Both the position numbers and the translations under genes were made by a program. Positions 1-62,788 of a stretch of 62,788 nucleotides of DNA are shown piece by piece. The notes under the pieces are model-generated. The model searched no databases. It was not told where the DNA came from and was given only the letters and a program-made list of their open reading frames with translations. The stretch is from Caryophanales bacterium. Its GTDB lineage: Bacteria; Bacillota; Bacilli; Paenibacillales; CANHCR01. How positions within the stretch are numbered: the first letter of the stretch is position 1; every line of letters begins with the position of its first letter. The DNA lies in assembly GCA_947459205.1 (NCBI GenBank), contig CANHCR010000010.1, positions 1 through 62,788 on the forward strand, in the 5' to 3' direction.

Positions 1-1237
1 AGAGTGCGTGTTCACCGAGCGCTTCAATCATAATCTCATTGCGTACCAATTCGTTCAACGCTTCACGCAAGTTTGCAGGCAAAGACGGGATTCCTGCTTC
101 CTCGCGCTCGTCTTCAGCCATAATGTAAATGTTGCGGTCAGTCGGTGCTGGCAATGGCAATTTTCGCTTGATACCGTCCAATCCTGCTTTTAACATGACA
201 GCGAGTGCCAAATACGGATTGGCAGAAGGGTCAGGATTGCGCACCTCGATACGTGTGCTCAACCCGCGCGAAGCCGGGATGCGCACCATCGGACTGCGGT
301 TGCTTGCCGACCATGCAACATAACACGGCGCCTCATAACCAGGCACAAGTCGCTTATAGGAATTAACCGTCGGATTGGTAATCGCCGCAAACGATCTTGC
401 ATGCGATAAGATACCCGCCATAAACTGGCGCGCCGTTTGACTCAAGCCTAACTTATCTTTTTCATCATAGAACGTGTTTTCTTTATCTTTAAACAACGAC
501 ATGTGGCAATGCATACCCGAACCATTCACACCGAACAGCGGTTTCGGCATAAATGTTGCGTGCAGGCCGTGTTTTTTTGCAATCGTACGGACTACTAACT
601 TGAACGTTTGAATTTGGTCAGCTGCCTTCAAAGCTTTCGCATATTTGAAGTCGATTTCATGTTGACCTGGCGCCACCTCATGGTGAGAAGCCTCAATCTC
701 GAAGCCCATTTGCTCGAGTGTCAAAACAATTTCACGACGCGTGTTTTCACCCAAATCCGTAGGTGCCAAATCAAAATAACCGCCTTGATCGTTCAATTCA
801 TTTGTAGGATTACCATGCTCATCTGTTTTGAATAGAAAAAATTCAGGTTCTGGTCCAACGTTCATCGCCGAAAAACCGAGTTCTTCCATCTCCTTCAGAC
901 AACGCTTCAAAATGCCACGCGGATCGCCAGAAAACGGCGTTCCGTCCGGCATATATACGTCGCAAATCAGGCGAGCAATGCGATCTTCCGTTACCCAAGG
1001 GAAAATTTGCCACGTATCCAAATCAGGGTAGAGATACATATCCGACTCTTCGATTCGCACGTATCCTTCGATTGAGGAACCGTCAAACATGATTTTATTA
1101 TCCAACGCTTTTTCTAATTGACTCGTTGTAATCTCAACATTTTTAATCGAACCAAGCAAGTCTGTAAATTGTAATCGAATAAAACGCACATTTTTGTCTT
1201 TCGCGTCTTGCATAATTTGCTCTCTGGTAAAACTCAA
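1..1237 (-). CDS. glnA: Glutamine synthetase, type I (C-terminus cut by window edge)
   Basis: Cytoplasmic enzyme that makes glutamine from glutamate, ammonia and ATP. About 412 codons are visible of the roughly 444 usual, so the last ~30 residues lie outside. The translated minus strand shows the family landmarks [17 protein letters not shown], the [12 protein letters not shown] metal and substrate region and [10 protein letters not shown] chose the TTG start at 1237 because AGGAGG sits 8 nt upstream; the next ATG (1213) has no such site. It lies 70 bp after glnR in the same direction, the standard glnRA operon, and in Bacilli feedback-inhibited GlnA controls GlnR. The identification is very secure. 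Confidence 0.96.
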
Positions 1238-1307
1238 AACGGATCCCTCCTGAGGATTAGATTGTGTACGTTTTCATTTTAACTGAAAAAAAAGGTGGCG
1301 TCATCTA

Positions 1308-1730
1308 CTACTTTCGCGATGACGGTTTGAAAAATCTCGACATCTGACCTTGAATTAACGAGACTTGACCAGGACGCTTGGCCCCACCGAGCAATTCCTG
1401 TTTAAGCATGCGATGCAACTGCGAGTCTGAAAGCTCTTTGCGCTTCGTTTCTGTCTGTTCTGTGATGACGGTAGCCTCCATTGATTCCGATACCGGAGAC
1501 AATACTTGCTTAATCCCAGCGATATTAACACCCTTTTCGATCAATGACTTAATCTCAAGCAAACGCTCGACATCATTAAAAGAATACAATCGTTGATTGC
1601 CGCCGGTACGAGCTGGAGCGATTAATTCGTGCTGTTCATAATATCTGATTTGTCTCGCTGTTAAATCGGTTAATTTCATTACTATGCCAATTGGAAACAA
1701 TGCCATGTTGCGGCGAAAATCATCACTCAC
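1308..1730 (-). CDS. glnR: MerR-family nitrogen repressor GlnR
   Basis: Transcriptional repressor of glutamine synthetase and other nitrogen genes, active when GlnA is feedback-inhibited. The 140-residue protein begins MSDDFRRNMALFPIGIV, then has the MerR helix-turn-helix signature TARQIRYYEQHELIAPAR (about residues 24-41) and a LEIKSLIEKGVNIAGIK segment. It ends in a GQMSRFF-type tail, the autoinhibitory C-terminus known in B. subtilis GlnR. Start, length and position directly before glnA all match the family. A likely sigma-A promoter lies immediately upstream. A full GlnR box was not found with confidence. Confidence 0.95.
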   Translation of the reverse strand: MSDDFRRNMALFPIGIVMKLTDLTARQIRYYEQHELIAPARTGGNQRLYSFNDVERLLEIKSLIEKGVNIAGIKQVLSPVSESMEATVITEQTETKRKELSDSQLHRMLKQELLGGAKRPGQVSLIQGQMSRFFKPSSRK

Positions 1731-1765
1731 CCGACGTCACCTCACTCACATATTTTGGTACTTTA

Positions 1766-1794
1766 AGTTTACTTACAAAAGTCGTATATGTCAA
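1766..1794 (-). promoter_or_regulatory. Predicted sigma-A promoter of glnRA
   Basis: On the minus strand TTGACA (1789-1794) is separated by exactly 17 nt from TAAACT (1766-1771), a near-consensus housekeeping promoter about 35 nt before the glnR start. The spacer contains a TGTAA half-site that could belong to a GlnR operator, but the second half is not convincing. Confidence 0.6.
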
Positions 1795-1806
1795 TGTGAT
1801 GTTAGA

Positions 1807-3081
1807 TTAATTGTCAAAGTGATGTTGAAATATTTCACTCAATGAATAGAGCACGGCCCACTTTACGTGCGCATACGTCAACCCGCCCTGCATATAAGCG
1901 ATGTACGGCTCTCTGATCGGGGCGTCAGCAGTCAATTCGAGGCTCGCACCTTGTATAAAAGTTCCCGCGGCCATGACAACTTGATGTTCATATCCAGGCA
2001 TGTCCCAAGGTTCCGGAGTTACATGAGCATCAACCGGCGAACTATGTTGAATCGACCGCACAAAACGAAGCAATGATTCCGCATTTGTAAAACGCACCGC
2101 TTGAATTAAATCAGTTCGCGAATCGTCCCAACAAGGGTTTGTTTCGAGTCCGTAACTGGCATAAGCCGCAGCCGCAAATACTGCACCTTGCAATGCTTGT
2201 CCAACTATGTGTGGCGCCAAAAACAAGCCGTGCAATATTTCGCGGTTTGTATGCAGCATCGCCCCCACTTCCGCACCAATTCCTGGCGCTGTCAACCGGT
2301 AAGCACACTGCTCAATGTAACGTTTTCTACCGACAATGTAACCTCCAGTGGTCGCTATACCACCACCAGGATTTTTGATTAAGGAACCTGCCATCAAATC
2401 GACGCCGACATCAGTCGGTTCGAGTATTTCAGTGAACTCTCCGTAACAATTATCGACAAAAACAATCAAATCAGGACGTATCGATTTTACAAACTTCGTC
2501 ATTTGCGCAATCTGCTCAACAAGAAACGAGGGACGCCATTCATAACCTCGCGAGCGTTGGATGGCAATACATTTAGTACGCTCATGAATCGCCGAGCGAA
2601 TTTGTTCGTATTGCGGTTGTCCGTACTTATCCAAAGGAACAATGGAAGCACTCACACCCCAATCTGCCAGTGTCCCCTGATTTCCTGCTTCTCCTGATTT
2701 TCCAATTACTTTTTGAAGCGTGTCATATGGCGTCCCTGTAATCACCAACAATTCATCGCCAGGTCTTAACACGCCGAATAAGGCCGTCGAAATGGCGTGC
2801 GTTCCAGATACGATATGCGGGCGCACGAGCGCCGCTTCACAACCAAATACAGATGCATAGACATCATCGATTAGTTCGCGGCCACGATCATTGTAACCAT
2901 AACCCGTCGAACCAGCAAAATGAAAATCGCTTACTTTATATGATTGAAAAGCTCTCAGCACTTTCAATTGGTTTTGTTCCACTACATCTTCAATTCGCCG
3001 TTTCACGCCTATAATTTGTTGCTCCAATTGTTCAGCTATTTGCAATAAATCTTGATGCAACGGTTTATCAAATATCCCCAT
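1807..3081 (-). CDS. ynbB: PLP-dependent enzyme, YnbB/methionine gamma-lyase-like ('aluminium resistance') family
   Basis: Fold-type I PLP enzyme of 424 residues. The probable Schiff-base lysine is in AGSLIKNPGGG, about residues 232-242, preceded by DLIVFVDNCYGEF with the cofactor-binding Asp. The family is annotated from distant similarity to cystathionine/methionine lyases and 'aluminium resistance' proteins; its true substrate is not established. The gene overlaps hflX by 14 bp and has GAAGGAG before the ATG, so it is translated from the hflX message. The order hflX-ynbB-glnR-glnA is conserved in Bacilli, which supports orthology with B. subtilis ynbB. Confidence 0.88.
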   Translation of the reverse strand: MGIFDKPLHQDLLQIAEQLEQQIIGVKRRIEDVVEQNQLKVLRAFQSYKVSDFHFAGSTGYGYNDRGRELIDDVYASVFGCEAALVRPHIVSGTHAISTALFGVLRPGDELLVITGTPYDTLQKVIGKSGEAGNQGTLADWGVSASIVPLDKYGQPQYEQIRSAIHERTKCIAIQRSRGYEWRPSFLVEQIAQMTKFVKSIRPDLIVFVDNCYGEFTEILEPTDVGVDLMAGSLIKNPGGGIATTGGYIVGRKRYIEQCAYRLTAPGIGAEVGAMLHTNREILHGLFLAPHIVGQALQGAVFAAAAYASYGLETNPCWDDSRTDLIQAVRFTNAESLLRFVRSIQHSSPVDAHVTPEPWDMPGYEHQVVMAAGTFIQGASLELTADAPIREPYIAYMQGGLTYAHVKWAVLYSLSEIFQHHFDN

Positions 3082-4360
3082 CAGAGGTCTCCTTCACACG
3101 ATACGCCGCTAACATATGACCGCTCCGTTCAAATTCACGCGCTTCAACGATAATCGTAAAATACATCGCATCTTCTTCAGTAATCTGTTCAATCACTTGT
3201 CCTAACCGGTAAATATGCGCCATTAAATCACCGCGTGCATGCGGAATTCGGTAACGGACCGAATCGCCGGCAAGAAGTTGCTCAATTTTTTGTTTCAGTG
3301 CTAACAAGTCGTGTTTCTCATAAGCACTGATGCGCATGAACGGCTCGTCGGCAAACAGCATGCGGCTTTCTTCTGCGTCCAACCTGTCAATTTTATTAAA
3401 AACAACCATTTGCGGATTTTTCTCAGCCCCCAATTGACCAAGCACTTCCGCTACCACGCTCATTTGTAATTCCCTCATTGTCGAAGAGGCATCGACGACA
3501 TGCAAAATCAAATCAGCCTCGCACACTTCTTCTAATGTAGCACGAAATGCCGCAACCAGTTCGTGCGGCAAATTTTGAATAAAACCGACCGTGTCGGTTA
3601 ACACAATTTCACGTCCGTTCGTCAAAGTCAGCGTTCGCGAAGTCGGATCTAGTGTAGCGAACAATAAATCTTCTTCCAAAACACCAGCAGCAGTCATCCG
3701 GTTCAGCAAGGTCGATTTCCCCGCATTCGTGTAACCGACAAGCGCGACTTGAATGATGCCACTTTTTTTGCGGCGTTCTCGATATAACGTGCGATGTTTA
3801 CTTACCTCGACGAGCTGCTGTTTCAAATCACTGATCCGATCACGAATATGTCTGCGATCGGTTTCCAGTTTCGTTTCTCCCGGACCTCTCGTACCGATAC
3901 CGCCTCCAAGACGCGATAAATTTTTACCATGTCCCGATAAACGCGGCAGTAAGTAATTGAGTTGAGCTAGCTCTACTTGCAAAAATCCCTCGCGCGTGTT
4001 CGCTCGTTGCGCGAATATGTCCAAGATCAGTTGCGTGCGGTCAATGATTTTTGCATCCAGAGCGTGTTCCAAGTTACGAACTTGACCGCCTGATAACTCA
4101 CTATCGAAGATGACCGTCGTCGCTTCGGTCGTCTCAAGCAGTTGCCGAATTTCATCCACTTTCCCCTTACCAACAAACCATTTCGTATCGATTTTCGGAC
4201 GATTCTGCGTCAATTCTGCGACGCATTCAACACCGGCTGTTTGCGCCAGTTTTTTCAACTCCGCCAATGAATAGTCCGCTACTTCGGGTTGCGCAAATAA
4301 TTGCGGCGTGCGTAAACTGACGAGTATCGCACGTTCGTGACTTGCACTCAATTCATGCAT
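3068..4360 (-). CDS. hflX: GTPase HflX, ribosome-splitting factor
   Basis: Ribosome-associated GTPase (430 residues) that splits stalled or stress-inactivated 70S ribosomes. An N-terminal HflX domain leads through a coiled coil (around residues 155-195, RISDLKQQLVEVSKHR) to the G domain with P-loop GYTNAGKST, the DTVGFI switch II region and NKID. The GIGTRGPGETKLE signature before the G domain is diagnostic. The start overlaps the stop of the cyclophilin gene by one base (TAATG), indicating translational coupling. It belongs to the run ending in glnRA. Confidence 0.96.
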   Translation of the reverse strand: MHELSASHERAILVSLRTPQLFAQPEVADYSLAELKKLAQTAGVECVAELTQNRPKIDTKWFVGKGKVDEIRQLLETTEATTVIFDSELSGGQVRNLEHALDAKIIDRTQLILDIFAQRANTREGFLQVELAQLNYLLPRLSGHGKNLSRLGGGIGTRGPGETKLETDRRHIRDRISDLKQQLVEVSKHRTLYRERRKKSGIIQVALVGYTNAGKSTLLNRMTAAGVLEEDLLFATLDPTSRTLTLTNGREIVLTDTVGFIQNLPHELVAAFRATLEEVCEADLILHVVDASSTMRELQMSVVAEVLGQLGAEKNPQMVVFNKIDRLDAEESRMLFADEPFMRISAYEKHDLLALKQKIEQLLAGDSVRYRIPHARGDLMAHIYRLGQVIEQITEEDAMYFTIIVEAREFERSGHMLAAYRVKETSDGDI

Positions 4361-5268
4361 TAAGACTCCTCGATTTCAACCGATTTGATGATCACTTTTT
4401 CAAGTGGTTTCGACTGCTCGCCGCTGCCATTATCTGCGACCGGTGTAGCTGCAATCGATTTTAGCGCTTCATTGCCACCGATTACTTTGCCGAAAATCGT
4501 GTATGCACGCGTTTCCTCAAGGATTTCGACCTGCTTACCGGTTCCGATAAAAAACTGGCTGCCGTTCGTATTCGGTCCTGCATTGGCCATCGCTACGACG
4601 CCTTCTGTGTATTCATGTTCAAAACTAAATTCGTCATCGAACTTATAACCTGGACCGCCTGCACCCGTACCTTGCGGATCGCCCGCTTGCACCATAAAGT
4701 CTTTCATGATGCGATGAAACGTCACGCCGTCATAGTATTTGTCGCGCGCAAGAAAAATAAAATTGTTGACTGCTTTCGGCGCTTCATTCGGATACAATTC
4801 GATTTTTATGTCGCCTTTGCTCGTCTTCAACGTTGCCGTATAGTCTTTCGTTGTATCAATTTTCATCGGCGGTGCAAAATCATAAGTCGGTAAACCGTCC
4901 ACCATTTTTTTCACAGGGTTCGGGTCTTTAGAGATCGGAATCGCTTGTTTTTTCGGAGCAGGTTTTGTCTCTTCTGCAGGTTTTTTCTGCTCTGCAGGAG
5001 GCGTTTGATCCGTTGTTTGGTTGGTTTGTTGCTGATTCTGCTCCGTGCTAGTTTCCTCTACCTTTTCACTCGTTGCTGGTTTTCCTTCATTGCTTGCCTG
5101 CCATACAAGATAGCCGACCATCACGACGACAATCGCAAAGGCAACACCTAGCCAAATCAGCATGGCGTTGCTGCTTTTCTTTTCTTCCACCAACTTCTCA
5201 CGTGTCCGTTCGCGATTTTGATTTTCAAATCGCTGTTTTCTCGATTTCATGTCATTCTTTTTGCCCAT
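4360..5268 (-). CDS. Membrane-anchored cyclophilin-type peptidyl-prolyl isomerase
   Basis: A 302-residue protein with a basic N-terminus, one transmembrane helix (about residues 35-54, AMLIWLGVAFAIVVVMVGYL), a Gln/Thr/Lys-rich linker (residues 58-110) and a C-terminal cyclophilin domain. That domain shows FHRIMKDFMVQAGDPQGTG, with the catalytic Arg, and NGSQFFI. It would catalyse proline cis-trans isomerisation outside the membrane, probably to help secreted proteins fold. The best Shine-Dalgarno (AAGGAG) is about 14 nt before the ATG, longer than ideal. It is the first gene of the run with hflX. Confidence 0.9.
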   Translation of the reverse strand: MGKKNDMKSRKQRFENQNRERTREKLVEEKKSSNAMLIWLGVAFAIVVVMVGYLVWQASNEGKPATSEKVEETSTEQNQQQTNQTTDQTPPAEQKKPAEETKPAPKKQAIPISKDPNPVKKMVDGLPTYDFAPPMKIDTTKDYTATLKTSKGDIKIELYPNEAPKAVNNFIFLARDKYYDGVTFHRIMKDFMVQAGDPQGTGAGGPGYKFDDEFSFEHEYTEGVVAMANAGPNTNGSQFFIGTGKQVEILEETRAYTIFGKVIGGNEALKSIAATPVADNGSGEQSKPLEKVIIKSVEIEES

Positions 5269-5322
5269 CGTAATTCATACCGCTCCTTCATTATGTAGTG
5301 TTTGATACTAATTTCATACAGA

Positions 5323-5331
5323 ATTATAGCA
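5323..5331 (-). promoter_or_regulatory. Extended -10 promoter for the cyclophilin/hflX operon
   Basis: The minus strand reads TGCTATAAT, a consensus -10 with the extended TG, about 55 nt before the cyclophilin start. No good -35 is visible at 16-18 nt, which fits an extended -10 promoter. Confidence 0.5.
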
Positions 5332-5371
5332 CATGATGATAAAAATCTCATGCGGAATCAACAAGATTTTT

Positions 5372-5399
5372 TTGCCAAATTTAAGATTCGTGTTAAAAT
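5372..5399 (+). promoter_or_regulatory. Predicted sigma-A promoter of the ABC-F gene
   Basis: TTGCCA (5372-5377), 16-nt spacer, TAAAAT (5394-5399), about 36 nt before the ABC-F ATG. It is divergent from the cyclophilin promoter. Confidence 0.45.
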
Positions 5400-5435
5400 A
5401 ATAATTGAATATTTTTTACAAGCGAGAGGGATTAC

Positions 5436-7001
5436 ATGAGCATCTTAAGTGTGACGGAATTGGGACACGGTTTTGCCGGCAAAACATTATTCAAAGACGT
5501 GTCATTTCGATTGATGGCTGGTGAACGCGTCGGTCTTGTTGGAGCAAATGGAGTTGGCAAATCGACTCTGATGAACATTTTAACCGGACAATTGCAAGCA
5601 GAACACGGAAAACTAGAATGGATGAACAAAGTTCGCGTCGGTTACTTAGACCAACATGCCAAGTTGCAGGCTGGACTATCGATTCGCGAAGTGTTGCGCG
5701 GAGCATTCCAACATCTATTTGATTTAGAAACGGAGTTAAATCAAATTGCGGAAGCGATGGCGTCTGCGGATGCCGAGGAACTCGAGCGTTTGCTCGAACA
5801 AATGGGCGACATTCAAGAGAAACTTGAACTTGGCGATTTTTACCTGTTGGACGCGAAAATAGACGAGGTGGCAGCGGGCATTGGACTGCAGGCTGTCGGG
5901 CTCGGGCGTGATGTGACAGAACTTAGTGGTGGTCAGCGCACGAAAGTGTTGCTTGCTAAGTTATTGCTCGAAAAACCGACTGCATTGCTGCTCGATGAAC
6001 CGACCAACTATCTCGATGTTGAGCATATCGATTGGTTGCGCGATTATTTGCAACAATACCCATACAGTTTCATTCTCATTTCACATGATACCGAATTTAT
6101 GAACAGCGTCGTAAATGTTATTTATCACTTGGAGTTTAGCAAGTTGACACGCTATACCGCCAATTACGAACAGTTTCTCGGCATGGCGGAAATGAAGCGC
6201 AGTCAATATGCCGATCAGTATGAACGCCAGCAAGAACAAATCTCAAAAATGGAAGATTTCATCCAGCGTAACAAAGCCCGTGCCTCGACGTCCGGCCGGG
6301 CCAAAAGCCGCATGAAGCAACTGGAGAAAATCGACCGATTGGATCGTCCGGAAAATATTATTCGTCCGACTTTTTCTTTCAAAGAATCACGCGCTTCGAG
6401 CCGCTATGTGGCTGAGTGCAAGCAATTGCAAATCGGCTACAACCGTCCGCTTTTGCCTACACTTACTATGAATTTGGAACGCGGTCAAAAAGTTGCAATT
6501 ATCGGTTGCAATGGTGTCGGTAAATCTACGCTTCTGAAAACAATTATGGGTACGATTCAACCGCTAGACGGCAAGGTAGAGTTAGGGGACTTCCTCTTCC
6601 CTGCTTATTTCGAACAAGAAGTTCGCGCCAAAGACATTACACCAATCGAAGACGTGTGGGAACAGTATCCCCATATGACGCAGGCTGAAGTGCGAGCTGC
6701 GTTGGCTCGTTGCGGTTTGCAAAACGACCACATCACTCGCAAAATGTCATCGCTTAGCGGCGGCGAGCAAGCAAAAGTCCGACTATGCAAACTAATGATG
6801 CGCGAGAGTAACTGGCTTGTGCTCGATGAGCCGACGAATCACCTTGATGTCATCGCAAAAGAGGAATTACAGAAGGCTTTGGTTAATTATAAAGGTACAA
6901 TCTTATTAGTCTGTCACGAGCCAGAGTTTTATGAAGGTTGGATCTCGCAAGTATGGGATGTCGAACAATGGTCGCAGCAAGTACAATCTACTTCCACTTA
7001 A
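5436..7001 (+). CDS. ABC-F family ATPase (translation factor type)
   Basis: Soluble protein of 521 residues with two ATP-binding cassettes and no membrane segments, the ABC-F design of ribosome-associated factors. Cassette 1: GANGVGKST, LSGGQRTKV, LLLDEPTNYLD. Cassette 2: GCNGVGKST, LSGGEQAKV, LVLDEPTNHLD. The charged linker between them (residues ~250-310, with FIQRNKARASTSGRAKSR) reaches toward the ribosomal tRNA site in this family. It resembles the YkpA/YbiT branch more than classic antibiotic-resistance types, but I cannot assign resistance or housekeeping function by eye. GAGAGGG precedes the ATG. Confidence 0.9.
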   Translation: MSILSVTELGHGFAGKTLFKDVSFRLMAGERVGLVGANGVGKSTLMNILTGQLQAEHGKLEWMNKVRVGYLDQHAKLQAGLSIREVLRGAFQHLFDLETELNQIAEAMASADAEELERLLEQMGDIQEKLELGDFYLLDAKIDEVAAGIGLQAVGLGRDVTELSGGQRTKVLLAKLLLEKPTALLLDEPTNYLDVEHIDWLRDYLQQYPYSFILISHDTEFMNSVVNVIYHLEFSKLTRYTANYEQFLGMAEMKRSQYADQYERQQEQISKMEDFIQRNKARASTSGRAKSRMKQLEKIDRLDRPENIIRPTFSFKESRASSRYVAECKQLQIGYNRPLLPTLTMNLERGQKVAIIGCNGVGKSTLLKTIMGTIQPLDGKVELGDFLFPAYFEQEVRAKDITPIEDVWEQYPHMTQAEVRAALARCGLQNDHITRKMSSLSGGEQAKVRLCKLMMRESNWLVLDEPTNHLDVIAKEELQKALVNYKGTILLVCHEPEFYEGWISQVWDVEQWSQQVQSTST

Positions 7002-7017
7002 TCTCGGAGGAACTTCG

Positions 7018-7320
7018 ATGAAGCCTTACGTTAAGGATTTAATCAAACTGATTCGCAATGGAACGGACGACCGATATGGACTCGTCATGGCGATGGAATA
7101 TTTCGTCACGCTATTAAGAATCCGCAACGAAAAATTGCCGATTGTTGAAATCATGACCGTGTTTCGCCGTCATCGTCCAGTGTTGCACCGCATTATGACC
7201 AAAAATGTCGCTGAAAAAAATCCAGTCTATTTTATCCTCGACTTTGAGGGCGACTATCCGACTTCGCTTGAATCGCTTGAACTAACGGAAGATTTCATCA
7301 AGAATGGTTCTCTAAAATAA
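7018..7320 (+). CDS. Conserved-looking protein of unknown function, 100 residues
   Basis: A small soluble protein starting MKPYVKDLIKLIRNG, with GGAGG 7 nt before the ATG at 7018. It is predicted largely helical, with no membrane segment, signal peptide or cysteines. It contains a basic stretch (VFRRHRPVLHRIMTK, about residues 45-60) and an acidic C-terminal half. An in-frame upstream start inside the ABC-F gene is possible but lacks a ribosome site. It lies 16 bp after the ABC-F stop and before a terminator, so the two are probably co-transcribed. I do not recognise the family. Confidence 0.75.
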   Translation: MKPYVKDLIKLIRNGTDDRYGLVMAMEYFVTLLRIRNEKLPIVEIMTVFRRHRPVLHRIMTKNVAEKNPVYFILDFEGDYPTSLESLELTEDFIKNGSLK

Positions 7321-7322
7321 AA

Positions 7323-7355
7323 CAGGGTGTGCCCTCGGCACATCCTGATTTATTG
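7323..7355. terminator. Bidirectional intrinsic terminator
   Basis: Inverted repeat CAGGGTGTGCC-CTC-GGCACATCCTG (7323-7347), 11 bp with one G-U type mismatch. A run of A lies before it and ATTTATT after it, so it can end both the plus-strand ABC-F pair and the minus-strand thi operon. Confidence 0.75.
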
Positions 7356-7373
7356 TGAATATTTGACACTTAG

Positions 7374-8375
7374 CTACTCTACATTAATGAAAGCTTTCTG
7401 CGCATCGATTGTTTTTTTGATGGCACCGTTCGCGAACATCCAGTCAGCGGCCGTTTGCCATGATTGTAACGTCTGCCAACCATAAGGTTGGTCGCCAGCA
7501 TCCATTTTCGGCAACAAAATCTCAAGACTCTGCTTTTCGATATCGGCTTTTAACGGAAATTGCTCCATTTGTTTGGTGAGCAACAGATCGAGCGACTTTT
7601 GCGGATTTTGTTTCATATCAGTAAATCCCTTGCGCATCGCTTTGACAAACGCATCAACCGTAGCACGATCATTTTGCACCGTATCTTCATTTGCAATCAA
7701 CACCAATTCGTAATAGTCAGGCAGTCCGTAGTTTTTACCTTCAATCACATTGATGTTCATCCCCTTCGAAGCGAAAATTGGTTTCTCGTGATTAACGAAG
7801 CCACCCATGATTGCATCGACTTTTTTGTTGAGCATCGCGGGAATGAGATCCCAGCCAATATCAATGAATTTCACCTTTTTCGGATCGCCACCATCCTCAC
7901 GAACCATCGCCTCGACAAATGTGCGATACAATTCGATGGAAGAATATCCGACTTTACGTCCCTCCAAATCGCGTGGACGCTGAATACCGCTATTGTCAGC
8001 AGTCATTAACTGTGTGAGTGGTTGACGAACGACAGCCGCTACCGACACCACCGGTAAATCCTCGCTGCGAGCGGTGACCACTTGATTTTGATAACTAATC
8101 GCAAATTTCACCTTGCCTGCTGCGACCAATTTAAGCGGATCATTCGTATCGGCAGGTGGCTTAAACTCAACATCCAATCCTGCATCACTGAAGTAACCTT
8201 TATCGAGCGCGTCATACAAAAATGAATGAACAGCGTTCGGATACCAGTCGAGAATGACTGTTAATTGCTTTTGCTTTTGTGGTGACTTTTGCTCCGCTTC
8301 ATCGCCAACATTCCCGAGCACGACAACAAGTACTGGAATGAGCAACAACGCGATTGGAATGATCCATTTTTTCAT
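7374..8375 (-). CDS. thiY: HMP/thiamine-precursor ABC transporter, substrate-binding protein (NMT1/THI5-like)
   Basis: Extracytoplasmic binding protein of 333 residues, probably for formylaminopyrimidine or a related thiamine pyrimidine precursor. An N-terminal hydrophobic anchor (about residues 4-22) is followed by the NMT1/THI5 fold: ILDWYPNAVHSFLYDALDKG, then a KPPADTNDPLKLVAAGKV region. There is no lipobox cysteine, so it seems tethered by an uncleaved signal anchor rather than lipid. It overlaps the permease gene by 4 bp, and the operon is governed by a TPP riboswitch, which supports the thiamine role. Confidence 0.9.
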   Translation of the reverse strand: MKKWIIPIALLLIPVLVVVLGNVGDEAEQKSPQKQKQLTVILDWYPNAVHSFLYDALDKGYFSDAGLDVEFKPPADTNDPLKLVAAGKVKFAISYQNQVVTARSEDLPVVSVAAVVRQPLTQLMTADNSGIQRPRDLEGRKVGYSSIELYRTFVEAMVREDGGDPKKVKFIDIGWDLIPAMLNKKVDAIMGGFVNHEKPIFASKGMNINVIEGKNYGLPDYYELVLIANEDTVQNDRATVDAFVKAMRKGFTDMKQNPQKSLDLLLTKQMEQFPLKADIEKQSLEILLPKMDAGDQPYGWQTLQSWQTAADWMFANGAIKKTIDAQKAFINVE

Positions 8376-9085
8376 CTGACAAATCCCCTTTTCATGTACT
8401 TAACTGCATATACCATCAACAAGCCCATTACACACAAAATAAAAACGGAAGCGAATAGCAGATCGGTCTGCATATTATTCGAAGCTCGTCGCGCAAAAAA
8501 ACCGAGACCACGCTCTGCACCTAGCCATTCACCGACAGTCGCACCAATCACCGCATAAGCAGCGGCCATTTTTAAGCCAGCAAAAAACGAAGGCAATGCT
8601 GTAGGCCACTCCAGCAAGCGAAAAATCTGCAAGCGCGAGGCACCAAGCGAAATCATCATCTCTCTCCGCTCAGGCGACACCGAGCGGAATCCTTCATTCA
8701 AACTGATGACAATCGGAAAAAATGACCATAAGACGGCGACAGCCACTTTGCTCCAAATCGTATAGTCAAACCAAATAATAAATATAGGCGAAATCGCAAT
8801 CAACGGAATCGTCTGCGAAACGATCAACAACGGATAGAGTGCTTTTCTTAGTTGCAGCGAGCGAAGCATCGCAACCGACATCAAAAAAGCAATCAGCATC
8901 GATATCGCGAGTCCGAGCATCGCCTCACTCCATGTCATCCAAATGTGCTGTCCCCACAAATCACGAGCATCCCACATCGCAATCAAGACATCGCTTGGTG
9001 GCGGCAAAATATACGGCGCAATATCGAATATACGGACCATCAATTCCCACACCAACAACACGGCAAGCAATACGAGAAATGTCAT
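8372..9085 (-). CDS. thiX: Thiamine-precursor ABC transporter, permease
   Basis: Integral membrane permease of 237 residues, BinPD (SsuC/TauC-like) family, with about six hydrophobic segments. The cytoplasmic EAA-type loop that docks with the ATPase is visible as MISLGASRLQIFRLLEWPTA, about residues 143-162. It overlaps thiZ and thiY by 4 bp at each end (ATGA-type junctions), so the transporter subunits are translationally coupled. Substrate assignment rests on the operon: THI5-like binding protein, TenA and TPP riboswitch. Confidence 0.9.
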   Translation of the reverse strand: MTFLVLLAVLLVWELMVRIFDIAPYILPPPSDVLIAMWDARDLWGQHIWMTWSEAMLGLAISMLIAFLMSVAMLRSLQLRKALYPLLIVSQTIPLIAISPIFIIWFDYTIWSKVAVAVLWSFFPIVISLNEGFRSVSPERREMMISLGASRLQIFRLLEWPTALPSFFAGLKMAAAYAVIGATVGEWLGAERGLGFFARRASNNMQTDLLFASVFILCVMGLLMVYAVKYMKRGFVR

Positions 9086-9864
9086 AAGTTATCGCCGCCC
9101 AACAGCATGTGTTCAAGCAATCGTTTGCGCTCTACGAAAGCAGGTTCATAAATCAGTTCGAAACTTCGTGGCCGCGCAAACGTAACCTCAAGCGCCTGCA
9201 CTGTTTCTCCAGGTTCGCTTGGCAAAACCAAAACAGTATCCGCGAGCAACAACGCCTCATCGATATCGTGAGTGACCATGAGCACCGTTCGCCGATCGCG
9301 TTGCCACACATCAAGCAACCAGCGCTGCATCTGTTTACGTGTCAAACTGTCTAGCGCAGAAAACGGCTCGTCCAGTAGCAATAACGGCACATTTTTAAGC
9401 ATCGTTCGCGCAAACATCACGCGTTGCTTCATCCCGCCAGACAATTGATCCGGATAGGCGTCTGCGCAATCACGCAAACCAAACGAATCGAGTAGAGCCA
9501 TCGCGCGCTCCTGCATCTCCTCCGCGCTTTGCTTTCCCTGCAACTCTAACGTAAGCATGACGTTATCGAGCACTGTACGCCATGGAAGCAGCGTATCACT
9601 TTGCGGCATATACACACTCTGCATTAATCTTTGCGAACAATCGGCAGCACTCCCGTTCAGAAGAAAGGTGCCTTCCTTTGCGTTGAGCAAACCCGCACAC
9701 AATTTGAGCAGTGTGCTTTTACCCGCGCCGCTGGGACCGACCAATACATGAAAATGACGCTCTTTCAAGGCAAATGTTACCTGATCCAAAACGGATCTCT
9801 TCCCAGGGAATCCGAAGCAGATGTTATCTGCTACGAACACATTTGCATCCCCTTCGCCGCTCAT
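9082..9864 (-). CDS. thiZ: Thiamine-precursor ABC transporter, ATPase
   Basis: ATP-binding subunit of 260 residues that powers the ThiXY importer. It shows Walker A GPSGAGKST, Q-loop region YMPQSD, signature LSGGMKQR, Walker B LLLLDEPFSALD and the switch His in LMVTHDIDEA. This is the nitrate/sulfonate/taurine/thiamine-type importer ATPase subfamily. The start overlaps the tenA stop by 4 bp and the end overlaps thiX by 4 bp. Confidence 0.9.
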   Translation of the reverse strand: MSGEGDANVFVADNICFGFPGKRSVLDQVTFALKERHFHVLVGPSGAGKSTLLKLCAGLLNAKEGTFLLNGSAADCSQRLMQSVYMPQSDTLLPWRTVLDNVMLTLELQGKQSAEEMQERAMALLDSFGLRDCADAYPDQLSGGMKQRVMFARTMLKNVPLLLLDEPFSALDSLTRKQMQRWLLDVWQRDRRTVLMVTHDIDEALLLADTVLVLPSEPGETVQALEVTFARPRSFELIYEPAFVERKRLLEHMLLGGDNL

Positions 9865-10559
9865 TGATCAACGCCCCACATCGTGCCTTGCCAAGCCATC
9901 TCCCAAAATTGCCATTCAAACTTGGATGACCGCACGAACAACGTCTCCAATTCCTTCAATTCGGACTCAGATAGACCGCTGCACACACGGTTCAGTTCGT
10001 CAATCAGCATCAACGCCAATTGTCCGAATTCATCACACGAATAAAGTAAAATCCATTCGCGATAGTGCGGATGAGCGAGCGATTGCGCCTGTGACGCCAA
10101 CGACTTGCCCATTTCCCAATAACTCCATGTGCACGGCAACAATACGGCTAACACATGAGCGAGCGAACCTTTGAAAGCGCTTTGTAACATGAATCCGCTA
10201 TACGCAAGCGTAACCGATGACGGTTCCGTCTGTTCCATCTGTTCGCGCGTAATTCCGATTTTTTCACCATACTTCCGGTGGTGTTCCATTTCTTCGTGCA
10301 GCGTCGCGTGCATCAGTGCAGCGAATTTCTCCATCGTCACCAAATCGGGCGCTTTCACAGCCGCCAAGCCATACAAACGTGCATACTCGATCAAAAACAA
10401 ATAGTCTTGACATATGTAAAACTTAAACTTTTCTTCATCTAGCGTGCCATCCGCCATGCCGCGCAAAAATGGATGCTCGTGACTTTGGTGCCAAATGGAG
10501 GACGCCTTCGCAAAAAAGCGACCAGCAATCGTATGCTCATCTACCACAACCGTTAACAT
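9861..10559 (-). CDS. tenA: Aminopyrimidine aminohydrolase / thiaminase II TenA
   Basis: Cytoplasmic salvage enzyme that hydrolyses aminomethylpyrimidine breakdown products of thiamine to HMP (4-amino-5-hydroxymethyl-2-methylpyrimidine). The 232-residue all-helical protein has the active-site cysteine in LLPCTWSYWEMG (about residue 138), the FKFYICQDYLFLIEYAR helix and EWILLYSCDEFG. AAGGAG lies 8 nt before the ATG. It is the first gene after the TPP riboswitch and is coupled to thiZYX, so the operon imports a degraded pyrimidine and converts it. Confidence 0.94.
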   Translation of the reverse strand: MLTVVVDEHTIAGRFFAKASSIWHQSHEHPFLRGMADGTLDEEKFKFYICQDYLFLIEYARLYGLAAVKAPDLVTMEKFAALMHATLHEEMEHHRKYGEKIGITREQMEQTEPSSVTLAYSGFMLQSAFKGSLAHVLAVLLPCTWSYWEMGKSLASQAQSLAHPHYREWILLYSCDEFGQLALMLIDELNRVCSGLSESELKELETLFVRSSKFEWQFWEMAWQGTMWGVDQ

Positions 10560-10593
10560 TTCATCGACTCCTTAAATTGAATGTCGGCTCATC

Positions 10594-10628
10594 GCAAACA
10601 AAAAGCCGCACCCTGATCGGAAGCGGCT
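10594..10628 (-). terminator. Riboswitch-controlled terminator before tenA
   Basis: The minus strand carries the stem AGCCGC / GCGGCT around a 13-nt loop followed by TTTTTGTTT, between the TPP aptamer and tenA. This is the expected expression platform: TPP-bound aptamer permits termination. Confidence 0.75.
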
Positions 10629-10649
10629 ATACTCAAGACACGAAGGTCG

Positions 10650-10740
10650 ACCACTTCCCTACGCCGGGATGAGCCGGATCAGGTTCAAAGGGTTAAAAGT
10701 GCATGACTTTCTCTCAGCCCATTCGGGCACCCCCAGTGAC
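10650..10740 (-). promoter_or_regulatory. TPP riboswitch (THI box)
   Basis: The minus strand has the conserved thi-box blocks in order: CACTGGGGGTGCCC, GGGCTGAGAG, ACCCTTTGAACCTGATC and the closing CGGCGTAGGGAAGTGG. These are the hallmark elements of the thiamine pyrophosphate aptamer. It is followed by a terminator hairpin and the tenA-thiZXY operon, which it should repress when TPP is abundant. Confidence 0.97.
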
Positions 10741-10744
10741 TAAC

Positions 10745-10773
10745 ATTATATCAAAGGCGTAAACAGTTTACAA
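10745..10773 (-). promoter_or_regulatory. Promoter of the thi operon with an operator-like palindrome
   Basis: On the minus strand TTGTAA (10768-10773), an exact 17-nt spacer and a consensus TATAAT (10745-10750) lie just upstream of the TPP riboswitch. The spacer and the edge of the -35 hold a perfect palindrome GTAAAC-A-GTTTAC (10759-10771), a possible repressor site. No regulator is encoded next to it. Confidence 0.65.
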
Positions 10774-10789
10774 AAAGACATAACATTGA

Positions 10790-13198
10790 TTACGGATTCG
10801 TTTGATCAGTGGTATCTCCTTCAGATGAATCAGTCTGAACATCTGGATCAACCGTCTCATCTGGCAAAGGTTCAGGTAACTCGTCAAGTGGTAACGGTTC
10901 CTCCCCCTCTTCGCCAGGTAGCGGATCATACTCAGAAGGCGTGGTCAGCATAAACGTGTTGGACTGGTTGCCGGTAATTCCCGTTTCAGGACGAATGACT
11001 TCCACATAATATTCATAACTCGCAGAAGGTTGAACTTCCATATCGACAAAGGAAGTATCGGACGTCTCATGCACAATCGAAAAGTCGCTAGAAGCTTCAT
11101 CTTTGCGATATACGCGATAACTCAACCCTTCCTCATTGCTCGACCACTCAAGTCGCACGAAACGCTCTGGTGTCATTTCACCGTTCAGTGTAACGACCGC
11201 CTCCGGTTTTTTATACTTTTCTAACTCGTACCCGCCTGCACCCGGCGCAAAAGGTCGCACTTCCTTGTCACGCATCACGCGAGTCATCACATTTTTGAAA
11301 ATTTTAGCTGTTAAACTGCTGCCTTCTCGCAAGTAATGATTTTTGTCTGTTTTGTCAAAACCAAGCCAAACAGCAGCCGTATATTCATTCGTATAGCCGA
11401 CAAACCAAGCATCGCGATTGCCGCCCGAGACACCTTTTAAATTGGACTGCGTCGTTCCAGTTTTACCTGCAACCGGCCACTTCATCTTCGCCGCTTTACC
11501 CGTTCCGCCATCGACAACGCCTTGCAACAACTGTGTCAAAATATAGGCGGTCTCACCGCTCATTACACGTTTTGTCTTTAACGTTCGCTTTTGATCGGAC
11601 AAGTCTGGATTCACATCATTACCGTTCGCATCGACGATCCGCTTCACCGAATGTGTTTCTACTAATTCGCCATAATTGGCAAATGTGCCATACGCCCTCG
11701 CCATTTCAAGCGGCGTCACACCGTACGTCAATCCACCGAGCGCTATACTTAAATTTTTATCATCTGGCGATAACTCGATGTCCAAATTTTTGGCCATCTC
11801 AAACCCTTTTTTGACACCGTATTCGTCTAACAAAGCGACTGCAGGAATATTAATCGACATCCGCATCGCTTCGAACATATTGACCGATCCGCGATATTTG
11901 TTGTCATAGTTTTTAGGAGAATATGTGTTGTTGCCGAACGACATCGGTTTATCGACAATTGGCGTATACGGGTTTCTTCCTGCTTCAAGCGCAGGAGCGA
12001 AACTGACAATGGGTTTAAAAGAGGAACCTGGCTGACGACGAACAAGTGCACGGTTTAGTCCCTTGTTCACATAATCACGACCGCCAATCATTGCTGCAAG
12101 ACCACCTGTCTTGTGATCAATGATGACCATCGCACTTTGCGCCATTTGCTTCGGCCCATTCTTAGGGAACTGGCTTGCATCAGCATACACATCTTCAATC
12201 GCACGCTGAGCGCGGCGGTCCATCGCCGTAAAAATTTTATAGCCGCTTCGCAACAATTCCTGTTCGCTGATGCCATACACCTGCTCAACCTCATCGATCA
12301 CATAATCGATGTACGTTAAATATGCGGTCTTTCGTTTGGCCGTACTTGTCTTGACGTTATATTCGACGGCAGCGGCGACCGTACGTTGGTCCTCGGTAAT
12401 AAACCCTTGATCGAACATCAGTTTCAACACGACCGCACGTCGCATTTTTGATTTCTCTGCATCATTGAGCGGTGAGTATTGGGTCGGCGCTTTCGGAATC
12501 GCTGCCAAAGTCGCCATTTCCCAAATCTCCAATTGATTTAAATCTGATTTGTCGAAAAATAACTCGGACGCCGTTTTTACGCCGTACGCCCCATTCCCAA
12601 AATAAATATTGTTCAAGTACATTTCAATGATTTGATCTTTTGAATAGTTGTTCTCAAGTGCAAGCGCCAGCGACAATTCGCGCAGTTTTCGAAAGAGTGT
12701 TTTATCGGAATTGAGGAACATGTTTTTCGCGAGTTGCTGCGTAATCGTACTGCCGCCCTCTTTTGCTTGACGCTGTACCAAATCACGATAAAGAGCACGC
12801 ATCACGGCGCGCACATCAAATCCAGTGTGCTCAAAAAACCGTTTATCCTCAACGGCAATAAACGCTTTGATCAAATCTTTCGGAAGATCCTCATACTTGA
12901 CCAACTCACGATTTTGACGATACACACTTGTAACTTCTTTTCCTTCGCTGTCATAAATGATGGTAGCCTGATCCATCGTCAATTTCCCGATATTTTCCTT
13001 GAGCAGTTTTTCGCCTGCCAAGATAATGATCAAATACACAGCGATCGCCGCGAAAACCCCCAGCACGAGCGCAACAGAAAGACCGATCAACCATTTCGTC
13101 TTGCGTTTCATGCGTTTCCTTCTCTTTGTAACTTTTTTCACTGCCGATGATGGCGCGCCATTCGATTTGCCGGGAGATTGCTGTCCGTCTCTGTTCAC
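10790..13198 (-). CDS. Class A penicillin-binding protein (PBP1A-type, PonA)
   Basis: Bifunctional peptidoglycan synthase of 802 residues. A basic cytoplasmic tail and a membrane helix (about residues 35-60) come first. The GT51 glycosyltransferase follows (EDKRFFEHTGFD with catalytic Glu; GGSTITQQLAKN). The transpeptidase has SxxK in GSSFKP, SIN and KTGTT. A C-terminal fibronectin type III-like domain (about residues 670-755) and a Pro/Glu/Asp-rich tail finish it. This matches PonA-type PBPs of Bacilli, which build the side wall and septum. It lies downstream of hfq, separated by a weak terminator, and directly upstream of the thi promoter. Confidence 0.93.
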   Translation of the reverse strand: MNRDGQQSPGKSNGAPSSAVKKVTKRRKRMKRKTKWLIGLSVALVLGVFAAIAVYLIIILAGEKLLKENIGKLTMDQATIIYDSEGKEVTSVYRQNRELVKYEDLPKDLIKAFIAVEDKRFFEHTGFDVRAVMRALYRDLVQRQAKEGGSTITQQLAKNMFLNSDKTLFRKLRELSLALALENNYSKDQIIEMYLNNIYFGNGAYGVKTASELFFDKSDLNQLEIWEMATLAAIPKAPTQYSPLNDAEKSKMRRAVVLKLMFDQGFITEDQRTVAAAVEYNVKTSTAKRKTAYLTYIDYVIDEVEQVYGISEQELLRSGYKIFTAMDRRAQRAIEDVYADASQFPKNGPKQMAQSAMVIIDHKTGGLAAMIGGRDYVNKGLNRALVRRQPGSSFKPIVSFAPALEAGRNPYTPIVDKPMSFGNNTYSPKNYDNKYRGSVNMFEAMRMSINIPAVALLDEYGVKKGFEMAKNLDIELSPDDKNLSIALGGLTYGVTPLEMARAYGTFANYGELVETHSVKRIVDANGNDVNPDLSDQKRTLKTKRVMSGETAYILTQLLQGVVDGGTGKAAKMKWPVAGKTGTTQSNLKGVSGGNRDAWFVGYTNEYTAAVWLGFDKTDKNHYLREGSSLTAKIFKNVMTRVMRDKEVRPFAPGAGGYELEKYKKPEAVVTLNGEMTPERFVRLEWSSNEEGLSYRVYRKDEASSDFSIVHETSDTSFVDMEVQPSASYEYYVEVIRPETGITGNQSNTFMLTTPSEYDPLPGEEGEEPLPLDELPEPLPDETVDPDVQTDSSEGDTTDQTNP

Positions 13199-13230
13199 TT
13201 TGTTCCTCCTCCGCTATCGTACAGATACAC

Positions 13231-13255
13231 AAAAGAACAACCTTTTGCAAGGTTG
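13231..13255 (-). terminator. Possible intrinsic terminator after hfq
   Basis: A minus-strand hairpin CAACCTT-GCAA-AAGGTTG is followed by TTCTTTTG. It is modest in strength and lies between hfq and the PBP gene, so it may only attenuate. Confidence 0.45.
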
Positions 13256-13278
13256 CTCCGATTCTTTGTGTTCGTCAA

Positions 13279-13521
13279 TTATTCGCTTGCCGCTGCTTCC
13301 GTCGCCATGAGCGAAACCGGTTTTGCCGGTGTAAACGTGGAAATCGCATGTTTGTAAACCATTTGTTGCTTGCCTTCACTGTCTAACACGATGGTAAAAT
13401 TGTCGAACGCTTTGATGTAGCCCCGCAGTTGGAAACCGTTCGTGAGATAGACGGTGACTGGGATGTTTTCCTTGCGAATCTGGTTAAGAAATGTGTCTTG
13501 AATGTTGATGTTTTTGCTCAT
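13279..13521 (-). CDS. hfq: RNA chaperone Hfq
   Basis: Sm-like RNA-binding protein of 80 residues that forms a hexamer and binds small RNAs and U- or A-rich RNA. The Sm1 region ([34 protein letters not shown]) and the Sm2 signature YKHAIST are intact. A 15-residue tail rich in Ala follows. It sits downstream of miaA, the classic miaA-hfq order. In Bacilli its role is usually milder than in enterobacteria. Confidence 0.97.
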
Positions 13522-13560
13522 GATTGAACCCTCCGAGGTTAAGTAGTATGACTGGTCTGC

Positions 13561-14505
13561 TCATGTTGAGTTGAACGTTTTATATATTATATCATTTATT
13601 TTTTGAAAATGCTCATTTATTTGTATATCCGTTTGAAAATCAATCCAATGAATATCTTGCATGTGCCGAAACCAAGACATCTGACGTTTGGCAAAGCGCC
13701 GCGTGTTGCGCTTGATCAGTTCGACTGCCTCATCGTAAGTCAGCTGATTTTGCAAAAAAAGTACGATTTCTTTATAACCTAGTGCTTGCATCGACACTTG
13801 CTCTGGCTTGCAACCGGCACGAAGCAGCTGCTCGACTTCCGCAACAAGCCCCGCCTCCATCATTTCATCGACGCGCTGATTGATACGCTCGTACAATTCC
13901 GTCCGCTCCCGGCGCAAACCGATTAGGCACAATTGATACGCAGGTTGCTTTGTTTGGTTCGCCAACTGCTCGCTCATCGTCTGTCCGCTCAGATGATGGA
14001 TTTCCAGTGCGCGAATGATCCGTCGTGCATCATTGGGATGAAGCCTGGCTGCACTTTCGGCATCGACAGCCTCTAATTTTCGATGAAGCGCCTCATTGCC
14101 GTGCTGTTCGGCATACTGTTCCATTTCCGTTCGAAAAGCAGCATCAGACGACGTTTCAGTAAACGAGTAACCGTAGCAGAGCGACTCGATGTATAGGCCA
14201 GTACCGCCTACTACAAACGGCAGCCGTCCACGACGCTCAATCTCGCCAATACAAACTTGAGTCTGCTGCTGAAACTCCGAAGCAGAGAACGGTTGCTGTG
14301 CATCGACGACATCAATCATATGATGCGTGATGCCTTGACGTTGCGCGAATGGTAACTTTGCTGTGCCGACATCCATGCCGCGGTACACCTGCATCGAATC
14401 GCCAGAAATAATTTCACAATGATGCTCTTTTGCAAGACGCAAACTCAACTCTGTCTTGCCGACCGCTGTCGGACCGAGCAGAACAAGCAATTTTTGCAAA
14501 CTCAA
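13561..14505 (-). CDS. miaA: tRNA dimethylallyltransferase MiaA
   Basis: Transfers a dimethylallyl group to A37 of tRNAs reading UNN codons. The protein is 314 residues, with P-loop GPTAVGKTELS, the DSMQVYRGMDVGTAK substrate region and the insertion domain ending LVAEVEQLL...QALGYKE. The start is TTG at 14505 and overlaps the stop of the upstream methyltransferase gene, so it is translationally coupled. Part of the mutS-mutL-miaA-hfq block typical of Bacilli. Confidence 0.96.
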   Translation of the reverse strand: MSLQKLLVLLGPTAVGKTELSLRLAKEHHCEIISGDSMQVYRGMDVGTAKLPFAQRQGITHHMIDVVDAQQPFSASEFQQQTQVCIGEIERRGRLPFVVGGTGLYIESLCYGYSFTETSSDAAFRTEMEQYAEQHGNEALHRKLEAVDAESAARLHPNDARRIIRALEIHHLSGQTMSEQLANQTKQPAYQLCLIGLRRERTELYERINQRVDEMMEAGLVAEVEQLLRAGCKPEQVSMQALGYKEIVLFLQNQLTYDEAVELIKRNTRRFAKRQMSWFRHMQDIHWIDFQTDIQINEHFQKINDIIYKTFNST

Positions 14506-15320
14506 AGCCGAATCACTCCGTAACTTATTTTCCCAGAAAATTTGCGCTCTAGTTGAAATCCGAGCCGTTCAAACTCGGGGGAATAGCGGGTTTCTTTTAA
14601 AATTACACGTTTTCGAGCCACGCGGACAGCCTGTTGCACCGCCTCCAAACGGAGCGCTTCCGCATTGACGGCGACGCGCAGTGGATCGATGACGTTCGCA
14701 TCTTGGAGCGGTTTTCTGAACATCGGATCAAAATAGACGACGTCAAATGATTGGTCCGCTTGCTGTCTGAGAAATGTCAGGTGATCGGTGCAGCAGACGC
14801 TCACCGAACGCATCGCAGTTTGTAGCGGCAACACTCTACTTTCGTACGATTGCAAACCTTGTGCGATGAGAAATGCCAAAGCCGGCGTGCTCTCTAGGGC
14901 GGTCACAGCACCGCTAGGCCCTGCACCATGAGCGAGCATAATCGCATCAGACGCCATCCCCGCGGTACAGTCCAACACTTGATCGCCGTCAACCAATTCG
15001 GCGACTTTTAGCAACACATCGTGCTCGCCGTTCATCAGCCGCTTGATGCGTACGTGTGCCATGCTAGGATGAAAGAAGACGGAATCAGCCGCCTCATCCG
15101 GATACCAATGCCATGCACCGTTCGCCAGCACAAGCACCTGCATGGGATTCGAGCGATCAACTGGTCGTCCAGTCGCACGAAGTTGCTCAGCAAGTCGCTC
15201 GCGAAGCTGCGCCAGCGACAACGTTCGTCGTTCCATATAGGTCCACCCTAAATGAGCGGCCGCTTGCATGGCTTGCTCAAGCGCTGCGGGCGACGCCTTT
15301 TGTGAAGTGGTGACAATCAT
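14502..15320 (-). CDS. Class I SAM-dependent methyltransferase, RsmJ-like
   Basis: A 272-residue methyltransferase with motif I VLDCTAGMASDAIMLAHGAG (about residues 115-134) and the catalytic-type VVYFDPMF. The DPMF tetrad and overall pattern match the DUF548/RsmJ family, which in E. coli makes m2G1516 of 16S rRNA; the exact target here is inference. The ATG follows the mutL stop immediately and the end overlaps the miaA start. An alternative is another N2-guanine RNA methyltransferase. Confidence 0.8.
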   Translation of the reverse strand: MIVTTSQKASPAALEQAMQAAAHLGWTYMERRTLSLAQLRERLAEQLRATGRPVDRSNPMQVLVLANGAWHWYPDEAADSVFFHPSMAHVRIKRLMNGEHDVLLKVAELVDGDQVLDCTAGMASDAIMLAHGAGPSGAVTALESTPALAFLIAQGLQSYESRVLPLQTAMRSVSVCCTDHLTFLRQQADQSFDVVYFDPMFRKPLQDANVIDPLRVAVNAEALRLEAVQQAVRVARKRVILKETRYSPEFERLGFQLERKFSGKISYGVIRL

Positions 15321-17138
15321 CTACATCACTCTTTTGAACATTTTTTCTAAATCGTAGGTCGAAAAGCTAATGACAATCGGCCTGCCATGTGGACAAGTAA
15401 ACGGTACTCGACAACGCCGCAAACGCTCGATCAGCGATTCCATTTCCTGAAACGAAAGCGCGCGGTTCGCTTTGATTGAAGCTTTACATGCCGTCATCAC
15501 GGCCGTTTTTTCGCGAAGTTTGCCAATATCGAGCGTTTGTTTCTCCGTCAGCAAAAAGTCGAGCATCTCTTCAAGCAGCGCTTGCTCCTCACCTTTCGGA
15601 AACCAAACAGGATAGGCGCGCACAATCAAACTGTTACCGCCAAACGGTTCCAAGACGACACCAATCGCTTCAAGCAAGCCGAGTTTGCCTAGCACCGCCT
15701 GCAAATCAGAGGCAGTCAGCGTGAGTGTAATCGGAATGAGCAACTCTTGCGCGAGATATTCAGGTGATGCCATTTTGTCATAAAAGTATTCGTAGTTCAA
15801 CCGCTCATGCGCCGCATGCTGATCAATCAAATACATACCCTGTTCGTTTTGCGCGACAATGTATGTACCGTGAATTTGTCCGACAGGAAACATCATCGGC
15901 AATTGCGGCGCAGCTACTTCATTTTGCGGCGGCAACGTCTGCTCGCGTGCAAACAACGGTAATTGTTGTTGGTTCGGCGGATGTGCTGTTCGCGTCGGAT
16001 AAAATGTCGCGCGACCGCCACTTGGCGATGGCATGGAGTGCGTTTTCTGCGGCCACGTTTGTGTTTGCGAAGAATTTTGTGTTGGCGGTTGAGACGTTAC
16101 AGGCGTTGTCGACTCAACCTCGGCACGAATGATTTGCGGCACCAAATTGCTTTCCAATAGTTTCGCGCGCACAGCTTCGACAATCAATTTCGTCAATTCC
16201 TGCTCTTTACTAAAACGCACTTCCAGTTTTGCCGGATGAACATTGACGTCGACCAACTTCGGATCCATTTGCAAATGGAGCACGGCCAAGGGAAAACGAT
16301 GGATCGGCAACAAGGTGTGATATGCCTCGATTAAGGCGTTCGTCAGCGCGTAATTTTTGATAAATCTGCCATTGACGATTGCTGTAATGCCGTGGCGGTT
16401 CGAGCGATTCCATTCCGATTTTGAGACGAATCCGCTCACCTTGTAATCAATCGACTCGGTAGCAAACGGCACCATCTGACGCGCCGCACTAGAGCCGTAA
16501 ATCGCAGCAATCGTCTGTAACAGGTCGCCGTTCCCTAGGGAATGAAGCAACTGCTGTCCGTTATGGCGCAGTTCAAAAGCGATTTGCGGGTATGCGAGCG
16601 CCATTCGATATACGTAATCGCTGATGTGTGAAAGTTCGGTCTGAATCGTCTTCATATATTTGAGTCTAGCAGGCGTGTTGAAGAACAGATCGCGCACTTG
16701 CATGTCGGTTCCACGAGGCGCACTGCATTCGGCAAACGCAAGCACTTGTCCGCCGTGAATCGTCAACTTGCGCGCCAATCCACTATCATCCGCCGACGTA
16801 ATGCAATCGACTTTGGCGACTGCAGCGATACTCGGCAACGCCTCACCGCGAAAGCCGAGTGAGCGAATTTGAAACAAATCATCGCCACTCACAATTTTGC
16901 TCGTCGCATGGCGCTGGAAGGCCAGATCGCAATCGTCCGCCGGCATGCCGCAGCCGTTATCCAAAACGCGGATATAGTTCAGGCCACCCTCTTCGATCGT
17001 TATCTCGATTTGCGTGCTGCCTGCATCGACTGCATTTTCGACCAACTCTTTAACGACCGATGCCGGTCGCTCAACGACTTCACCAGCCGCAATCTGATTG
17101 GCCACATGTTCATCCAAAACACGAATTTTTCTCATCAT
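15321..17138 (-). CDS. mutL: DNA mismatch repair protein MutL (endonuclease type)
   Basis: Mismatch-repair mediator of 605 residues. The N-terminal GHKL ATPase shows ELVENAVDAGS, DNGCGMP and the GFRGEALPSIA lid. A Pro/Gln/Thr-rich linker (about residues 340-410) separates it from the C-terminal endonuclease with IDQHAAHERLNYE, fitting DQHA(X)2E(X)4E, plus ACKASIKAN and CPHGRP. A beta-clamp-type motif QELLIPIT is present. So this MutL nicks DNA itself, as expected where MutH is absent. It is followed without gap by the RsmJ-like gene. Confidence 0.97.
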   Translation of the reverse strand: MMRKIRVLDEHVANQIAAGEVVERPASVVKELVENAVDAGSTQIEITIEEGGLNYIRVLDNGCGMPADDCDLAFQRHATSKIVSGDDLFQIRSLGFRGEALPSIAAVAKVDCITSADDSGLARKLTIHGGQVLAFAECSAPRGTDMQVRDLFFNTPARLKYMKTIQTELSHISDYVYRMALAYPQIAFELRHNGQQLLHSLGNGDLLQTIAAIYGSSAARQMVPFATESIDYKVSGFVSKSEWNRSNRHGITAIVNGRFIKNYALTNALIEAYHTLLPIHRFPLAVLHLQMDPKLVDVNVHPAKLEVRFSKEQELTKLIVEAVRAKLLESNLVPQIIRAEVESTTPVTSQPPTQNSSQTQTWPQKTHSMPSPSGGRATFYPTRTAHPPNQQQLPLFAREQTLPPQNEVAAPQLPMMFPVGQIHGTYIVAQNEQGMYLIDQHAAHERLNYEYFYDKMASPEYLAQELLIPITLTLTASDLQAVLGKLGLLEAIGVVLEPFGGNSLIVRAYPVWFPKGEEQALLEEMLDFLLTEKQTLDIGKLREKTAVMTACKASIKANRALSFQEMESLIERLRRCRVPFTCPHGRPIVISFSTYDLEKMFKRVM

Positions 17139-17160
17139 TTCTCACCATTTCAACATGGAA

Positions 17161-18633
17161 TCAGTAATTGCTTAATACGATTTGATTGGCGCTTTTGCCA
17201 TATTTCAGTTGCGGAACTCGCTTCACCAGCGACGCAAGATTAAGATAGTTCGTCCCTTCGCGGGTAATCAATCCGCTGGCACCGTCGAACGTCGCAACTC
17301 CTGCGGCATGGCGAATTTGCAACGTGCCTTTTTTCGGTGCTGACACCTGTGCATTGTTGAGCAACGCTGCAGCCAAGCGAGCCGGCGCATAAATATTGCC
17401 TTTTTCACGGATCAGCTTCACTCGCTCGAGGCTTGCGACACCGTTGATCAACATCACTTGTTGCTCATCGATAGCAATTTTCAGTTTTTTTACACCAGTA
17501 AGTTGCATCGCACGAATGAGTTGTGCGGGCGCAAAGTCCACCTGATGTTGCGGGACAATTCCGACCCCATCGACTGCCTTGCCAAGCGGCGTCACATATT
17601 TACGGACCGTCAGTTTTAACACATAATCATTGACGAGCGGGAACAACTGTTGCACGCTGCCTTTGCCATATGTTTTCGTGCCGGCGAGCGTCGCTTTTTT
17701 GTAGTCGCGCAGGGCTGCGGCGAACACTTCGGCCGCGCTTGCACTCTGTTCATTGACCAAGATTACGACCGGCACATCTACGAATAAATCTGGATTTTGG
17801 CTGTCGTTTTTTGTCGAAAATGGGGTCTGCCGACCGAAGCGGTCGACCTCTCTTAATAGAACGCGGTTCGGGATGAAATATTGCGCCAAATCGAGCGTCG
17901 CATCCAGGTAACCGCCACTGTTGTTGCGCAAATCGATGATGAGCGACTTCGGATTTTTCTGTTTCAATGCACGCCACTGTTTTTGAAATTCGCTCGGTGT
18001 GTCGCTATCGAAACCGGAGATTTCCATGTATGCGACACCATCTGCAAACGACCTCGAGACGACCGGATTGACCGTGATTTTCGCGCGCTTCATCGTCAAA
18101 TTGATGGTGCGATCATATCGCTTCAGTTTCAGTGACACTGTGCTTCCCTCTATGCCAGTAAGCAGTTTATAAAAATCATTTTCTTTCAAACCTTTGACCG
18201 AGACACCGTTGACCGCAACGATATAGTCGTTGACCGAGACACCGCTGCGAGCTGCCGGTGATCCCGGATAGACGCGGTATATGAAATAACCGTTTGCATC
18301 ATTTTCCAACTGGACGCCAATGCCGACATACTCATTTTCTAGCATCGCTTCATATTCGCGCCACTCTTGCGGCGTATAAAATTCGGTGTACGGATCGGCA
18401 AAATCAGCGATCATCGCCTGCACAGCGGCTTTCATCATCCGCTCTTGATCGGCCGCTTTGTAGTGCTCCTTAACGAGCGTGTCGAACACTTCATTCATCA
18501 GTTCTTTGCTCGTTGCTGCATCAGCACGCGAAGCGGTTGAAACGATTGTCGTAGCAATCAAACCGGTTGTCAAACAGAGCGCGATGCACACGCTTGTCCA
18601 TTTGCGAATCAGCACCCCATTCATCGACTTCAC
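17161..18633 (-). CDS. S41 family C-terminal processing protease with a copper-amine-oxidase-like C-terminal domain
   Basis: Secreted or membrane-tethered serine protease of 490 residues. A signal peptide/anchor (residues ~10-38), a PDZ domain (NEYVGIGVQLE..GSPAARSGV, ~95-170) and the S41 catalytic core follow, with nucleophile Ser in NEQSASAAEVF and the Lys in TYGKGSVQ. The last ~110 residues look like a copper-amine-oxidase N-terminal-like stalk domain, common in Bacilli surface proteins. It sits between mutS and mutL, interrupting the usual mutSL pair. Its substrate is unknown. Confidence 0.9.
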   Translation of the reverse strand: MKSMNGVLIRKWTSVCIALCLTTGLIATTIVSTASRADAATSKELMNEVFDTLVKEHYKAADQERMMKAAVQAMIADFADPYTEFYTPQEWREYEAMLENEYVGIGVQLENDANGYFIYRVYPGSPAARSGVSVNDYIVAVNGVSVKGLKENDFYKLLTGIEGSTVSLKLKRYDRTINLTMKRAKITVNPVVSRSFADGVAYMEISGFDSDTPSEFQKQWRALKQKNPKSLIIDLRNNSGGYLDATLDLAQYFIPNRVLLREVDRFGRQTPFSTKNDSQNPDLFVDVPVVILVNEQSASAAEVFAAALRDYKKATLAGTKTYGKGSVQQLFPLVNDYVLKLTVRKYVTPLGKAVDGVGIVPQHQVDFAPAQLIRAMQLTGVKKLKIAIDEQQVMLINGVASLERVKLIREKGNIYAPARLAAALLNNAQVSAPKKGTLQIRHAAGVATFDGASGLITREGTNYLNLASLVKRVPQLKYGKSANQIVLSNY

Positions 18634-18639
18634 GCCCCT

Positions 18640-21285
18640 TTACTTCAACTTGGATTGCCATTCATACAAAATGTTGAGTGCCTGCAACGGATTGAGCGAC
18701 ATCAAATCTGTGGATTGAAGTTGTTTCAACACCTCTTTTTCGGTTGCAGTGACTGTCGGAATATCAAACAAACTCAGTTGCACCGGTTCGTAATGCGGCG
18801 TCTGTAGCGCATGAGGGCCCGCTTCAGCGCTCGCGCGACTCGCCACATGACTACTCGAGATAGCGTCGGCGTGCCCGCCAAACTCCCGCACATCACCCGT
18901 TCGCGATTCGTAGCGCGCTTGCAATTCATAGGCTCGTCCAATAATCGAATTCGGCAAACCTGCGATTTGCGCACAGTAAATGCCATAACTCGTATCGGCT
19001 GCCCCTTCGACCAGTTTGCGCAAGAACGTCACTTGCTGACCGCTCTCTTTGACTGCCATTGAAAAATTGCGCACATACTGCAAATGATCAGCGACATGCG
19101 CCAGTTCGTGAAAATGGGTCGAGACGAGCGTCTTGCAGCCGATGTTGTCGTGCAGGAATTCGATGACCGCTTGTGCAATCGCCATCCCTTCAGACGTTGA
19201 AGTGCCGCGACCGAGTTCGTCGATGATGACTAAACTATCGGCCGTCGCTTTCGCCGTCATCGTTTGAATGTCCATCATTTCGACCATGAATGTGCTTTGC
19301 CCGCCGACCAAATCATCAGCCGCACCGATGCGCGTGAAGATGCGGTCAAGCAACGGCACACGTGCCGCTTTCGCTGGGACGAAGCAGCCGATTTGCGCCA
19401 AAATGCAAATCATCGCTACTTGCCGCATGTATGTACTTTTACCCGCCATGTTAGGGCCGGTGATGAGCATTAAGCGGCATTGTTGCTCTTCGAGTTGCGT
19501 TTCATTGGCAATAAACGCACCCCGCTCGAGCACCGCTTCAACGACCGGATGACGTCCCTCGCGAATGTGCAAATCATAGTCCGCCGTCAGTTCTGGCTTG
19601 ACGAACCGATTGGCCGCACTGACCGTCGCGAGCGCCTGATACACATCGACCGTCGCCAGCAGCTCCGCAAGCACCTGCAGTCGCGGCGTCTTCTCGGCAA
19701 TTTGCGTGCGCAGGGCAACGAACAACTGATATTCGAGGTCGACCATTTTCTCTTCAGCCGCCAAAATGAGCGATTCTTTCTCCTTCAATTCTGGGGTAAT
19801 GAAGCGTTCGGCGTTGGCAAGCGTCTGTTTGCGCTCATAAACGCCTTCCGGCAACGCGCCGAGGTTCGCCTTCGTAATTTCGATATAATAGCCGAACACT
19901 TTGTTGTAACTGACTTTGAGCGACTTGATGCCCGTGCGCTCGCGCTCCTGGCGTTCTAGTTCAGCAATCCACTGTTTTCCATTGGCACTCGCTTCTCGTA
20001 GTTGATCCAAATAGTCGTCGCAACCACTGCGAATCATCCCGCCGTCACGCGTGGAGACAGGCGGTTCATCGACGATCGTGCGTTGGATCGCCGTCCGCAC
20101 ATCAGCACAATCATCCATCGACTGCGCCAACTCCACTAGCGTCAGCGATCCGCTCTGCAAACAAAGTTCGCGAATGTGTGGAACAGTAGCTAGTGAGCGT
20201 TCAATCGCCAGCAAATCGCGGGCGTTGGCATTGCCGAACGAAACACGCGACACGAGGCGCTCTAAATCATAAATTTCTTTTAATAGCGCACGCAGTTCAT
20301 CGCGCACAATCAACTGATTGTATAAACATTCAACCGCTTCTTGGCGCTCCAACAGGACTTCAAGTTCACGCAGCGGTTTGTCGATCCAGCGACGCAGCAT
20401 GCGACTGCCAATCGAGGTCATCGTCTTGTCGAGCAAGTGGAGAAGCGAACCTTGGCGCGTCTTATCGCGTACCGTTTCGACCAATTCCAAATTGCGACGT
20501 GTAAACGGGTCAAGATGCATGTACTGATCAGCCTGCAAAAAGCGCAGTCGCGTGATGTGCTGGATGGCACGGCGCTGCGTCGCCAAAAAATAGGACATCA
20601 ATACGCTGACGGCACGGCTGTTGCCCTCTGATAAACGACTGCACTCCTCGGCAGCGAAGAAAGACTCCGGATGCACTTCCGCATCGGCCGCCCACTTCGT
20701 AAACAAAACGGCACGACCGCCGCTAAACATCGCTTGCACCGTTTGCAGACCGTCCACCTCACCGATCACTTCGCACGGCTCGTAAACGGCAAGCTCATCG
20801 AGCAACTGTTTGAAACTGACGTGCACTGGACCGACATACAACTCCCCGGTCGACAAATCACATACGGAGAAACTGTAGTAATCGTCACCGTCTGCTGTCA
20901 CTGCAGCGATAAAGTTATTCCCCTTGTTGACCGTGACCTTCTCTTCCATTACAGTGCCGGGCGTCACCACCCGCACAATCTCGCGGCGCACAACCCCTTT
21001 CGCTTGGGACGGGTCCTCCACTTGTTCACACACCGCGACCTTGTAACCTTTTTCAATCAGCCGTGCAATATAACCTTCCGCTGCATGATGCGGTACGCCG
21101 CACATCGGAATGCGCTCTTCGGCACCGCCTTCGCGCCCAGTTAACGTGATCTCTAGTTCCTTAGCCGCCAAAATCGCGTCATCAAAAAACATCTCATAAA
21201 AATCACCGAGCCGAAAAAACAGAAACGCATCTTGCGCCTCTTTTTTTACGTGCAAGTACTGTTCTATCATCGGTGTATATTTCAA
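18640..21285 (-). CDS. mutS: DNA mismatch recognition protein MutS
   Basis: ATPase of 881 residues that binds mismatches. The mismatch-binding Phe-X-Glu lies in FLFFRLGDFYEMF. The C-terminal ATPase has Walker A GPNMAGKSTYMRQ, Walker B VIIDELGRGTS and the STHFHEL switch. A longer frame opens further upstream, but I place the start at TTG 21285, where GGAGGG lies 7 nt upstream and the protein begins KYTPMIEQYL as in other MutS. A beta-clamp-type QLSLFD motif lies near the C-terminus. Confidence 0.97.
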   Translation of the reverse strand: MKYTPMIEQYLHVKKEAQDAFLFFRLGDFYEMFFDDAILAAKELEITLTGREGGAEERIPMCGVPHHAAEGYIARLIEKGYKVAVCEQVEDPSQAKGVVRREIVRVVTPGTVMEEKVTVNKGNNFIAAVTADGDDYYSFSVCDLSTGELYVGPVHVSFKQLLDELAVYEPCEVIGEVDGLQTVQAMFSGGRAVLFTKWAADAEVHPESFFAAEECSRLSEGNSRAVSVLMSYFLATQRRAIQHITRLRFLQADQYMHLDPFTRRNLELVETVRDKTRQGSLLHLLDKTMTSIGSRMLRRWIDKPLRELEVLLERQEAVECLYNQLIVRDELRALLKEIYDLERLVSRVSFGNANARDLLAIERSLATVPHIRELCLQSGSLTLVELAQSMDDCADVRTAIQRTIVDEPPVSTRDGGMIRSGCDDYLDQLREASANGKQWIAELERQERERTGIKSLKVSYNKVFGYYIEITKANLGALPEGVYERKQTLANAERFITPELKEKESLILAAEEKMVDLEYQLFVALRTQIAEKTPRLQVLAELLATVDVYQALATVSAANRFVKPELTADYDLHIREGRHPVVEAVLERGAFIANETQLEEQQCRLMLITGPNMAGKSTYMRQVAMICILAQIGCFVPAKAARVPLLDRIFTRIGAADDLVGGQSTFMVEMMDIQTMTAKATADSLVIIDELGRGTSTSEGMAIAQAVIEFLHDNIGCKTLVSTHFHELAHVADHLQYVRNFSMAVKESGQQVTFLRKLVEGAADTSYGIYCAQIAGLPNSIIGRAYELQARYESRTGDVREFGGHADAISSSHVASRASAEAGPHALQTPHYEPVQLSLFDIPTVTATEKEVLKQLQSTDLMSLNPLQALNILYEWQSKLK

Positions 21286-21322
21286 CTTCGTTCCCTCCGA
21301 GTATGGCGTATGCAATACGTTC

Positions 21323-21328
21323 ATTATA
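21323..21328 (-). promoter_or_regulatory. Predicted -10 element for mutS
   Basis: The minus strand reads TATAAT 38 nt before the mutS TTG start, with no good -35 at the right distance. It lies just after the amidoligase stop, so mutS may have its own start site besides read-through. Confidence 0.4.
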
Positions 21329-22702
21329 TCACGTTTGCCGGTGAAAAGGGGGAACTCGCCACGCGGGGCGCACATCTTGTTGCTCATCCCACGTTTGCAT
21401 TTCTAGCGACTGGCGGCGCAAAGGCGCAATCTGCTCGCGGTACTGGCGAAACGGCTCCAGCGCATCAAGCTGTTGCCAGCCCTGTCTGACCAAATCAAGC
21501 AAAGCATGTTTGTCACCGGTGTAAAACGCTCTCTGAAAATGAGTATCGGCAAAACGGACGGTCGCCTCTTGCGGCAATTGTTTGAAAGTGAGCGCCAGCA
21601 CATAAAACAGCGAGATGACTGCTTGCGCCAAGTTAGGTTCAACGATCCAACTGGGGAGTGAACGGTACTCGAACCCGCCGTGAAACTGGCGGCGATAATC
21701 GGACAAACGTCCATATTTGAGGCGCCGTTTGACGGAAGCACCTGACTCGCACATCATCAGTGGCAATGCCAAATAGCGATCAAGCACTCTTAGGAAAACA
21801 CTGCTGAGCCAAAAGCGGCTAATGTGCAGGTGACCGCCAATGGCGAATCGACGGAGCGGCATCGCACCTGCCACCCAGCGCAGCGAAGGTCGCTTGATGG
21901 TACGTGCGGCCAAATGCATGGCACGCAGTAAATGCAGCATCAGTTGCTCTGGTCTTTTCGCTGGCCGAGGCCGTAGTTCAACCAGCGGATATAAGCGCCG
22001 GCGATGATTCATGCGAAGCGCATCATGCCCGACGATCCCGTGTCGCGGTACGTACAGTGATGCAGGCGACACTTTGCCGTTCGGTGTGAGCAATACAAAC
22101 TCGACATCCGCCCCGATCACGATTCGCTGCTGAGCATCACTTTTCGAGCGCCACTGTTCGGCAAATCGGCGAATGCCGACGGCGAAGATCGCTGCCAGTG
22201 ATTTGCTGAGCGGCGGAAGCGGGTTGACAGAAGCAACAAGCAAAGTGTTGGACGTCGTCATTTTCACGCTAACGAAGGCAAAATCAAGTTGCAACGCCTG
22301 CGTCGCTTTGACGGCCAAGTTTCCTACTTTCGAATATACGGCTGTACTGACGCGGGTCCGGCCGTTGAACAGCGCCAACACCCGCAAATTACAGACTGCG
22401 ACGTGGAACGTTTTTTTGACCGTCATTTGCCGTTTGTTCGATGGCACGTACGGCTGTATTCCGTTTAATTGCAAGATTGCCTTCACATAATCGGCATCGC
22501 TCGCCGCTCGCACAGCAAACGGATGATTAAGCCAAAATGCCGATTTCGATGTTACACTTGAAACCGCACGTTGCACGGCGGAATCGACCGACCAACAAAT
22601 TTGCAAATCGCTACCTTTGTGCGGCGTTTCCGTCCCGCCAGGACAATCGAGCGCTCCAAGCAAATGATGAATTCCCGACTGATTTTGATGGACGACAAAC
22701 AT
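21329..22702 (-). CDS. PhiEco32-type COOH-NH2 ligase (putative amidoligase) protein
   Basis: A 457-residue protein whose second half resembles the phage phiEco32-like amidoligase type 2 family (ATP-grasp/glutamine-synthetase-like fold). Landmarks are VIGADVEFVLL, GIVGHDALRM, YPLVELRPRPA, the metal-type GGHLHIS and FEYRSLPSW. Such enzymes join a carboxyl to an amine to make amide bonds; the substrate is unknown. It lies between cotE and mutS, so a spore-coat or wall cross-linking role is possible (inference). The first in-frame start is ATG 22702 with a G-rich sequence 13 nt upstream. Codons stay open back to 22782, so the true start is uncertain. Confidence 0.75.
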   Translation of the reverse strand: MFVVHQNQSGIHHLLGALDCPGGTETPHKGSDLQICWSVDSAVQRAVSSVTSKSAFWLNHPFAVRAASDADYVKAILQLNGIQPYVPSNKRQMTVKKTFHVAVCNLRVLALFNGRTRVSTAVYSKVGNLAVKATQALQLDFAFVSVKMTTSNTLLVASVNPLPPLSKSLAAIFAVGIRRFAEQWRSKSDAQQRIVIGADVEFVLLTPNGKVSPASLYVPRHGIVGHDALRMNHRRRLYPLVELRPRPAKRPEQLMLHLLRAMHLAARTIKRPSLRWVAGAMPLRRFAIGGHLHISRFWLSSVFLRVLDRYLALPLMMCESGASVKRRLKYGRLSDYRRQFHGGFEYRSLPSWIVEPNLAQAVISLFYVLALTFKQLPQEATVRFADTHFQRAFYTGDKHALLDLVRQGWQQLDALEPFRQYREQIAPLRRQSLEMQTWDEQQDVRPAWRVPPFHRQT

Positions 22703-22786
22703 CGCCGAACGTGCGCCCCCTTCAAAAAAAACGGACGAACCGAAAGATCGTTTCGCCCGCTCGCATCTAGAATATGGAAAAGAAAA

Positions 22787-23356
22787 TTACGATTGCTCAT
22801 CCTCATCATCGAATAAATCGTCTTCCAAGTCATCATATTCATCGAGTTCATCATCAAACGGCAGTTCTTTGTCCTCGTCGCCACAGCCGCCCTGGCAAAC
22901 AACAACACACAGTTTCGTCTCGGCCACCAGCTCGGCGCGGAATTCACGCTCTATTGTAATCATCACACTGTCGTCCGCTTGGTCAATCGTCGCCTCCACG
23001 CAACTTGGATGTTGCAGCGCCTCGGCGAACACTTTCGCCGTCTGCGCAAGGTGCTTGTCGTCCAAATCCTGAAGCGGCACTTGTTCCGTGTAACTCACCG
23101 ACTCTTTGGCGACATCCGTCTTCGTGTTGCCGTCGTAAGAGTACCAAATGTTGAGGTCGTAACTGCCCTCAATCTCTACGCCTTCCTGAAAACGTACAGC
23201 CGCATATTGATGATTAATTACCCACGCACCGAGAATACTGCTCGGTCTGTTCGGGGTGTGCAGGCGATGGACCGCCTGTGCAAACTTTTTCCCTGAACCG
23301 CACACAGCACGCGTGATGATTTCACGGCACTGAAACTCTCTGTCATAATCGGACAT
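22787..23356 (-). CDS. cotE: Outer spore coat morphogenetic protein CotE
   Basis: Directs assembly of the outer spore coat. The 189-residue protein begins MSDYDREFQCREIITRAV and keeps the family signatures KKFAQAVHRLH, PSSILGAWVINHQY, EIEGSYDLNIWYSYDGNTKT and EREFRAELV. It ends in a very acidic Asp/Glu tail. I chose the ATG at 23356 because GGAGGGG lies about 5 nt upstream and the protein aligns with known CotE; the reading frame is open further upstream. The cotE-mutS neighbourhood is conserved in Bacilli, and the gene shows the organism sporulates or descends from one that did. Confidence 0.95.
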   Translation of the reverse strand: MSDYDREFQCREIITRAVCGSGKKFAQAVHRLHTPNRPSSILGAWVINHQYAAVRFQEGVEIEGSYDLNIWYSYDGNTKTDVAKESVSYTEQVPLQDLDDKHLAQTAKVFAEALQHPSCVEATIDQADDSVMITIEREFRAELVAETKLCVVVCQGGCGDEDKELPFDDELDEYDDLEDDLFDDEDEQS

Positions 23357-23390
23357 CGTGTCCCCTCCTCCATACGCTCGTTCTAAAACA

Positions 23391-23398
23391 TATGTATG
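23391..23398 (-). promoter_or_regulatory. Sporulation (sigma-E-like) -10 element before cotE
   Basis: The minus strand reads CATACATA about 35 nt before the cotE start, close to the sigma-E -10 consensus CATACANT. The matching -35 is poor. Expression of cotE from a sigma-E promoter is known in B. subtilis; the element here is a guess from pattern. Confidence 0.35.
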
Positions 23399-23434
23399 CA
23401 GGAGATTCGCCCAACTTGACAACCTTCTTGAATT

Positions 23435-24394
23435 TTATTTAAAAATCGAATGAACACCTTTGCGCTCTTTGGCGATGGCAAGGTAGCGGCGCATCTCGAC
23501 CATCAGTTGCAACAAGGCGGAGCGGGTCTCGAATTCTTCGCGGCTTTGCGGAAGTGTCATTTGCTTAAATTGCGCTTCAAGTGCGTCGAGTTCACGTTCG
23601 GTTGCTCCGGTATAAAAATCTTCGTGCAAATCTTCCGCCAGCACGGCAAAGATCGCCGATAACTTCTCCCCTTGCGGCAATGCATTCGACACTTGGGCCG
23701 TCAGCGTCAACATATGACGGACGGAATCCATTTGCCGGTCACGCATTTCAAAATAACGATACCAAGCGAAATGCTTATCTTTGAACATCTCATTGTCACG
23801 CACCCGCTGCGAGAGCATCATCCCTTCGCGAATCGCCTGCTCCGATTGCAACAGTTGTTCGCCGCCCCAAGTCGACTGCGCCGTTCGGATGTAGTCGCCG
23901 ATTTCCTGGAAAATCACGTGCAAACCGTGCTCAATCTGTTGGCGCAATACAAACAACTGCCGGTCCTCGTTCGGCATGTACAACAGATTGATGACGGTCG
24001 CCGTACCGATACCGATCAAAAGTAGCATCAGTTCATTACTCAATGATTGCACGGTCACTTGCTGTACCTCAAACACATGAAAGACGATGACGGCACCCGT
24101 GACAATTCCATCCTTTAAGTGGATGAAAGCGAGTAGCGGGAATGCGATGGCGACGAACAATCCGAGCACCCACATGTGATATCCGAGCGACTCGAACAAA
24201 ATTGATGCGATCGCCAATCCCAAGATGGAAGCTAGCAATCGCTGACCTGCCGACTGCAAATTTTTCTTACGCGTCACTTCCACGCTTAGGATCGCCAAAA
24301 TGCCGGCGGAGACGAAAAAATCCAATTTGAGTAACCACGCTAAATAGACAGCGACCGTTGCCGCCAATGCTGTCTTGAGAACGCGTATGCCCAT
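23435..24394 (-). CDS. Aromatic acid exporter (ArAE/FUSC-type) family membrane protein
   Basis: Membrane protein of about 319 residues, with four to six hydrophobic segments in the first ~140 residues (LAWLLKLDFFVSAGILAILS, RLLASILGLAIASILF, WVLGLFVAIAFPLLAF) followed by a long helical cytoplasmic domain. This is the DUF939/ArAE type-1 pattern of Bacilli, related to aromatic acid efflux proteins; substrate unknown. GGGAG lies 11 nt before the ATG at 24394; a GTG 12 nt upstream is the alternative start. It stands between the carboxypeptidase and cotE genes. Confidence 0.82.
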   Translation of the reverse strand: MGIRVLKTALAATVAVYLAWLLKLDFFVSAGILAILSVEVTRKKNLQSAGQRLLASILGLAIASILFESLGYHMWVLGLFVAIAFPLLAFIHLKDGIVTGAVIVFHVFEVQQVTVQSLSNELMLLLIGIGTATVINLLYMPNEDRQLFVLRQQIEHGLHVIFQEIGDYIRTAQSTWGGEQLLQSEQAIREGMMLSQRVRDNEMFKDKHFAWYRYFEMRDRQMDSVRHMLTLTAQVSNALPQGEKLSAIFAVLAEDLHEDFYTGATERELDALEAQFKQMTLPQSREEFETRSALLQLMVEMRRYLAIAKERKGVHSIFK

Positions 24395-24445
24395 CCGGCG
24401 ATACACTCCCTTTTTGTGAATTTATTGAACGAATTTTAACGAATT

Positions 24446-25963
24446 TTAACTAATTTTATAAATTTCCTTATACTTCGTTGTCAAATAATCGACCAACTCG
24501 TCAGCACGCAGCGTTTGTCCGCTGACCCGCATCAACAGTTCGGCTGGCGTGAGCATTTTGCCGTGCTGATGAATATGACGATGCAAACACTGACGAATCG
24601 GCGCAAACTCGCCCGCCTCGATGAGCGCTTCGAAGTTTGCAATGTCACGGCGAATGACGTTCGTCAATTGCGCTGCATACATGTTGCCAAGTGCATAGGA
24701 CGGGAAGTAACCGAACAAACCAGCTGCCCAGTGCACATCTTGCAACACACCGACACCGTCGTGTGGCGGCACGACGCCGAGATATTCTTTGTACTTGTCG
24801 TTCCATGCAACCGGCAAATCGGCCGTCTTCATTTGATTGCTGAAAATCGCTTTTTCCAGCTCATACCGCACCATCACATGCAAGTTGTACGTCAATTCGT
24901 CGGACTCCGTACGAATCAATGACGGCTGCACATGGTTGACAGCACGGTAGTAATCTTCCTGCTGAACACGACCAAACTGCTGCGGAAAATGCCTTTGTAG
25001 TGGTGCGAAATATTTGCGCCAAAACGGCTTGCTGCGAGCGACGATATTCTCCCAAAAGCGCGACTGCGACTCGTGAATGCCCATCGACGCGCCATTGCAC
25101 AGCACCGTGCCCGCAAGTTCGCTGGAGATGTTTTGGTCATAAAGTGCATGGCCGAACTCGTGAATCGTACCGAACAACGCGCCGCTCATGTCGTCCTCCG
25201 CATAACGGGTGGTGATGCGCACATCACCGAGATTGAGGCCCGTCGCAAACGGATGCGAACTCTCGTCGAGCCTGCCGGCGTCGAAGTCGTAGCCGATTTG
25301 TTGCAGCATGTATAGACAAAATTGTTTTTGTTGCTCCTTCGGAAACGATTGTGAAATGAGCGAAACGTCTGGTTGATGCGGCGACTGCTGAATCTCACGT
25401 AGCAGCGGTACGATGCGTTCGCGCAAACCGGCAAACAGTGGGTCAAGCTGCGCTACCGTAATGCCTGGCTCATACATGTCGAGCAGCGTGTCATATTTGT
25501 GCGCACCTGCCCCCCACAACTCGATAAATTGCTTGTTGAAATCGATGATGCGCTCCAAATACGGGGCGAACATCGCAAAATCCGCCTTCGTTTTCGCCTC
25601 TTCCCAGATGGTCTCCGCTTGCGAAGTGAGCGCCACGTATTCCTCGTACAATTCGGCAGGCACACGCTTACTGCGTTCATAATCTTTGGCGCATTCGGCA
25701 ATCGAACGCTTCGTCACCTCGTCAAGTTCGGCTGCAATCTCCGGTTGCTGAAAATAGCCGATGAACTCCCCCATCTCGGGCGCAACCGACATTTTGAACA
25801 CTTCCGCTGACAACATCCCGACCACTTCGGAACGTGCTTCAATCCCCTTGCGCGGCGCCCCCGTTCGCATATCCCAGTACAGCAAACCAGCAGCCTCTTC
25901 AAACCCTTTCATACGCTTCATATAATGGCGGAATGCTTCCGTTTGTTTCGTCACATTTTGCAT
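24446..25963 (-). CDS. Thermostable-type carboxypeptidase, M32 family
   Basis: Zinc metallocarboxypeptidase of 505 residues that trims C-terminal amino acids from peptides in the cytoplasm. The metal site is HEFGH in TIHEFGHALYDQN, with the downstream metal-ligand helix in GIHESQSRFWEN. Other family marks are YWDMRTGAPRKG near the N-terminus and DVRITTRYAEDDM. The start is ATG 25963, with GAGAGGTG 7 nt upstream; the reading frame is open further upstream. It has no signal peptide. Confidence 0.94.
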   Translation of the reverse strand: MQNVTKQTEAFRHYMKRMKGFEEAAGLLYWDMRTGAPRKGIEARSEVVGMLSAEVFKMSVAPEMGEFIGYFQQPEIAAELDEVTKRSIAECAKDYERSKRVPAELYEEYVALTSQAETIWEEAKTKADFAMFAPYLERIIDFNKQFIELWGAGAHKYDTLLDMYEPGITVAQLDPLFAGLRERIVPLLREIQQSPHQPDVSLISQSFPKEQQKQFCLYMLQQIGYDFDAGRLDESSHPFATGLNLGDVRITTRYAEDDMSGALFGTIHEFGHALYDQNISSELAGTVLCNGASMGIHESQSRFWENIVARSKPFWRKYFAPLQRHFPQQFGRVQQEDYYRAVNHVQPSLIRTESDELTYNLHVMVRYELEKAIFSNQMKTADLPVAWNDKYKEYLGVVPPHDGVGVLQDVHWAAGLFGYFPSYALGNMYAAQLTNVIRRDIANFEALIEAGEFAPIRQCLHRHIHQHGKMLTPAELLMRVSGQTLRADELVDYLTTKYKEIYKIS

Positions 25964-26062
25964 CAGACTACACCTCTCGTTTGTTTTTAACACCTTCTTA
26001 TTGTACCATGAAAAACAGATTGAATCAGTTACATGAGGTATAGCCAAACGGAGGAACTACCG

Positions 26063-26392
26063 ATGAATATCCACTTTAGCGAACGTGCTGCGCAACGTTT
26101 GCAGCAACTCGCACAGAGCGAACAACCAAAGTTACAATTGATGTATGACAACGAAGGTTGCGGATGTGCGGTCAATGGTGTGCCGTTGCTGGCAATCGTC
26201 GAAAAAGCTGCGGAGCAATATGCGACGGCTGAAGTATCCCCAGACTGCCTGTCCGTCTATTATTTCCCGCAACATGCCATTTATTTTGAAAATGAAATGC
26301 GAATTGACTACAATCCCGATACGAATGCGCTAAAATTGAGCAGCGCACAGCAAATTTATACGCATGATCTTCGCGTCAAAAACATCGGCTAA
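26063..26392 (+). CDS. HesB/IscA-like iron-sulfur assembly family protein (YneR-type)
   Basis: A 109-residue protein of the Fe-S biosynthesis (HesB-like) fold beginning MNIHFSERAAQRLQQLA, with CGCAVNGVP at residues ~34-42. It lacks the C-terminal CGC ligand pair of true A-type scaffold proteins, so it may not carry a cluster; the B. subtilis YneR-type group is similar. GGAGG precedes the ATG at 26063. It stands next to the divergent M32 gene, with a short promoter region between. Confidence 0.78.
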   Translation: MNIHFSERAAQRLQQLAQSEQPKLQLMYDNEGCGCAVNGVPLLAIVEKAAEQYATAEVSPDCLSVYYFPQHAIYFENEMRIDYNPDTNALKLSSAQQIYTHDLRVKNIG

Positions 26393-26447
26393 ACGCACAC
26401 AAGACGCCTTTCCCTCATATGTTAGAGGAGAAAGGTGGCGGTATGCT

Positions 26448-27200
26448 TTGCCGAACGGCACGCAGCAACGATTTGAACCGTATGTATTGTTAGATGAGCA
26501 ATGGCGCGATGTGACCGGTGGTGGCAGACCGGATTTAGTACGGCTCATCGGTCACCGCACGGACCCCGAACGCGTCTACTACGAGCACGTGTATGTACAG
26601 GTATTTCCAAATGCTGAGCGAACCGCGAGACCACCGTCGATTCCAGGTCAACCGTCGACACCTAGTGCACAGCAACCGCTCTCCATCCGCTTTGCTGGCG
26701 GATACGAACCAAAGATGCAGTTTTGCGATTTTAGCGGCGACAGCATTGCAGATGTGTATGTCAGCATGGCGACAGGTGGCAGCGGCGGTATCGGCGATTT
26801 TTACTTAGCCACATTTGCCGGCAACGTCGCCCGACAACTGCCTGTACCTCCGCCACTGACCATTAGCGGCCGTTTTCTCGATGATTACAAAGTTCTCATC
26901 GAAGTGAAGGAAACGGGGCAAAAAACCGTAATTGATGTATCAGATAAAAAAGCGCAATACGACAGCGAAGGATTGTACCGCAATGGCAAATTGTTGAAAC
27001 CGACGACCATATTGCCGAATGCATACTCAACACTTGAACCAATCGACCGCAATCGCAACGGCATCTGCGAGCTGCGCGGCATTCAGCGTATCGCCGGCGC
27101 CTATAACGCTGACACGATTGCATACGTCATTTCGGTTTGGGGCTATGAACGAGTGCGCAGACGCTGGGCTCTATTGCGCAGCATCATACGAGAGAATTAA
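26448..27200 (+). CDS. FG-GAP/VCBS-repeat-like protein of unknown function
   Basis: About 250 residues from the TTG at 26448, which has AAAGGTGG 8 nt upstream. The frame also opens at ATG 26364 inside the HesB-like gene but lacks a ribosome site there. The sequence has FCDFSGDSIADVYVSMATGGSGGIGDFY (in two parts, about residues 93-120) and a second LEPIDRNRNGICELRG, both Asp-rich calcium-binding FG-GAP/VCBS-like motifs. No clear signal peptide is visible. Similar proteins occur in Bacilli but their role is not known. A strong terminator follows. Confidence 0.65.
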   Translation: MPNGTQQRFEPYVLLDEQWRDVTGGGRPDLVRLIGHRTDPERVYYEHVYVQVFPNAERTARPPSIPGQPSTPSAQQPLSIRFAGGYEPKMQFCDFSGDSIADVYVSMATGGSGGIGDFYLATFAGNVARQLPVPPPLTISGRFLDDYKVLIEVKETGQKTVIDVSDKKAQYDSEGLYRNGKLLKPTTILPNAYSTLEPIDRNRNGICELRGIQRIAGAYNADTIAYVISVWGYERVRRRWALLRSIIREN

Positions 27201-27222
27201 ATGATGATTTTTTATAAAAATA

Positions 27223-27256
27223 GCGCAATCTGATGTGAATACAACATCAATTGCGC
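27223..27256. terminator. Bidirectional intrinsic terminator
   Basis: GCGCAAT-C-TGATGT / ACATCA-ATTGCGC with a 7-nt loop gives a 13-bp stem with one bulge, preceded by AAAAATA and followed by TTTTTGCTTTG. It can end both converging transcripts. Confidence 0.85.
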
Positions 27257-27275
27257 TTTTTGCTTTGAATATGGT

Positions 27276-27698
27276 TTATTTCTTGATTGATTTGTTCAAT
27301 TTGCGAGCGATCAGATGCACAAGCGATTCAGCGAGTAAAAAGAACGCCGCACCCGCAACAAATAGAATGAGCGTGCGTGACAGTCCGCCCGAGACGGTCA
27401 AATCAAGCAAAAACGAGATGTATAGCGCCATCACCGCTGCACTGCCAATGAACAGCGCGACTCGGAGTACGTGTTTTTGCGGTCTACTCAGCGATTCGAG
27501 TCTGAGAACGAACACGTCAATTACCAATGTAAATGGGATGGCAAAAAATAAATTAGCAAGGAAGACGATGAAAAACAAGATGCCAAGTGATGACCCAAGT
27601 GCCGGATAAGCGTTGCTGAAATCGTCGAGAGAGAGAAGCGATAGCAAAACAATCAAGAGAAATGGCGATACGCAGGCTGCAACAACTTTTGCAAACAT
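27276..27698 (-). CDS. Small integral membrane protein, unknown function
   Basis: A 140-residue protein with four predicted membrane helices: VVAACVSPFLLIVLLSLLSL, LGILFFIVFLANLFFAIPF, VALFIGSAAVMALYISFLL and RTLILFVAGAAFFLLAESLV. The short basic tail (ARKLNKSIKK) suggests a cytoplasmic C-terminus. No recognised motif. The ribosome site is weak (GAGAG). It follows the Dabb gene by 5 bp, so it is probably the last gene of the parE-parC transcript before the terminator. Confidence 0.7.
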   Translation of the reverse strand: MFAKVVAACVSPFLLIVLLSLLSLDDFSNAYPALGSSLGILFFIVFLANLFFAIPFTLVIDVFVLRLESLSRPQKHVLRVALFIGSAAVMALYISFLLDLTVSGGLSRTLILFVAGAAFFLLAESLVHLIARKLNKSIKK

Positions 27699-27703
27699 GT
27701 TTC

Positions 27704-27991
27704 TTAACTCTCGTAATCGACAGCGACCGCCGATTCACGCACTCCGGCCATATAGTTCGCCACTTCAACATGATACGGATGCTTCTGATACGCATCGAGA
27801 TCGGCAAGCGAGTCAAATCGCGTAACCAACGCGATGTCGTAGGAGCGCTCGGTTTTGAGTACGTCCACGCCCACTTCCAAATGGCGCAACATCGGCACGT
27901 TGCCCTCCATCGCCGCCAGTACGGCACGCGCTTGCTCAATGCTTTCAGCAGTGCGGTCTTTCAGTTTGAAAAATACGATATGTGTAACCAA
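27704..27991 (-). CDS. Stress-responsive A/B barrel (Dabb) domain protein
   Basis: A 95-residue dimeric alpha/beta-barrel protein of the Dabb family: THIVFFKLKDRTAES at the start, LRHLEVGVDV in the middle, YDIALVTRFDSLADLDAYQKHP near the end. Members include stress-induced and dehydratase-like proteins; function here is open. I place the start at TTG 27991, with GAGAGGGG 8 nt upstream, immediately after the parC stop. Confidence 0.85.
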   Translation of the reverse strand: MVTHIVFFKLKDRTAESIEQARAVLAAMEGNVPMLRHLEVGVDVLKTERSYDIALVTRFDSLADLDAYQKHPYHVEVANYMAGVRESAVAVDYES

Positions 27992-27992
27992 C

Positions 27993-30431
27993 TTATTTTC
28001 CCCTCTCAAATACGATTGCTGTTACTTGTTCGCCCTTCTCGAGCGGTAGAAGCGATTTGCCAGCCGACTTTCGGTCTTCGATTTTCAACTTCTCACTCGA
28101 CAGCGGATGATGCTGCCTGTTCGACGTGATTAAGCGGAACATTTTTTCCTCGCGCACAAAGAAAGCACAGATGAGGCTCGAACCATTCGACTTGACGCGC
28201 TTCGCATCTTTAAATTCGAACGTTTGAATACCGCGACCGTCACGTTTTTGCACAGGATAATCGAGCAACAAAGAGCTTTTCCCGTAACCAAGGTTAGAGA
28301 TTACGGCAATTTCGCCTTCCTCACCACTTACCAATAAAGCGGCTGCAATGCGATCATCATCTGCCAGTTTCATCCCGCGTACACCTGCTGCCGCGCGCCC
28401 CATCTCACTGACGCTGGATTCAGCAAAGCGAATCGCCATCCCTTTTTCACTAACGATAAATAGTTCCCGATTGTTATCGCTGAGCATCACTTGCACAACT
28501 TCATCGCCGTCATTCAGTTTGATGGCAGTGAGTCCCGCTTTTTTCTGTGAGAAATATTCGCCAAGCACGGTGCGCTTCACTTGACCACGTGCCGTCACAA
28601 ACAGCACCGTCTGCGGCTGTTGAAAATCTTTCAGTACGAACATTTGCACCACTCGGTCTTCCTTCTCGAACTGCACCAAGTTGACGAGCGCCGTGCCATT
28701 TTCCTTCCACTTTGACTCGTTAATTTGATGAACCGGGATGACGAACGACTGCCCACGCGCCGTGAAAATAAGCAGTTGATCGAGCGTGTTCGCATTGAAG
28801 AAGAAGCGCACAAAATCGCCTTCCTTCATCCCTGCACTATTCACATCGCTGCCTGACATGTCAAACGACTTCAGACTGCTGCGCTTAATGTATCCATCAT
28901 TAGTGAAGGCGAGCACAACTTCCTCGGAACTGACCATCACTTCAACATTTACTTTCAATTCTTCCATTTGCGCCTGAATTTGCGAGCGGCGTTCAATGCC
29001 GTACTTCTCGCGAATTTCATGCATCTCTTTTTTAATAACGCCCAGCAATTTCTTCGGACTAGCGAGAATCGCTTGCAGTTGATCAATCGTTTTGCTCACT
29101 TGGTCAAGTTCTTTCTCGACTGATGTAATCTCCAAATTGGTTAATCGGTACAATTGCAACGCCAAAATCGCGTCCGCCTGACGTTCTGTAAACTCGAAGC
29201 GTTCAACGAGATTTTTTTGCGCATCTTGGCGACTGCTCGAAGCGCGAATCGTTTTGATGACTTCATCCAAAATGTTAAGCGCCTTATGCAGTCCCTCGAG
29301 AATATGGGCGCGGTCAAGTGCACGTTCCAAATCAAACTCGGTGCGCTTCCTCACTACTTCCTTTTGGTGCTCGATATATGCTTGCAACATTTCGACAAGC
29401 CCAAGTTGACGCGGCGCTTTGCGGACAATCGCCACCATGTTAAAACTATAACTGCGTTGCAAGTCGGTCTTCTTCAGCAAATACGTAAGAATCCCTTGCG
29501 CATCCGCTTCTTTTTTTAGTTCGACAACTATTCGCAAGCCGTCGCGGCCGCTCTCATCGCGCACCTCGGCGATACCTTCGACCTTTTTGTCGATGCGGAT
29601 GTTCTCCATTTGCGTCACTAATTTTTGCTTGACGATGCCGTACGGAATTTCCGTAATGACAATTTGCTGACGACCGCCTTTGACATCCTGAATCTCGGTT
29701 TTCGCACGAATGTAAATTGAGCCTTTTCCTGTTCGGTACGCTTCTTTAATGCCTTCCAAACCAATGATAATGCCGCCCGTCGGAAAATCCGGCCCTTTGA
29801 CGATTTGCATCAAATCATCGAGCGTCGCATTCGGTTCGTCCATCAGCAACGTACAGGCATCGATCACCTCACGCAAATTATGAGACGGAATTTCACTGGC
29901 AAAACCAGTCGAAATACCAGTCACACCATTGACCAACAAATTCGGATATCGTGATGGCAAGACGCTCGGTTCATGCGTCGTATTATCAAAGTTTTCACGG
30001 AATAATACCGTTCGCTTGTCTATATCTCGCAGCAACTCTTTGGCGAGTTCCGACAAGCGCGCCTCGGTGTAACGCATCGCTGCTGGCGGATCGTCATCAA
30101 TCGAACCCCAGTTGCCATGACCGTCAATCAGCACGTGCGCCATTTTCCACGGCTGCGCCATTCGCACCATCGCCTCATAAATCGAACTATCGCCATGCGG
30201 ATGGTAGTTCCCCATTACGTCGCCGACTGTCTTCGCCGACTTGCGGTACGGTTTGTCATGCGTATTGCCGGAATCGTGCATTGCATAGAGTACACGCCGC
30301 TGCACGGGCTTCAAGCCGTCACGCACATCGGGAATCGCACGATCCTGAATCGTATATTTCGCGAATCGACCAAAGCGATCACCGACGATATCCTCCAAAT
30401 AAGCAGGCAGAAACTGCTCCAATATGTTCAA
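27993..30431 (-). CDS. parC: DNA topoisomerase IV subunit A (ParC)
   Basis: Breakage-reunion subunit (812 residues) of topoisomerase IV, which decatenates daughter chromosomes. The catalytic tyrosine is in AAMRYTEARLS. The quinolone-determining region HPHGDSSIYEAMVRMAQ has the susceptible-type Ser and Glu. The C-terminal part carries ParC-type beta-pinwheel repeats. The start is TTG with GGGTGAG upstream, 11 bp after parE. Pairing with the adjacent parE and the short C-terminal domain favour ParC over GyrA. Confidence 0.93.
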   Translation of the reverse strand: MNILEQFLPAYLEDIVGDRFGRFAKYTIQDRAIPDVRDGLKPVQRRVLYAMHDSGNTHDKPYRKSAKTVGDVMGNYHPHGDSSIYEAMVRMAQPWKMAHVLIDGHGNWGSIDDDPPAAMRYTEARLSELAKELLRDIDKRTVLFRENFDNTTHEPSVLPSRYPNLLVNGVTGISTGFASEIPSHNLREVIDACTLLMDEPNATLDDLMQIVKGPDFPTGGIIIGLEGIKEAYRTGKGSIYIRAKTEIQDVKGGRQQIVITEIPYGIVKQKLVTQMENIRIDKKVEGIAEVRDESGRDGLRIVVELKKEADAQGILTYLLKKTDLQRSYSFNMVAIVRKAPRQLGLVEMLQAYIEHQKEVVRKRTEFDLERALDRAHILEGLHKALNILDEVIKTIRASSSRQDAQKNLVERFEFTERQADAILALQLYRLTNLEITSVEKELDQVSKTIDQLQAILASPKKLLGVIKKEMHEIREKYGIERRSQIQAQMEELKVNVEVMVSSEEVVLAFTNDGYIKRSSLKSFDMSGSDVNSAGMKEGDFVRFFFNANTLDQLLIFTARGQSFVIPVHQINESKWKENGTALVNLVQFEKEDRVVQMFVLKDFQQPQTVLFVTARGQVKRTVLGEYFSQKKAGLTAIKLNDGDEVVQVMLSDNNRELFIVSEKGMAIRFAESSVSEMGRAAAGVRGMKLADDDRIAAALLVSGEEGEIAVISNLGYGKSSLLLDYPVQKRDGRGIQTFEFKDAKRVKSNGSSLICAFFVREEKMFRLITSNRQHHPLSSEKLKIEDRKSAGKSLLPLEKGEQVTAIVFERGK

Positions 30432-30442
30432 AGGCTCACCCT

Positions 30443-32410
30443 CTATTCTTCATACTCGGAAAAATCAACATTTTCGACTATCCATTTTTTGCGCGGTTCG
30501 GCGTTGTCACCCATCAGTACCGAAACTCGACGCTCCGCCTTGGCTGCATCTTCAATCTTCACCTGAATGAGCGTACGCGTTTCTGGATTCATCGTCGTTT
30601 CCCACAACTGTTCGGGATTCATCTCACCAAGACCTTTGTAGCGTTGCAACTCATAATTTTTGCCGAGCGGTTTGGTCGCTTCCTGCAATTGTTCATCCGT
30701 CCAGGCATACTGAATTTCCGTCTTCTTACCGCCCTTTTTTGTAATTTTATATAGCGGTGGCTGAGCGATGAACACCTTGCCAGCATCGATCAACTGCTTC
30801 ATATAGCGATAGAAAAACGTCAGCATCAACACCTGAATATGCGCACCGTCCATATCGGCATCGGTCATAATAATTACTTTGTCATAGTTGCAATCATTCA
30901 GTTCAAAATCACTGCCAACACCAGCACCAAGCGCCAAAATAATGGCTTGAAACTCTTCATTTTTGACAATCTCAGAGAGCGCCTTTTTCTCCGTATTCAT
31001 TGGTTTCCCTTTAAGCGGCAAAATCGCCTGATACTTCGACTCTCGTCCCTGCTTAGCCGAACCGCCCGCCGAATCTCCCTCAACAATGAACAGTTCGTTT
31101 TTCGAAAAATCTTTCGATTGTGCCGGCGTCAACTTACCGCCGAGATTCGAACTAAGCGCCTTGCCTTTTTTGCCACTGCGAATTTCCTCGCGCGCTTTAC
31201 GTGCCGCCTCGCGTGCTTTCGCCGCTTGCACCGATTTTTTCAGCAACATTTGCGCGACATCTGGATTTTCCTCCAAATAAATCGCCATTTTATCAGTGAC
31301 GACCGCATCGACCGCAGCCCGCGCCGAATCACTGCCGAGTTTGTCTTTCGTCTGTCCGACAAATTCTACTTCGCTCATTTTAATATTGATGACGCACATC
31401 AAACCTTCACGCAAATCGCCGCCCTCAAGGTTTTTATCCTTCTCCTTGAGAATACCCGCCTTGCGTGCATATTCATTCAAAATTCTTGTATAAGCCGTTT
31501 TAAAACCAGTCTCATGCGTACCGCCGCCACGCGTCGGAATCGAGTTAACGAAGGATGCAATCGTCTCCGCATAACCGCTGTTGTACTGAAGTGAAATCTC
31601 CACTTCAACACCGTCTCGATCAGCTGAGAAATGAATGACGGGATGCAAAACTGGTTTGTCCTCGTTCAAAAACGCAACGAATTGGCGCGCCCCACCTTCA
31701 TAAGCGAATTCCACATTCGCATCGGACCGATCATCTTTTAACGTAATCGTCAAGCCTGTATTCAGAAATGCGATTTCCTGCAAACGCTCTGCCAGCAAAT
31801 CGTAAGAAATAATCGTCGTCGAAAATACACGTTTATCCGGTTTGAACGTAATTTTTGTTCCTGTACGGCGTGTGTTGCCGATAATTTCGAGCCCCGTAAC
31901 AGGTTCGCCAACTTTTTCGGTCCCTTTTTCATCGATTGAATACTCAAAACGTTGGCGATGAATTTTGCCTTCACGGCAAATTTCCACCTCAAACCACTCG
32001 GAGAGCGCGTTCGTCACCGAAGCTCCGACACCATGCAAACCGCCCGACTTCTTGTATCCGCCACCGCCAAACTTACCACCCGCATGGAGAATCGTAAATA
32101 CGACCTGCGGAGTCGGTACGCCTTTTTCATGCATCTCCGTCGGCACACCGCGCCCGTTGTCAACGACCGTAATCGCGTTGTCCTTATGGATGATGACATC
32201 GATTTTGTTGCATGGCGAATCATCGTTCATGAACTCGTCAACTGCATTGTCAACAATTTCCCAAACGAGATGATGCAAACCGCTCGGACCAGTACTGCCG
32301 ATATACATCCCTGGTCGTACCCGAACTGCCTGTAACCCTTCCAAAACCTGAATGTCCTTGGCGCCGTACGTGGCCGCACCGCCGGCGAACAAATCAAATG
32401 AATCTGCCAA
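30443..32410 (-). CDS. parE: DNA topoisomerase IV subunit B (ParE)
   Basis: ATPase subunit of topoisomerase IV, 655 residues. The GHKL ATPase has EIVDNAVDEF, DNGRGVP and GGLHGVGASVTNAL. The TOPRIM domain has FIVEGDSAGGSAKQGR and IIMTDADMDGAHI. The C-terminal AERRVSVLMGDNAEPRKKW segment matches ParE-type ends. The start is TTG at 32410 with GGGGTGA 6 nt upstream. It is followed by parC, giving a parE-parC operon. Confidence 0.94.
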   Translation of the reverse strand: MADSFDLFAGGAATYGAKDIQVLEGLQAVRVRPGMYIGSTGPSGLHHLVWEIVDNAVDEFMNDDSPCNKIDVIIHKDNAITVVDNGRGVPTEMHEKGVPTPQVVFTILHAGGKFGGGGYKKSGGLHGVGASVTNALSEWFEVEICREGKIHRQRFEYSIDEKGTEKVGEPVTGLEIIGNTRRTGTKITFKPDKRVFSTTIISYDLLAERLQEIAFLNTGLTITLKDDRSDANVEFAYEGGARQFVAFLNEDKPVLHPVIHFSADRDGVEVEISLQYNSGYAETIASFVNSIPTRGGGTHETGFKTAYTRILNEYARKAGILKEKDKNLEGGDLREGLMCVINIKMSEVEFVGQTKDKLGSDSARAAVDAVVTDKMAIYLEENPDVAQMLLKKSVQAAKAREAARKAREEIRSGKKGKALSSNLGGKLTPAQSKDFSKNELFIVEGDSAGGSAKQGRESKYQAILPLKGKPMNTEKKALSEIVKNEEFQAIILALGAGVGSDFELNDCNYDKVIIMTDADMDGAHIQVLMLTFFYRYMKQLIDAGKVFIAQPPLYKITKKGGKKTEIQYAWTDEQLQEATKPLGKNYELQRYKGLGEMNPEQLWETTMNPETRTLIQVKIEDAAKAERRVSVLMGDNAEPRKKWIVENVDFSEYEE

Positions 32411-32424
32411 ACTTGTTCACCCCA

Positions 32425-33414
32425 TCAATAAATATCTTGCTTCGTAAATACACGGAACGAAATGGCTAAAGCAATCAATGACCAGACCGACAAAACGACC
32501 AATGAAAAGGTCAAATCCATGCCGGCAATCGGCGGGTTCTCACCGCTCAAATATTGAATCAAATTGAGATTGACCATAAAGAAATATTTGGCCTCTTCCC
32601 ACGACTGCACCATGTTCGCCAATATTACACCAGAAATAATGGCCGCCAGCATAATGCCCATCGAGACCGCTGCACTGCGGACGAGAACGGACACCATCAT
32701 AGCCATTATACCGACACAAATCGCAGAAAACCACGCCAAACCGAATTCCATTAATATATATTGCCAAGATGCGACGACGTGAACGTTGCTCGTATCGACA
32801 TCAGAGCCGACCACTTGGAAGCCGACGAGCACTGGCGCATTCCAGCCCCCATATCCGAATAACACGCCGGATATGAGGTATGCCAGCAGTAAGACGGCCA
32901 GCACCGTCAGCGAAATATAGAAGATAAGCGTCACCAGCTTGGACAACAATATTTTCCACCTTGATACAGGCCTGGATACGAGCAGTTTGATGGTGCCGCT
33001 CGACAATTCAGACGAGACGATATCGGCTGCAAGAATCACGACCAACAAAGGCAAAAACAATGTCACCGAGTTTTCCATAAACTCACGGGCAAACGTCACC
33101 GCATTCGGAGCCGTTGGGTCGATATCTTTCTCCAAATAGTACTGTAATTGCTGGACAGTAACGCGGAACCACTTCTTCCATTCTTCTGGCACGCGACTGC
33201 TGCTCATGCGGTTCGTATAATCGGAAATTTGCTGTTGTACTGCAACCCGCCAATCATCTGTGCCGAGCTGCGCGCGCACATTTTGTGCGACCTTCATCTG
33301 TGCGAATGTGAAAATCGGGATCAGAATCGCCAAAATGATAAGAATCACAAAAAAGCGTTTCTTGTACCACATTTTCAATGTTTCATTTTGCACCAAAGAG
33401 AACAAACTATTCAA
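32425..33414 (-). CDS. ABC-2 type exporter permease
   Basis: Membrane subunit of about 329 residues with six predicted helices and a large extracellular loop after the first helix. Segments include FFVILIILAILIPIFTFAQM, ADIVSSELSSGTIKLLVSRP (the cytoplasmic coupling region typical of ABC-2 permeases) and SLVVLSVWSLIALAISFRVF. It overlaps the ATPase gene; TTG 33414 has AGGTGAG upstream, and a GTG 9 nt earlier is the alternative. With the ATPase it resembles BcrAB/YhaQP-type exporters; substrate unknown. Confidence 0.88.
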   Translation of the reverse strand: MNSLFSLVQNETLKMWYKKRFFVILIILAILIPIFTFAQMKVAQNVRAQLGTDDWRVAVQQQISDYTNRMSSSRVPEEWKKWFRVTVQQLQYYLEKDIDPTAPNAVTFAREFMENSVTLFLPLLVVILAADIVSSELSSGTIKLLVSRPVSRWKILLSKLVTLIFYISLTVLAVLLLAYLISGVLFGYGGWNAPVLVGFQVVGSDVDTSNVHVVASWQYILMEFGLAWFSAICVGIMAMMVSVLVRSAAVSMGIMLAAIISGVILANMVQSWEEAKYFFMVNLNLIQYLSGENPPIAGMDLTFSLVVLSVWSLIALAISFRVFTKQDIY

Positions 33415-34375
33415 TTTTCTCACCTGCCGTCATCGTTAAGAACAGTTGTTCCAACGTAGGATTTTTCCATTCGATTGCGAGCACATCGATACCGGCGGTC
33501 GTCAAGCGGCGATTGAGCACTGGCACATCCTGCTGGCTCATATCCGTGACTATGATACTATTCTCTGTTTCGCCGGCTATTCCTTCTAATTCAATCGGTC
33601 CATCGAGAATTTTCGCATTTTCGTGGGCTGCGATCGTCTCACGGGCTAGCGTTTCCTGCTCCGGACGCACTTGCCATACCACTGCTTTCGGCGCCTGCGA
33701 AATCATCTGCTCAACGCCACCTTCGAAAATAATGCTCCCATGGCTAATAATCGCCACCCGGTCGCACATCGTTTGAATTTCGCTGAGCAAATGACTGGAG
33801 ATGAATATACTAAGCCCATCATCAGCCAATTTGCGGATAAACTCGCGCAATTCTTTAATGCCAGCAGGATCAAGTCCGTTCGTCGGTTCATCGAGAATAA
33901 GCAACTTCGGTTTGCATAGTAAAGCCTGCGCAATACCAAGGCGCTGACGCATGCCGAGCGAGTACGTTTTGACCTTGTCATGAATTCGCTGATCCATACC
34001 GACAATCTCCACCACTTCGCGAATACGCTGCTCACCAGTATTAGGCAACATGCGCGCATAGTGTTCAAGGTTTTGCCAGCCCGTCATGTAACTATAAAGT
34101 TCGGGATTTTCGACAATACAGCCAACATAGCGAAGCGCCTGGTTGTGTTGGTACTGCACGTCGTAGCCGCAAATTTCAATAGCCCCAGAAGTCGGTTTGA
34201 TCAAATCAACGAGCATGCGGATCGTTGTCGTCTTGCCTGAGCCATTCGGTCCGAGAAAACCGAAAATCTCACCTTCGTTGACGGTGAACGAAACGCCCTT
34301 GATGATAAGCTTCTTGCCGATTTTTTTCTTGACATCTTTGACCGACAAAACAGGTGTTGTCGATTGTGCGTTCAT
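33407..34375 (-). CDS. ABC exporter ATP-binding protein (BcrA/CcmA-like)
   Basis: ATPase of 322 residues: Walker A GPNGSGKTTTIR, signature YSLGMRQRLGIA, Walker B LLILDEPTNGLD, switch SSHLLSE. The ~90-residue C-terminal extension is common in bacitracin/lantibiotic-type and NatA-like exporters. AGGGGGG precedes the ATG. Together with the overlapping ABC-2 permease gene it forms a complete exporter. It sits 12 bp after the SGNH hydrolase gene. Confidence 0.9.
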   Translation of the reverse strand: MNAQSTTPVLSVKDVKKKIGKKLIIKGVSFTVNEGEIFGFLGPNGSGKTTTIRMLVDLIKPTSGAIEICGYDVQYQHNQALRYVGCIVENPELYSYMTGWQNLEHYARMLPNTGEQRIREVVEIVGMDQRIHDKVKTYSLGMRQRLGIAQALLCKPKLLILDEPTNGLDPAGIKELREFIRKLADDGLSIFISSHLLSEIQTMCDRVAIISHGSIIFEGGVEQMISQAPKAVVWQVRPEQETLARETIAAHENAKILDGPIELEGIAGETENSIIVTDMSQQDVPVLNRRLTTAGIDVLAIEWKNPTLEQLFLTMTAGEKIE

Positions 34376-34387
34376 CCTATTGCCCCC

Positions 34388-35164
34388 CTATTCGATAACC
34401 TGGACGATTCGTTTTGCAATCCGCTCATAACCCATCTGATTCGGATGAAATTGATCGGCCGACAAATATTCTTTCAAGTTTTTCGTAAACAAATCATAAC
34501 TAGGAACAAACGTCATTTGTGGATACTGATTCAGCAAGGCAAACACCGCGGCGTTCCATTGCTGAACGGCGAGCGAACTTTGTGCACCGTTATCGAGTTC
34601 GGCGAACGGATTATAAAGACCGACATAATACAGTTCAGCCTTCGGATTCAATTCGTTGACTGTCGCTAGGATGGTTTCAAGTCGCTTGAGCGCATCAGGC
34701 ATCCGTTGTTCGATTACACTCACATCGACCTCATCTTGGCCGAGGTTGAACAAATCGTTGCCGCCGATCGTCAGCACGATCATATTTGCCTGCCGAAGCG
34801 TGTACCGAACCCCTTTTTGCTCAAGCAGTTCAAGCAATTGATCGGTTCGATGCCCGCCCACCGCCATGTTTCCGATGACATTTACCGGTTGACCGACGAC
34901 AGGTTCCAAATACTCTTTGACATAGCCGATATAGCCTTTGCCTGTCTCATCACCTGTGCCTTTCGTCAGCGAATCGCCGATGCCGACCAGTTGTACCTTA
35001 TCTGCCTTTAATGGCGCCGAATTACCGACGGGTCCACTTAAAATCGGTGATGCTTGTGGATACAAAATATCTTTGATTGCGTAGCCGAATCCGCCTGCCA
35101 ACAAGAGTGTAACGACGAGCGAAAACAAGCCGATGACGAGCCATAAGTTGCGTGAACGTTGCAT
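34388..35164 (-). CDS. Membrane-anchored SGNH/GDSL-family hydrolase
   Basis: Esterase/lipase-type hydrolase of 258 residues. It has an N-terminal signal anchor (about residues 6-28), block I GIGDSLTKGTGD with the nucleophile Ser, block II GNMAVGGHRTDQL, block III TIGGNDLF and block V DQFHPNQMG with the Asp/His pair. The active site is outside the membrane. I place the start at ATG 35164, with AAAGGAGG 9 nt upstream. The first gene of the run with the exporter and parEC. Natural substrate unknown; lipids, acetylated wall sugars or acyl esters are options. Confidence 0.9.
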   Translation of the reverse strand: MQRSRNLWLVIGLFSLVVTLLLAGGFGYAIKDILYPQASPILSGPVGNSAPLKADKVQLVGIGDSLTKGTGDETGKGYIGYVKEYLEPVVGQPVNVIGNMAVGGHRTDQLLELLEQKGVRYTLRQANMIVLTIGGNDLFNLGQDEVDVSVIEQRMPDALKRLETILATVNELNPKAELYYVGLYNPFAELDNGAQSSLAVQQWNAAVFALLNQYPQMTFVPSYDLFTKNLKEYLSADQFHPNQMGYERIAKRIVQVIE

Positions 35165-35384
35165 GATTCGCTTCCTCCTTTGAGTTGTTTTTTTGTGAAT
35201 AAAAAGCACCTACACTAATAGCGTACTAGTTATACAAAACTTTTGCAAACCGCTGTAACCAAACCACAATTCCACACATTTTTTTGATAATTCGCCCATA
35301 TCTAAACGATACGATAAGAGAGTATCAACGTATAAAAAACAGGTAATTAATAAAATTCATGACACAACAAGGGAGGAAAGAATC

Positions 35385-35896
35385 ATGTAGAATTGAAAGA
35401 AATGGATGTTGCCGATTGTCACGGGGGTTTCGGTTGTGCTGATTGCCAGCGTGTTCACCGCGCTTGCGGTCGTCAACGATGATTCGAAAGACAAGAGTAT
35501 GGACGGCGCGCTTTACGAGCATCGCGAATGGTATGGCGGTGATGGCACGGCAGGCACGGTGGAAAAAGAGGACCTAGCCACGAGGCAAGCATCGAGCACC
35601 GAACTTTGATGACTTTGCTTGTGGAAAAGTATAGTGTAGACACAAAAGCAGCCTGGGATTCAGCGTTGATGAAAGATGGTGAATGGCAAAGACCAGCGCG
35701 AAACGCCGAACAACGCGACGCTCACGATGCACTGCGCGATGCTCGCAAGCAAGCCGAGGATGACTTGCGTGCTGCGCTCGAGGCGAAGGATGCCATTAAG
35801 ATTAAAACAGTTCTGGCAGCGCTCTTGAAGTCCATCGATGCGCACAACAAGCAAATGAAACAAGAGATTGCCGATGTGAAAGCGGCGACGAACTAA
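35385..35896 (+). pseudogene. Degraded gene for a small secreted or membrane protein
   Basis: GGGAGG is followed by an ATG (35385) that is directly followed by TAG, and two codons later by TGA. After these the frame runs KKWMLPIVTGVSVVLIA, a typical basic-plus-hydrophobic signal peptide, to 35609. A second frame (35606-35896) continues with LVEKYSVDTKAAWDSAL and a Lys/Ala/Asp-rich helical end. The simplest reading is one gene with two nonsense changes after its start and a frameshift near 35590-35606. The intact protein would have been about 170 residues. I do not recognise the family. A terminator follows. Confidence 0.65.
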
Positions 35897-35917
35897 ACGG
35901 ATAAAGAGTTGTTCATT

Positions 35918-35952
35918 AAACAGGGCACACCTTTGCGGTATGCCCTGTTTTT
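35918..35952. terminator. Bidirectional intrinsic terminator
   Basis: CAGGGCA (35921-35927) pairs with TGCCCTG (35941-35947), extended by flanking AAA/TTT, with TTTTTAT on the plus side and a T-rich continuation on the minus side. It separates the degraded gene from the converging dynA gene. Confidence 0.8.
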
Positions 35953-35957
35953 ATCTA

Positions 35958-38900
35958 CTATATTTCCCGGAAAGCGGCGGCTAATTGCTGTAAAGCGCCT
36001 GTATCCGCCACTTGCTCCGCCGACTGTTCCACTTGCTCGACATACAACGATAAACTGTCAATGATATGCTGTACAAGTTTTCGAAGTTGTCCCTCAAACG
36101 CCTCGCGATAGTGATTGAACATCTGCTCGCTATTTTTATCGACAAATCGGTCGAGCGCAGGTAATACGAGTTGCTCCAACTGCGCGCGCAGACGCACACT
36201 GCCGTTTTCAGCAAAGAACGCTTTGCTGCTCCGATATTGTTTGGCTAACCAGGCTAGATCGATGTCACACTGAAAGGTGTCGGCAAACAAAGCCGATGCA
36301 AACGGTGAAACACTAAATGGTGCAGTATAAGTGGACCACTGTTCGCGAATGTCAGCCTGCATCCGCTCGCCCGTCTGCTCCAATTCGGTACGCATGTGCT
36401 GCTCCATACGTAGCGCAGTAGCCTGTAACTCGCGCGTTGCTTCAGTTTGCATCTGCGCCAACAAATCGAACCATGCGGCGCGCATCGCCTGCGAAGAATC
36501 GCGCAGGTCTTCACGCAATGCCGCGGGGTTGAAACTTCGCGCAAACCGTTCTCCAAAAGCGAAACGTTGGCGCTGTTTGACGTAGTAAATCAATTCTTCG
36601 TTTTCTCTGCGCAAAGCAGCGAACAAATGGCTGCCGTCGCGGCTGGCAAACGTCTCGCGCCATTTCGCCAAATGCAAACGCATCGACTCCAATTCACGCT
36701 GCTTTTGCTGTTCATCATTGTGCGCAAACGTGAGCAAGCGCTGCAAACTTTGCTCCGTCGCAGCAAGTTCTTGTTCAGCACCGTAACAAAGCAATGCGGC
36801 CAACTGCTCGCGGATAAACCGATAAAAAGCCTGTTCAAATGCGAGCAAACCCGTTTCAGAGAGCGACTGCGTCGATGCACTCGTCTTGGCAAGCAAGCCA
36901 TTTTGACTCGACAAAGGGAACAGTTTCGGATTTTGGATACCGAACTGCGCCAACTGCGCGCGCACATGTTCGCACACATGCTGCAATTCTTCCGTCGATT
37001 CCGCCAAGTCGGCCGCATTGATAACGAACAGCATTTTGTCCAATTGGAAACGGTCTTTGACGCGTCCAAGTTGCACAAGGAAATCGCGATCCGCCTGCGA
37101 AAAGGCGTGATTGTAATAGGTGACGAACAAAATCACATCTGCATTTTTGATGTATTCAAACGAAACGTGGGTGTGTCGCGCATTGACCGAGTCGGCGCCA
37201 GGCGTATCTACTAACGAAATACGATTGCGTGTCAATTCGTTGTCATGATGGACTTGAATGTCCTCGACAAAGCAGGAACGACGCTCATCGGCAACATACG
37301 GCGCAAAGTCGTCCACCGCACAGCGAATACTCGAACCGAGCAGCGATTGCGATTGCGCCCAACCTTCATGTACGGCCTGCAAAAACGACAAATGTGGTCT
37401 GCCCTTCACGCTGACGTCTGCCGCCGTGATTGTCGGAATTGCCTTCAAACCTTCTGCAAACGTATGGCATGGTACGCCTAGCAGTTTCAACGAATGCAGA
37501 ACATCGTCTGCTAAACGCTGTTCCGTTTTCATCCGCACCTGTACCGTTCCGTGTGGGTATTCCACATTCCCAGGGACAATCTGGTTGATGGCAGCCGTCG
37601 TCGGGTTCGGCGATACAGGCAATAACGATGTGCCCATCAAAGCGTTGGCGAACGATGACTTACCAGCGCTGAACGCTCCGAACAAGGCAGCAGTGAACGC
37701 GCGGTTTTGTAGTTGCGTACGTTTTCCTTCAAGTGCGGTCAGCGATTGAGCCAACAATGGCATTTGCCGGACACATTCAATCGCTCGATCAAGGCGACTC
37801 AACATCGTATCGACTATGTGATCATCTGCAATGGATTCAGTATCATCATCTAGTGTCGACTTCGGTATCTCAACCACTGTCGCGCGTGGTGAACCTTGCC
37901 ATTCTTCAAGTAACAATGACTCATCTGGCGTCGGGATTTGCGGCAACAGCTGCTCGGTTGCGCCGCCTACGGTCACGTGCTGCTGCAAATCATGCGCGAC
38001 TTGAGCCAATTTTTCTTCCAATGACGCAAGTTGCCGTTCGAGGGACAGTGTTCGCTCACACGCTTCCATTTCAGTCCGCACTAACTCAACCTGCTGCTCA
38101 TCAAGTGCAAGCCACTGCTGTTCAATCGAGCCAAGTACAGTAACCACCGACTGTCTGATGCGCCGCTTGGTCTCCTCGGCGAGATCTGCACAATAATTCA
38201 AGAGGGCCTCGCCACTATCTAGCGCCCCCACTTTCATGCGCGAACGCAGAAATTCGCCATCGATTCCATGAACGAGTGTCGATGCGATTCGCTCATGCCA
38301 TGTCTCTAGCGACCAATTTAGTTCGCCAAGCAACTGATTCAGCAATGCAATCGCATGGAAAATGATTTGCGTCTCCACTTGCGTTGCGAACGATTCTGTA
38401 AACTGTGCAGTCCGCTCTGCACGCACCTCTTCCGTACTTTTACCGAACCAAAGGAAGCCGCTGCGAAACGACGGTTTTTGTGACTCTAAATACGCTTTCG
38501 CCAATTCGCGAAGCGGAGCGGGCGTCAACGGTGCGTTCTGTAACAAGCGGTCCATGTCATTTTGGAATGTAAATGTTCGCTCGCTACGCTTTCCTGCTAG
38601 TTGCGTCATTTGCTTGGTCAATTGTTCGTAACGACCACGAATCTGTGCAACGTCGATCCCGTCAAGCTGTGCATGCAACATTCGACGCTCATCCGCCTGC
38701 TGTTCACGAATAAACTGCACATGTTCATCGATCAATTGCTTTATCGATGCTGCCACACTTAACTGATGAACCGCGTTCGTGTTACCTGCAAAATCGCGCA
38801 ATAAGTTTTGCATTAAAGGAAACTGATTCAGCGGATGATCATCGTATTTTGCCGACATAAACAGAAACCCTGCCGGTTCGATGCCCCAAAGAGCGAACGA

Positions 38901-39539
38901 CTCGCGAATGCGCCGCTCATATTCTGAAAAAGAAATCTCGCTTTGTTTATGCTTGTCCATCTGATTGATGACAAAATAAAGCGGTTTGCCCCAGTCGGCC
39001 AACATTTTTGCAAACTCAAAATTGACTTCCGATTGGACGTGGTTATAATCCGTAACATAAAACACCAAATCCGCCATGTGTAGCGCAGAATGAGTCGCTA
39101 GCGCATGAGCGCCGTCAGTCGAGTCGATCCCTGGCGTATCAAGTAGCACTACATTACCACCCAACCATGCGAGTGGATAAAAGATACGCACCGCGCCAAT
39201 ATTTTCACCGTCTTTACATACTTCTGTAAGGCCATCTATAGCGATAATCTGCGGCGGGCGCCCATCATGAAACTCGACCTCGACCCGTTCTGGTCCGTCT
39301 TGAATGGAAACGATATTCGCACTCGTCGGAATCGGACTGGACGGAAGCAACTTATGTCCTGCCAATTTATTGATAAGACTTGATTTACCCGCAGAAAAAT
39401 GGCCGCAGAGCGCCACATGGACGCGTCCCCCGCCATTTCCTTCACTTGCAAGCAGTTGTCTCACTTTTGCAATCCGTTGTTCATCTCCGCGCTCCGCAAA
39501 CCGTTCAAGTAGCGAAGAACACCGCAATTCAGTTACCAT
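35958..39539 (-). CDS. dynA: Bacterial dynamin-like protein, two fused GTPase modules (DynA/YpbR type)
   Basis: About 1193 residues, the length of B. subtilis DynA. Two dynamin modules lie in tandem: the first with P-loop GHFSAGKSSL and LLDTPGIDSTDG, the second with GAFSAGKSSF and LVDTPGADSVNA. Long helical bundles (stalk and paddle-like) follow each. DynA fuses membranes in vitro and helps cells survive pore formation and phage. The ATG at 39539 follows the upstream gene closely; a TTG 24 nt earlier is the alternative, and neither has a strong ribosome site, so coupling is likely. Confidence 0.92.
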   Translation of the reverse strand: MVTELRCSSLLERFAERGDEQRIAKVRQLLASEGNGGGRVHVALCGHFSAGKSSLINKLAGHKLLPSSPIPTSANIVSIQDGPERVEVEFHDGRPPQIIAIDGLTEVCKDGENIGAVRIFYPLAWLGGNVVLLDTPGIDSTDGAHALATHSALHMADLVFYVTDYNHVQSEVNFEFAKMLADWGKPLYFVINQMDKHKQSEISFSEYERRIRESFALWGIEPAGFLFMSAKYDDHPLNQFPLMQNLLRDFAGNTNAVHQLSVAASIKQLIDEHVQFIREQQADERRMLHAQLDGIDVAQIRGRYEQLTKQMTQLAGKRSERTFTFQNDMDRLLQNAPLTPAPLRELAKAYLESQKPSFRSGFLWFGKSTEEVRAERTAQFTESFATQVETQIIFHAIALLNQLLGELNWSLETWHERIASTLVHGIDGEFLRSRMKVGALDSGEALLNYCADLAEETKRRIRQSVVTVLGSIEQQWLALDEQQVELVRTEMEACERTLSLERQLASLEEKLAQVAHDLQQHVTVGGATEQLLPQIPTPDESLLLEEWQGSPRATVVEIPKSTLDDDTESIADDHIVDTMLSRLDRAIECVRQMPLLAQSLTALEGKRTQLQNRAFTAALFGAFSAGKSSFANALMGTSLLPVSPNPTTAAINQIVPGNVEYPHGTVQVRMKTEQRLADDVLHSLKLLGVPCHTFAEGLKAIPTITAADVSVKGRPHLSFLQAVHEGWAQSQSLLGSSIRCAVDDFAPYVADERRSCFVEDIQVHHDNELTRNRISLVDTPGADSVNARHTHVSFEYIKNADVILFVTYYNHAFSQADRDFLVQLGRVKDRFQLDKMLFVINAADLAESTEELQHVCEHVRAQLAQFGIQNPKLFPLSSQNGLLAKTSASTQSLSETGLLAFEQAFYRFIREQLAALLCYGAEQELAATEQSLQRLLTFAHNDEQQKQRELESMRLHLAKWRETFASRDGSHLFAALRRENEELIYYVKQRQRFAFGERFARSFNPAALREDLRDSSQAMRAAWFDLLAQMQTEATRELQATALRMEQHMRTELEQTGERMQADIREQWSTYTAPFSVSPFASALFADTFQCDIDLAWLAKQYRSSKAFFAENGSVRLRAQLEQLVLPALDRFVDKNSEQMFNHYREAFEGQLRKLVQHIIDSLSLYVEQVEQSAEQVADTGALQQLAAAFREI

Positions 39540-39576
39540 CTCTCTACCGCCAAACGAATTCAATTCGTCTGCGCAA

Positions 39577-39852
39577 TTAGACCGTCACAACCGATTTCGC
39601 ATCGGGCACAATAATTTCGAACATGTCGCCGTGTTGCAAAATCGTCAAATTACGGTCGTTGTCGCGCATCACTACCACATCAGGTTTTACGCTCATTTTT
39701 TGCAAATAATGTTCTGGCACTTCACCCGCATTGATAACCGTTACACCAGACAATTCGCGTTCTTCATCCTCTTGCAGATCAGCTTTCAATACTTCCTCCA
39801 GCACATCAGAAAACAACTCAAAATCAGCAGTATACACCGTTATGCAAAGCAT
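39577..39852 (-). CDS. Small protein of unknown function upstream of dynA
   Basis: A 91-residue acidic protein (MLCITVYTADFELFSDVLEE) ending in QHGDMFEIIVPDAKSV, with AAAGGATGG before the ATG. No membrane segment. The beta-rich C-terminal half and short length resemble small Bacilli proteins encoded next to dynA-like genes, but I cannot assign a function. The 37-bp gap to dynA and shared strand suggest co-expression. Confidence 0.72.
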   Translation of the reverse strand: MLCITVYTADFELFSDVLEEVLKADLQEDEERELSGVTVINAGEVPEHYLQKMSVKPDVVVMRDNDRNLTILQHGDMFEIIVPDAKSVVTV

Positions 39853-39909
39853 CTCAATCCATCCTTTTGTAAAAAGTTTATCTCTCTATCTATCATGTCA
39901 GCATCTTCT

Positions 39910-40548
39910 TTATTTTATACGTTTTTTACCCTCACGACATACGGAGAGTAATGGGCAAGCAACGCAGTTCGGGTTTTGCGCCTTGCAATGATAGCGTCCG
40001 AAGAAGATGAGTCGGTGATGCGTAATCGTCCAATCGGCTTTGGGCACCTTTTTCATCAACGTCTTCTCAACCTCGAGCACCGAATCTTTCCAACGGCAAA
40101 TACCGAGGCGCTTGCTTACACGCTCAACATGCGTATCAACCGCAATCGCCGGCACGTCAAACGCATTGGAAACGACCACGTTTGCTGTCTTGCGCCCGAC
40201 TCCTGGCAATTCCACGAGTTGTTCATGCAAGTGCGGTACCTCGCCGTCATATTTGTCAATCAAAATCTGACAAAGCGCCTGAATGTTTTTCGCCTTATTA
40301 CGAAACAGTCCAATGCGGCGAATGTCATGCTCGAGTTCATTTAACGGGACTGCCAAGTAATCATGTGGCGACTTGTATTTTGCGAACAAATCAACGGTCA
40401 CTTTATTGACGGTCTCATCCGTACATTGCGCAGACAAAAGCACAGCGATTGTCAGTTCAAACGGATTCGCATGCAGCAATTCACAATGTGCATCGGGAAA
40501 CATCTCTGCCATAACTTTTAGCACGTGGCCTACTTGTTCTCGATTCAA
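39910..40548 (-). CDS. nth: Endonuclease III
   Basis: Base-excision repair glycosylase/AP lyase of 212 residues for oxidised pyrimidines. The helix-hairpin-helix LPGVGRKTANVVV holds the catalytic Lys, and AVDTHVERVS the catalytic Asp. A C-X6-C-X2-C-X5-C iron-sulfur loop (CKAQNPNCVACPLLSVC) closes the domain. I place the start at TTG 40548 with GGGGTGA 5 nt upstream, giving MNREQVGHVLKVMAEMF, which aligns with B. subtilis Nth; the frame is open a little further upstream. Confidence 0.96.
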   Translation of the reverse strand: MNREQVGHVLKVMAEMFPDAHCELLHANPFELTIAVLLSAQCTDETVNKVTVDLFAKYKSPHDYLAVPLNELEHDIRRIGLFRNKAKNIQALCQILIDKYDGEVPHLHEQLVELPGVGRKTANVVVSNAFDVPAIAVDTHVERVSKRLGICRWKDSVLEVEKTLMKKVPKADWTITHHRLIFFGRYHCKAQNPNCVACPLLSVCREGKKRIK

Positions 40549-40630
40549 GCCGCTCACCCCGTTTGCAAACTTACAACACACTTCATTTTATCGGATTACA
40601 CCTTGATTTTCAATGAAATTGTGTATACAA

Positions 40631-40661
40631 AAAATAAAAAAACGGGCAATTACGCCCGTTT
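40631..40661 (-). terminator. Intrinsic terminator of the amidase gene
   Basis: Minus strand AAACGGGC-GTAATT-GCCCGTTT followed by a long T-rich run, 14 bp after the amidase stop. A strong, textbook terminator. Confidence 0.88.
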
Positions 40662-40674
40662 CGTCCATCTTCGA

Positions 40675-42603
40675 CTACTCTGCAAAATATTCATTCAATG
40701 CCTTCACGATTGCCTCGGCTACACGATTCTGAAACGCAGTATCAAAAATGAATTTCTCTTCGATTGGGTTAGAGATGAATCCCGCCTCAAGCAATACAGC
40801 TGGCATCGTCGTCGCATAAATCACGCGGTAATCCACTTTCTTCACGCGTCGATCAGGAAACCCAGTAACATCCAAAATATGCTGATGCATGATTTGAGCG
40901 AGATCATAACTATCAGACCGAGAATAAAACGTTTCAGTGCCACGTATCGAAGTCAAATTTTTAAATGCATTGGCATGAATGGACACAAATGCATCGGCCT
41001 TCAAACGATTCGCAATGTCCACACGTTCATTTAAAGTCAAAAATGTATCAGTTGTGCGCGTCATGACAACTTGTATTTTATCATTCGACGTAAGCAATTG
41101 TTGGACTCTGAGCGCAACGTTTAAATTGAAATCTTTTTCATTGCCGTTCTCCCGATACATGCTAACTGCACCAGAGTCCAACCCGCCGTGTCCTGCATCG
41201 ATGACAACCGTTTTTCTCTGTTTCATGATATTTTGGTTAATCGGTGTTATTGGAGGCGGAGTCGCTGGATTTGTCACTGGTGTCGGTTTGACTGGCTCTG
41301 GCAGATTTGCTTTCGCACTGAAATCAATCGTGACTTGTTTCGATTCATCTTGCTCTGTAATTTTGTACGGAATGACTTTTTTAAAATCAACCACCAACTT
41401 GACGAGCGGAGGTGAAATTGAATTTTGCGCAGTCCGAACTTGGGTAATCGCATCCATCTTACTACTTAGCGACTTCGTTACTTTTTCGTCCAAAATCATG
41501 CCCGGAAGGTCAAGCACCAACCTGTCCGGCTTATCAAGCATATAAGCGGACCACTTTACTGGCGCATTCAGTTGAACCGTTACTTTTTCATCAGCAAACG
41601 TGACTTTTGTAACTCGCGGTTCTACCTTTACGTTTGTCGAGACCTGTTTGGAGACAGGTGCTACTTTAGCCGTATCAATAACGGGTGTTGGGGTCGGTAC
41701 TTTCGGCTCAGGTGCCGGTGCAGGTGGTTTGACTGGATCACCAATCCGCAAGACAAACACACTAGACTTCGCATCTTCAATCAGTTGATATTTCATCGAC
41801 TTTTTGAGTTCGACAACAATTCGCACGACTGCGGGATTTGTCGTGTTTTGAGCAAAGCGAACGCGAGCGATGTTCGGATGATTATTGACAAAAGGTAAGC
41901 GATCCGTAGGATGAATCATCGTTTGTGCGAGGTCTACCACAATTCGGTCTGGTTTATCCAAAACAAACACAAACGGCGAAGCGTCTTTGCTTGTTGCCAC
42001 GACCAAAGCATCTTCCGTTGTCAGTAGTGATTGCAAAACACCGTTTTGCTTCAGTTGACTGCGATAACGCTGATGAAGCGAGGCAGTTTCTGCCGAATTT
42101 TTATCAAGCAGAAAAATCGTACGTGTGCTACCGTCCCACGTTACATGAAAATCAAGTTTTTCAGCAATGTAACGAAACGGAACATATGTTGTGCCACCAA
42201 CAAACAGAGGCGTTGCAGGCAACAAATCCGTTTTTTTGTTATGTAAGGACTCTTTCTGTCCGACAACCAACTCTAGCACTTCATCTTTACCATATTTTAT
42301 CGTCACCGTCCGCAGCGCACCGTTCCAGTGCACTTTTGCACTAGATTGCGAGGTGATGACACGCAAAGGGACCAGCGTATATCCGTCTGAAAATTGCGGA
42401 TTCACCACACTGGTCTGCCAGCGATTATTGCGATACGCAGCAATCGCTACATCATTCGATTCGATTACAGTCTCTGCGACAGTCTCCGATGCATTCGCCA
42501 ACTTCTGCGGGTTTTGCGTCACCGTTCGTTGGTTGGCGGAAGCGATTGTCGAGATGAGGAAGACTGAGACAACGAGAGACAATAGGATAAGCAGCTTTTT
42601 CAT
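40675..42603 (-). CDS. Secreted N-acetylmuramoyl-L-alanine amidase with AMIN domains
   Basis: Peptidoglycan hydrolase of 642 residues. A signal peptide (MKKLLILLSLVVSVFLIST) is followed by a copper-amine-oxidase-like domain (about residues 50-150), two AMIN domains (around 180-280 and 320-420) separated by Pro/Thr-rich linkers, and a C-terminal Amidase_3 domain. That domain has the zinc ligands in VIDAGHGGLDSGA, the RTTDTFLTLNERV region, SIHANAF and AVLLEAGFISN with the catalytic Glu. The start is ATG 42603 with GAGGTG 6 nt upstream. AMIN domains usually direct amidases to the wall or septum. Confidence 0.92.
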   Translation of the reverse strand: MKKLLILLSLVVSVFLISTIASANQRTVTQNPQKLANASETVAETVIESNDVAIAAYRNNRWQTSVVNPQFSDGYTLVPLRVITSQSSAKVHWNGALRTVTIKYGKDEVLELVVGQKESLHNKKTDLLPATPLFVGGTTYVPFRYIAEKLDFHVTWDGSTRTIFLLDKNSAETASLHQRYRSQLKQNGVLQSLLTTEDALVVATSKDASPFVFVLDKPDRIVVDLAQTMIHPTDRLPFVNNHPNIARVRFAQNTTNPAVVRIVVELKKSMKYQLIEDAKSSVFVLRIGDPVKPPAPAPEPKVPTPTPVIDTAKVAPVSKQVSTNVKVEPRVTKVTFADEKVTVQLNAPVKWSAYMLDKPDRLVLDLPGMILDEKVTKSLSSKMDAITQVRTAQNSISPPLVKLVVDFKKVIPYKITEQDESKQVTIDFSAKANLPEPVKPTPVTNPATPPPITPINQNIMKQRKTVVIDAGHGGLDSGAVSMYRENGNEKDFNLNVALRVQQLLTSNDKIQVVMTRTTDTFLTLNERVDIANRLKADAFVSIHANAFKNLTSIRGTETFYSRSDSYDLAQIMHQHILDVTGFPDRRVKKVDYRVIYATTMPAVLLEAGFISNPIEEKFIFDTAFQNRVAEAIVKALNEYFAE

Positions 42604-42699
42604 TGTCCGCACCTCAAAATGTGTAGAAAAAGTGTATAAGTTATACGCACAATCCACAAAAAAGTTGCTAGCAAATTTTGAATCATGAAGAAACGTCAG

Positions 42700-42739
42700 A
42701 ATAAATAAACCTCAAGTCCTAAAAAAACTGAACTTGAGG
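42700..42739 (-). terminator. Intrinsic terminator of leuCD
   Basis: CCTCAAGT (42710-42717) pairs with ACTTGAGG (42732-42739) around a 14-nt loop; on the minus strand TTTATTTATT follows. It lies 31 bp after the leuD stop. Confidence 0.75.
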
Positions 42740-42769
42740 ATTCTGCTTATAAGAATTCAACTGTAATGA

Positions 42770-43357
42770 TTAACCGACGCGCGCTTCGTGAGCCGCGATT
42801 TTGTCTTCATGCTGCAGCGTCAGGCCGATGTCGTCAAGTCCAAGCAACAGAAACTGGCGACGGTGCTCGTCAAGGTCAAAAGAAATATGCAAACCATGCT
42901 CATCAACAATCGTTTTCGTCTCAAGATCAACGGTTAGTTTATAACCATTATGCTTATGCGTGCGTTGGAACAATTCTTCCACTTGCTCCTCCGACAACTT
43001 GATCGGCAAGATGCCGTTTTTGAAGCAATTGTTATAGAAGATATCCGCGAATGATGGTGCGATGACGACTTTGAAGCCGTAATCCAAAATCGCCCACGGC
43101 GCATGCTCACGCGATGAACCACAACCGAAGTTAGCCCGCGAAATGAGCACCGATGCTCCAGCGAATGCCGGTTTATTCAAATCGAAATCATGAATCACAT
43201 CGCCGTTCTCATGAAATCTCCACTCGAAGAACAAAAACTGTCCGAATCCTGTGCGCTCAATGCGCTTTAAAAATTGTTTGGGAATGATTGCATCCGTATC
43301 GACATTCACACGGTCTACCGGACCGACAAGCCCTGTATGTTTAATGAAAGCTTCCAT
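42770..43357 (-). CDS. leuD: 3-isopropylmalate dehydratase small subunit
   Basis: Small (swivel-domain) subunit of isopropylmalate isomerase in leucine synthesis, 195 residues. Marks are [14 protein letters not shown] near the N-terminus and [14 protein letters not shown] with the substrate-binding residues. It follows leuC by 18 bp with GGGAGG before the ATG, and a terminator follows. Other leu genes (leuA, leuB) are not in this window, so the pathway is split. Confidence 0.96.
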
Positions 43358-43375
43358 CTCTGTTGTTCCTCCCTC

Positions 43376-44797
43376 TTAAACGCCAACCGGCGATTTGACG
43401 TCCCACTCGCGAACGTCAACGAAATGTCCAGCAATAGCAGCAGCAGCAGCCATCGCAGGTGAGACCAAGTGCGTACGACCGCCGCGACCTTGACGACCTT
43501 CAAAGTTACGGTTCGATGTGGACGCACAACGTTGACCTGGCTGCAACACGTCTGGATTCATCGCAAGACACATACTGCAACCTGCTTCACGCCATTCAAA
43601 TCCAGCTTCAACAAAAATTTTATCTAGTCCTTCTTTTTCTGCCTGAATTTTCACGCGACCGGACCCAGGAACGACAATCGCCGTCACGTTTCCGTTTACT
43701 TTACGACCTTGTGCAACAGCTGCCGCCGCACGCAAATCTTCAATCCGACCGTTCGTACACGAACCGATGAATACATAATCAATGGCAATCGACGACATCG
43801 GTGTGCCTGGAACAAGCGCCATATACTCAAGGGCTTTTTCAGCCGCTTTGCGCTCATTATCCGTTGTGAAATCTGCCGGATTCGGGACAGCATCCGTGAT
43901 GCCTGCGCCCATTCCCGGACTTGTACCCCAAGTCACTTGCGGAATGAGTGACTCTGCGTCAAACTCAACCACAACATCGTAAGATGCACCTTCGTCCGTG
44001 CAAAGCGCTTTCCACGCTTCAACCGCTTTGTCATAGTCCGCACCTTGCGGTACATATTCACGACCGCGCAAATATTCGAACGTCGTCTCATCCGGAGCAA
44101 TCATGCCCGCACGCGCCCCTGCTTCGATCGACATGTTACAAACCGTCATGCGCTCTTCCATCGACAAACCGCGAATCGCTTCGCCAGTGTACTCGATGAC
44201 ATAACCCGTCGCGAAGTCGGTGCCATATTTAGCGATAATGCCAAGAATTAAGTCTTTTGCCGTGATTCCTTGCTTCAACTCGCCAACCACGCGCACTTCC
44301 ATCGTTTTTGGTTTCGCCTGTTGCAAACATTGCGTCGCAAGCACGTGCTCCACTTCGCTTGTACCAATACCGAACGCAAGTGCGCCGAACGCACCATGCG
44401 TGGATGTGTGACTGTCACCGCAAACAATCGTTTTGCCTGGATGCGTCAAACCAAGCTCCGGGCCCATGACATGGACAACGCCCTGATCGAGCGTATTCAA
44501 ATCGTACAATTTCACACCGAATTCCGCACAGTTATTGGACAGCGTCTCAACCTGTTGTTTCGAAATCGGATCCGTAATGTTGAAGCGGTCTTTCGTTGGC
44601 ACATTATGGTCCATCGTCGCGAATGTCAAATCGGGACGGCGAACTTTACGGCCTGCCATGCGCAAACCGTCAAACGCCTGCGGAGAAGTCACTTCATGCA
44701 CGAGATGCAAATCGATATAAATGATACTCGGTTTGCCTTGCTCAGCATGAATCTCGTGTTTCTCCCAAATTTTTTCGAAGAGTGTTTTTTTCGACAT
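43376..44797 (-). CDS. leuC: 3-isopropylmalate dehydratase large subunit
   Basis: Aconitase-family large subunit, 473 residues, that holds the [4Fe-4S] cluster. The ligand cysteines lie in [16 protein letters not shown] and [31 protein letters not shown] and the DHNVPT region are typical. The start is ATG 44797 with GAGGTG 6 nt upstream; an in-frame GTG 9 nt earlier is less likely. A LysR gene is transcribed away from the same 128-bp control region. Confidence 0.96.
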
Positions 44798-44827
44798 GAT
44801 GTTCACCTCTGAGATTTTGGTATTTAC

Positions 44828-44855
44828 ACTATAACATAAAACGAGATATAGTTAA
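44828..44855 (-). promoter_or_regulatory. Predicted leuCD promoter
   Basis: Minus strand TTAACT (44850-44855), 16-nt spacer, TATAGT (44828-44833) with an upstream TG at the extended -10 position. The -35 is covered by the inverted repeat described next to it. Confidence 0.5.
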
Positions 44856-44871
44856 AATATATGATAACTAT
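44848..44871. promoter_or_regulatory. Inverted repeat in the leuC-lysR control region, probable LysR binding site
   Basis: ATAGTTA-N10-TAACTAT is a perfect 7+7 inverted repeat, overlapping ATGATA-AC-TATCAT (44861-44874). LysR regulators usually bind AT-rich dyads of T-N11-A type; here the spacing is T-N12-A. It overlaps the predicted leuC -35 and lies about 55 bp before lysR. Confidence 0.5.
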
Positions 44872-44925
44872 CATCGCGATAGATTATGCCTATTTCAATT
44901 CACAGGTAGAAAGCAGGTTTATGCC

Positions 44926-45858
44926 ATGGAATTTCGACAACTACAGTATGTGCTAGCCGTTGCTAGAGAACGGAATTTTACGCGCGCTGCTCTCAAACTA
45001 CTCATCGCCCAACCGTCGCTTAGTCAGCAAGTGGCAAAACTCGAACAAGAAATCGGCATCCCCCTATTTGAGCGCGGACCATCAGGTGTCGAACTGACGT
45101 ATGCAGGACAATTATTTGTCGAAAAAGCACAGGTGATCGTCGACGGAACCGAACAACTGCGGACAGCGATGCGCGATTTGTCCGAGTTAAAAAAAGGGCG
45201 CTTAGTCATCGGCAGTTTGCCAATGACAGGCTCGCATGTGATGCCCGTCATCCTCCCTGCTTTTCGCGAACGATTTCCCGACATTGAAATCGTGCTAATC
45301 GAGGACACGACAGCGAACTTAGAAAAATTGGCTTCCACAGGCGAAACAGACCTCTGCTTACTTTCTTTACCGATTCAGTCGGCCGAACTCGACTACGAAC
45401 CTTTTTTGCAAGAAGCAATCCTGCTTGCTGTACCGCCTAATCATCCGTTGCGCTCAGCATCTACCAGCAAAAAAGGCACTACATCGAATGTATCATTAAA
45501 CACCGTGCGAGACGAACCCTTTATCGTGCTCAAAAAAGGTCAAGGATTTCGCGAGATTACCTTCGATTTATGCCGACACGCTGGCTTCATCCCCAACGTG
45601 GTGTTCGAGAGCAACAACATCGAAACCATCCAATCACTCGTGGCCGCGGGTATGGGCGTCGCGCTTGTCCCGCAAATGGTGATGCGCGACCGCCAAGGAT
45701 CTGGCAAACACGCGCCTGCCTACTTGGAAATTACAGACGAAAACGCAGCTCGCTCACTCGTCATCGGCTACCGCAAACAGCGTTACTTGTCGAATGCAGC
45801 GCAGGCATTTATCGCCACCGTCAAAGAAGTAATGAAAACTTCGCCAGAACTCTATTAA
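44926..45858 (+). CDS. LysR-family transcriptional regulator
   Basis: Regulator of 310 residues. The N-terminal winged helix shows MEFRQLQYVLAVARERNFTR, AQPSLSQQVAKLEQEIG and PLFERGPSGVELTYAG. A LysR substrate-binding domain follows, with GSLPMTGSHVMPVILPAF and VAAGMGVALVPQ. It is divergent from leuCD, the usual arrangement for a regulator of the neighbouring genes, so control of leuCD by a pathway intermediate is a fair guess. The CysL/CynR-type group looks closest; the effector is unknown. Confidence 0.9.
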   Translation: MEFRQLQYVLAVARERNFTRAALKLLIAQPSLSQQVAKLEQEIGIPLFERGPSGVELTYAGQLFVEKAQVIVDGTEQLRTAMRDLSELKKGRLVIGSLPMTGSHVMPVILPAFRERFPDIEIVLIEDTTANLEKLASTGETDLCLLSLPIQSAELDYEPFLQEAILLAVPPNHPLRSASTSKKGTTSNVSLNTVRDEPFIVLKKGQGFREITFDLCRHAGFIPNVVFESNNIETIQSLVAAGMGVALVPQMVMRDRQGSGKHAPAYLEITDENAARSLVIGYRKQRYLSNAAQAFIATVKEVMKTSPELY

Positions 45859-45880
45859 CCGTCACTCTATCCATTCGAAA

Positions 45881-46717
45881 CTAGTACAATTCTGGACGGC
45901 GGTCAGCAAAAATCGGAATCCGTTTGCGTACGTTAGTCACCAACTCGAGATCAATCGTGGTGCGCAAGATTTGCTCTTGCTCTCCGCCCTCAGCAAGCAC
46001 TTCACCCCAAGGATCAATGACCATCGATGAACCGAAAAACGAAGTGTCACCACTGACGCCGACACGATTGCACGCAACAACGTACATCTGATTTTCAATC
46101 GCCCGCGCCTGCAGAAGGGTACGCCAATGATTCTTACGCGGATTCGGCCATTGCGCAGGTACGAATAAGATTTGGGCACCGCCAAGCGCCAACTTGCGCG
46201 CCAATTCTGGAAACCGGATGTCATAGCAAATCATAATCCCAAACGAAATGTCATCCATGCGAAACTCACCGCTGTGTACACCTTGTTGCAAAAATTGCTC
46301 CTCGTCCATCAGACGAAACAGATGCAACTTGTCGTAATGATGAACAACTTCACCATTTCGATTAAAAACAAAACTACGGTTAGCAAACGTGCCATCTGCC
46401 TGTTTCACCGCTACAGACCCTGCAACAATATTCACTTGATGATGTTTCGCGAAAGCACTTAACATCCCACGAGTTCGGACTCCTTGCTCATCAGCGATAT
46501 CAGCCAGTTCTGTCAATGCGTAACCCGTGTTCCACATCTCAGGTAGAACAATCACATCTGGCTTTGTAAACGAAGCAATCCCCGACGAATCTACAGCCTC
46601 ATCTAATAGTCGCTCGATATGCTGATAGTTACTGCTCGGATCACCAATTTTCACATCCATTTGGATGACAGCAACGTGCAAACTGCTGTTACTCAATTCA
46701 TTCACTGTTCCCTTCAT
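45881..46717 (-). CDS. mtnU: Omega-amidase / carbon-nitrogen hydrolase of methionine salvage (MtnU-like)
   Basis: Nitrilase-superfamily enzyme of about 278 residues. The Glu-Lys-Cys triad is visible in VLPEMWNTGY, YDKLHLF and MICYDIRFPELAR. It probably hydrolyses alpha-ketoglutaramate, the by-product when MtnE uses glutamine as amino donor; the ending IPIFADRRPELY closely resembles B. subtilis MtnU. Four other mtn genes lie nearby. The ATG at 46717 overlaps the end of the Rpn-type gene by 20 bp; GTG 46705 is an alternative start. Confidence 0.88.
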   Translation of the reverse strand: MKGTVNELSNSSLHVAVIQMDVKIGDPSSNYQHIERLLDEAVDSSGIASFTKPDVIVLPEMWNTGYALTELADIADEQGVRTRGMLSAFAKHHQVNIVAGSVAVKQADGTFANRSFVFNRNGEVVHHYDKLHLFRLMDEEQFLQQGVHSGEFRMDDISFGIMICYDIRFPELARKLALGGAQILFVPAQWPNPRKNHWRTLLQARAIENQMYVVACNRVGVSGDTSFFGSSMVIDPWGEVLAEGGEQEQILRTTIDLELVTNVRKRIPIFADRRPELY

Positions 46718-47876
46718 GTGAATCTGACAAATCTTCGATCGGCATACCAGTAATTCGCGCAATCTCCTCGGCACTTACCACGCCGTTTGAAACCAACAAT
46801 TTCGCTAACTGATGTTTGCCAACTTGGACACCTTCCGCTTTTCCCTCTGCTTTTCCCTCTGCTTTTCCCTCTGCTTTTCCCTCTGCTTTTCCTTCCGCTT
46901 TTCCTTCCGCAGCCACGACGCGCAATATATCGTTCCAACTGCTCACCATTTTTTCATTCATTTTGATCAACCCCATTTCTTTGAATTGTTCAATCCGAAA
47001 TTCAAATCGATGTAACCATTGTGGCTGAATTATTTGGATTCGAAAAAACAACCACTCTAGTGCAATGCGCATCTGCTCTTCGGAAAATGTTTGCCAAAGC
47101 GGCGACACATCGGCCAATCGTTGCAACCATTCTTGCGAATCGTCAGTCATCACTTGTTCGATATAGAATACGGAACTGACCAACGATCGGTTCGCTAACA
47201 ATGTGGCAGCATCGAGTCGCTTCAGGTCGATTAGCAAATACGGAAACTTTACCTGTTGCCATCGTTCTTTCGAGTTGGCACCTTTAAAAATCGGAACTTC
47301 TGTAGCGGACGGTGCTGTCCATCGGCGTTTGCCGTTGTAGACGACAATTGGCAAAATCGCCGGAAATCCACGCTCATCCTTTTGCTTACTACGTTTCGAA
47401 CCATCAGCGATGCGCTCGCGATTCAACCTTAACATCAACAATAACTCATACTCAAACATCCGCGCTCCGTCGCCATACTTGCAGCTCGACTGATATTCAA
47501 TCGCAACGTACAACTCATGCAGCTGTCGCCACAAAACGCTCTCTTTCTTTGCGAGCAAACGATAAATCCCGTCCGATTGGCGAAAGGCAAATGGGTCGCG
47601 GGCATGGTTCGCATCGATTGCATCAATCTCATCAATCACATCGACCGCTGCGACCATCTTAAATACTTCTGCCTGCTCTTGTTGCTCTGTTTGCTCCGCT
47701 TGCCCCTCAACCAACAACCGCTCGATCGATTCCAGCTGCTCTCGCAACTGCAATCCAGCGAAATCCTCGAGCAATTCGACGATCAGTTGCGGATAACTGA
47801 ACAGTTGGCGAAAGCAGCGGTCGTGCACGTGATAAACTGCCTGCTTAGGTTCAAAAACACATTCGATCACCGTCAT
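46698..47876 (-). CDS. Rpn-family recombination-promoting nuclease / YhgA-like putative transposase
   Basis: A 392-residue protein of the PD-(D/E)XK-type Rpn/YhgA family: N-terminal DRCFRQLFSYPQLIVELLEDF, a central YVAIEYQSS (the E-X-Q of the nuclease core) and ILPIVVYNGKRRW. These proteins promote RecA-independent recombination in E. coli; they are not classical transposases, and no terminal inverted repeats are seen here. Near the C-terminus lies a tandem AEGK repeat (six full copies), then a GVVSAEEIARITGM tail. The gene is divergent from mtnE. Confidence 0.85.
   Translation of the reverse strand: MTVIECVFEPKQAVYHVHDRCFRQLFSYPQLIVELLEDFAGLQLREQLESIERLLVEGQAEQTEQQEQAEVFKMVAAVDVIDEIDAIDANHARDPFAFRQSDGIYRLLAKKESVLWRQLHELYVAIEYQSSCKYGDGARMFEYELLLMLRLNRERIADGSKRSKQKDERGFPAILPIVVYNGKRRWTAPSATEVPIFKGANSKERWQQVKFPYLLIDLKRLDAATLLANRSLVSSVFYIEQVMTDDSQEWLQRLADVSPLWQTFSEEQMRIALEWLFFRIQIIQPQWLHRFEFRIEQFKEMGLIKMNEKMVSSWNDILRVVAAEGKAEGKAEGKAEGKAEGKAEGKAEGVQVGKHQLAKLLVSNGVVSAEEIARITGMPIEDLSDSHEGNSE
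46833..46910 (-). repeat. 12-bp in-frame tandem repeat inside the Rpn-type gene
   Basis: About 6.5 copies of a 12-bp unit (minus strand GCAGAGGGAAAA and the variant GCGGAAGGAAAA) encode AEGK repeats. The centre copies are identical and the edge copies carry synonymous variants. Such arrays change copy number by slippage without breaking the frame. Confidence 0.95.
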
Positions 47877-48001
47877 ATCCTCTTGAATTTATTATACTGA
47901 AAAATGCCCGTTCTGTCTTGCGTGCAGCAGATTTTTCAACAACATCATTGTACCTCATTTTAATCACTTTGTAAAATTTTAACATACGTATCTACCATCT
48001 A

Positions 48002-48030
48002 TTGAATGGACCGGCTTTTCCATATACAAT
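48002..48030 (+). promoter_or_regulatory. Predicted sigma-A promoter of the mtn-pro operon
   Basis: TTGAAT (48002-48007), exact 17-nt spacer, TACAAT (48025-48030), about 33 nt before the mtnE start. The leader is too short for an S-box (SAM) riboswitch, which often controls mtn genes in Bacilli. Confidence 0.6.
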
Positions 48031-48062
48031 GGAAATATTACACATGCATGGAGTGGTTGCAG

Positions 48063-49247
48063 TTGAATATCCAATCGAATCAATTTCGCGCGGCTACCCG
48101 CATCGACGAGTTGCCGGCGCAGTTTTTTGCCAACATCGCCGCCAAGGTGAATCGCGAGTTCGCGCTCGGCAAAGATATCATCAATCTTGGCCAAGGCAGT
48201 CCCGACTTGCCGACGCCAGCGCACATCGTCGCCGCTATGCAAGAGGCAACGACCAATCCCGCCTACCATCGCTATGCCCCGTTCCGTGGCTACGATTTTT
48301 TACGACAAGCCATCTGCACGCGCTACAAAGAGGATTACGGTGTTGAACTCGATCCCGATACCGAGGTGGCGGTGCTGTTCGGCGGCAAAACCGGTCTCAT
48401 CGAGATCGCTCAATGTTTGCTCAATCCTGGCGACGTATGTCTCGTACCAGATCCAGGCTACCCGGACTACTGGTCGGGCATCGTGCTCGCCGGCGGACGG
48501 ACGGTATTCATGCCGCTCACCGCGGACAACCACTACTACCCGGATTACGACGCGATTTCCGCCGATGATGCGAACCGCGCGAAGCTGATGTTCATCAACT
48601 ATCCGAACAACCCGACTGCAGTCAATGCGACGCGCGGGTTTTATGAAGAAACGATTCGCTTTGCCGCTAAGCACGGGATTTGTGTGGCGAGCGACTTCGC
48701 TTATGGCACCATCGGTTTCGACGGTCAGCGTCCGATTAGTTTTCTCGAATTGCCCGGCGCCAAGGAAGTCGGCGTCGAGTTTTATACGCTATCCAAATCC
48801 TATAACATGGCGGGTTGGCGCGTCGGTTTCGCGCTTGGCAACAAGGACATCATCCGCATGATCAACGTCATTCAGGACCACTACTATTGCAGCCTGTTCG
48901 GCGCCGTGCAGCAAGCGGCGGCAGTGGCGCTCACAGATTCTCAGCAATGCGTCGTCGATTTGACGGCTACTTACGAAAGCCGGCGCAACGCACTATTTGC
49001 GGCGATGAAAACGATTGGCTGGGAAGCGACGCCATCAGAGGGTTCGTTCTTCTCGTGGCTGCCGGTCGCCAAAGGATACACATCCGAACAGTTTTGCGAC
49101 AAATTACTATACGAAGCGCAAGTGATGGTCGCACCGGGCAACGGCTTCGGCGCCCAAGGCGAAGGGTTCGTGCGCGTCGGTCTGCTCGCTACAGAAGCGC
49201 GCATCGAAGAAGCGATCGCACGAGTCGGCAAATTGAACCTCTTTTAA
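48063..49247 (+). CDS. mtnE: Aminotransferase of the methionine salvage pathway (MtnE)
   Basis: PLP aminotransferase of 394 residues that makes methionine from 4-methylthio-2-oxobutanoate. The Schiff-base lysine is in TLSKSYNMAGWRVGFA. Further marks are LGQGSPDLPTP, VPDPGYPDYWSG and INYPNNPT. The sequence closely follows B. subtilis MtnE, including the end ARVGKLNLF. The start is TTG 48063 with GGAG 9 nt upstream; the frame is open further upstream. It heads the operon that continues with proBAC and mtnWXB. Confidence 0.92.
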   Translation: MNIQSNQFRAATRIDELPAQFFANIAAKVNREFALGKDIINLGQGSPDLPTPAHIVAAMQEATTNPAYHRYAPFRGYDFLRQAICTRYKEDYGVELDPDTEVAVLFGGKTGLIEIAQCLLNPGDVCLVPDPGYPDYWSGIVLAGGRTVFMPLTADNHYYPDYDAISADDANRAKLMFINYPNNPTAVNATRGFYEETIRFAAKHGICVASDFAYGTIGFDGQRPISFLELPGAKEVGVEFYTLSKSYNMAGWRVGFALGNKDIIRMINVIQDHYYCSLFGAVQQAAAVALTDSQQCVVDLTATYESRRNALFAAMKTIGWEATPSEGSFFSWLPVAKGYTSEQFCDKLLYEAQVMVAPGNGFGAQGEGFVRVGLLATEARIEEAIARVGKLNLF

Positions 49248-49276
49248 CTCATTTCGCACGCAGAAAGGAAAAAACC

Positions 49277-50383
49277 ATGCAACAGACGATTGTCGTAAAA
49301 ATAGGCAGTAGCTCGCTGACGACGGCGGACGGTGGATTGAACCGCGCGCACATCTCATTTTTCGCAAGCGAACTGGGTGCGCTCAGTGCTAGTGGCTACA
49401 AGGTGTTGCTCGTCACGTCAGGTGCGGTGGCGGCCGGCTACTTGCAAATCGGCTATCCACAACGTCCTAAATTGCTACATGAAAAACAAGCCTCGGCCGC
49501 AGTGGGCCAGGCTTTATTGATGCAGGCGTACAATGATGAACTGGCTCGGCACGGCGTGGTGGCGGCGCAAATTTTGCTGACGCGCTACGATTTTTCCAAT
49601 TTGCAACGGGTGCAAAACGCGCGTGACACGATTGACGAGTTGCTGCACCGCAACATCATTCCAATTATTAATGAAAATGACGTCGTCTCGGTCGGCGAGC
49701 TGAAGTTTGGCGACAACGACACGCTCTCGGCGCTCGTCGCAAGTCTCGTGAAAGCGCAGCAACTGGTGATCATCACCGACACGGACGGTTTGTATACGGC
49801 TGATCCGCGCAAACATGCCGATGCTGAGCGAATTGCCCGCGTGGAGACGATTGACGATACGATTCGCCAAATTGCAGGTGGTGCCGGCTCCGATGTCGGT
49901 ACAGGTGGAATGCGCTCAAAAATAATCGCCGCCGAACTGGCGACTCGCGCTGGTGTGCCGGTGTTTGTCGGCAAAGTTGAGACAAGTGGCGATACGCTAC
50001 TGGCGGTTGGCGGAACGGGCAAAGGCACTTATTTTGAAACGGTGCGCAGTAATTTGTCGACAAAGAAGCAATGGATCGGCTTTCACTCGTTGCCGCAAGG
50101 GTCGGTGACGGTCGATGCGGGCGCGGAGCAAGCGCTAGTGCATAGCGGCAAAAGTTTGTTGCCGGTCGGTGTTGTCGAAGTGAACGGCGAGTTTGAACCC
50201 GGCGATGCGATCGACGTACGCAATCAAGCGGGCGCCCTGCTCGGACGAGGCATTAGCAACTATGCGACCTGGCAAATTCGTGCAGTCAAAGGCTTGTCGA
50301 GCGACGAGGTGGCGAAGCGAATCGACGTCGAGCGGCTCGAACTGATTCACCGCGATGAGTGGTTGACGCTCAGTCAGGATTAA
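49277..50383 (+). CDS. proB: Glutamate 5-kinase
   Basis: First enzyme of proline synthesis, 368 residues. The amino-acid kinase fold shows VVKIGSSSLT, VTSGAVAAGY, NENDVVS and FGDNDTLSA. A PUA domain makes up the last ~90 residues (KSLLPVGVVEVNGEFEPGDA). The ATG at 49277 has AAAGGA upstream. A longer frame reaching back into mtnE is a shadow. It is the first of three contiguous proline genes inside a methionine-salvage operon. Confidence 0.95.
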   Translation: MQQTIVVKIGSSSLTTADGGLNRAHISFFASELGALSASGYKVLLVTSGAVAAGYLQIGYPQRPKLLHEKQASAAVGQALLMQAYNDELARHGVVAAQILLTRYDFSNLQRVQNARDTIDELLHRNIIPIINENDVVSVGELKFGDNDTLSALVASLVKAQQLVIITDTDGLYTADPRKHADAERIARVETIDDTIRQIAGGAGSDVGTGGMRSKIIAAELATRAGVPVFVGKVETSGDTLLAVGGTGKGTYFETVRSNLSTKKQWIGFHSLPQGSVTVDAGAEQALVHSGKSLLPVGVVEVNGEFEPGDAIDVRNQAGALLGRGISNYATWQIRAVKGLSSDEVAKRIDVERLELIHRDEWLTLSQD

Positions 50384-50401
50384 TTGAAGGGAGTTATTTT
50401 G

Positions 50402-51676
50402 ATGATAGATAAAGTGAAACCGCAAGAAACGAGCGAAGTGCGGCGCAAAGCGACGCTTGCCAAAGTGGCGGCGAAGCAGTTGGCGCTGTTGACGACGGCG
50501 CAAAAAAACGAGGCGCTGGAAGCGATGGCGACGGCTTTGATCGTGAATGAACTGGAAATCATCGACGCGAACCAACTCGATTTGGCGCGCGGCAAGGAAA
50601 ACGGCATCAGTGAGTCGCTACTCGACCGGTTGGCGCTTAACTCGGCGCGGATTGCGGCAATGGCGGAAGGACTTCGGCAGCTGATTGATCTACCTGATCC
50701 GATTGGCGAAGTGCTCGAACAGATTGACCGTCCGAACGGTTTGCATATTAAAAAGGTAGCGGTGCCGCTTGGCGTGATCGGCATGATTTACGAGGCGCGC
50801 CCAAATGTGACGGTTGATGCAGCCGGACTGAGTTTCAAAACAGGCAATGCGGTCGTATTGCGCGGCGGTTCGGCGGCGATTGATTCGTGCCAAGCCATTG
50901 TTAACGTGCTCCACCGTGCGCTCGCCTCGCTCGGCTTGCCGGTCGATGCGATTCAATTCATTGCGGACCCGCGCCGTTCGTCAGTTGATGAGATGCTGAA
51001 GTTGAACGGTTTGCTCGATGTACTCATTCCACGTGGCGGTGCCTCGCTCATTCAAAACGTCGTGCAAAACGCTACGGTACCGGTCATTGAGACAGGTGCC
51101 GGCATTTGCCATACGTTTATCGATGCGAGCGCGGACTTGGAGATGGCGCTAGCGATTGCGGTTAATGCGAAGGCACAGCGCCCGTCCGTTTGCAACGCGA
51201 TGGAAACGCTGCTTGTGCACGCTGAGTTTGCAAAACAGCACTTGCCAGCGATCGCATCGGCGATGGGTGCGAAATCGGTCGAACTGCGCGGTTGTGAGCA
51301 GACGATTGCCCTACTCCCTAACGTTCATGAAGCGACGGAGCAAGATTTCGCTACGGAATATAATGACTATATTTTAAACATCCGCGTGGTCGCCACGCTC
51401 GATGAGGCGCTTGACCATATCGCGCGTTACGGCACGCTCCACTCGGAGTGCATCGTTACGAATGACGAGCACAACGCCCGCCGCTTCCTGCAGGAAGTCG
51501 ATGCGGCCGCCGTTTATCACAATGCTTCGACACGTTTCACAGACGGGTTTGAATTCGGCTTCGGCGCAGAGATTGGCATCAGCACACAGAAACTGCACGC
51601 GCGCGGGCCAATGGGCTTGCCGGCACTGACTTCAGTTAAATACAACATTTACGGGCACGGGCAAGTGCGCGGTTAA
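50402..51676 (+). CDS. proA: Gamma-glutamyl phosphate reductase
   Basis: Second enzyme of proline synthesis, 424 residues, NADPH-dependent and of the aldehyde dehydrogenase fold. Marks are PLGVIGMIYEARPNVTVDA, LRGGSAAIDS, the catalytic Cys in ETGAGICHTFID, and FGFGAEIGISTQKLHARGP. The start at ATG 50402 has AAGGGAG 8 nt upstream. It follows proB by 18 bp. Confidence 0.96.
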   Translation: MIDKVKPQETSEVRRKATLAKVAAKQLALLTTAQKNEALEAMATALIVNELEIIDANQLDLARGKENGISESLLDRLALNSARIAAMAEGLRQLIDLPDPIGEVLEQIDRPNGLHIKKVAVPLGVIGMIYEARPNVTVDAAGLSFKTGNAVVLRGGSAAIDSCQAIVNVLHRALASLGLPVDAIQFIADPRRSSVDEMLKLNGLLDVLIPRGGASLIQNVVQNATVPVIETGAGICHTFIDASADLEMALAIAVNAKAQRPSVCNAMETLLVHAEFAKQHLPAIASAMGAKSVELRGCEQTIALLPNVHEATEQDFATEYNDYILNIRVVATLDEALDHIARYGTLHSECIVTNDEHNARRFLQEVDAAAVYHNASTRFTDGFEFGFGAEIGISTQKLHARGPMGLPALTSVKYNIYGHGQVRG

Positions 51677-51689
51677 GGAGATCCGATAC

Positions 51690-52535
51690 ATGCAACCTTC
51701 GATTTTATTCATCGGCGCCGGTTCGATGGCAGAAGCAATCGTCAAAGGGTTGGTCAGCGCAGGTATCACCCCACCCTCTTCGATTACCGTCAGCAACCGC
51801 GGCAACGAGCAACGATTACAAGAACTGAATACGGCTTACGGCGTCGACACTTGCGTCGCTAGCAGTGATTCGTTTGCGAAGAGACTCTCCGCTTCCGACG
51901 TGATTTTTCTGGCGATGAAACCGAAAGATGCGGGCGAAGCGCTGAAAACATTAGCCCCGCACCTGCACAGTGAGCAACTGCTCGTCTCGGTCATTGCTGG
52001 TTTGTCGATTGCGACCATCAGCAGTCTGGTCGGTGCGCAAATTCCCGTCGTCCGCACGATGCCCAACACTTCAAGCACAATCGGACTCGGCGCAACCGGC
52101 ATGGCCTTTTCGGATACGGTCAACGAAGCGCAACAGCAACTCGCCTTGCAAATGTTCAACGCGACCGGGATTTCGGTCGTTGTAGAGGAACCGTTGCTTG
52201 ACGTCGTCACTGGCGTATCGGGTAGCGGTCCAGCCTACATTTACTACATGATGGAAGCGATGATCCGTGCGGGCGAACAACTCGGCCTGTCGCCGGAAGT
52301 GGCAAGGCAATTAACCGTGCAAACAGTCATCGGCGCAGGTGAAATGGTCAAGCAAACCGGCGAACTGCCAGAGGCATTGCGCCACAAAGTGACTTCGCCA
52401 AACGGTACGACGCAGGCGGCACTTGAGACGATGGCGGCCGGCCATTTGCAACAAACGGTCGAAGCGGCCGTGAAGCGCGCTAGTGAGCGTGCAGGCGAAT
52501 TAGGAACGATGATATCGGAGATGATCAACAAATGA
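51690..52535 (+). CDS. proC: Pyrroline-5-carboxylate reductase
   Basis: Last step of proline synthesis, 281 residues. The NAD(P)H-binding Rossmann motif is FIGAGSMAEAIVKGL. The C-terminal part has GVSGSGPAYIYYMMEAM and KVTSPNGTTQAALE, both standard for ProC. AAGGAG precedes the ATG. Its stop overlaps the start of mtnW by 4 bp (ATGA), so the proline and methionine-salvage halves are translationally linked. Confidence 0.96.
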   Translation: MQPSILFIGAGSMAEAIVKGLVSAGITPPSSITVSNRGNEQRLQELNTAYGVDTCVASSDSFAKRLSASDVIFLAMKPKDAGEALKTLAPHLHSEQLLVSVIAGLSIATISSLVGAQIPVVRTMPNTSSTIGLGATGMAFSDTVNEAQQQLALQMFNATGISVVVEEPLLDVVTGVSGSGPAYIYYMMEAMIRAGEQLGLSPEVARQLTVQTVIGAGEMVKQTGELPEALRHKVTSPNGTTQAALETMAAGHLQQTVEAAVKRASERAGELGTMISEMINK

Positions 52536-53821
52536 CAAACATAAGCAACTGGTCGGATTATTGCGTCGCTACGTATCGCTGTTACGATGCGAAGGCGGAT
52601 TTTCATAAAAAAGCGCTCGGCATCGCAGTCGGCATGACGGTTGGCAGCTGGACCGATTTGCCAGAGACGAAAAAGCAATCGATGCAAAAGCATCTTGGGC
52701 ACATCGTTTCGATTGAGGTGCACGAGCCGGGCGAGTCACCTGAAGTGACAGAGCGCTATGCTGACATTCGCATCGCCTATCCGGACGTCAACTTCACGAG
52801 TGAACTCTCTGCCCTGCTCATCACAATTTTCGGCAAAGTGTCGATGGACGGCAAACTGAAGTTGATTGATGTGCATTTTTCCGAGCGGTTCTACCAAGCG
52901 TTTCAAGGTCCGAAATTCGGTTTGGACGGCGTGCGCGACCTGCTCGGCGTGCATGACCGACCGCTCTTCATGAGTATTTTCAAATCGGTCATTGGCCACG
53001 ACTTGGCGGGCCTGCGCGAACAGTTTCTCGCGATGTCGCTCGGCGGTGTCGATCTCATCAAGGATGATGAGATTTTGTTTGAGAATCCGCTGACGCCGAT
53101 TGATAAGCGTGTTGCGATTTGCCGCGAAGCAGCGGAAGAAGCGAAACAGACGACGGGGCAAAACATATTATATGCCGTCAATTTAACGGGGCCAACGTTC
53201 AAACTGCGCGAGCAAGCGAAGAAGGCAATCGACGCGGGGGCGACTGCGTTTTTATTCAACGTGCTCGCCTACGGTTTCGATGTGCTTCACGAACTGAGCA
53301 GTGACCCAGAAATCAACGTGCCGTTCATGGCGCATCCGGCGATGGCGGGCTGTTTTTATCCGTCGCAGTATCATGGGATTAGCGCCAATGTCGTGCTCGG
53401 CAAACTAATGCGACTGGCCGGTGCGGATATTGTGCTCTTCCCTTCACCGTACGGCTCGGTGGTCATGCCACGAGAGGAAAATATGGCGATCAAACATGCG
53501 CTGCTGACGCAAGATTTTGCGGTGGATTATCTCAGTGAAGGTGCGGATGCGACGAACAAGTTGAAGCGCAGCTTTGCCGTGCCATCAGCAGGCATTCATC
53601 CGGGACTCGTGCCGCTTATCTTGCGCGATTTCGGGCACGACGTGATTGTCAACGCGGGCGGCGGCATTTTCGGTCATCCAATGGGCACGGTTGCTGGCGG
53701 ACAGGCGTTCCGTCAAGCGATTTCGGCGTCGCAAAACGGCATCGATTTGCAGTCGTATGCGTCATCGAACGGTTGTGCCGAACTACAATCAGCAATCGAT
53801 ACGTGGGGCGTGCGTTCATGA
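52532..53821 (+). CDS. mtnW: 2,3-diketo-5-methylthiopentyl-1-phosphate enolase (RuBisCO-like protein, type IV)
   Basis: Methionine-salvage enolase of 429 residues with the RuBisCO large-subunit fold. The activated-lysine region reads GGVDLIKDDEILFENP. GPKFGLDGVRDLLG, FMAHPAM and VNAGGGIFGHPMGTVAGG mark the phosphate and substrate loops. It lacks carbon-fixing residues, as expected for this branch. It overlaps proC at the start and mtnX at the end by 4 bp each. Confidence 0.95.
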   Translation: MTNISNWSDYCVATYRCYDAKADFHKKALGIAVGMTVGSWTDLPETKKQSMQKHLGHIVSIEVHEPGESPEVTERYADIRIAYPDVNFTSELSALLITIFGKVSMDGKLKLIDVHFSERFYQAFQGPKFGLDGVRDLLGVHDRPLFMSIFKSVIGHDLAGLREQFLAMSLGGVDLIKDDEILFENPLTPIDKRVAICREAAEEAKQTTGQNILYAVNLTGPTFKLREQAKKAIDAGATAFLFNVLAYGFDVLHELSSDPEINVPFMAHPAMAGCFYPSQYHGISANVVLGKLMRLAGADIVLFPSPYGSVVMPREENMAIKHALLTQDFAVDYLSEGADATNKLKRSFAVPSAGIHPGLVPLILRDFGHDVIVNAGGGIFGHPMGTVAGGQAFRQAISASQNGIDLQSYASSNGCAELQSAIDTWGVRS

Positions 53822-54513
53822 GTGAGGGTAAGTTCGTAGTTGATAAAAAAAAGAAGTATGTTATTTTTTGCGATTTTGACGGGACGATTACGGTCAACGA
53901 CAACATCATCGCCATCATGAAACAGTTTCAACCAACTGGTTGGGACGGCATCGTCGAAAGAATTTTGTCGAAACAAATGACGATCCGCGAAGGTGTCGGC
54001 ACGATGTTCTCGCTGCTCCCCGTCTCAAGACGCGATGAGATCGAGCATTACTCCATCCACAACATTACGATTCGTGACGGGTTTGGCGATTTGCTCGATT
54101 TCTGCGCTCAACAAACTGTTGATTTTTACGTGACGAGCGGTGGCATCGACTTTTTCGTCTATCCGACATTGGAACCGTATCCAATTGCACGCGACCATAT
54201 TTTTTGCAATCATAGCGACTTCAGCGGGGAAACGATTCGCGTCACCTGGCCGCATCCGTGCGACGAGCATTGCCACAACGACTGCGGAATGTGCAAAACG
54301 ACGGTGATGCGTCGCTTCCCTGCCGAGGAGTATACGCGCATCGTGATTGGCGACAGCATTACCGACGTCGAGGCGGCGAAAATTGCCGACCATGTGTTTG
54401 CTCGCTCGCACCTGATTGAGTCGTGCAAGCAGCTCGGCATCACCTGCCATGAATATGAGACGTTTTACGATGTACTGGCGAAACTGAAAGAGGTGATCGC
54501 ATGTCCGAGTTGA
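53818..54513 (+). CDS. mtnX: 2-hydroxy-3-keto-5-methylthiopentenyl-1-phosphate phosphatase
   Basis: HAD-family phosphatase of 231 residues that acts after MtnW. The nucleophile motif is FCDFDGTITVND, with TSGGIDFFV (motif II) and IVIGDSITDVEAAK (motif IV). The ATG at 53818 overlaps the mtnW stop (ATGA); the frame is open slightly upstream but this start gives coupling and correct length. It overlaps mtnB by 13 bp. Confidence 0.94.
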   Translation: MSEGKFVVDKKKKYVIFCDFDGTITVNDNIIAIMKQFQPTGWDGIVERILSKQMTIREGVGTMFSLLPVSRRDEIEHYSIHNITIRDGFGDLLDFCAQQTVDFYVTSGGIDFFVYPTLEPYPIARDHIFCNHSDFSGETIRVTWPHPCDEHCHNDCGMCKTTVMRRFPAEEYTRIVIGDSITDVEAAKIADHVFARSHLIESCKQLGITCHEYETFYDVLAKLKEVIACPS

Positions 54514-55172
54514 CGTTTGCGCAAGCGAAAGAGAAAGCGTACACCGAACTGCGCGAAGTGAAGCGCTGGTTCTCGAGCAAAGGCTGGTTTCCTGCGACGA
54601 GCGGTAACTTGTCAGTGAAGTTGCAACTGCCAGAAGATGCGGAGCCTGTGTTCGCCATCACAGCAAGCGGCAAGGACAAAAACATCGAGACGGATGAAGA
54701 TTTTCTGCTCGTCGACGAACATGGACATGCGGTTGAACAAACTCACCTGAAGCCGTCAGCAGAAACGCTCATCCATTGCGAGTTGTATCGACACACGGAC
54801 TGCGGCGCGATTTTCCATGTGCATACCGTGTTCAACAACTTAGTGTCGGAACTGTACGCCGAACAAGGCTTTGTGCCGATTGAGGACATTGAGTTGATCA
54901 AAGCATTCAATATTTGGGACGAAGGGGCGCGCATCGAGGTGGCGGTGCTACCAAACTATGCGGATATTCCAAAAATAGCTGAACTCGTTGAGGATGCGGT
55001 CAAGCGAACAGCGGCGGATGGTGCACTCAATGTGCCAGGGTTTCTGCTTCGCAAGCACGGCATCTGCGCGTGGGGCAAAGATGCGTTCGCGGCTCGCCGA
55101 CATTTGGAGGCGTTTGAGTTTTTGTTTGAATATGTGTATCGTTGGCGGTTGCTTAATCCGGAGAGAAAATAA
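54501..55172 (+). CDS. mtnB: Methylthioribulose-1-phosphate dehydratase
   Basis: Class II aldolase-type zinc enzyme of 223 residues that dehydrates methylthioribulose-1-phosphate. The metal histidines are in FHVHTVFNN and a further His in RKHGICAWG; FPATSGNLSVKL near the N-terminus is typical. It is the last gene of the operon. mtnA, mtnK and mtnD are not in the window, so the pathway must be completed elsewhere in the genome. Confidence 0.95.
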   Translation: MSELTFAQAKEKAYTELREVKRWFSSKGWFPATSGNLSVKLQLPEDAEPVFAITASGKDKNIETDEDFLLVDEHGHAVEQTHLKPSAETLIHCELYRHTDCGAIFHVHTVFNNLVSELYAEQGFVPIEDIELIKAFNIWDEGARIEVAVLPNYADIPKIAELVEDAVKRTAADGALNVPGFLLRKHGICAWGKDAFAARRHLEAFEFLFEYVYRWRLLNPERK

Positions 55173-55202
55173 TTAGTGAATGATCATAATCGATGAATGA
55201 AA

Positions 55203-55240
55203 TAAAGCGAGGTTAGGCACGCGCCCTCCTCGCTTTTTGT
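55203..55240 (+). terminator. Intrinsic terminator of the mtn-pro operon
   Basis: AAGCGAGG (55205-55212) pairs with CCTCGCTT (55228-55235), preceded by AATA and followed by TTTTTGTATG. It lies 30 bp after mtnB. Confidence 0.85.
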
Positions 55241-55251
55241 ATGTTTTGTAT

Positions 55252-55518
55252 TTAGATAAAAATGAATACCAAGATAATGAGAACAAAAGTAAGGATGAAA
55301 ATGCTCGCTACAATCGGCAAGACGATTTTGTTGATGCTATGGCGTTTTTCAAGATTCTCACGGAATTCCGCATCATCGCGCTTGCTCTGCTCCAGCAATT
55401 GATTATAAACTTGCATCCTCTCGATCAGCGTCGGTTTGCCATACAGTTGCTTCGCCTGCAGTTCGGCTTGTTTTTTCAATTCACGCAAAGCGGCGTCGAG
55501 GTTGTAGCGTATTGTCAT
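55252..55518 (-). CDS. Small tail-anchored membrane protein beside the DGR
   Basis: An 88-residue protein with a charged, probably coiled-coil N-terminal part (ALRELKKQAELQAKQLYG, EQSKRDDAEFRENLEKR) and one C-terminal membrane helix (VLPIVASIFILTFVLIILVF). AAAGGAG precedes the ATG. It lies downstream of the reverse transcriptase on the same strand, separated by a 10-bp tandem repeat. No known family recognised; a link to the retroelement is only positional. Confidence 0.65.
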   Translation of the reverse strand: MTIRYNLDAALRELKKQAELQAKQLYGKPTLIERMQVYNQLLEQSKRDDAEFRENLEKRHSINKIVLPIVASIFILTFVLIILVFIFI

Positions 55519-55539
55519 AACAAATGACTCCTTTCAGTT

Positions 55540-55579
55540 CACTTTAGAGCACTTTAGAGCACTTTAGAGCACTTTAGAG
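55540..55579. repeat. Four tandem copies of a 10-bp repeat
   Basis: CACTTTAGAG occurs four times without a break directly after the reverse transcriptase stop, and a partial copy abuts it. It lies outside coding sequence. Confidence 0.97.
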
Positions 55580-55580
55580 T

Positions 55581-56610
55581 TCAACTTCGCAGAAACACAC
55601 ACTGCTCAAGCAATTTCGACCTCAAGCGATCGGTATGCCCATGTTTCGCGTGAGCCAACCAACTTTGCATGCTCCGGTGAATATCAGCGAAGTCCATCTC
55701 ACCACGAGCAAATTTCAACTTAAACTTGCGGATTTTGCGCTTCACTCGCTTCTTCGAGGAAGTCCGAATCTTGCGCACAACTTTGCCCGATTCCGTCAAA
55801 TAGGAATGGAAGCCAAGGTAGTCTACACCATTTCGGAGCGGGAATATTTGCGTCTTATCATTCAATTCGAGTCCAAGCCACGCCAAATGTTCACGAATGT
55901 TCGCCAAACATTGCTGCAAATGGGCTTTGTCAGGATGGATGAGCACGAAATCGTCCATATAACGCGAGTACCAACGGATGTTCAACTGTTCTTTGATCAT
56001 GCGGTCCATACGGTTCAAATAAAAGATGGCGAACCATTGCGAAGTCATGTTGCCGATGGGGATGCCGATGTTGCCTGTCGATGATGACGTCCAACAAGTG
56101 CAATAACTGGCGATCGGCAAGGTAAGGATAGAGCATTTCTTTCAGGCGGTCGTGTCGGATACGGTAAAAATATTTCAAGATGTCCGCTTTGAGTATGTAA
56201 CCGTCTGTCCCATGCTGGTGATAAAACTCGCGCATAAAGCGTGCCAAACGATACAAACCAAAATGGGTGCCTCTTCCCGGCCTGGAAGCACAATTGTCGT
56301 CAATCAGTTTACGATCGATGAACGGTGCGAGTACATTGTCGCAAAGGCTATGCTGCACGACGCGGTCACGATCGGGCAAACTCATGATCAGACGTTCTTT
56401 CGGTTCATAAATCGTGAATTCACGATATTTCCCCGACCGATAGCTGCCACTCATCAGTTCCTCTTGCAACTCGATCAAGTTGCGGTTCAAGTCGATTTCA
56501 AAACGAATGACTTCACGATTTCCTCGCTTTCCTCTACGTGCCAAGCGATGTGCATGGTACAAATGTTCAAACGTGTGGATTTGTTCATAAACGTTTTTCA
56601 GTCGCTTCAT
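55581..56610 (-). pseudogene. DGR-type reverse transcriptase, reading frame broken
   Basis: Reverse transcriptase of about 342 residues if the frame is joined. The first part (from ATG 56610, AGGGGG 5 nt upstream) starts MKRLKNVYEQIHTFEHLY and has REFTIYEPKERLI, a Arg-Pro-Gly-Arg-Gly turn and LKADILKYFY. After about 56080 the frame moves by one, and the second part carries IGIPIGNMTSQWFAIFYLN and the catalytic YMDDF in WYSRYMDDFVLIHP. GIPIGN-TSQ is the mark of diversity-generating retroelement enzymes. No maturase or integrase domain is present. The break could be a real mutation, a sequence error or, less likely, recoding. Confidence 0.85.
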
Positions 56611-56834
56611 CTTTACCCCCTGTCGTTGTGCCGACGGTCGCAACGTTCAAGTGTCGCTCAATCAGAACTGAAGCTTCGATCAAGCAACCTCTACCAGCAA
56701 CGTCCGCCGGCCAACAGTATGTGTTTATCCTGCAAAAAGAACAGGAAAGGGACAGAATTCCTTTGCCGTGTGTACGGACGGTCTCACATGATACTCGTAT
56801 CTGACGGTACGGCGAAGCGGGGCGCACTTTTATT

Positions 56835-56874
56835 GAAAAAATATCGCCTTACAGTATATGTGCGATATTTTCTC
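56835..56874. repeat. Hairpin 2 in the TR region
   Basis: 13-bp inverted repeat with one mismatch (arms 56835-56847 and 56862-56874, loop 14 nt). On the minus strand the first arm is GAGAAAATATCGC. It differs at only two positions from the arm of the other hairpin. Confidence 0.85.
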
Positions 56875-56934
56875 GGACACTTAACAGTCAGTAGTCAGTT
56901 TGTTAGCATTATCATTGTTGACATTACCGTCAAC

Positions 56935-56969
56935 GAGAAGATGTCGCATTAAAATAGCGACATCTTCTC
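56935..56969. repeat. Hairpin 1 in the TR region
   Basis: Perfect 13-bp inverted repeat GAGAAGATGTCGC / GCGACATCTTCTC (arms 56935-56947 and 56957-56969) with a 9-nt A/T-rich loop, lying between template blocks A and B. Confidence 0.93.
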
Positions 56970-57053
56970 AGGCACCTGCGGTCTCCAATCGTGACATTGC
57001 GTACATTGTTGTCATTCTCGGCGTTCGGGGTTTTTGGCAACCCTGTCCCTGTG

Positions 57054-57479
57054 TTACGACGGATAACGGCGCTTTTCACTTTTAATCCAAGCGCCCAGTA
57101 AGTTGCGGACATCATAAATGTGAAGGGCCATCTGCTCATGCTGTTTGGGCGTGATACAAGTCATCTCACGGGCAAGTGTAACGATATGGTCAAGTTCTTT
57201 GAGCGATGTGAGCGCCGCAAAAGAGAAATCGAGCCGTTTGGTGACACGCTCCGTATAGACTGCAGTGGCAAGTTCTTGTTTGGGGATGAACGTGTCATTC
57301 GCTTTATAAAGATTGGAAATGACATCAAGCGACAAGTTCTGCAGTTTAGCGACGAGTGAAAAGCGAAATTTCTTTGGCGCTGATTGCGTCACCTGAAAAA
57401 TATATGCAGACATGTTTTTTGCTTTCCTAATGACGGTCAGTTCCGACTCCTCTGTGCGATGATAACCGTTGCGGTTCAT
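57054..57479 (-). CDS. avd: Accessory variability determinant-like four-helix bundle protein (Avd)
   Basis: A 141-residue basic, all-helical protein of the S23/bAvd group. Family marks are SELTVIRKAKNMSAYIFQVT, APKKFRFSLVAKLQNLSLD and the C-terminal ALTSLKELDHIV ... RNLLGAWIKSEKRR. In DGRs Avd forms a pentamer that binds the reverse transcriptase and the template RNA and is needed for mutagenic cDNA synthesis. The start is ATG 57479 with AGGAGG 6 nt upstream. It lies between the first kinase target and the TR, the order known from the Bordetella phage BPP-1 element. Confidence 0.88.
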   Translation of the reverse strand: MNRNGYHRTEESELTVIRKAKNMSAYIFQVTQSAPKKFRFSLVAKLQNLSLDVISNLYKANDTFIPKQELATAVYTERVTKRLDFSFAALTSLKELDHIVTLAREMTCITPKQHEQMALHIYDVRNLLGAWIKSEKRRYPS

Positions 57480-57513
57480 CAGTATCCTCCTCATAAATGG
57501 CTAAAAATCTTCG

Positions 57514-57539
57514 TCGCCTGCTCGATCCGTCGCAGACGA
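57514..57539. repeat. Hairpin downstream of target gene 1
   Basis: TCGCCTGC / GCAGACGA, an 8-bp stem with one G-T pair and a 10-nt loop, inside a roughly 100-bp element (about 57505-57605) that recurs after target gene 2. On the coding strand ATTTTT follows, so it may also terminate transcription. DGRs commonly need such a hairpin after the variable repeat. Confidence 0.7.
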
Positions 57540-57586
57540 AAAAACAGGGACCGTTCGGTTCGGCGGAGCTCACCTGCGCGATCTCG

Positions 57587-59650
57587 TTATTCCGATTTAA
57601 CCGTGTATGGTTTCTTCGCCGTACCTGCTCCATCCGATGTGAAGATAGCAGATTGCAGATTTAGCTGCAAAGCGGGGCGCACACCGATACCGTCGTCGCC
57701 CGCATAGGCGTCTCTGGGAATATTACCGCTAAGGCTGACAACGCGTACATCATTGTCATTCCCGACCAAAGGAGTGTTTAACCAATAATGCCATTTTTCA
57801 CCTACTTTCAATCTTTCATCTATGTATTTGCTATTTTTAACTGCCTCTGCTGTCGGTTCACCAATCCACCAATTTTCACCTAAAATTGTTCGGTTATCAT
57901 ACATATACTCTTTCAAATCTTTCACCGACAGTAAAAAAACCTTATCGTTCATGTTTTTGTACCAAGCGGAGTCATAATTTTTAACAACATTTACGATACT
58001 CTCATTATAAATATGACCTACGTTGCCACCATCAGCCTGATTTTCATCAATTGTCGCTAGCAAAACCTTGTGTATACGAGGTTTGATGTAACCTCGTTCT
58101 TTTTTCGTAAAATTACCATCGGCCAAAAATCCTTTTTCCATGTCATAAAAGTTCTCTCCATCCCACATATTATCAGCATTAGGTCGATTTTGCTTCCAAG
58201 AAATAGACCGTTCGTCGCTATTCAACCACTGAGTTAGATTTGCATTTTCATAGTTATTGCTACCAAAATCTCTTCGGGTACCCTCTGGATGATATTTTCC
58301 TGCCGCATCAAACGCCTTAATACTTATGATCTTATCACTAAACAACATCGGATTGTCGTCCTCGTCCTTATGAATCACGCGCCAAATAATCGGTTGATTG
58401 TAATATTTTCCGAAGCGGATGTAGTCGCCGATTTTGAGGTTTGGAATATTTCTGTTTCTAACTTCTGATGTTGTTTGTTCTAATCCAACAGGAAAAACAG
58501 TAGTTACTGTCTGATTAACAGAAATAGAAATAAACGAGATTACTATGAAAAACATAATTATCCCAACAGCAATCATAATAAGAGTCCATTCAAAAACATT
58601 AAAATCCGTCCACTTTTGAGGATTAGTTATACTTTTTTGAATTTCTACATAATCTGTAACTTGCATTTTTGGCTTTGTATCCAAAACATCAACCAACGCC
58701 TGCTGAAACTCCGTCATCGACTGCCAGCGCTCAGCCCCGCGGATCGCCAAACCCTTCATGACCGCTTGCTCTACGTTCGCAGGAACACCCGCCACTACAC
58801 GACCGAGCGGCTCAACCACCTCTTCTTCCATACGCGCCATCGCATCGGCCGGCACCACACCTGACACCGCCGCATAGAGCGTCGCCGACACTGCATACAC
58901 ATCGGTCCACGGTCCCTGTTTGCCGCGCGACGAATATTGCTCACTCGGCGCATAGCCCGGCTTCAAGATGACCGACAAACTTTTGCTTACGTCGCCGAGC
59001 GACTGGCGCGCCGCCCCGAAGTCGAGCAACTTCACACGTTTGTCGCGCGTAATGTATATATTGTCGGGACTGACGTCACGATGCAGCATGCTGACGGAGT
59101 GTACCTCGCGCAGCGCATCCATCACCGGCGCCATGATCTGCAGCGCGTCTTGTAACGGAATGTGTCCGCCCTTCTGCGCCAAATATTGTTTCAGCGTCAC
59201 CCCTTCGACATACTCCATGACGATATAAGCAGTGTTGTTCGCATGAAAAAAGTCGAGAATTGAGACGATGCCTGGGTGGTTGTTGAACTTGGCGAGTGTG
59301 CGCGCCTCATCGAGAAACTTGTCCATGCCGTGCTGAAAATGCTCTGAGCGTTCCCCGGAGTAGACCATGATGTTGGTCTGTTGTAGGGCGCGGGTTGCAA
59401 AATCGCGCGGCAAATATTCCTTGATGGCGATTTTTTGGCGAAGCATCAAGTCGAGTGCGAGATAGGTGTTGCCGAAGCCGCCCGAACCGAGAATGCGGCC
59501 GATCAGATACTTGTTATGGAGCAATGTTCGCAGTGGCAACGCGTGCGGTTCTGCCGGCAAGTAGCGGTCATCAACGCTGCAACTCGGGCAGACGGCTTGT
59601 CCGGATTGTTTTTCGGACATGCAGTTCATACAAATGTAGTTTGTGTCCAC
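57587..59650 (-). CDS. DGR target 1: zinc-ribbon Ser/Thr kinase, membrane helix, DUF6273-like variable domain
   Basis: 687 residues from GTG 59650 (AGGTGAG 6 nt upstream). A zinc ribbon (CMNCMSEK..CPSC, residues ~7-24) leads to a Hanks-type kinase (GSGGFGNTY, IAIKEY, LHRDVSPDN, LLDFGAAR, KPGYAPSEQY). One membrane helix follows at ~353-378. The extracellular DUF6273-like domain (~406-685) has IIWRVIHKD, LTQWLNSDE and DKVFLLSVKDL. The variable repeat codes for ~623-661, just before VRPALQLNLQSAIF. All kinase catalytic residues are present. It signals inward from a diversified ectodomain (inference). Confidence 0.87.
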   Translation of the reverse strand: MDTNYICMNCMSEKQSGQAVCPSCSVDDRYLPAEPHALPLRTLLHNKYLIGRILGSGGFGNTYLALDLMLRQKIAIKEYLPRDFATRALQQTNIMVYSGERSEHFQHGMDKFLDEARTLAKFNNHPGIVSILDFFHANNTAYIVMEYVEGVTLKQYLAQKGGHIPLQDALQIMAPVMDALREVHSVSMLHRDVSPDNIYITRDKRVKLLDFGAARQSLGDVSKSLSVILKPGYAPSEQYSSRGKQGPWTDVYAVSATLYAAVSGVVPADAMARMEEEVVEPLGRVVAGVPANVEQAVMKGLAIRGAERWQSMTEFQQALVDVLDTKPKMQVTDYVEIQKSITNPQKWTDFNVFEWTLIMIAVGIIMFFIVISFISISVNQTVTTVFPVGLEQTTSEVRNRNIPNLKIGDYIRFGKYYNQPIIWRVIHKDEDDNPMLFSDKIISIKAFDAAGKYHPEGTRRDFGSNNYENANLTQWLNSDERSISWKQNRPNADNMWDGENFYDMEKGFLADGNFTKKERGYIKPRIHKVLLATIDENQADGGNVGHIYNESIVNVVKNYDSAWYKNMNDKVFLLSVKDLKEYMYDNRTILGENWWIGEPTAEAVKNSKYIDERLKVGEKWHYWLNTPLVGNDNDVRVVSLSGNIPRDAYAGDDGIGVRPALQLNLQSAIFTSDGAGTAKKPYTVKSE
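57670..57783 (-). repeat. Variable repeat 1 (VR1)
   Basis: About 114 nt at the 3' end of target gene 1, encoding NTPLVGNDNDVRVVSLSGN onward and ending in GTGCGCCCCGCTT, shared with the TR. The 39-nt core (57737-57775) aligns gap-free with the template at 56993-57031, with 11 differences, 6 at template adenines. Confidence 0.75.
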
Positions 59651-59706
59651 AGTGGGCTCACCTGCTTTCAAGTAATTAAAGTTATTAGAATATCGAAAAA
59701 TCGTCG

Positions 59707-59732
59707 TCGCCTGCTCCATCCGTCGCAGGCGA
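59707..59732. repeat. Hairpin downstream of target gene 2
   Basis: TCGCCTGC / GCAGGCGA, a perfect 8-bp stem with a 10-nt loop, the counterpart of the hairpin after target 1. The surrounding ~100 bp (59695-59797) is clearly similar to 57505-57605. One arm change is compensated as G-T in the other copy. Confidence 0.72.
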
Positions 59733-59779
59733 TCCAAGCGGGACCGATAGGTTCGGTGGGGCTCAACTACGCGGTCTGT

Positions 59780-62026
59780 TTATTGCACTTGGACCGTGTA
59801 CGGATTTTTCTCCGTACCTGCTCCATCCGATGTGAAGATCGCAGATTGCAGATTTAGTTGCAAAGCGGGGCGAACACCAACGTCGTCACCGCGAGCATGG
59901 TTGCCGTAGTGGACGCCACCAGCATCGTAGACAAAGCGCACAACGCTGCCATACTCGACGTTAGGGGTATTTAACCAATAATACCACTTTTTACCTACTT
60001 TTAAACCATCGTTTTCATACGTACTATTAGCAACAGCCTCCGCTGTCGGTTCACCAATCCACCAGTTTTCACCGAATGTTAATCGGTGATCATACACATA
60101 CTCTTTCAAATCTTTCACCGACAGTAAAAACACCTGATCCGTCACGTTCTCATACCAAGCCGAATCGTAATTCTGTACAACTTTAGTGATATTGGAATCA
60201 TATTGATGCACGTTGTTCCCGCCATCCGCCTGATTGCTATCAATTTCAGCTAACAAAACCTTGTGCGTACGAGGTTTAATGTAACTTCGTTCAGCAGCCG
60301 TAAAGTGGTCACTTGCTAGGAAACCTTTTTCCTGATCATAAGGATTATCTCCCCACGTATTTTCTTTCGTCGGTCGGTTCTGCCACCAATCAATTTTTTG
60401 TTCATCACTATTCAGCCATTGACGAAGATTTGATTTCTCATAAAAATTACTCCCCCACGATTCTCTATTAGAATTCGAGTGATACTCCCCTCTCGCATCA
60501 AACGCCTTGATACTAATAATCTTGTCGCTAAACAACATCGGGTCTCCATCCTTATCATTGTGGATCACCCGCCACAAAATCGGCGCCTTGTTATATTTTC
60601 CGAATTGCACATACTCGCCAATCTCCAGTTCGTCGCGTCCAACCTTCAATTCTACCCGTCCATTCGCATGAAACGCTGTGCCAGCCTTTGGCTGTTGTGC
60701 AACCACACTGTCCGCCTGCTCTTGGTTGAACACATACTCAATCAGCAGTTTGTTTTCTGGTACCCCTCGATCCAACAACTCCTGCTTCACTTGCTCAATC
60801 GGCAGACCGACATAATCGCCATGACTTTTGTCCATTAAAATAAACCAACCCAAATACAGCAAAAGCACCGATAGCACCGCAACCCCCGAGCCAATCGTCC
60901 ACCGATTCCATTTGATGCGAATGCCGGGTTTACGACTAATAGGCGGTGTTGTATCTACCGAATCCTTTTCATCCGCATTAGCGCTTACAGACACATCGAG
61001 TTTGAGCGGTGTGGGTTTGGCAACATGCTGCTTGACCGCTTGGCTCACCGACTCGCCATCCGCCTGAATGTGCAACGCCCGCTGAAACGCCTCCACCGTT
61101 TGAAAACGATCTCTGCCGCGCACCGCAAGCGCCGTCATGATGCCTTTTTCGATATCGGCAGGGATGCTGGCGACAATTTTCGACAACGGCACGAGCGTAT
61201 CTTCGTCAAAACGGTCGAGCGAGTCGGGCGGCAAAACGCCCGTCACACAATGATAAATCGTCGCCGCCACCGCATAAATATCCGTCCACGGTCCCTGTTT
61301 GCCACGCGAACGATACTGCTCCTCCGGCGCATAACCCGGCTTCAAGATCACCGACAAACTTTTGCTCGCCTCACCCATCGCATGGCGCGCCGCCCCGAAA
61401 TCGAGCAGTTTCACCTGGCGTGTGGCCGTGATGTATATGTTCTCGGGACTGATGTCGCGGTGCAAAATGCCGGCGCCATGCACCTCCCGCAGCGCATCGA
61501 GCACAGGCGCGATGATCTCCAACGTCTGCTCGAGCGACAACTTGCCGCCTTTGCGCTGCAGATATTCTTTGAGCGTAATGCCGTCGATGTACTCCATCAC
61601 GATATACGCGGTGTTGTTCTCGTGGAAAAAGTCGATGATTGAAACGATGCCGGGATGATCGTTGAATCGCGAGAGCGTTTTCGCCTCCTCCAAAAACTTA
61701 TCCATGCCGACGCGGTACTGACTGGCCGTCGTCTCGTCGACCAACGTCACTTCCTGCTCCTCAATGCGGCGCGAGGCGATGCCGTATGGCATGTACTCTT
61801 TGATCGCACACTTGCGGTCCAAGTTTAGATTGAAGGCCAAGTACGTATTGCCGAAACCACCCGAACCGAGCAGTTTGCCGATCAAATAGCGATTTTGCAA
61901 CACCAAACCAGGTTGCATCGCATTGAGCGTTTTTTGTAGTTTTTTGTCGTCCGTGTTGCACGATGCGCAAATGCCGGGTTGCGCTTTAGGTGCCATACAA
62001 TTGAGGCAGCGATAATAGTTGACCAT
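59780..62026 (-). CDS. DGR target 2: zinc-ribbon Ser/Thr kinase, membrane helix, PASTA and DUF6273-like variable domain
   Basis: 748 residues, a paralog of target 1. Zinc ribbon (CLNCMAPK..CASC), kinase at ~43-300 (GSGGFGNTY, CAIKEYMP, LHRDISPEN, LLDFGAAR, KPGYAPEEQY), membrane helix ~375-400, a PASTA-like domain ~402-460 (DYVGLPIEQVKQELLDRGV) that may sense wall fragments, then the DUF6273-like domain ~465-745. The variable repeat covers ~684-722, before VRPALQLNLQSAIFTSDG. GGGGAG precedes the ATG by about 11 nt. Target 1 lacks the PASTA part, so the pair diverged in the extracellular stalk. Confidence 0.88.
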   Translation of the reverse strand: MVNYYRCLNCMAPKAQPGICASCNTDDKKLQKTLNAMQPGLVLQNRYLIGKLLGSGGFGNTYLAFNLNLDRKCAIKEYMPYGIASRRIEEQEVTLVDETTASQYRVGMDKFLEEAKTLSRFNDHPGIVSIIDFFHENNTAYIVMEYIDGITLKEYLQRKGGKLSLEQTLEIIAPVLDALREVHGAGILHRDISPENIYITATRQVKLLDFGAARHAMGEASKSLSVILKPGYAPEEQYRSRGKQGPWTDIYAVAATIYHCVTGVLPPDSLDRFDEDTLVPLSKIVASIPADIEKGIMTALAVRGRDRFQTVEAFQRALHIQADGESVSQAVKQHVAKPTPLKLDVSVSANADEKDSVDTTPPISRKPGIRIKWNRWTIGSGVAVLSVLLLYLGWFILMDKSHGDYVGLPIEQVKQELLDRGVPENKLLIEYVFNQEQADSVVAQQPKAGTAFHANGRVELKVGRDELEIGEYVQFGKYNKAPILWRVIHNDKDGDPMLFSDKIISIKAFDARGEYHSNSNRESWGSNFYEKSNLRQWLNSDEQKIDWWQNRPTKENTWGDNPYDQEKGFLASDHFTAAERSYIKPRTHKVLLAEIDSNQADGGNNVHQYDSNITKVVQNYDSAWYENVTDQVFLLSVKDLKEYVYDHRLTFGENWWIGEPTAEAVANSTYENDGLKVGKKWYYWLNTPNVEYGSVVRFVYDAGGVHYGNHARGDDVGVRPALQLNLQSAIFTSDGAGTEKNPYTVQVQ
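59863..59975 (-). repeat. Variable repeat 2 (VR2)
   Basis: About 113 nt in target gene 2, encoding NTPNVEYGSVVRFVYDAGG onward and ending near GTTCGCCCCGCTT. The core (59930-59968) aligns gap-free to the template with 10 differences, 8 at template adenines. For example AAT becomes TAT, GTT and TTT, while neighbouring CGC and GTC stay unchanged. Confidence 0.78.
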
Positions 62027-62078
62027 GCGTTAGGAATCTCCCCTTTTTTGAAAAAAGCAGTTTCAAATGTTACCGAGT

Positions 62079-62788
62079 TTATCGTTGTACCTTCACGCCA
62101 AGTGCTTGTCCGAAAAAGTTGAGCGGCACGAACGGCACGCCGCCGTATAGTTGCACTGGCGAATTGAGATTGAATGTGCGTTTGTCGACGGTAGCCTTCG
62201 GTTTGATGCCGACGGTCAGTGTGATCTGCGCGCCACCAGGTTTGCTCGCACGGATTGTTTTTGTGGACGCGTTGTAAGATGACGTCAATCCAAGAGCGCT
62301 GAATACATCTTTGTAAGGCACGAGCGCGTCGGATGTTTTCGGAGGCGATGAAAGTCTGACGGGACGTCCATTAAAGGAGAGCGAGTTTCCACTTAGACGC
62401 AACGTAGGGCTGAACGTATAGCGCAGTGTTTTGCTCACCGTCTTGCCCTCACGGTCAACTGCTATGACGGTGTACGTCTTGTTCGAACCCGATTCAATGC
62501 CGCCCACCTCAGCGTTGCAACGATTAGAGGGCGTAACTGCGACTTGGAGATTGTCACGGCGAATCCGGTACTCGCGGATGCCGACGCTGCTCTGCGCACA
62601 GTTCCAACTGAGCGTCAGCGAGTTGTATGATTGAACCGTTACAGACAAAGCACCATTGAAAGTTAGTCCGCCGCCACTCGTCGTCACGCTGATCGGACTG
62701 CTATAACTGGACTCGTTGCCTGCAGCGTCATAGGCGAGCACACGCAACGTGTAGGTTGTGCCAGGTTTTCGGTTGCTGATTGTCATCG
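62079..62788 (-). CDS. Surface protein with FN3 and copper-amine-oxidase-like domains (N-terminus outside window)
   Basis: C-terminal part, about 236 residues visible, of a protein running off the window end. A fibronectin type III-like segment (TYTLRVLAYDAAGNESSYS) is followed by a second one (LTLSWNCAQSSVGIREYRI) and a copper-amine-oxidase N-terminal-like stalk domain (VPYKDVFSALGLTSSYNAST, PFVPLNFFGQALGV). The latter also occurs in the S41 protease and the amidase of this window. It probably binds or spans the cell wall. It lies 52 bp before DGR target 2 on the same strand. Confidence 0.75.
   Translation of the reverse strand, partial: MTISNRKPGTTYTLRVLAYDAAGNESSYSSPISVTTSGGGLTFNGALSVTVQSYNSLTLSWNCAQSSVGIREYRIRRDNLQVAVTPSNRCNAEVGGIESGSNKTYTVIAVDREGKTVSKTLRYTFSPTLRLSGNSLSFNGRPVRLSSPPKTSDALVPYKDVFSALGLTSSYNASTKTIRASKPGGAQITLTVGIKPKATVDKRTFNLNSPVQLYGGVPFVPLNFFGQALGVKVQR

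Follow-up and report, generated by a model that had tools for sequence, protein, structure and literature searches.

Does the 62,788-nucleotide stretch of DNA analyzed here (the window) carry a retroelement that rewrites the sensory ends of receptor kinases, and could it still do so? A first-pass annotation, read from the letters of the DNA, had described a diversity-generating retroelement (DGR) with two transmembrane kinases as targets and had proposed that the host diversifies the extracellular tips of these receptors. The window corresponds to contig C10 in a draft assembly of 73 contigs totalling 2.52 Mb. We find that the locus is a genuine DGR that has two kinases as targets and is probably inactive in cis.

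Gene order and kinase targets

The minus strand carries, in order, two kinase genes, avd, an adenine-rich template repeat (TR) and a reverse transcriptase (RT) gene. This target-target-avd-TR-RT arrangement agrees with the target-avd-TR-RT order on one strand that had been reported earlier. Genes to the left of the cassette include the housekeeping genes proA and mtnW, and the locus therefore looks chromosomal. It is one of three recognizable DGR cassettes in the genome, with TR/RT loci on contigs C10, C42 and C71. The cassette resembles that of Bordetella phage BPP-1 (mtd-avd-TR-brt) in its gene order, Avd, RT family, adenine-linked differences between TR and variable repeat (VR), and lectin-like target domain. 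Unlike BPP-1, whose TR is a continuous 134-bp repeat, the window's cassette is chromosomal and has two kinase targets, a TR split by hairpins and a frameshifted RT. PADLOC matches to PD-T4-6, MAD6 and DRTs look like generic kinase and RT similarity and were set aside.

Target 2 (59780–62026, minus strand) is a zinc-ribbon Ser/Thr kinase of 748 amino acids with a membrane helix, a PASTA domain and a C-terminal DUF6273 domain (Pfam matches to Pkinase, 1.7e-33; PASTA, 1.5e-6; and DUF6273, 1e-16). Target 1 (57587–59737, minus strand; 716 amino acids, with an uncertain TTG start) likewise combines zinc ribbon, Ser/Thr kinase, membrane helix and C-terminal DUF6273 (Pkinase, 2.7e-31; DUF6273, 4.1e-15), PASTA being matched in target 2 alone of the two. 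The ribbon (CxxC...CxxC) and a single hydrophobic membrane segment are visible by eye in both proteins and, with the Pkinase matches, bear out the earlier description of two zinc-ribbon kinases with a membrane helix. Both sequences also keep the catalytic motifs (HRD, DFG, glycine loop and lysine). The pair has the catalytic motifs, membrane helix (by eye) and outer sensor of PASTA/Hanks Ser/Thr receptor kinases.

Published modelling gives DUF6273 a C-type-lectin fold that bears the VR on a surface hairpin (PMC10743442), which makes a diversified outer tip a reasonable reading of these receptors for the past. The AlphaFold model of DUF6273 has a mean pLDDT of 38, the lectin-fold assignment resting on PMC10743442 and the DUF6273 identity on the HMM. 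The role for which the cassette evolved would have been to rewrite the C-type-lectin-like DUF6273 domains at the tips of membrane Ser/Thr kinases. By analogy with known DGRs, Avd and RT in the working state would have reverse-transcribed the TR RNA into a cDNA randomized at adenines, and this cDNA would have replaced the 3′ ends of both kinase genes. The outer lectin tip would then have bound differently and the inner kinase responded to a different input. Such a rewritable tip would let the bacterium alter its sensing with the signalling core unchanged. The earlier proposal of tip diversification is thus retained for the past; its present tense is not supported, given the frameshifted cis RT, the lack of an intact RT in the assembly, the split TR and the VR length.

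The kinase pair had also been called an uncommon cargo. It is less unusual than that, since kinases are the most frequent functional domain of cyanobacterial DGR targets (PMC7517822), and kinase-lectin and DUF6273 DGR targets are already published. The cyanobacterial proteins also join a Ser/Thr kinase to a C-terminal lectin-type variable domain, with more targets elsewhere in the genome. They differ in that the window's domain is a DUF6273 behind a membrane helix, with a zinc ribbon and sometimes PASTA, and in that its kin include a PP2C phosphatase. Tentaclins and other gut-phage targets (PMC10743442) share the DUF6273 domain, and phage nd12 has an RT that shares 53% identity with that of C71. 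These are, however, phage proteins with Ig-like domains and are proposed to be receptor binders, whereas the window's targets are kinases.

Reverse transcriptase and Avd

The RT is spread over two overlapping open reading frames on the minus strand (55930–56643 and 55581–56120). The N-terminal part (56076–56610, in the first frame) runs from an ATG behind an RBS-like stretch to the frameshift and was assigned with a PHROG RT match (1.7e-65) and alignment to the C71 RT. The C-terminal part (55581–56075), in the other frame, has the GIPIGNMTSQ and YMDDF motifs (RVT_1, 1.4e-11; PHROG RT, 4.2e-60). Alignment places the frame break at about 56075; the window lacks 8 nt there relative to the C71 paralogue, and this deficit puts the half with GIPIGNMTSQ and YMDDF out of frame. 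Programmed frameshifting or a split RT was considered and rejected, there being no slippery site and no clear RBS ahead of the second half.

In a tree that used the window RT read through the frameshift, DGR-type RTs split from group II intron RTs on a 100/100 branch. The window RT lies inside the DGR clade, as the first-pass annotation had claimed, and not outside it, the outcome named there as contrary. It groups with the DGR RTs of BPP-1, Prosthecochloris, phages and metagenomes; its nearest neighbor is C71, followed by L065–L067. The tblastn matches include known DGR RTs, among them BPP-1 brt. The window RT is a DGR RT, but FRAMESHIFTED. Within the 73-contig assembly there is no intact RT, all three copies being broken or cut: the C71 RT is interrupted by a 102-nt insert and a frameshift, and the C42 RT, 94% identical to it, is cut off by the contig end. 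RT frameshifts or insertions, accompanied by non-A mutations between TR and VR, are documented for inactivated DGRs in the available portion of DiGReF (PMC3521204), a portion that makes no mention of conserved hairpin inserts in a TR.

The accessory gene avd (57054–57494, minus strand) has an intact reading frame. Its product matches Pfam PF22296 (bAvd; 9e-11, over the cut-off) and the PHROG family "Avd protein of DGR" (1.9e-20), and scores 1.1e-13 against NCBIfam NF033474, under that model's cut-off; what had been called Avd-like is Avd by HMM search. Related cassettes outside the genome are those of L065 and L067 (uncultured Clostridia; isolate S36M_St_31), with RTs about 55% identical, Avd proteins 40–54% identical and a DUF6273 target adjoining the RT. 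They differ from the window in having a contiguous, hairpin-free TR, an intact RT and a secreted multidomain target. In an ungapped scan of 60 nt, L065 and L067 show 12 and 8 A mismatches between TR and target, and 0 non-A.

Template, variable repeats and remote targets

A search for contiguous repeats gave no clean TR/VR pair, and the alignment was done piecewise. The TR consists of three short pieces on the minus strand separated by two hairpin-bearing inserts. Piece 1 (56993–57035) and piece 2 (56900–56931) are adenine-rich and match the 5′ and 3′ halves of the VRs, respectively; the IMH-like 3′ end (56811–56827, GTGCGCCCCGCTTCGCC) occurs at the three TR/RT loci C10, C42 and C71 only. The single template region described earlier is therefore interrupted by two inserts and is not a continuous repeat of the VRs. 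Kinases, Avd, DGR-type RT and adenine-rich region are all as first described; an intact RT and a continuous TR are not.

Each VR lies at the end of its DUF6273 domain, in the frame WLNTP-x7-VRxV-...-GVRPAL, at 59864–59968 (VR2, the 3′ end of target 2) and 57671–57775 (VR1, the 3′ end of target 1), both on the minus strand. With a one-codon gap in piece 2 positioned by eye, VR2 differs from the window TR at 19 of 27 A and 5 of 38 non-A positions (Fisher p = 3e-6), and VR1 at 14/27 A and 9/38 non-A (p = 0.019, weak alone). In the ungapped piece 1 only, the A versus non-A mismatches are 8/13 versus 1/20 and 6/13 versus 3/20. The adenine-linked changes claimed at the outset are thus strong for VR2 and weak for VR1. 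At the 3′ ends of TR and VR, the IMH common to TR and VR1 reads GTGCGCCCCGCTT(C/T)GC, with the VR1 form GTGCGCCCCGCTT(T)GC and GTTCGCCCCGCTTTGC in VR2.

Searching the rest of the genome, as the first-pass annotation had envisaged, revealed remote DUF6273 VRs that mostly match the C42 TR and not that of the window. At ten sites that distinguish the C10 and C42 TRs, VR1 is C10-type at 7 and VR2 at 6, which indicates that it was the window TR lineage that targeted the window kinases. The remote VRs on C26, C47, C71 and C43 are mostly C42-type at these sites, and the remote DUF6273 proteins were therefore targets of a C42-like TR. Mismatches between the C26 VR and the C42 TR are concentrated at adenines (p = 4e-8). 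The VRxV-to-GVRPA interval is 17 codons in VR1 and VR2 but 16 in most other VRs of this type in the genome, and VR1 and VR2 are one codon longer than the spacing of the TR pieces permits. Given this length mismatch, the window VRs are not simple, recent copies of the TR as it now stands. PMC12875486 names slippage by a codon in AAC repeats as one proposed cause of such changes. No intact TR turned up elsewhere in the genome with a 136-nt composite probe, whose matches were confined to VRs, the split TRs, the end of the TR on C71 and a handful of short, weak similarities.

DUF6273 is matched 38 times in the genome, with many of the matches in large proteins that also have FN3- or cadherin-like repeats. 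Zinc-ribbon kinases with the domain number at least four: the two in the window, one on C2 (L027:8554-10908) and one on C47 (L018:11732-13894). The C47 kinase adjoins a PP2C phosphatase with a DUF6273 tip (L018:13921-15651).

Hairpin inserts and the present state of the cassette

Both inserts were delimited on the minus strand by pattern and fold. Insert 1 (56932–56992, about 61 nt) contains hairpin 1 (56935–56969), with a 13-bp stem; insert 2 (56828–56899, about 72 nt) contains the related hairpin 2 (56835–56874), also with a 13-bp stem and one G-U pair. They stand where about 6 and 13 nt of TR, retained in the VRs, were replaced. If copied, they would bring in-frame stop codons into the targets; insert sequence was absent from every VR examined. 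The diverged C42 cassette has both inserts at the same places. Identity between C10 and C42 is about 90% across the TR block, compared with 63% for avd and 66% for RT (flanking genes about 64%), and in this comparison of two hairpin-bearing copies the hairpin arms differ at 1 of 52 positions and the rest of the block at 21 of 168 (p = 0.03), with varying loop lengths. The block has a strong predicted fold (z = -4.4), and a two-sequence consensus fold pairs the flanks of both inserts with each other, with negligible covariation.

The hairpin pattern occurs nowhere else in the genome, a search of 399 genomes of the class (398 besides its own) with a covariance model gave no further copy, the hairpins were not found in IMG/VR, and Rfam gave nothing above its gathering score. 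This confinement to two TRs led us to reject a dispersed repeat or mobile element. A jump of the RT over the inserts via the shared GCAATGTC was likewise discarded because the product would be without the GxV segment present in the VRs. On C71, the TR end has the canonical GGTGTGCGCCCC in place of insert 2, at the point where that contig begins. Insert 1 is not in the TRs of L065 and L067, and because these relatives have contiguous TRs the inserts are probably derived.

The conservation of the inserts argues for function; the broken RTs, stop codons and length mismatch argue for inactivation. On balance, this is probably a DGR on the chromosome whose earlier activity diversified receptor kinases and which has since become inactive in cis. 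As assembled, the cassette is defective because its RT is frameshifted, its TR is split by stop-bearing inserts and its VR and TR lengths differ. Unless an intact RT and TR lie in an unassembled gap, it most likely persists today as a cis-inactive cassette whose two receptors are frozen. Gaps of this kind could hide an intact RT, as C42 ends inside the RT and C71 starts at the TR end free of insert 2; the intact avd and the catalytic motifs of both kinases also speak against inactivity. The fully active BPP-1-type cassette first proposed would account for the gene order, Avd, DGR-type RT motifs and A-biased VR/TR differences. It is most improbable: barring errors in the assembled sequence, it is contradicted by the frameshifted RT, the interrupted TR with its in-frame stops, the longer VRs and the 5–9 non-A mismatches. 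That the sequence is wrong at the RT, with an assembly or sequencing error feigning the frameshift in a working enzyme and the inserts real but recent, is very unlikely. Errors are possible in a 73-contig draft in which the C71 RT also has an insert and a frameshift, but the 8-nt difference lies outside any homopolymer, the C71 RT is broken differently, and the kinds of RT inactivation seen here recur in the DiGReF portion cited above.

Simple decay does not readily explain why conservation is higher in the hairpin block than in the flanking genes. A functional split template, in which the hairpins would be a conserved working part of the DGR RNA and RT would be supplied in trans, accommodates this conservation, the predicted fold and the restriction of the hairpins to two genomic sites. 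Suggested roles include gating the template, binding Avd or RT, or being skipped or removed before cDNA use. The cassette-specific TR pieces between the hairpins, with piece 2 in particular, agree with different VR sets, which disfavors a recent transfer of the whole block between cassettes as one unit. We nonetheless regard a split template as unlikely: the case compares two sequences with almost no covariation, C71 is without insert 2 beside its TR end despite an RT so close to that of C42, plain skipping would not restore the replaced TR nucleotides and yield the observed VRs, and every RT seen is broken or cut. It is quite unlikely that the locus represents a DGR class in which two conserved hairpin domains divide the template RNA, govern its use and have to be bypassed or removed before cDNA reaches the target. 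Such a DGR would serve a network of kinases and a phosphatase with the same diversifiable sensor. The comparison of just two hairpin-bearing copies also limits the reading of past diversification followed by inactivation in cis.

The hairpin-split TR, with its putative function, is the one feature that could be new; the accessible part of the open-licence literature yielded no report of hairpin inserts within a TR. Should the TR hairpins turn out to be functional, they would make template structure a new point of control in DGR biology; should they not, the locus would be a clear case of a decaying DGR leaving a frozen receptor repertoire. A separate hairpin sequence lies 3′ of VR2 (GTACGGA-GAAAAA-TCCGTAC), with an imperfect counterpart at VR1 and a loop longer than the 4 nt given in PMC3240598 for the hairpin or cruciform just downstream of a DGR VR.

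Sequence similarity between the kinase targets

The two tandem kinase targets share 81% identity over a stretch (window positions 57496–57705 versus 59689–59898) that spans the 3′ end of the VR and non-coding sequence past the stop codon. Similarity extending through both regions points to an origin of the two genes by tandem duplication. Immediately downstream of the stop codon of the window's reverse transcriptase, the 10-bp sequence gcactttaga is repeated in tandem (55541–55580).

DUF6273 as a sensor domain

The putative C-type-lectin-like domain that bears the VR, DUF6273, has 38 matches in the whole genome (2.5 Mb), with several copies within single open frames of 3300–4400 amino acids, and none in 14 control genomes. 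By sequence, the only solved structure matched by the DUF6273 alignment was 9qa6 chain A, named IgA protease (E = 4e-34, residues 36–192). On contig C47 of the same genome, a PP2C phosphatase (L018:13921–15651) carries a membrane helix and a DUF6273 tip. A kinase likewise tipped with DUF6273 lies next to it, as do another PP2C and an FHA-ABC protein. The kinase and the DUF6273-tipped phosphatase are a pair with one sensor domain in common.

Other DGR loci in the genome and order

The reverse transcriptase on contig C71 (locus L017) is interrupted by a palindrome-rich insert of 102 nt, which had no further copy among the other loci fetched, and also contains a one-base frameshift. Within the order, the Avd profile family bAvd is rare (only 5 of 395 genomes). 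Genome G028, also from this order, holds a different DGR (locus L080) with a reverse transcriptase, an Avd-like gene and, upstream, a target of apparent formylglycine-generating-enzyme type.
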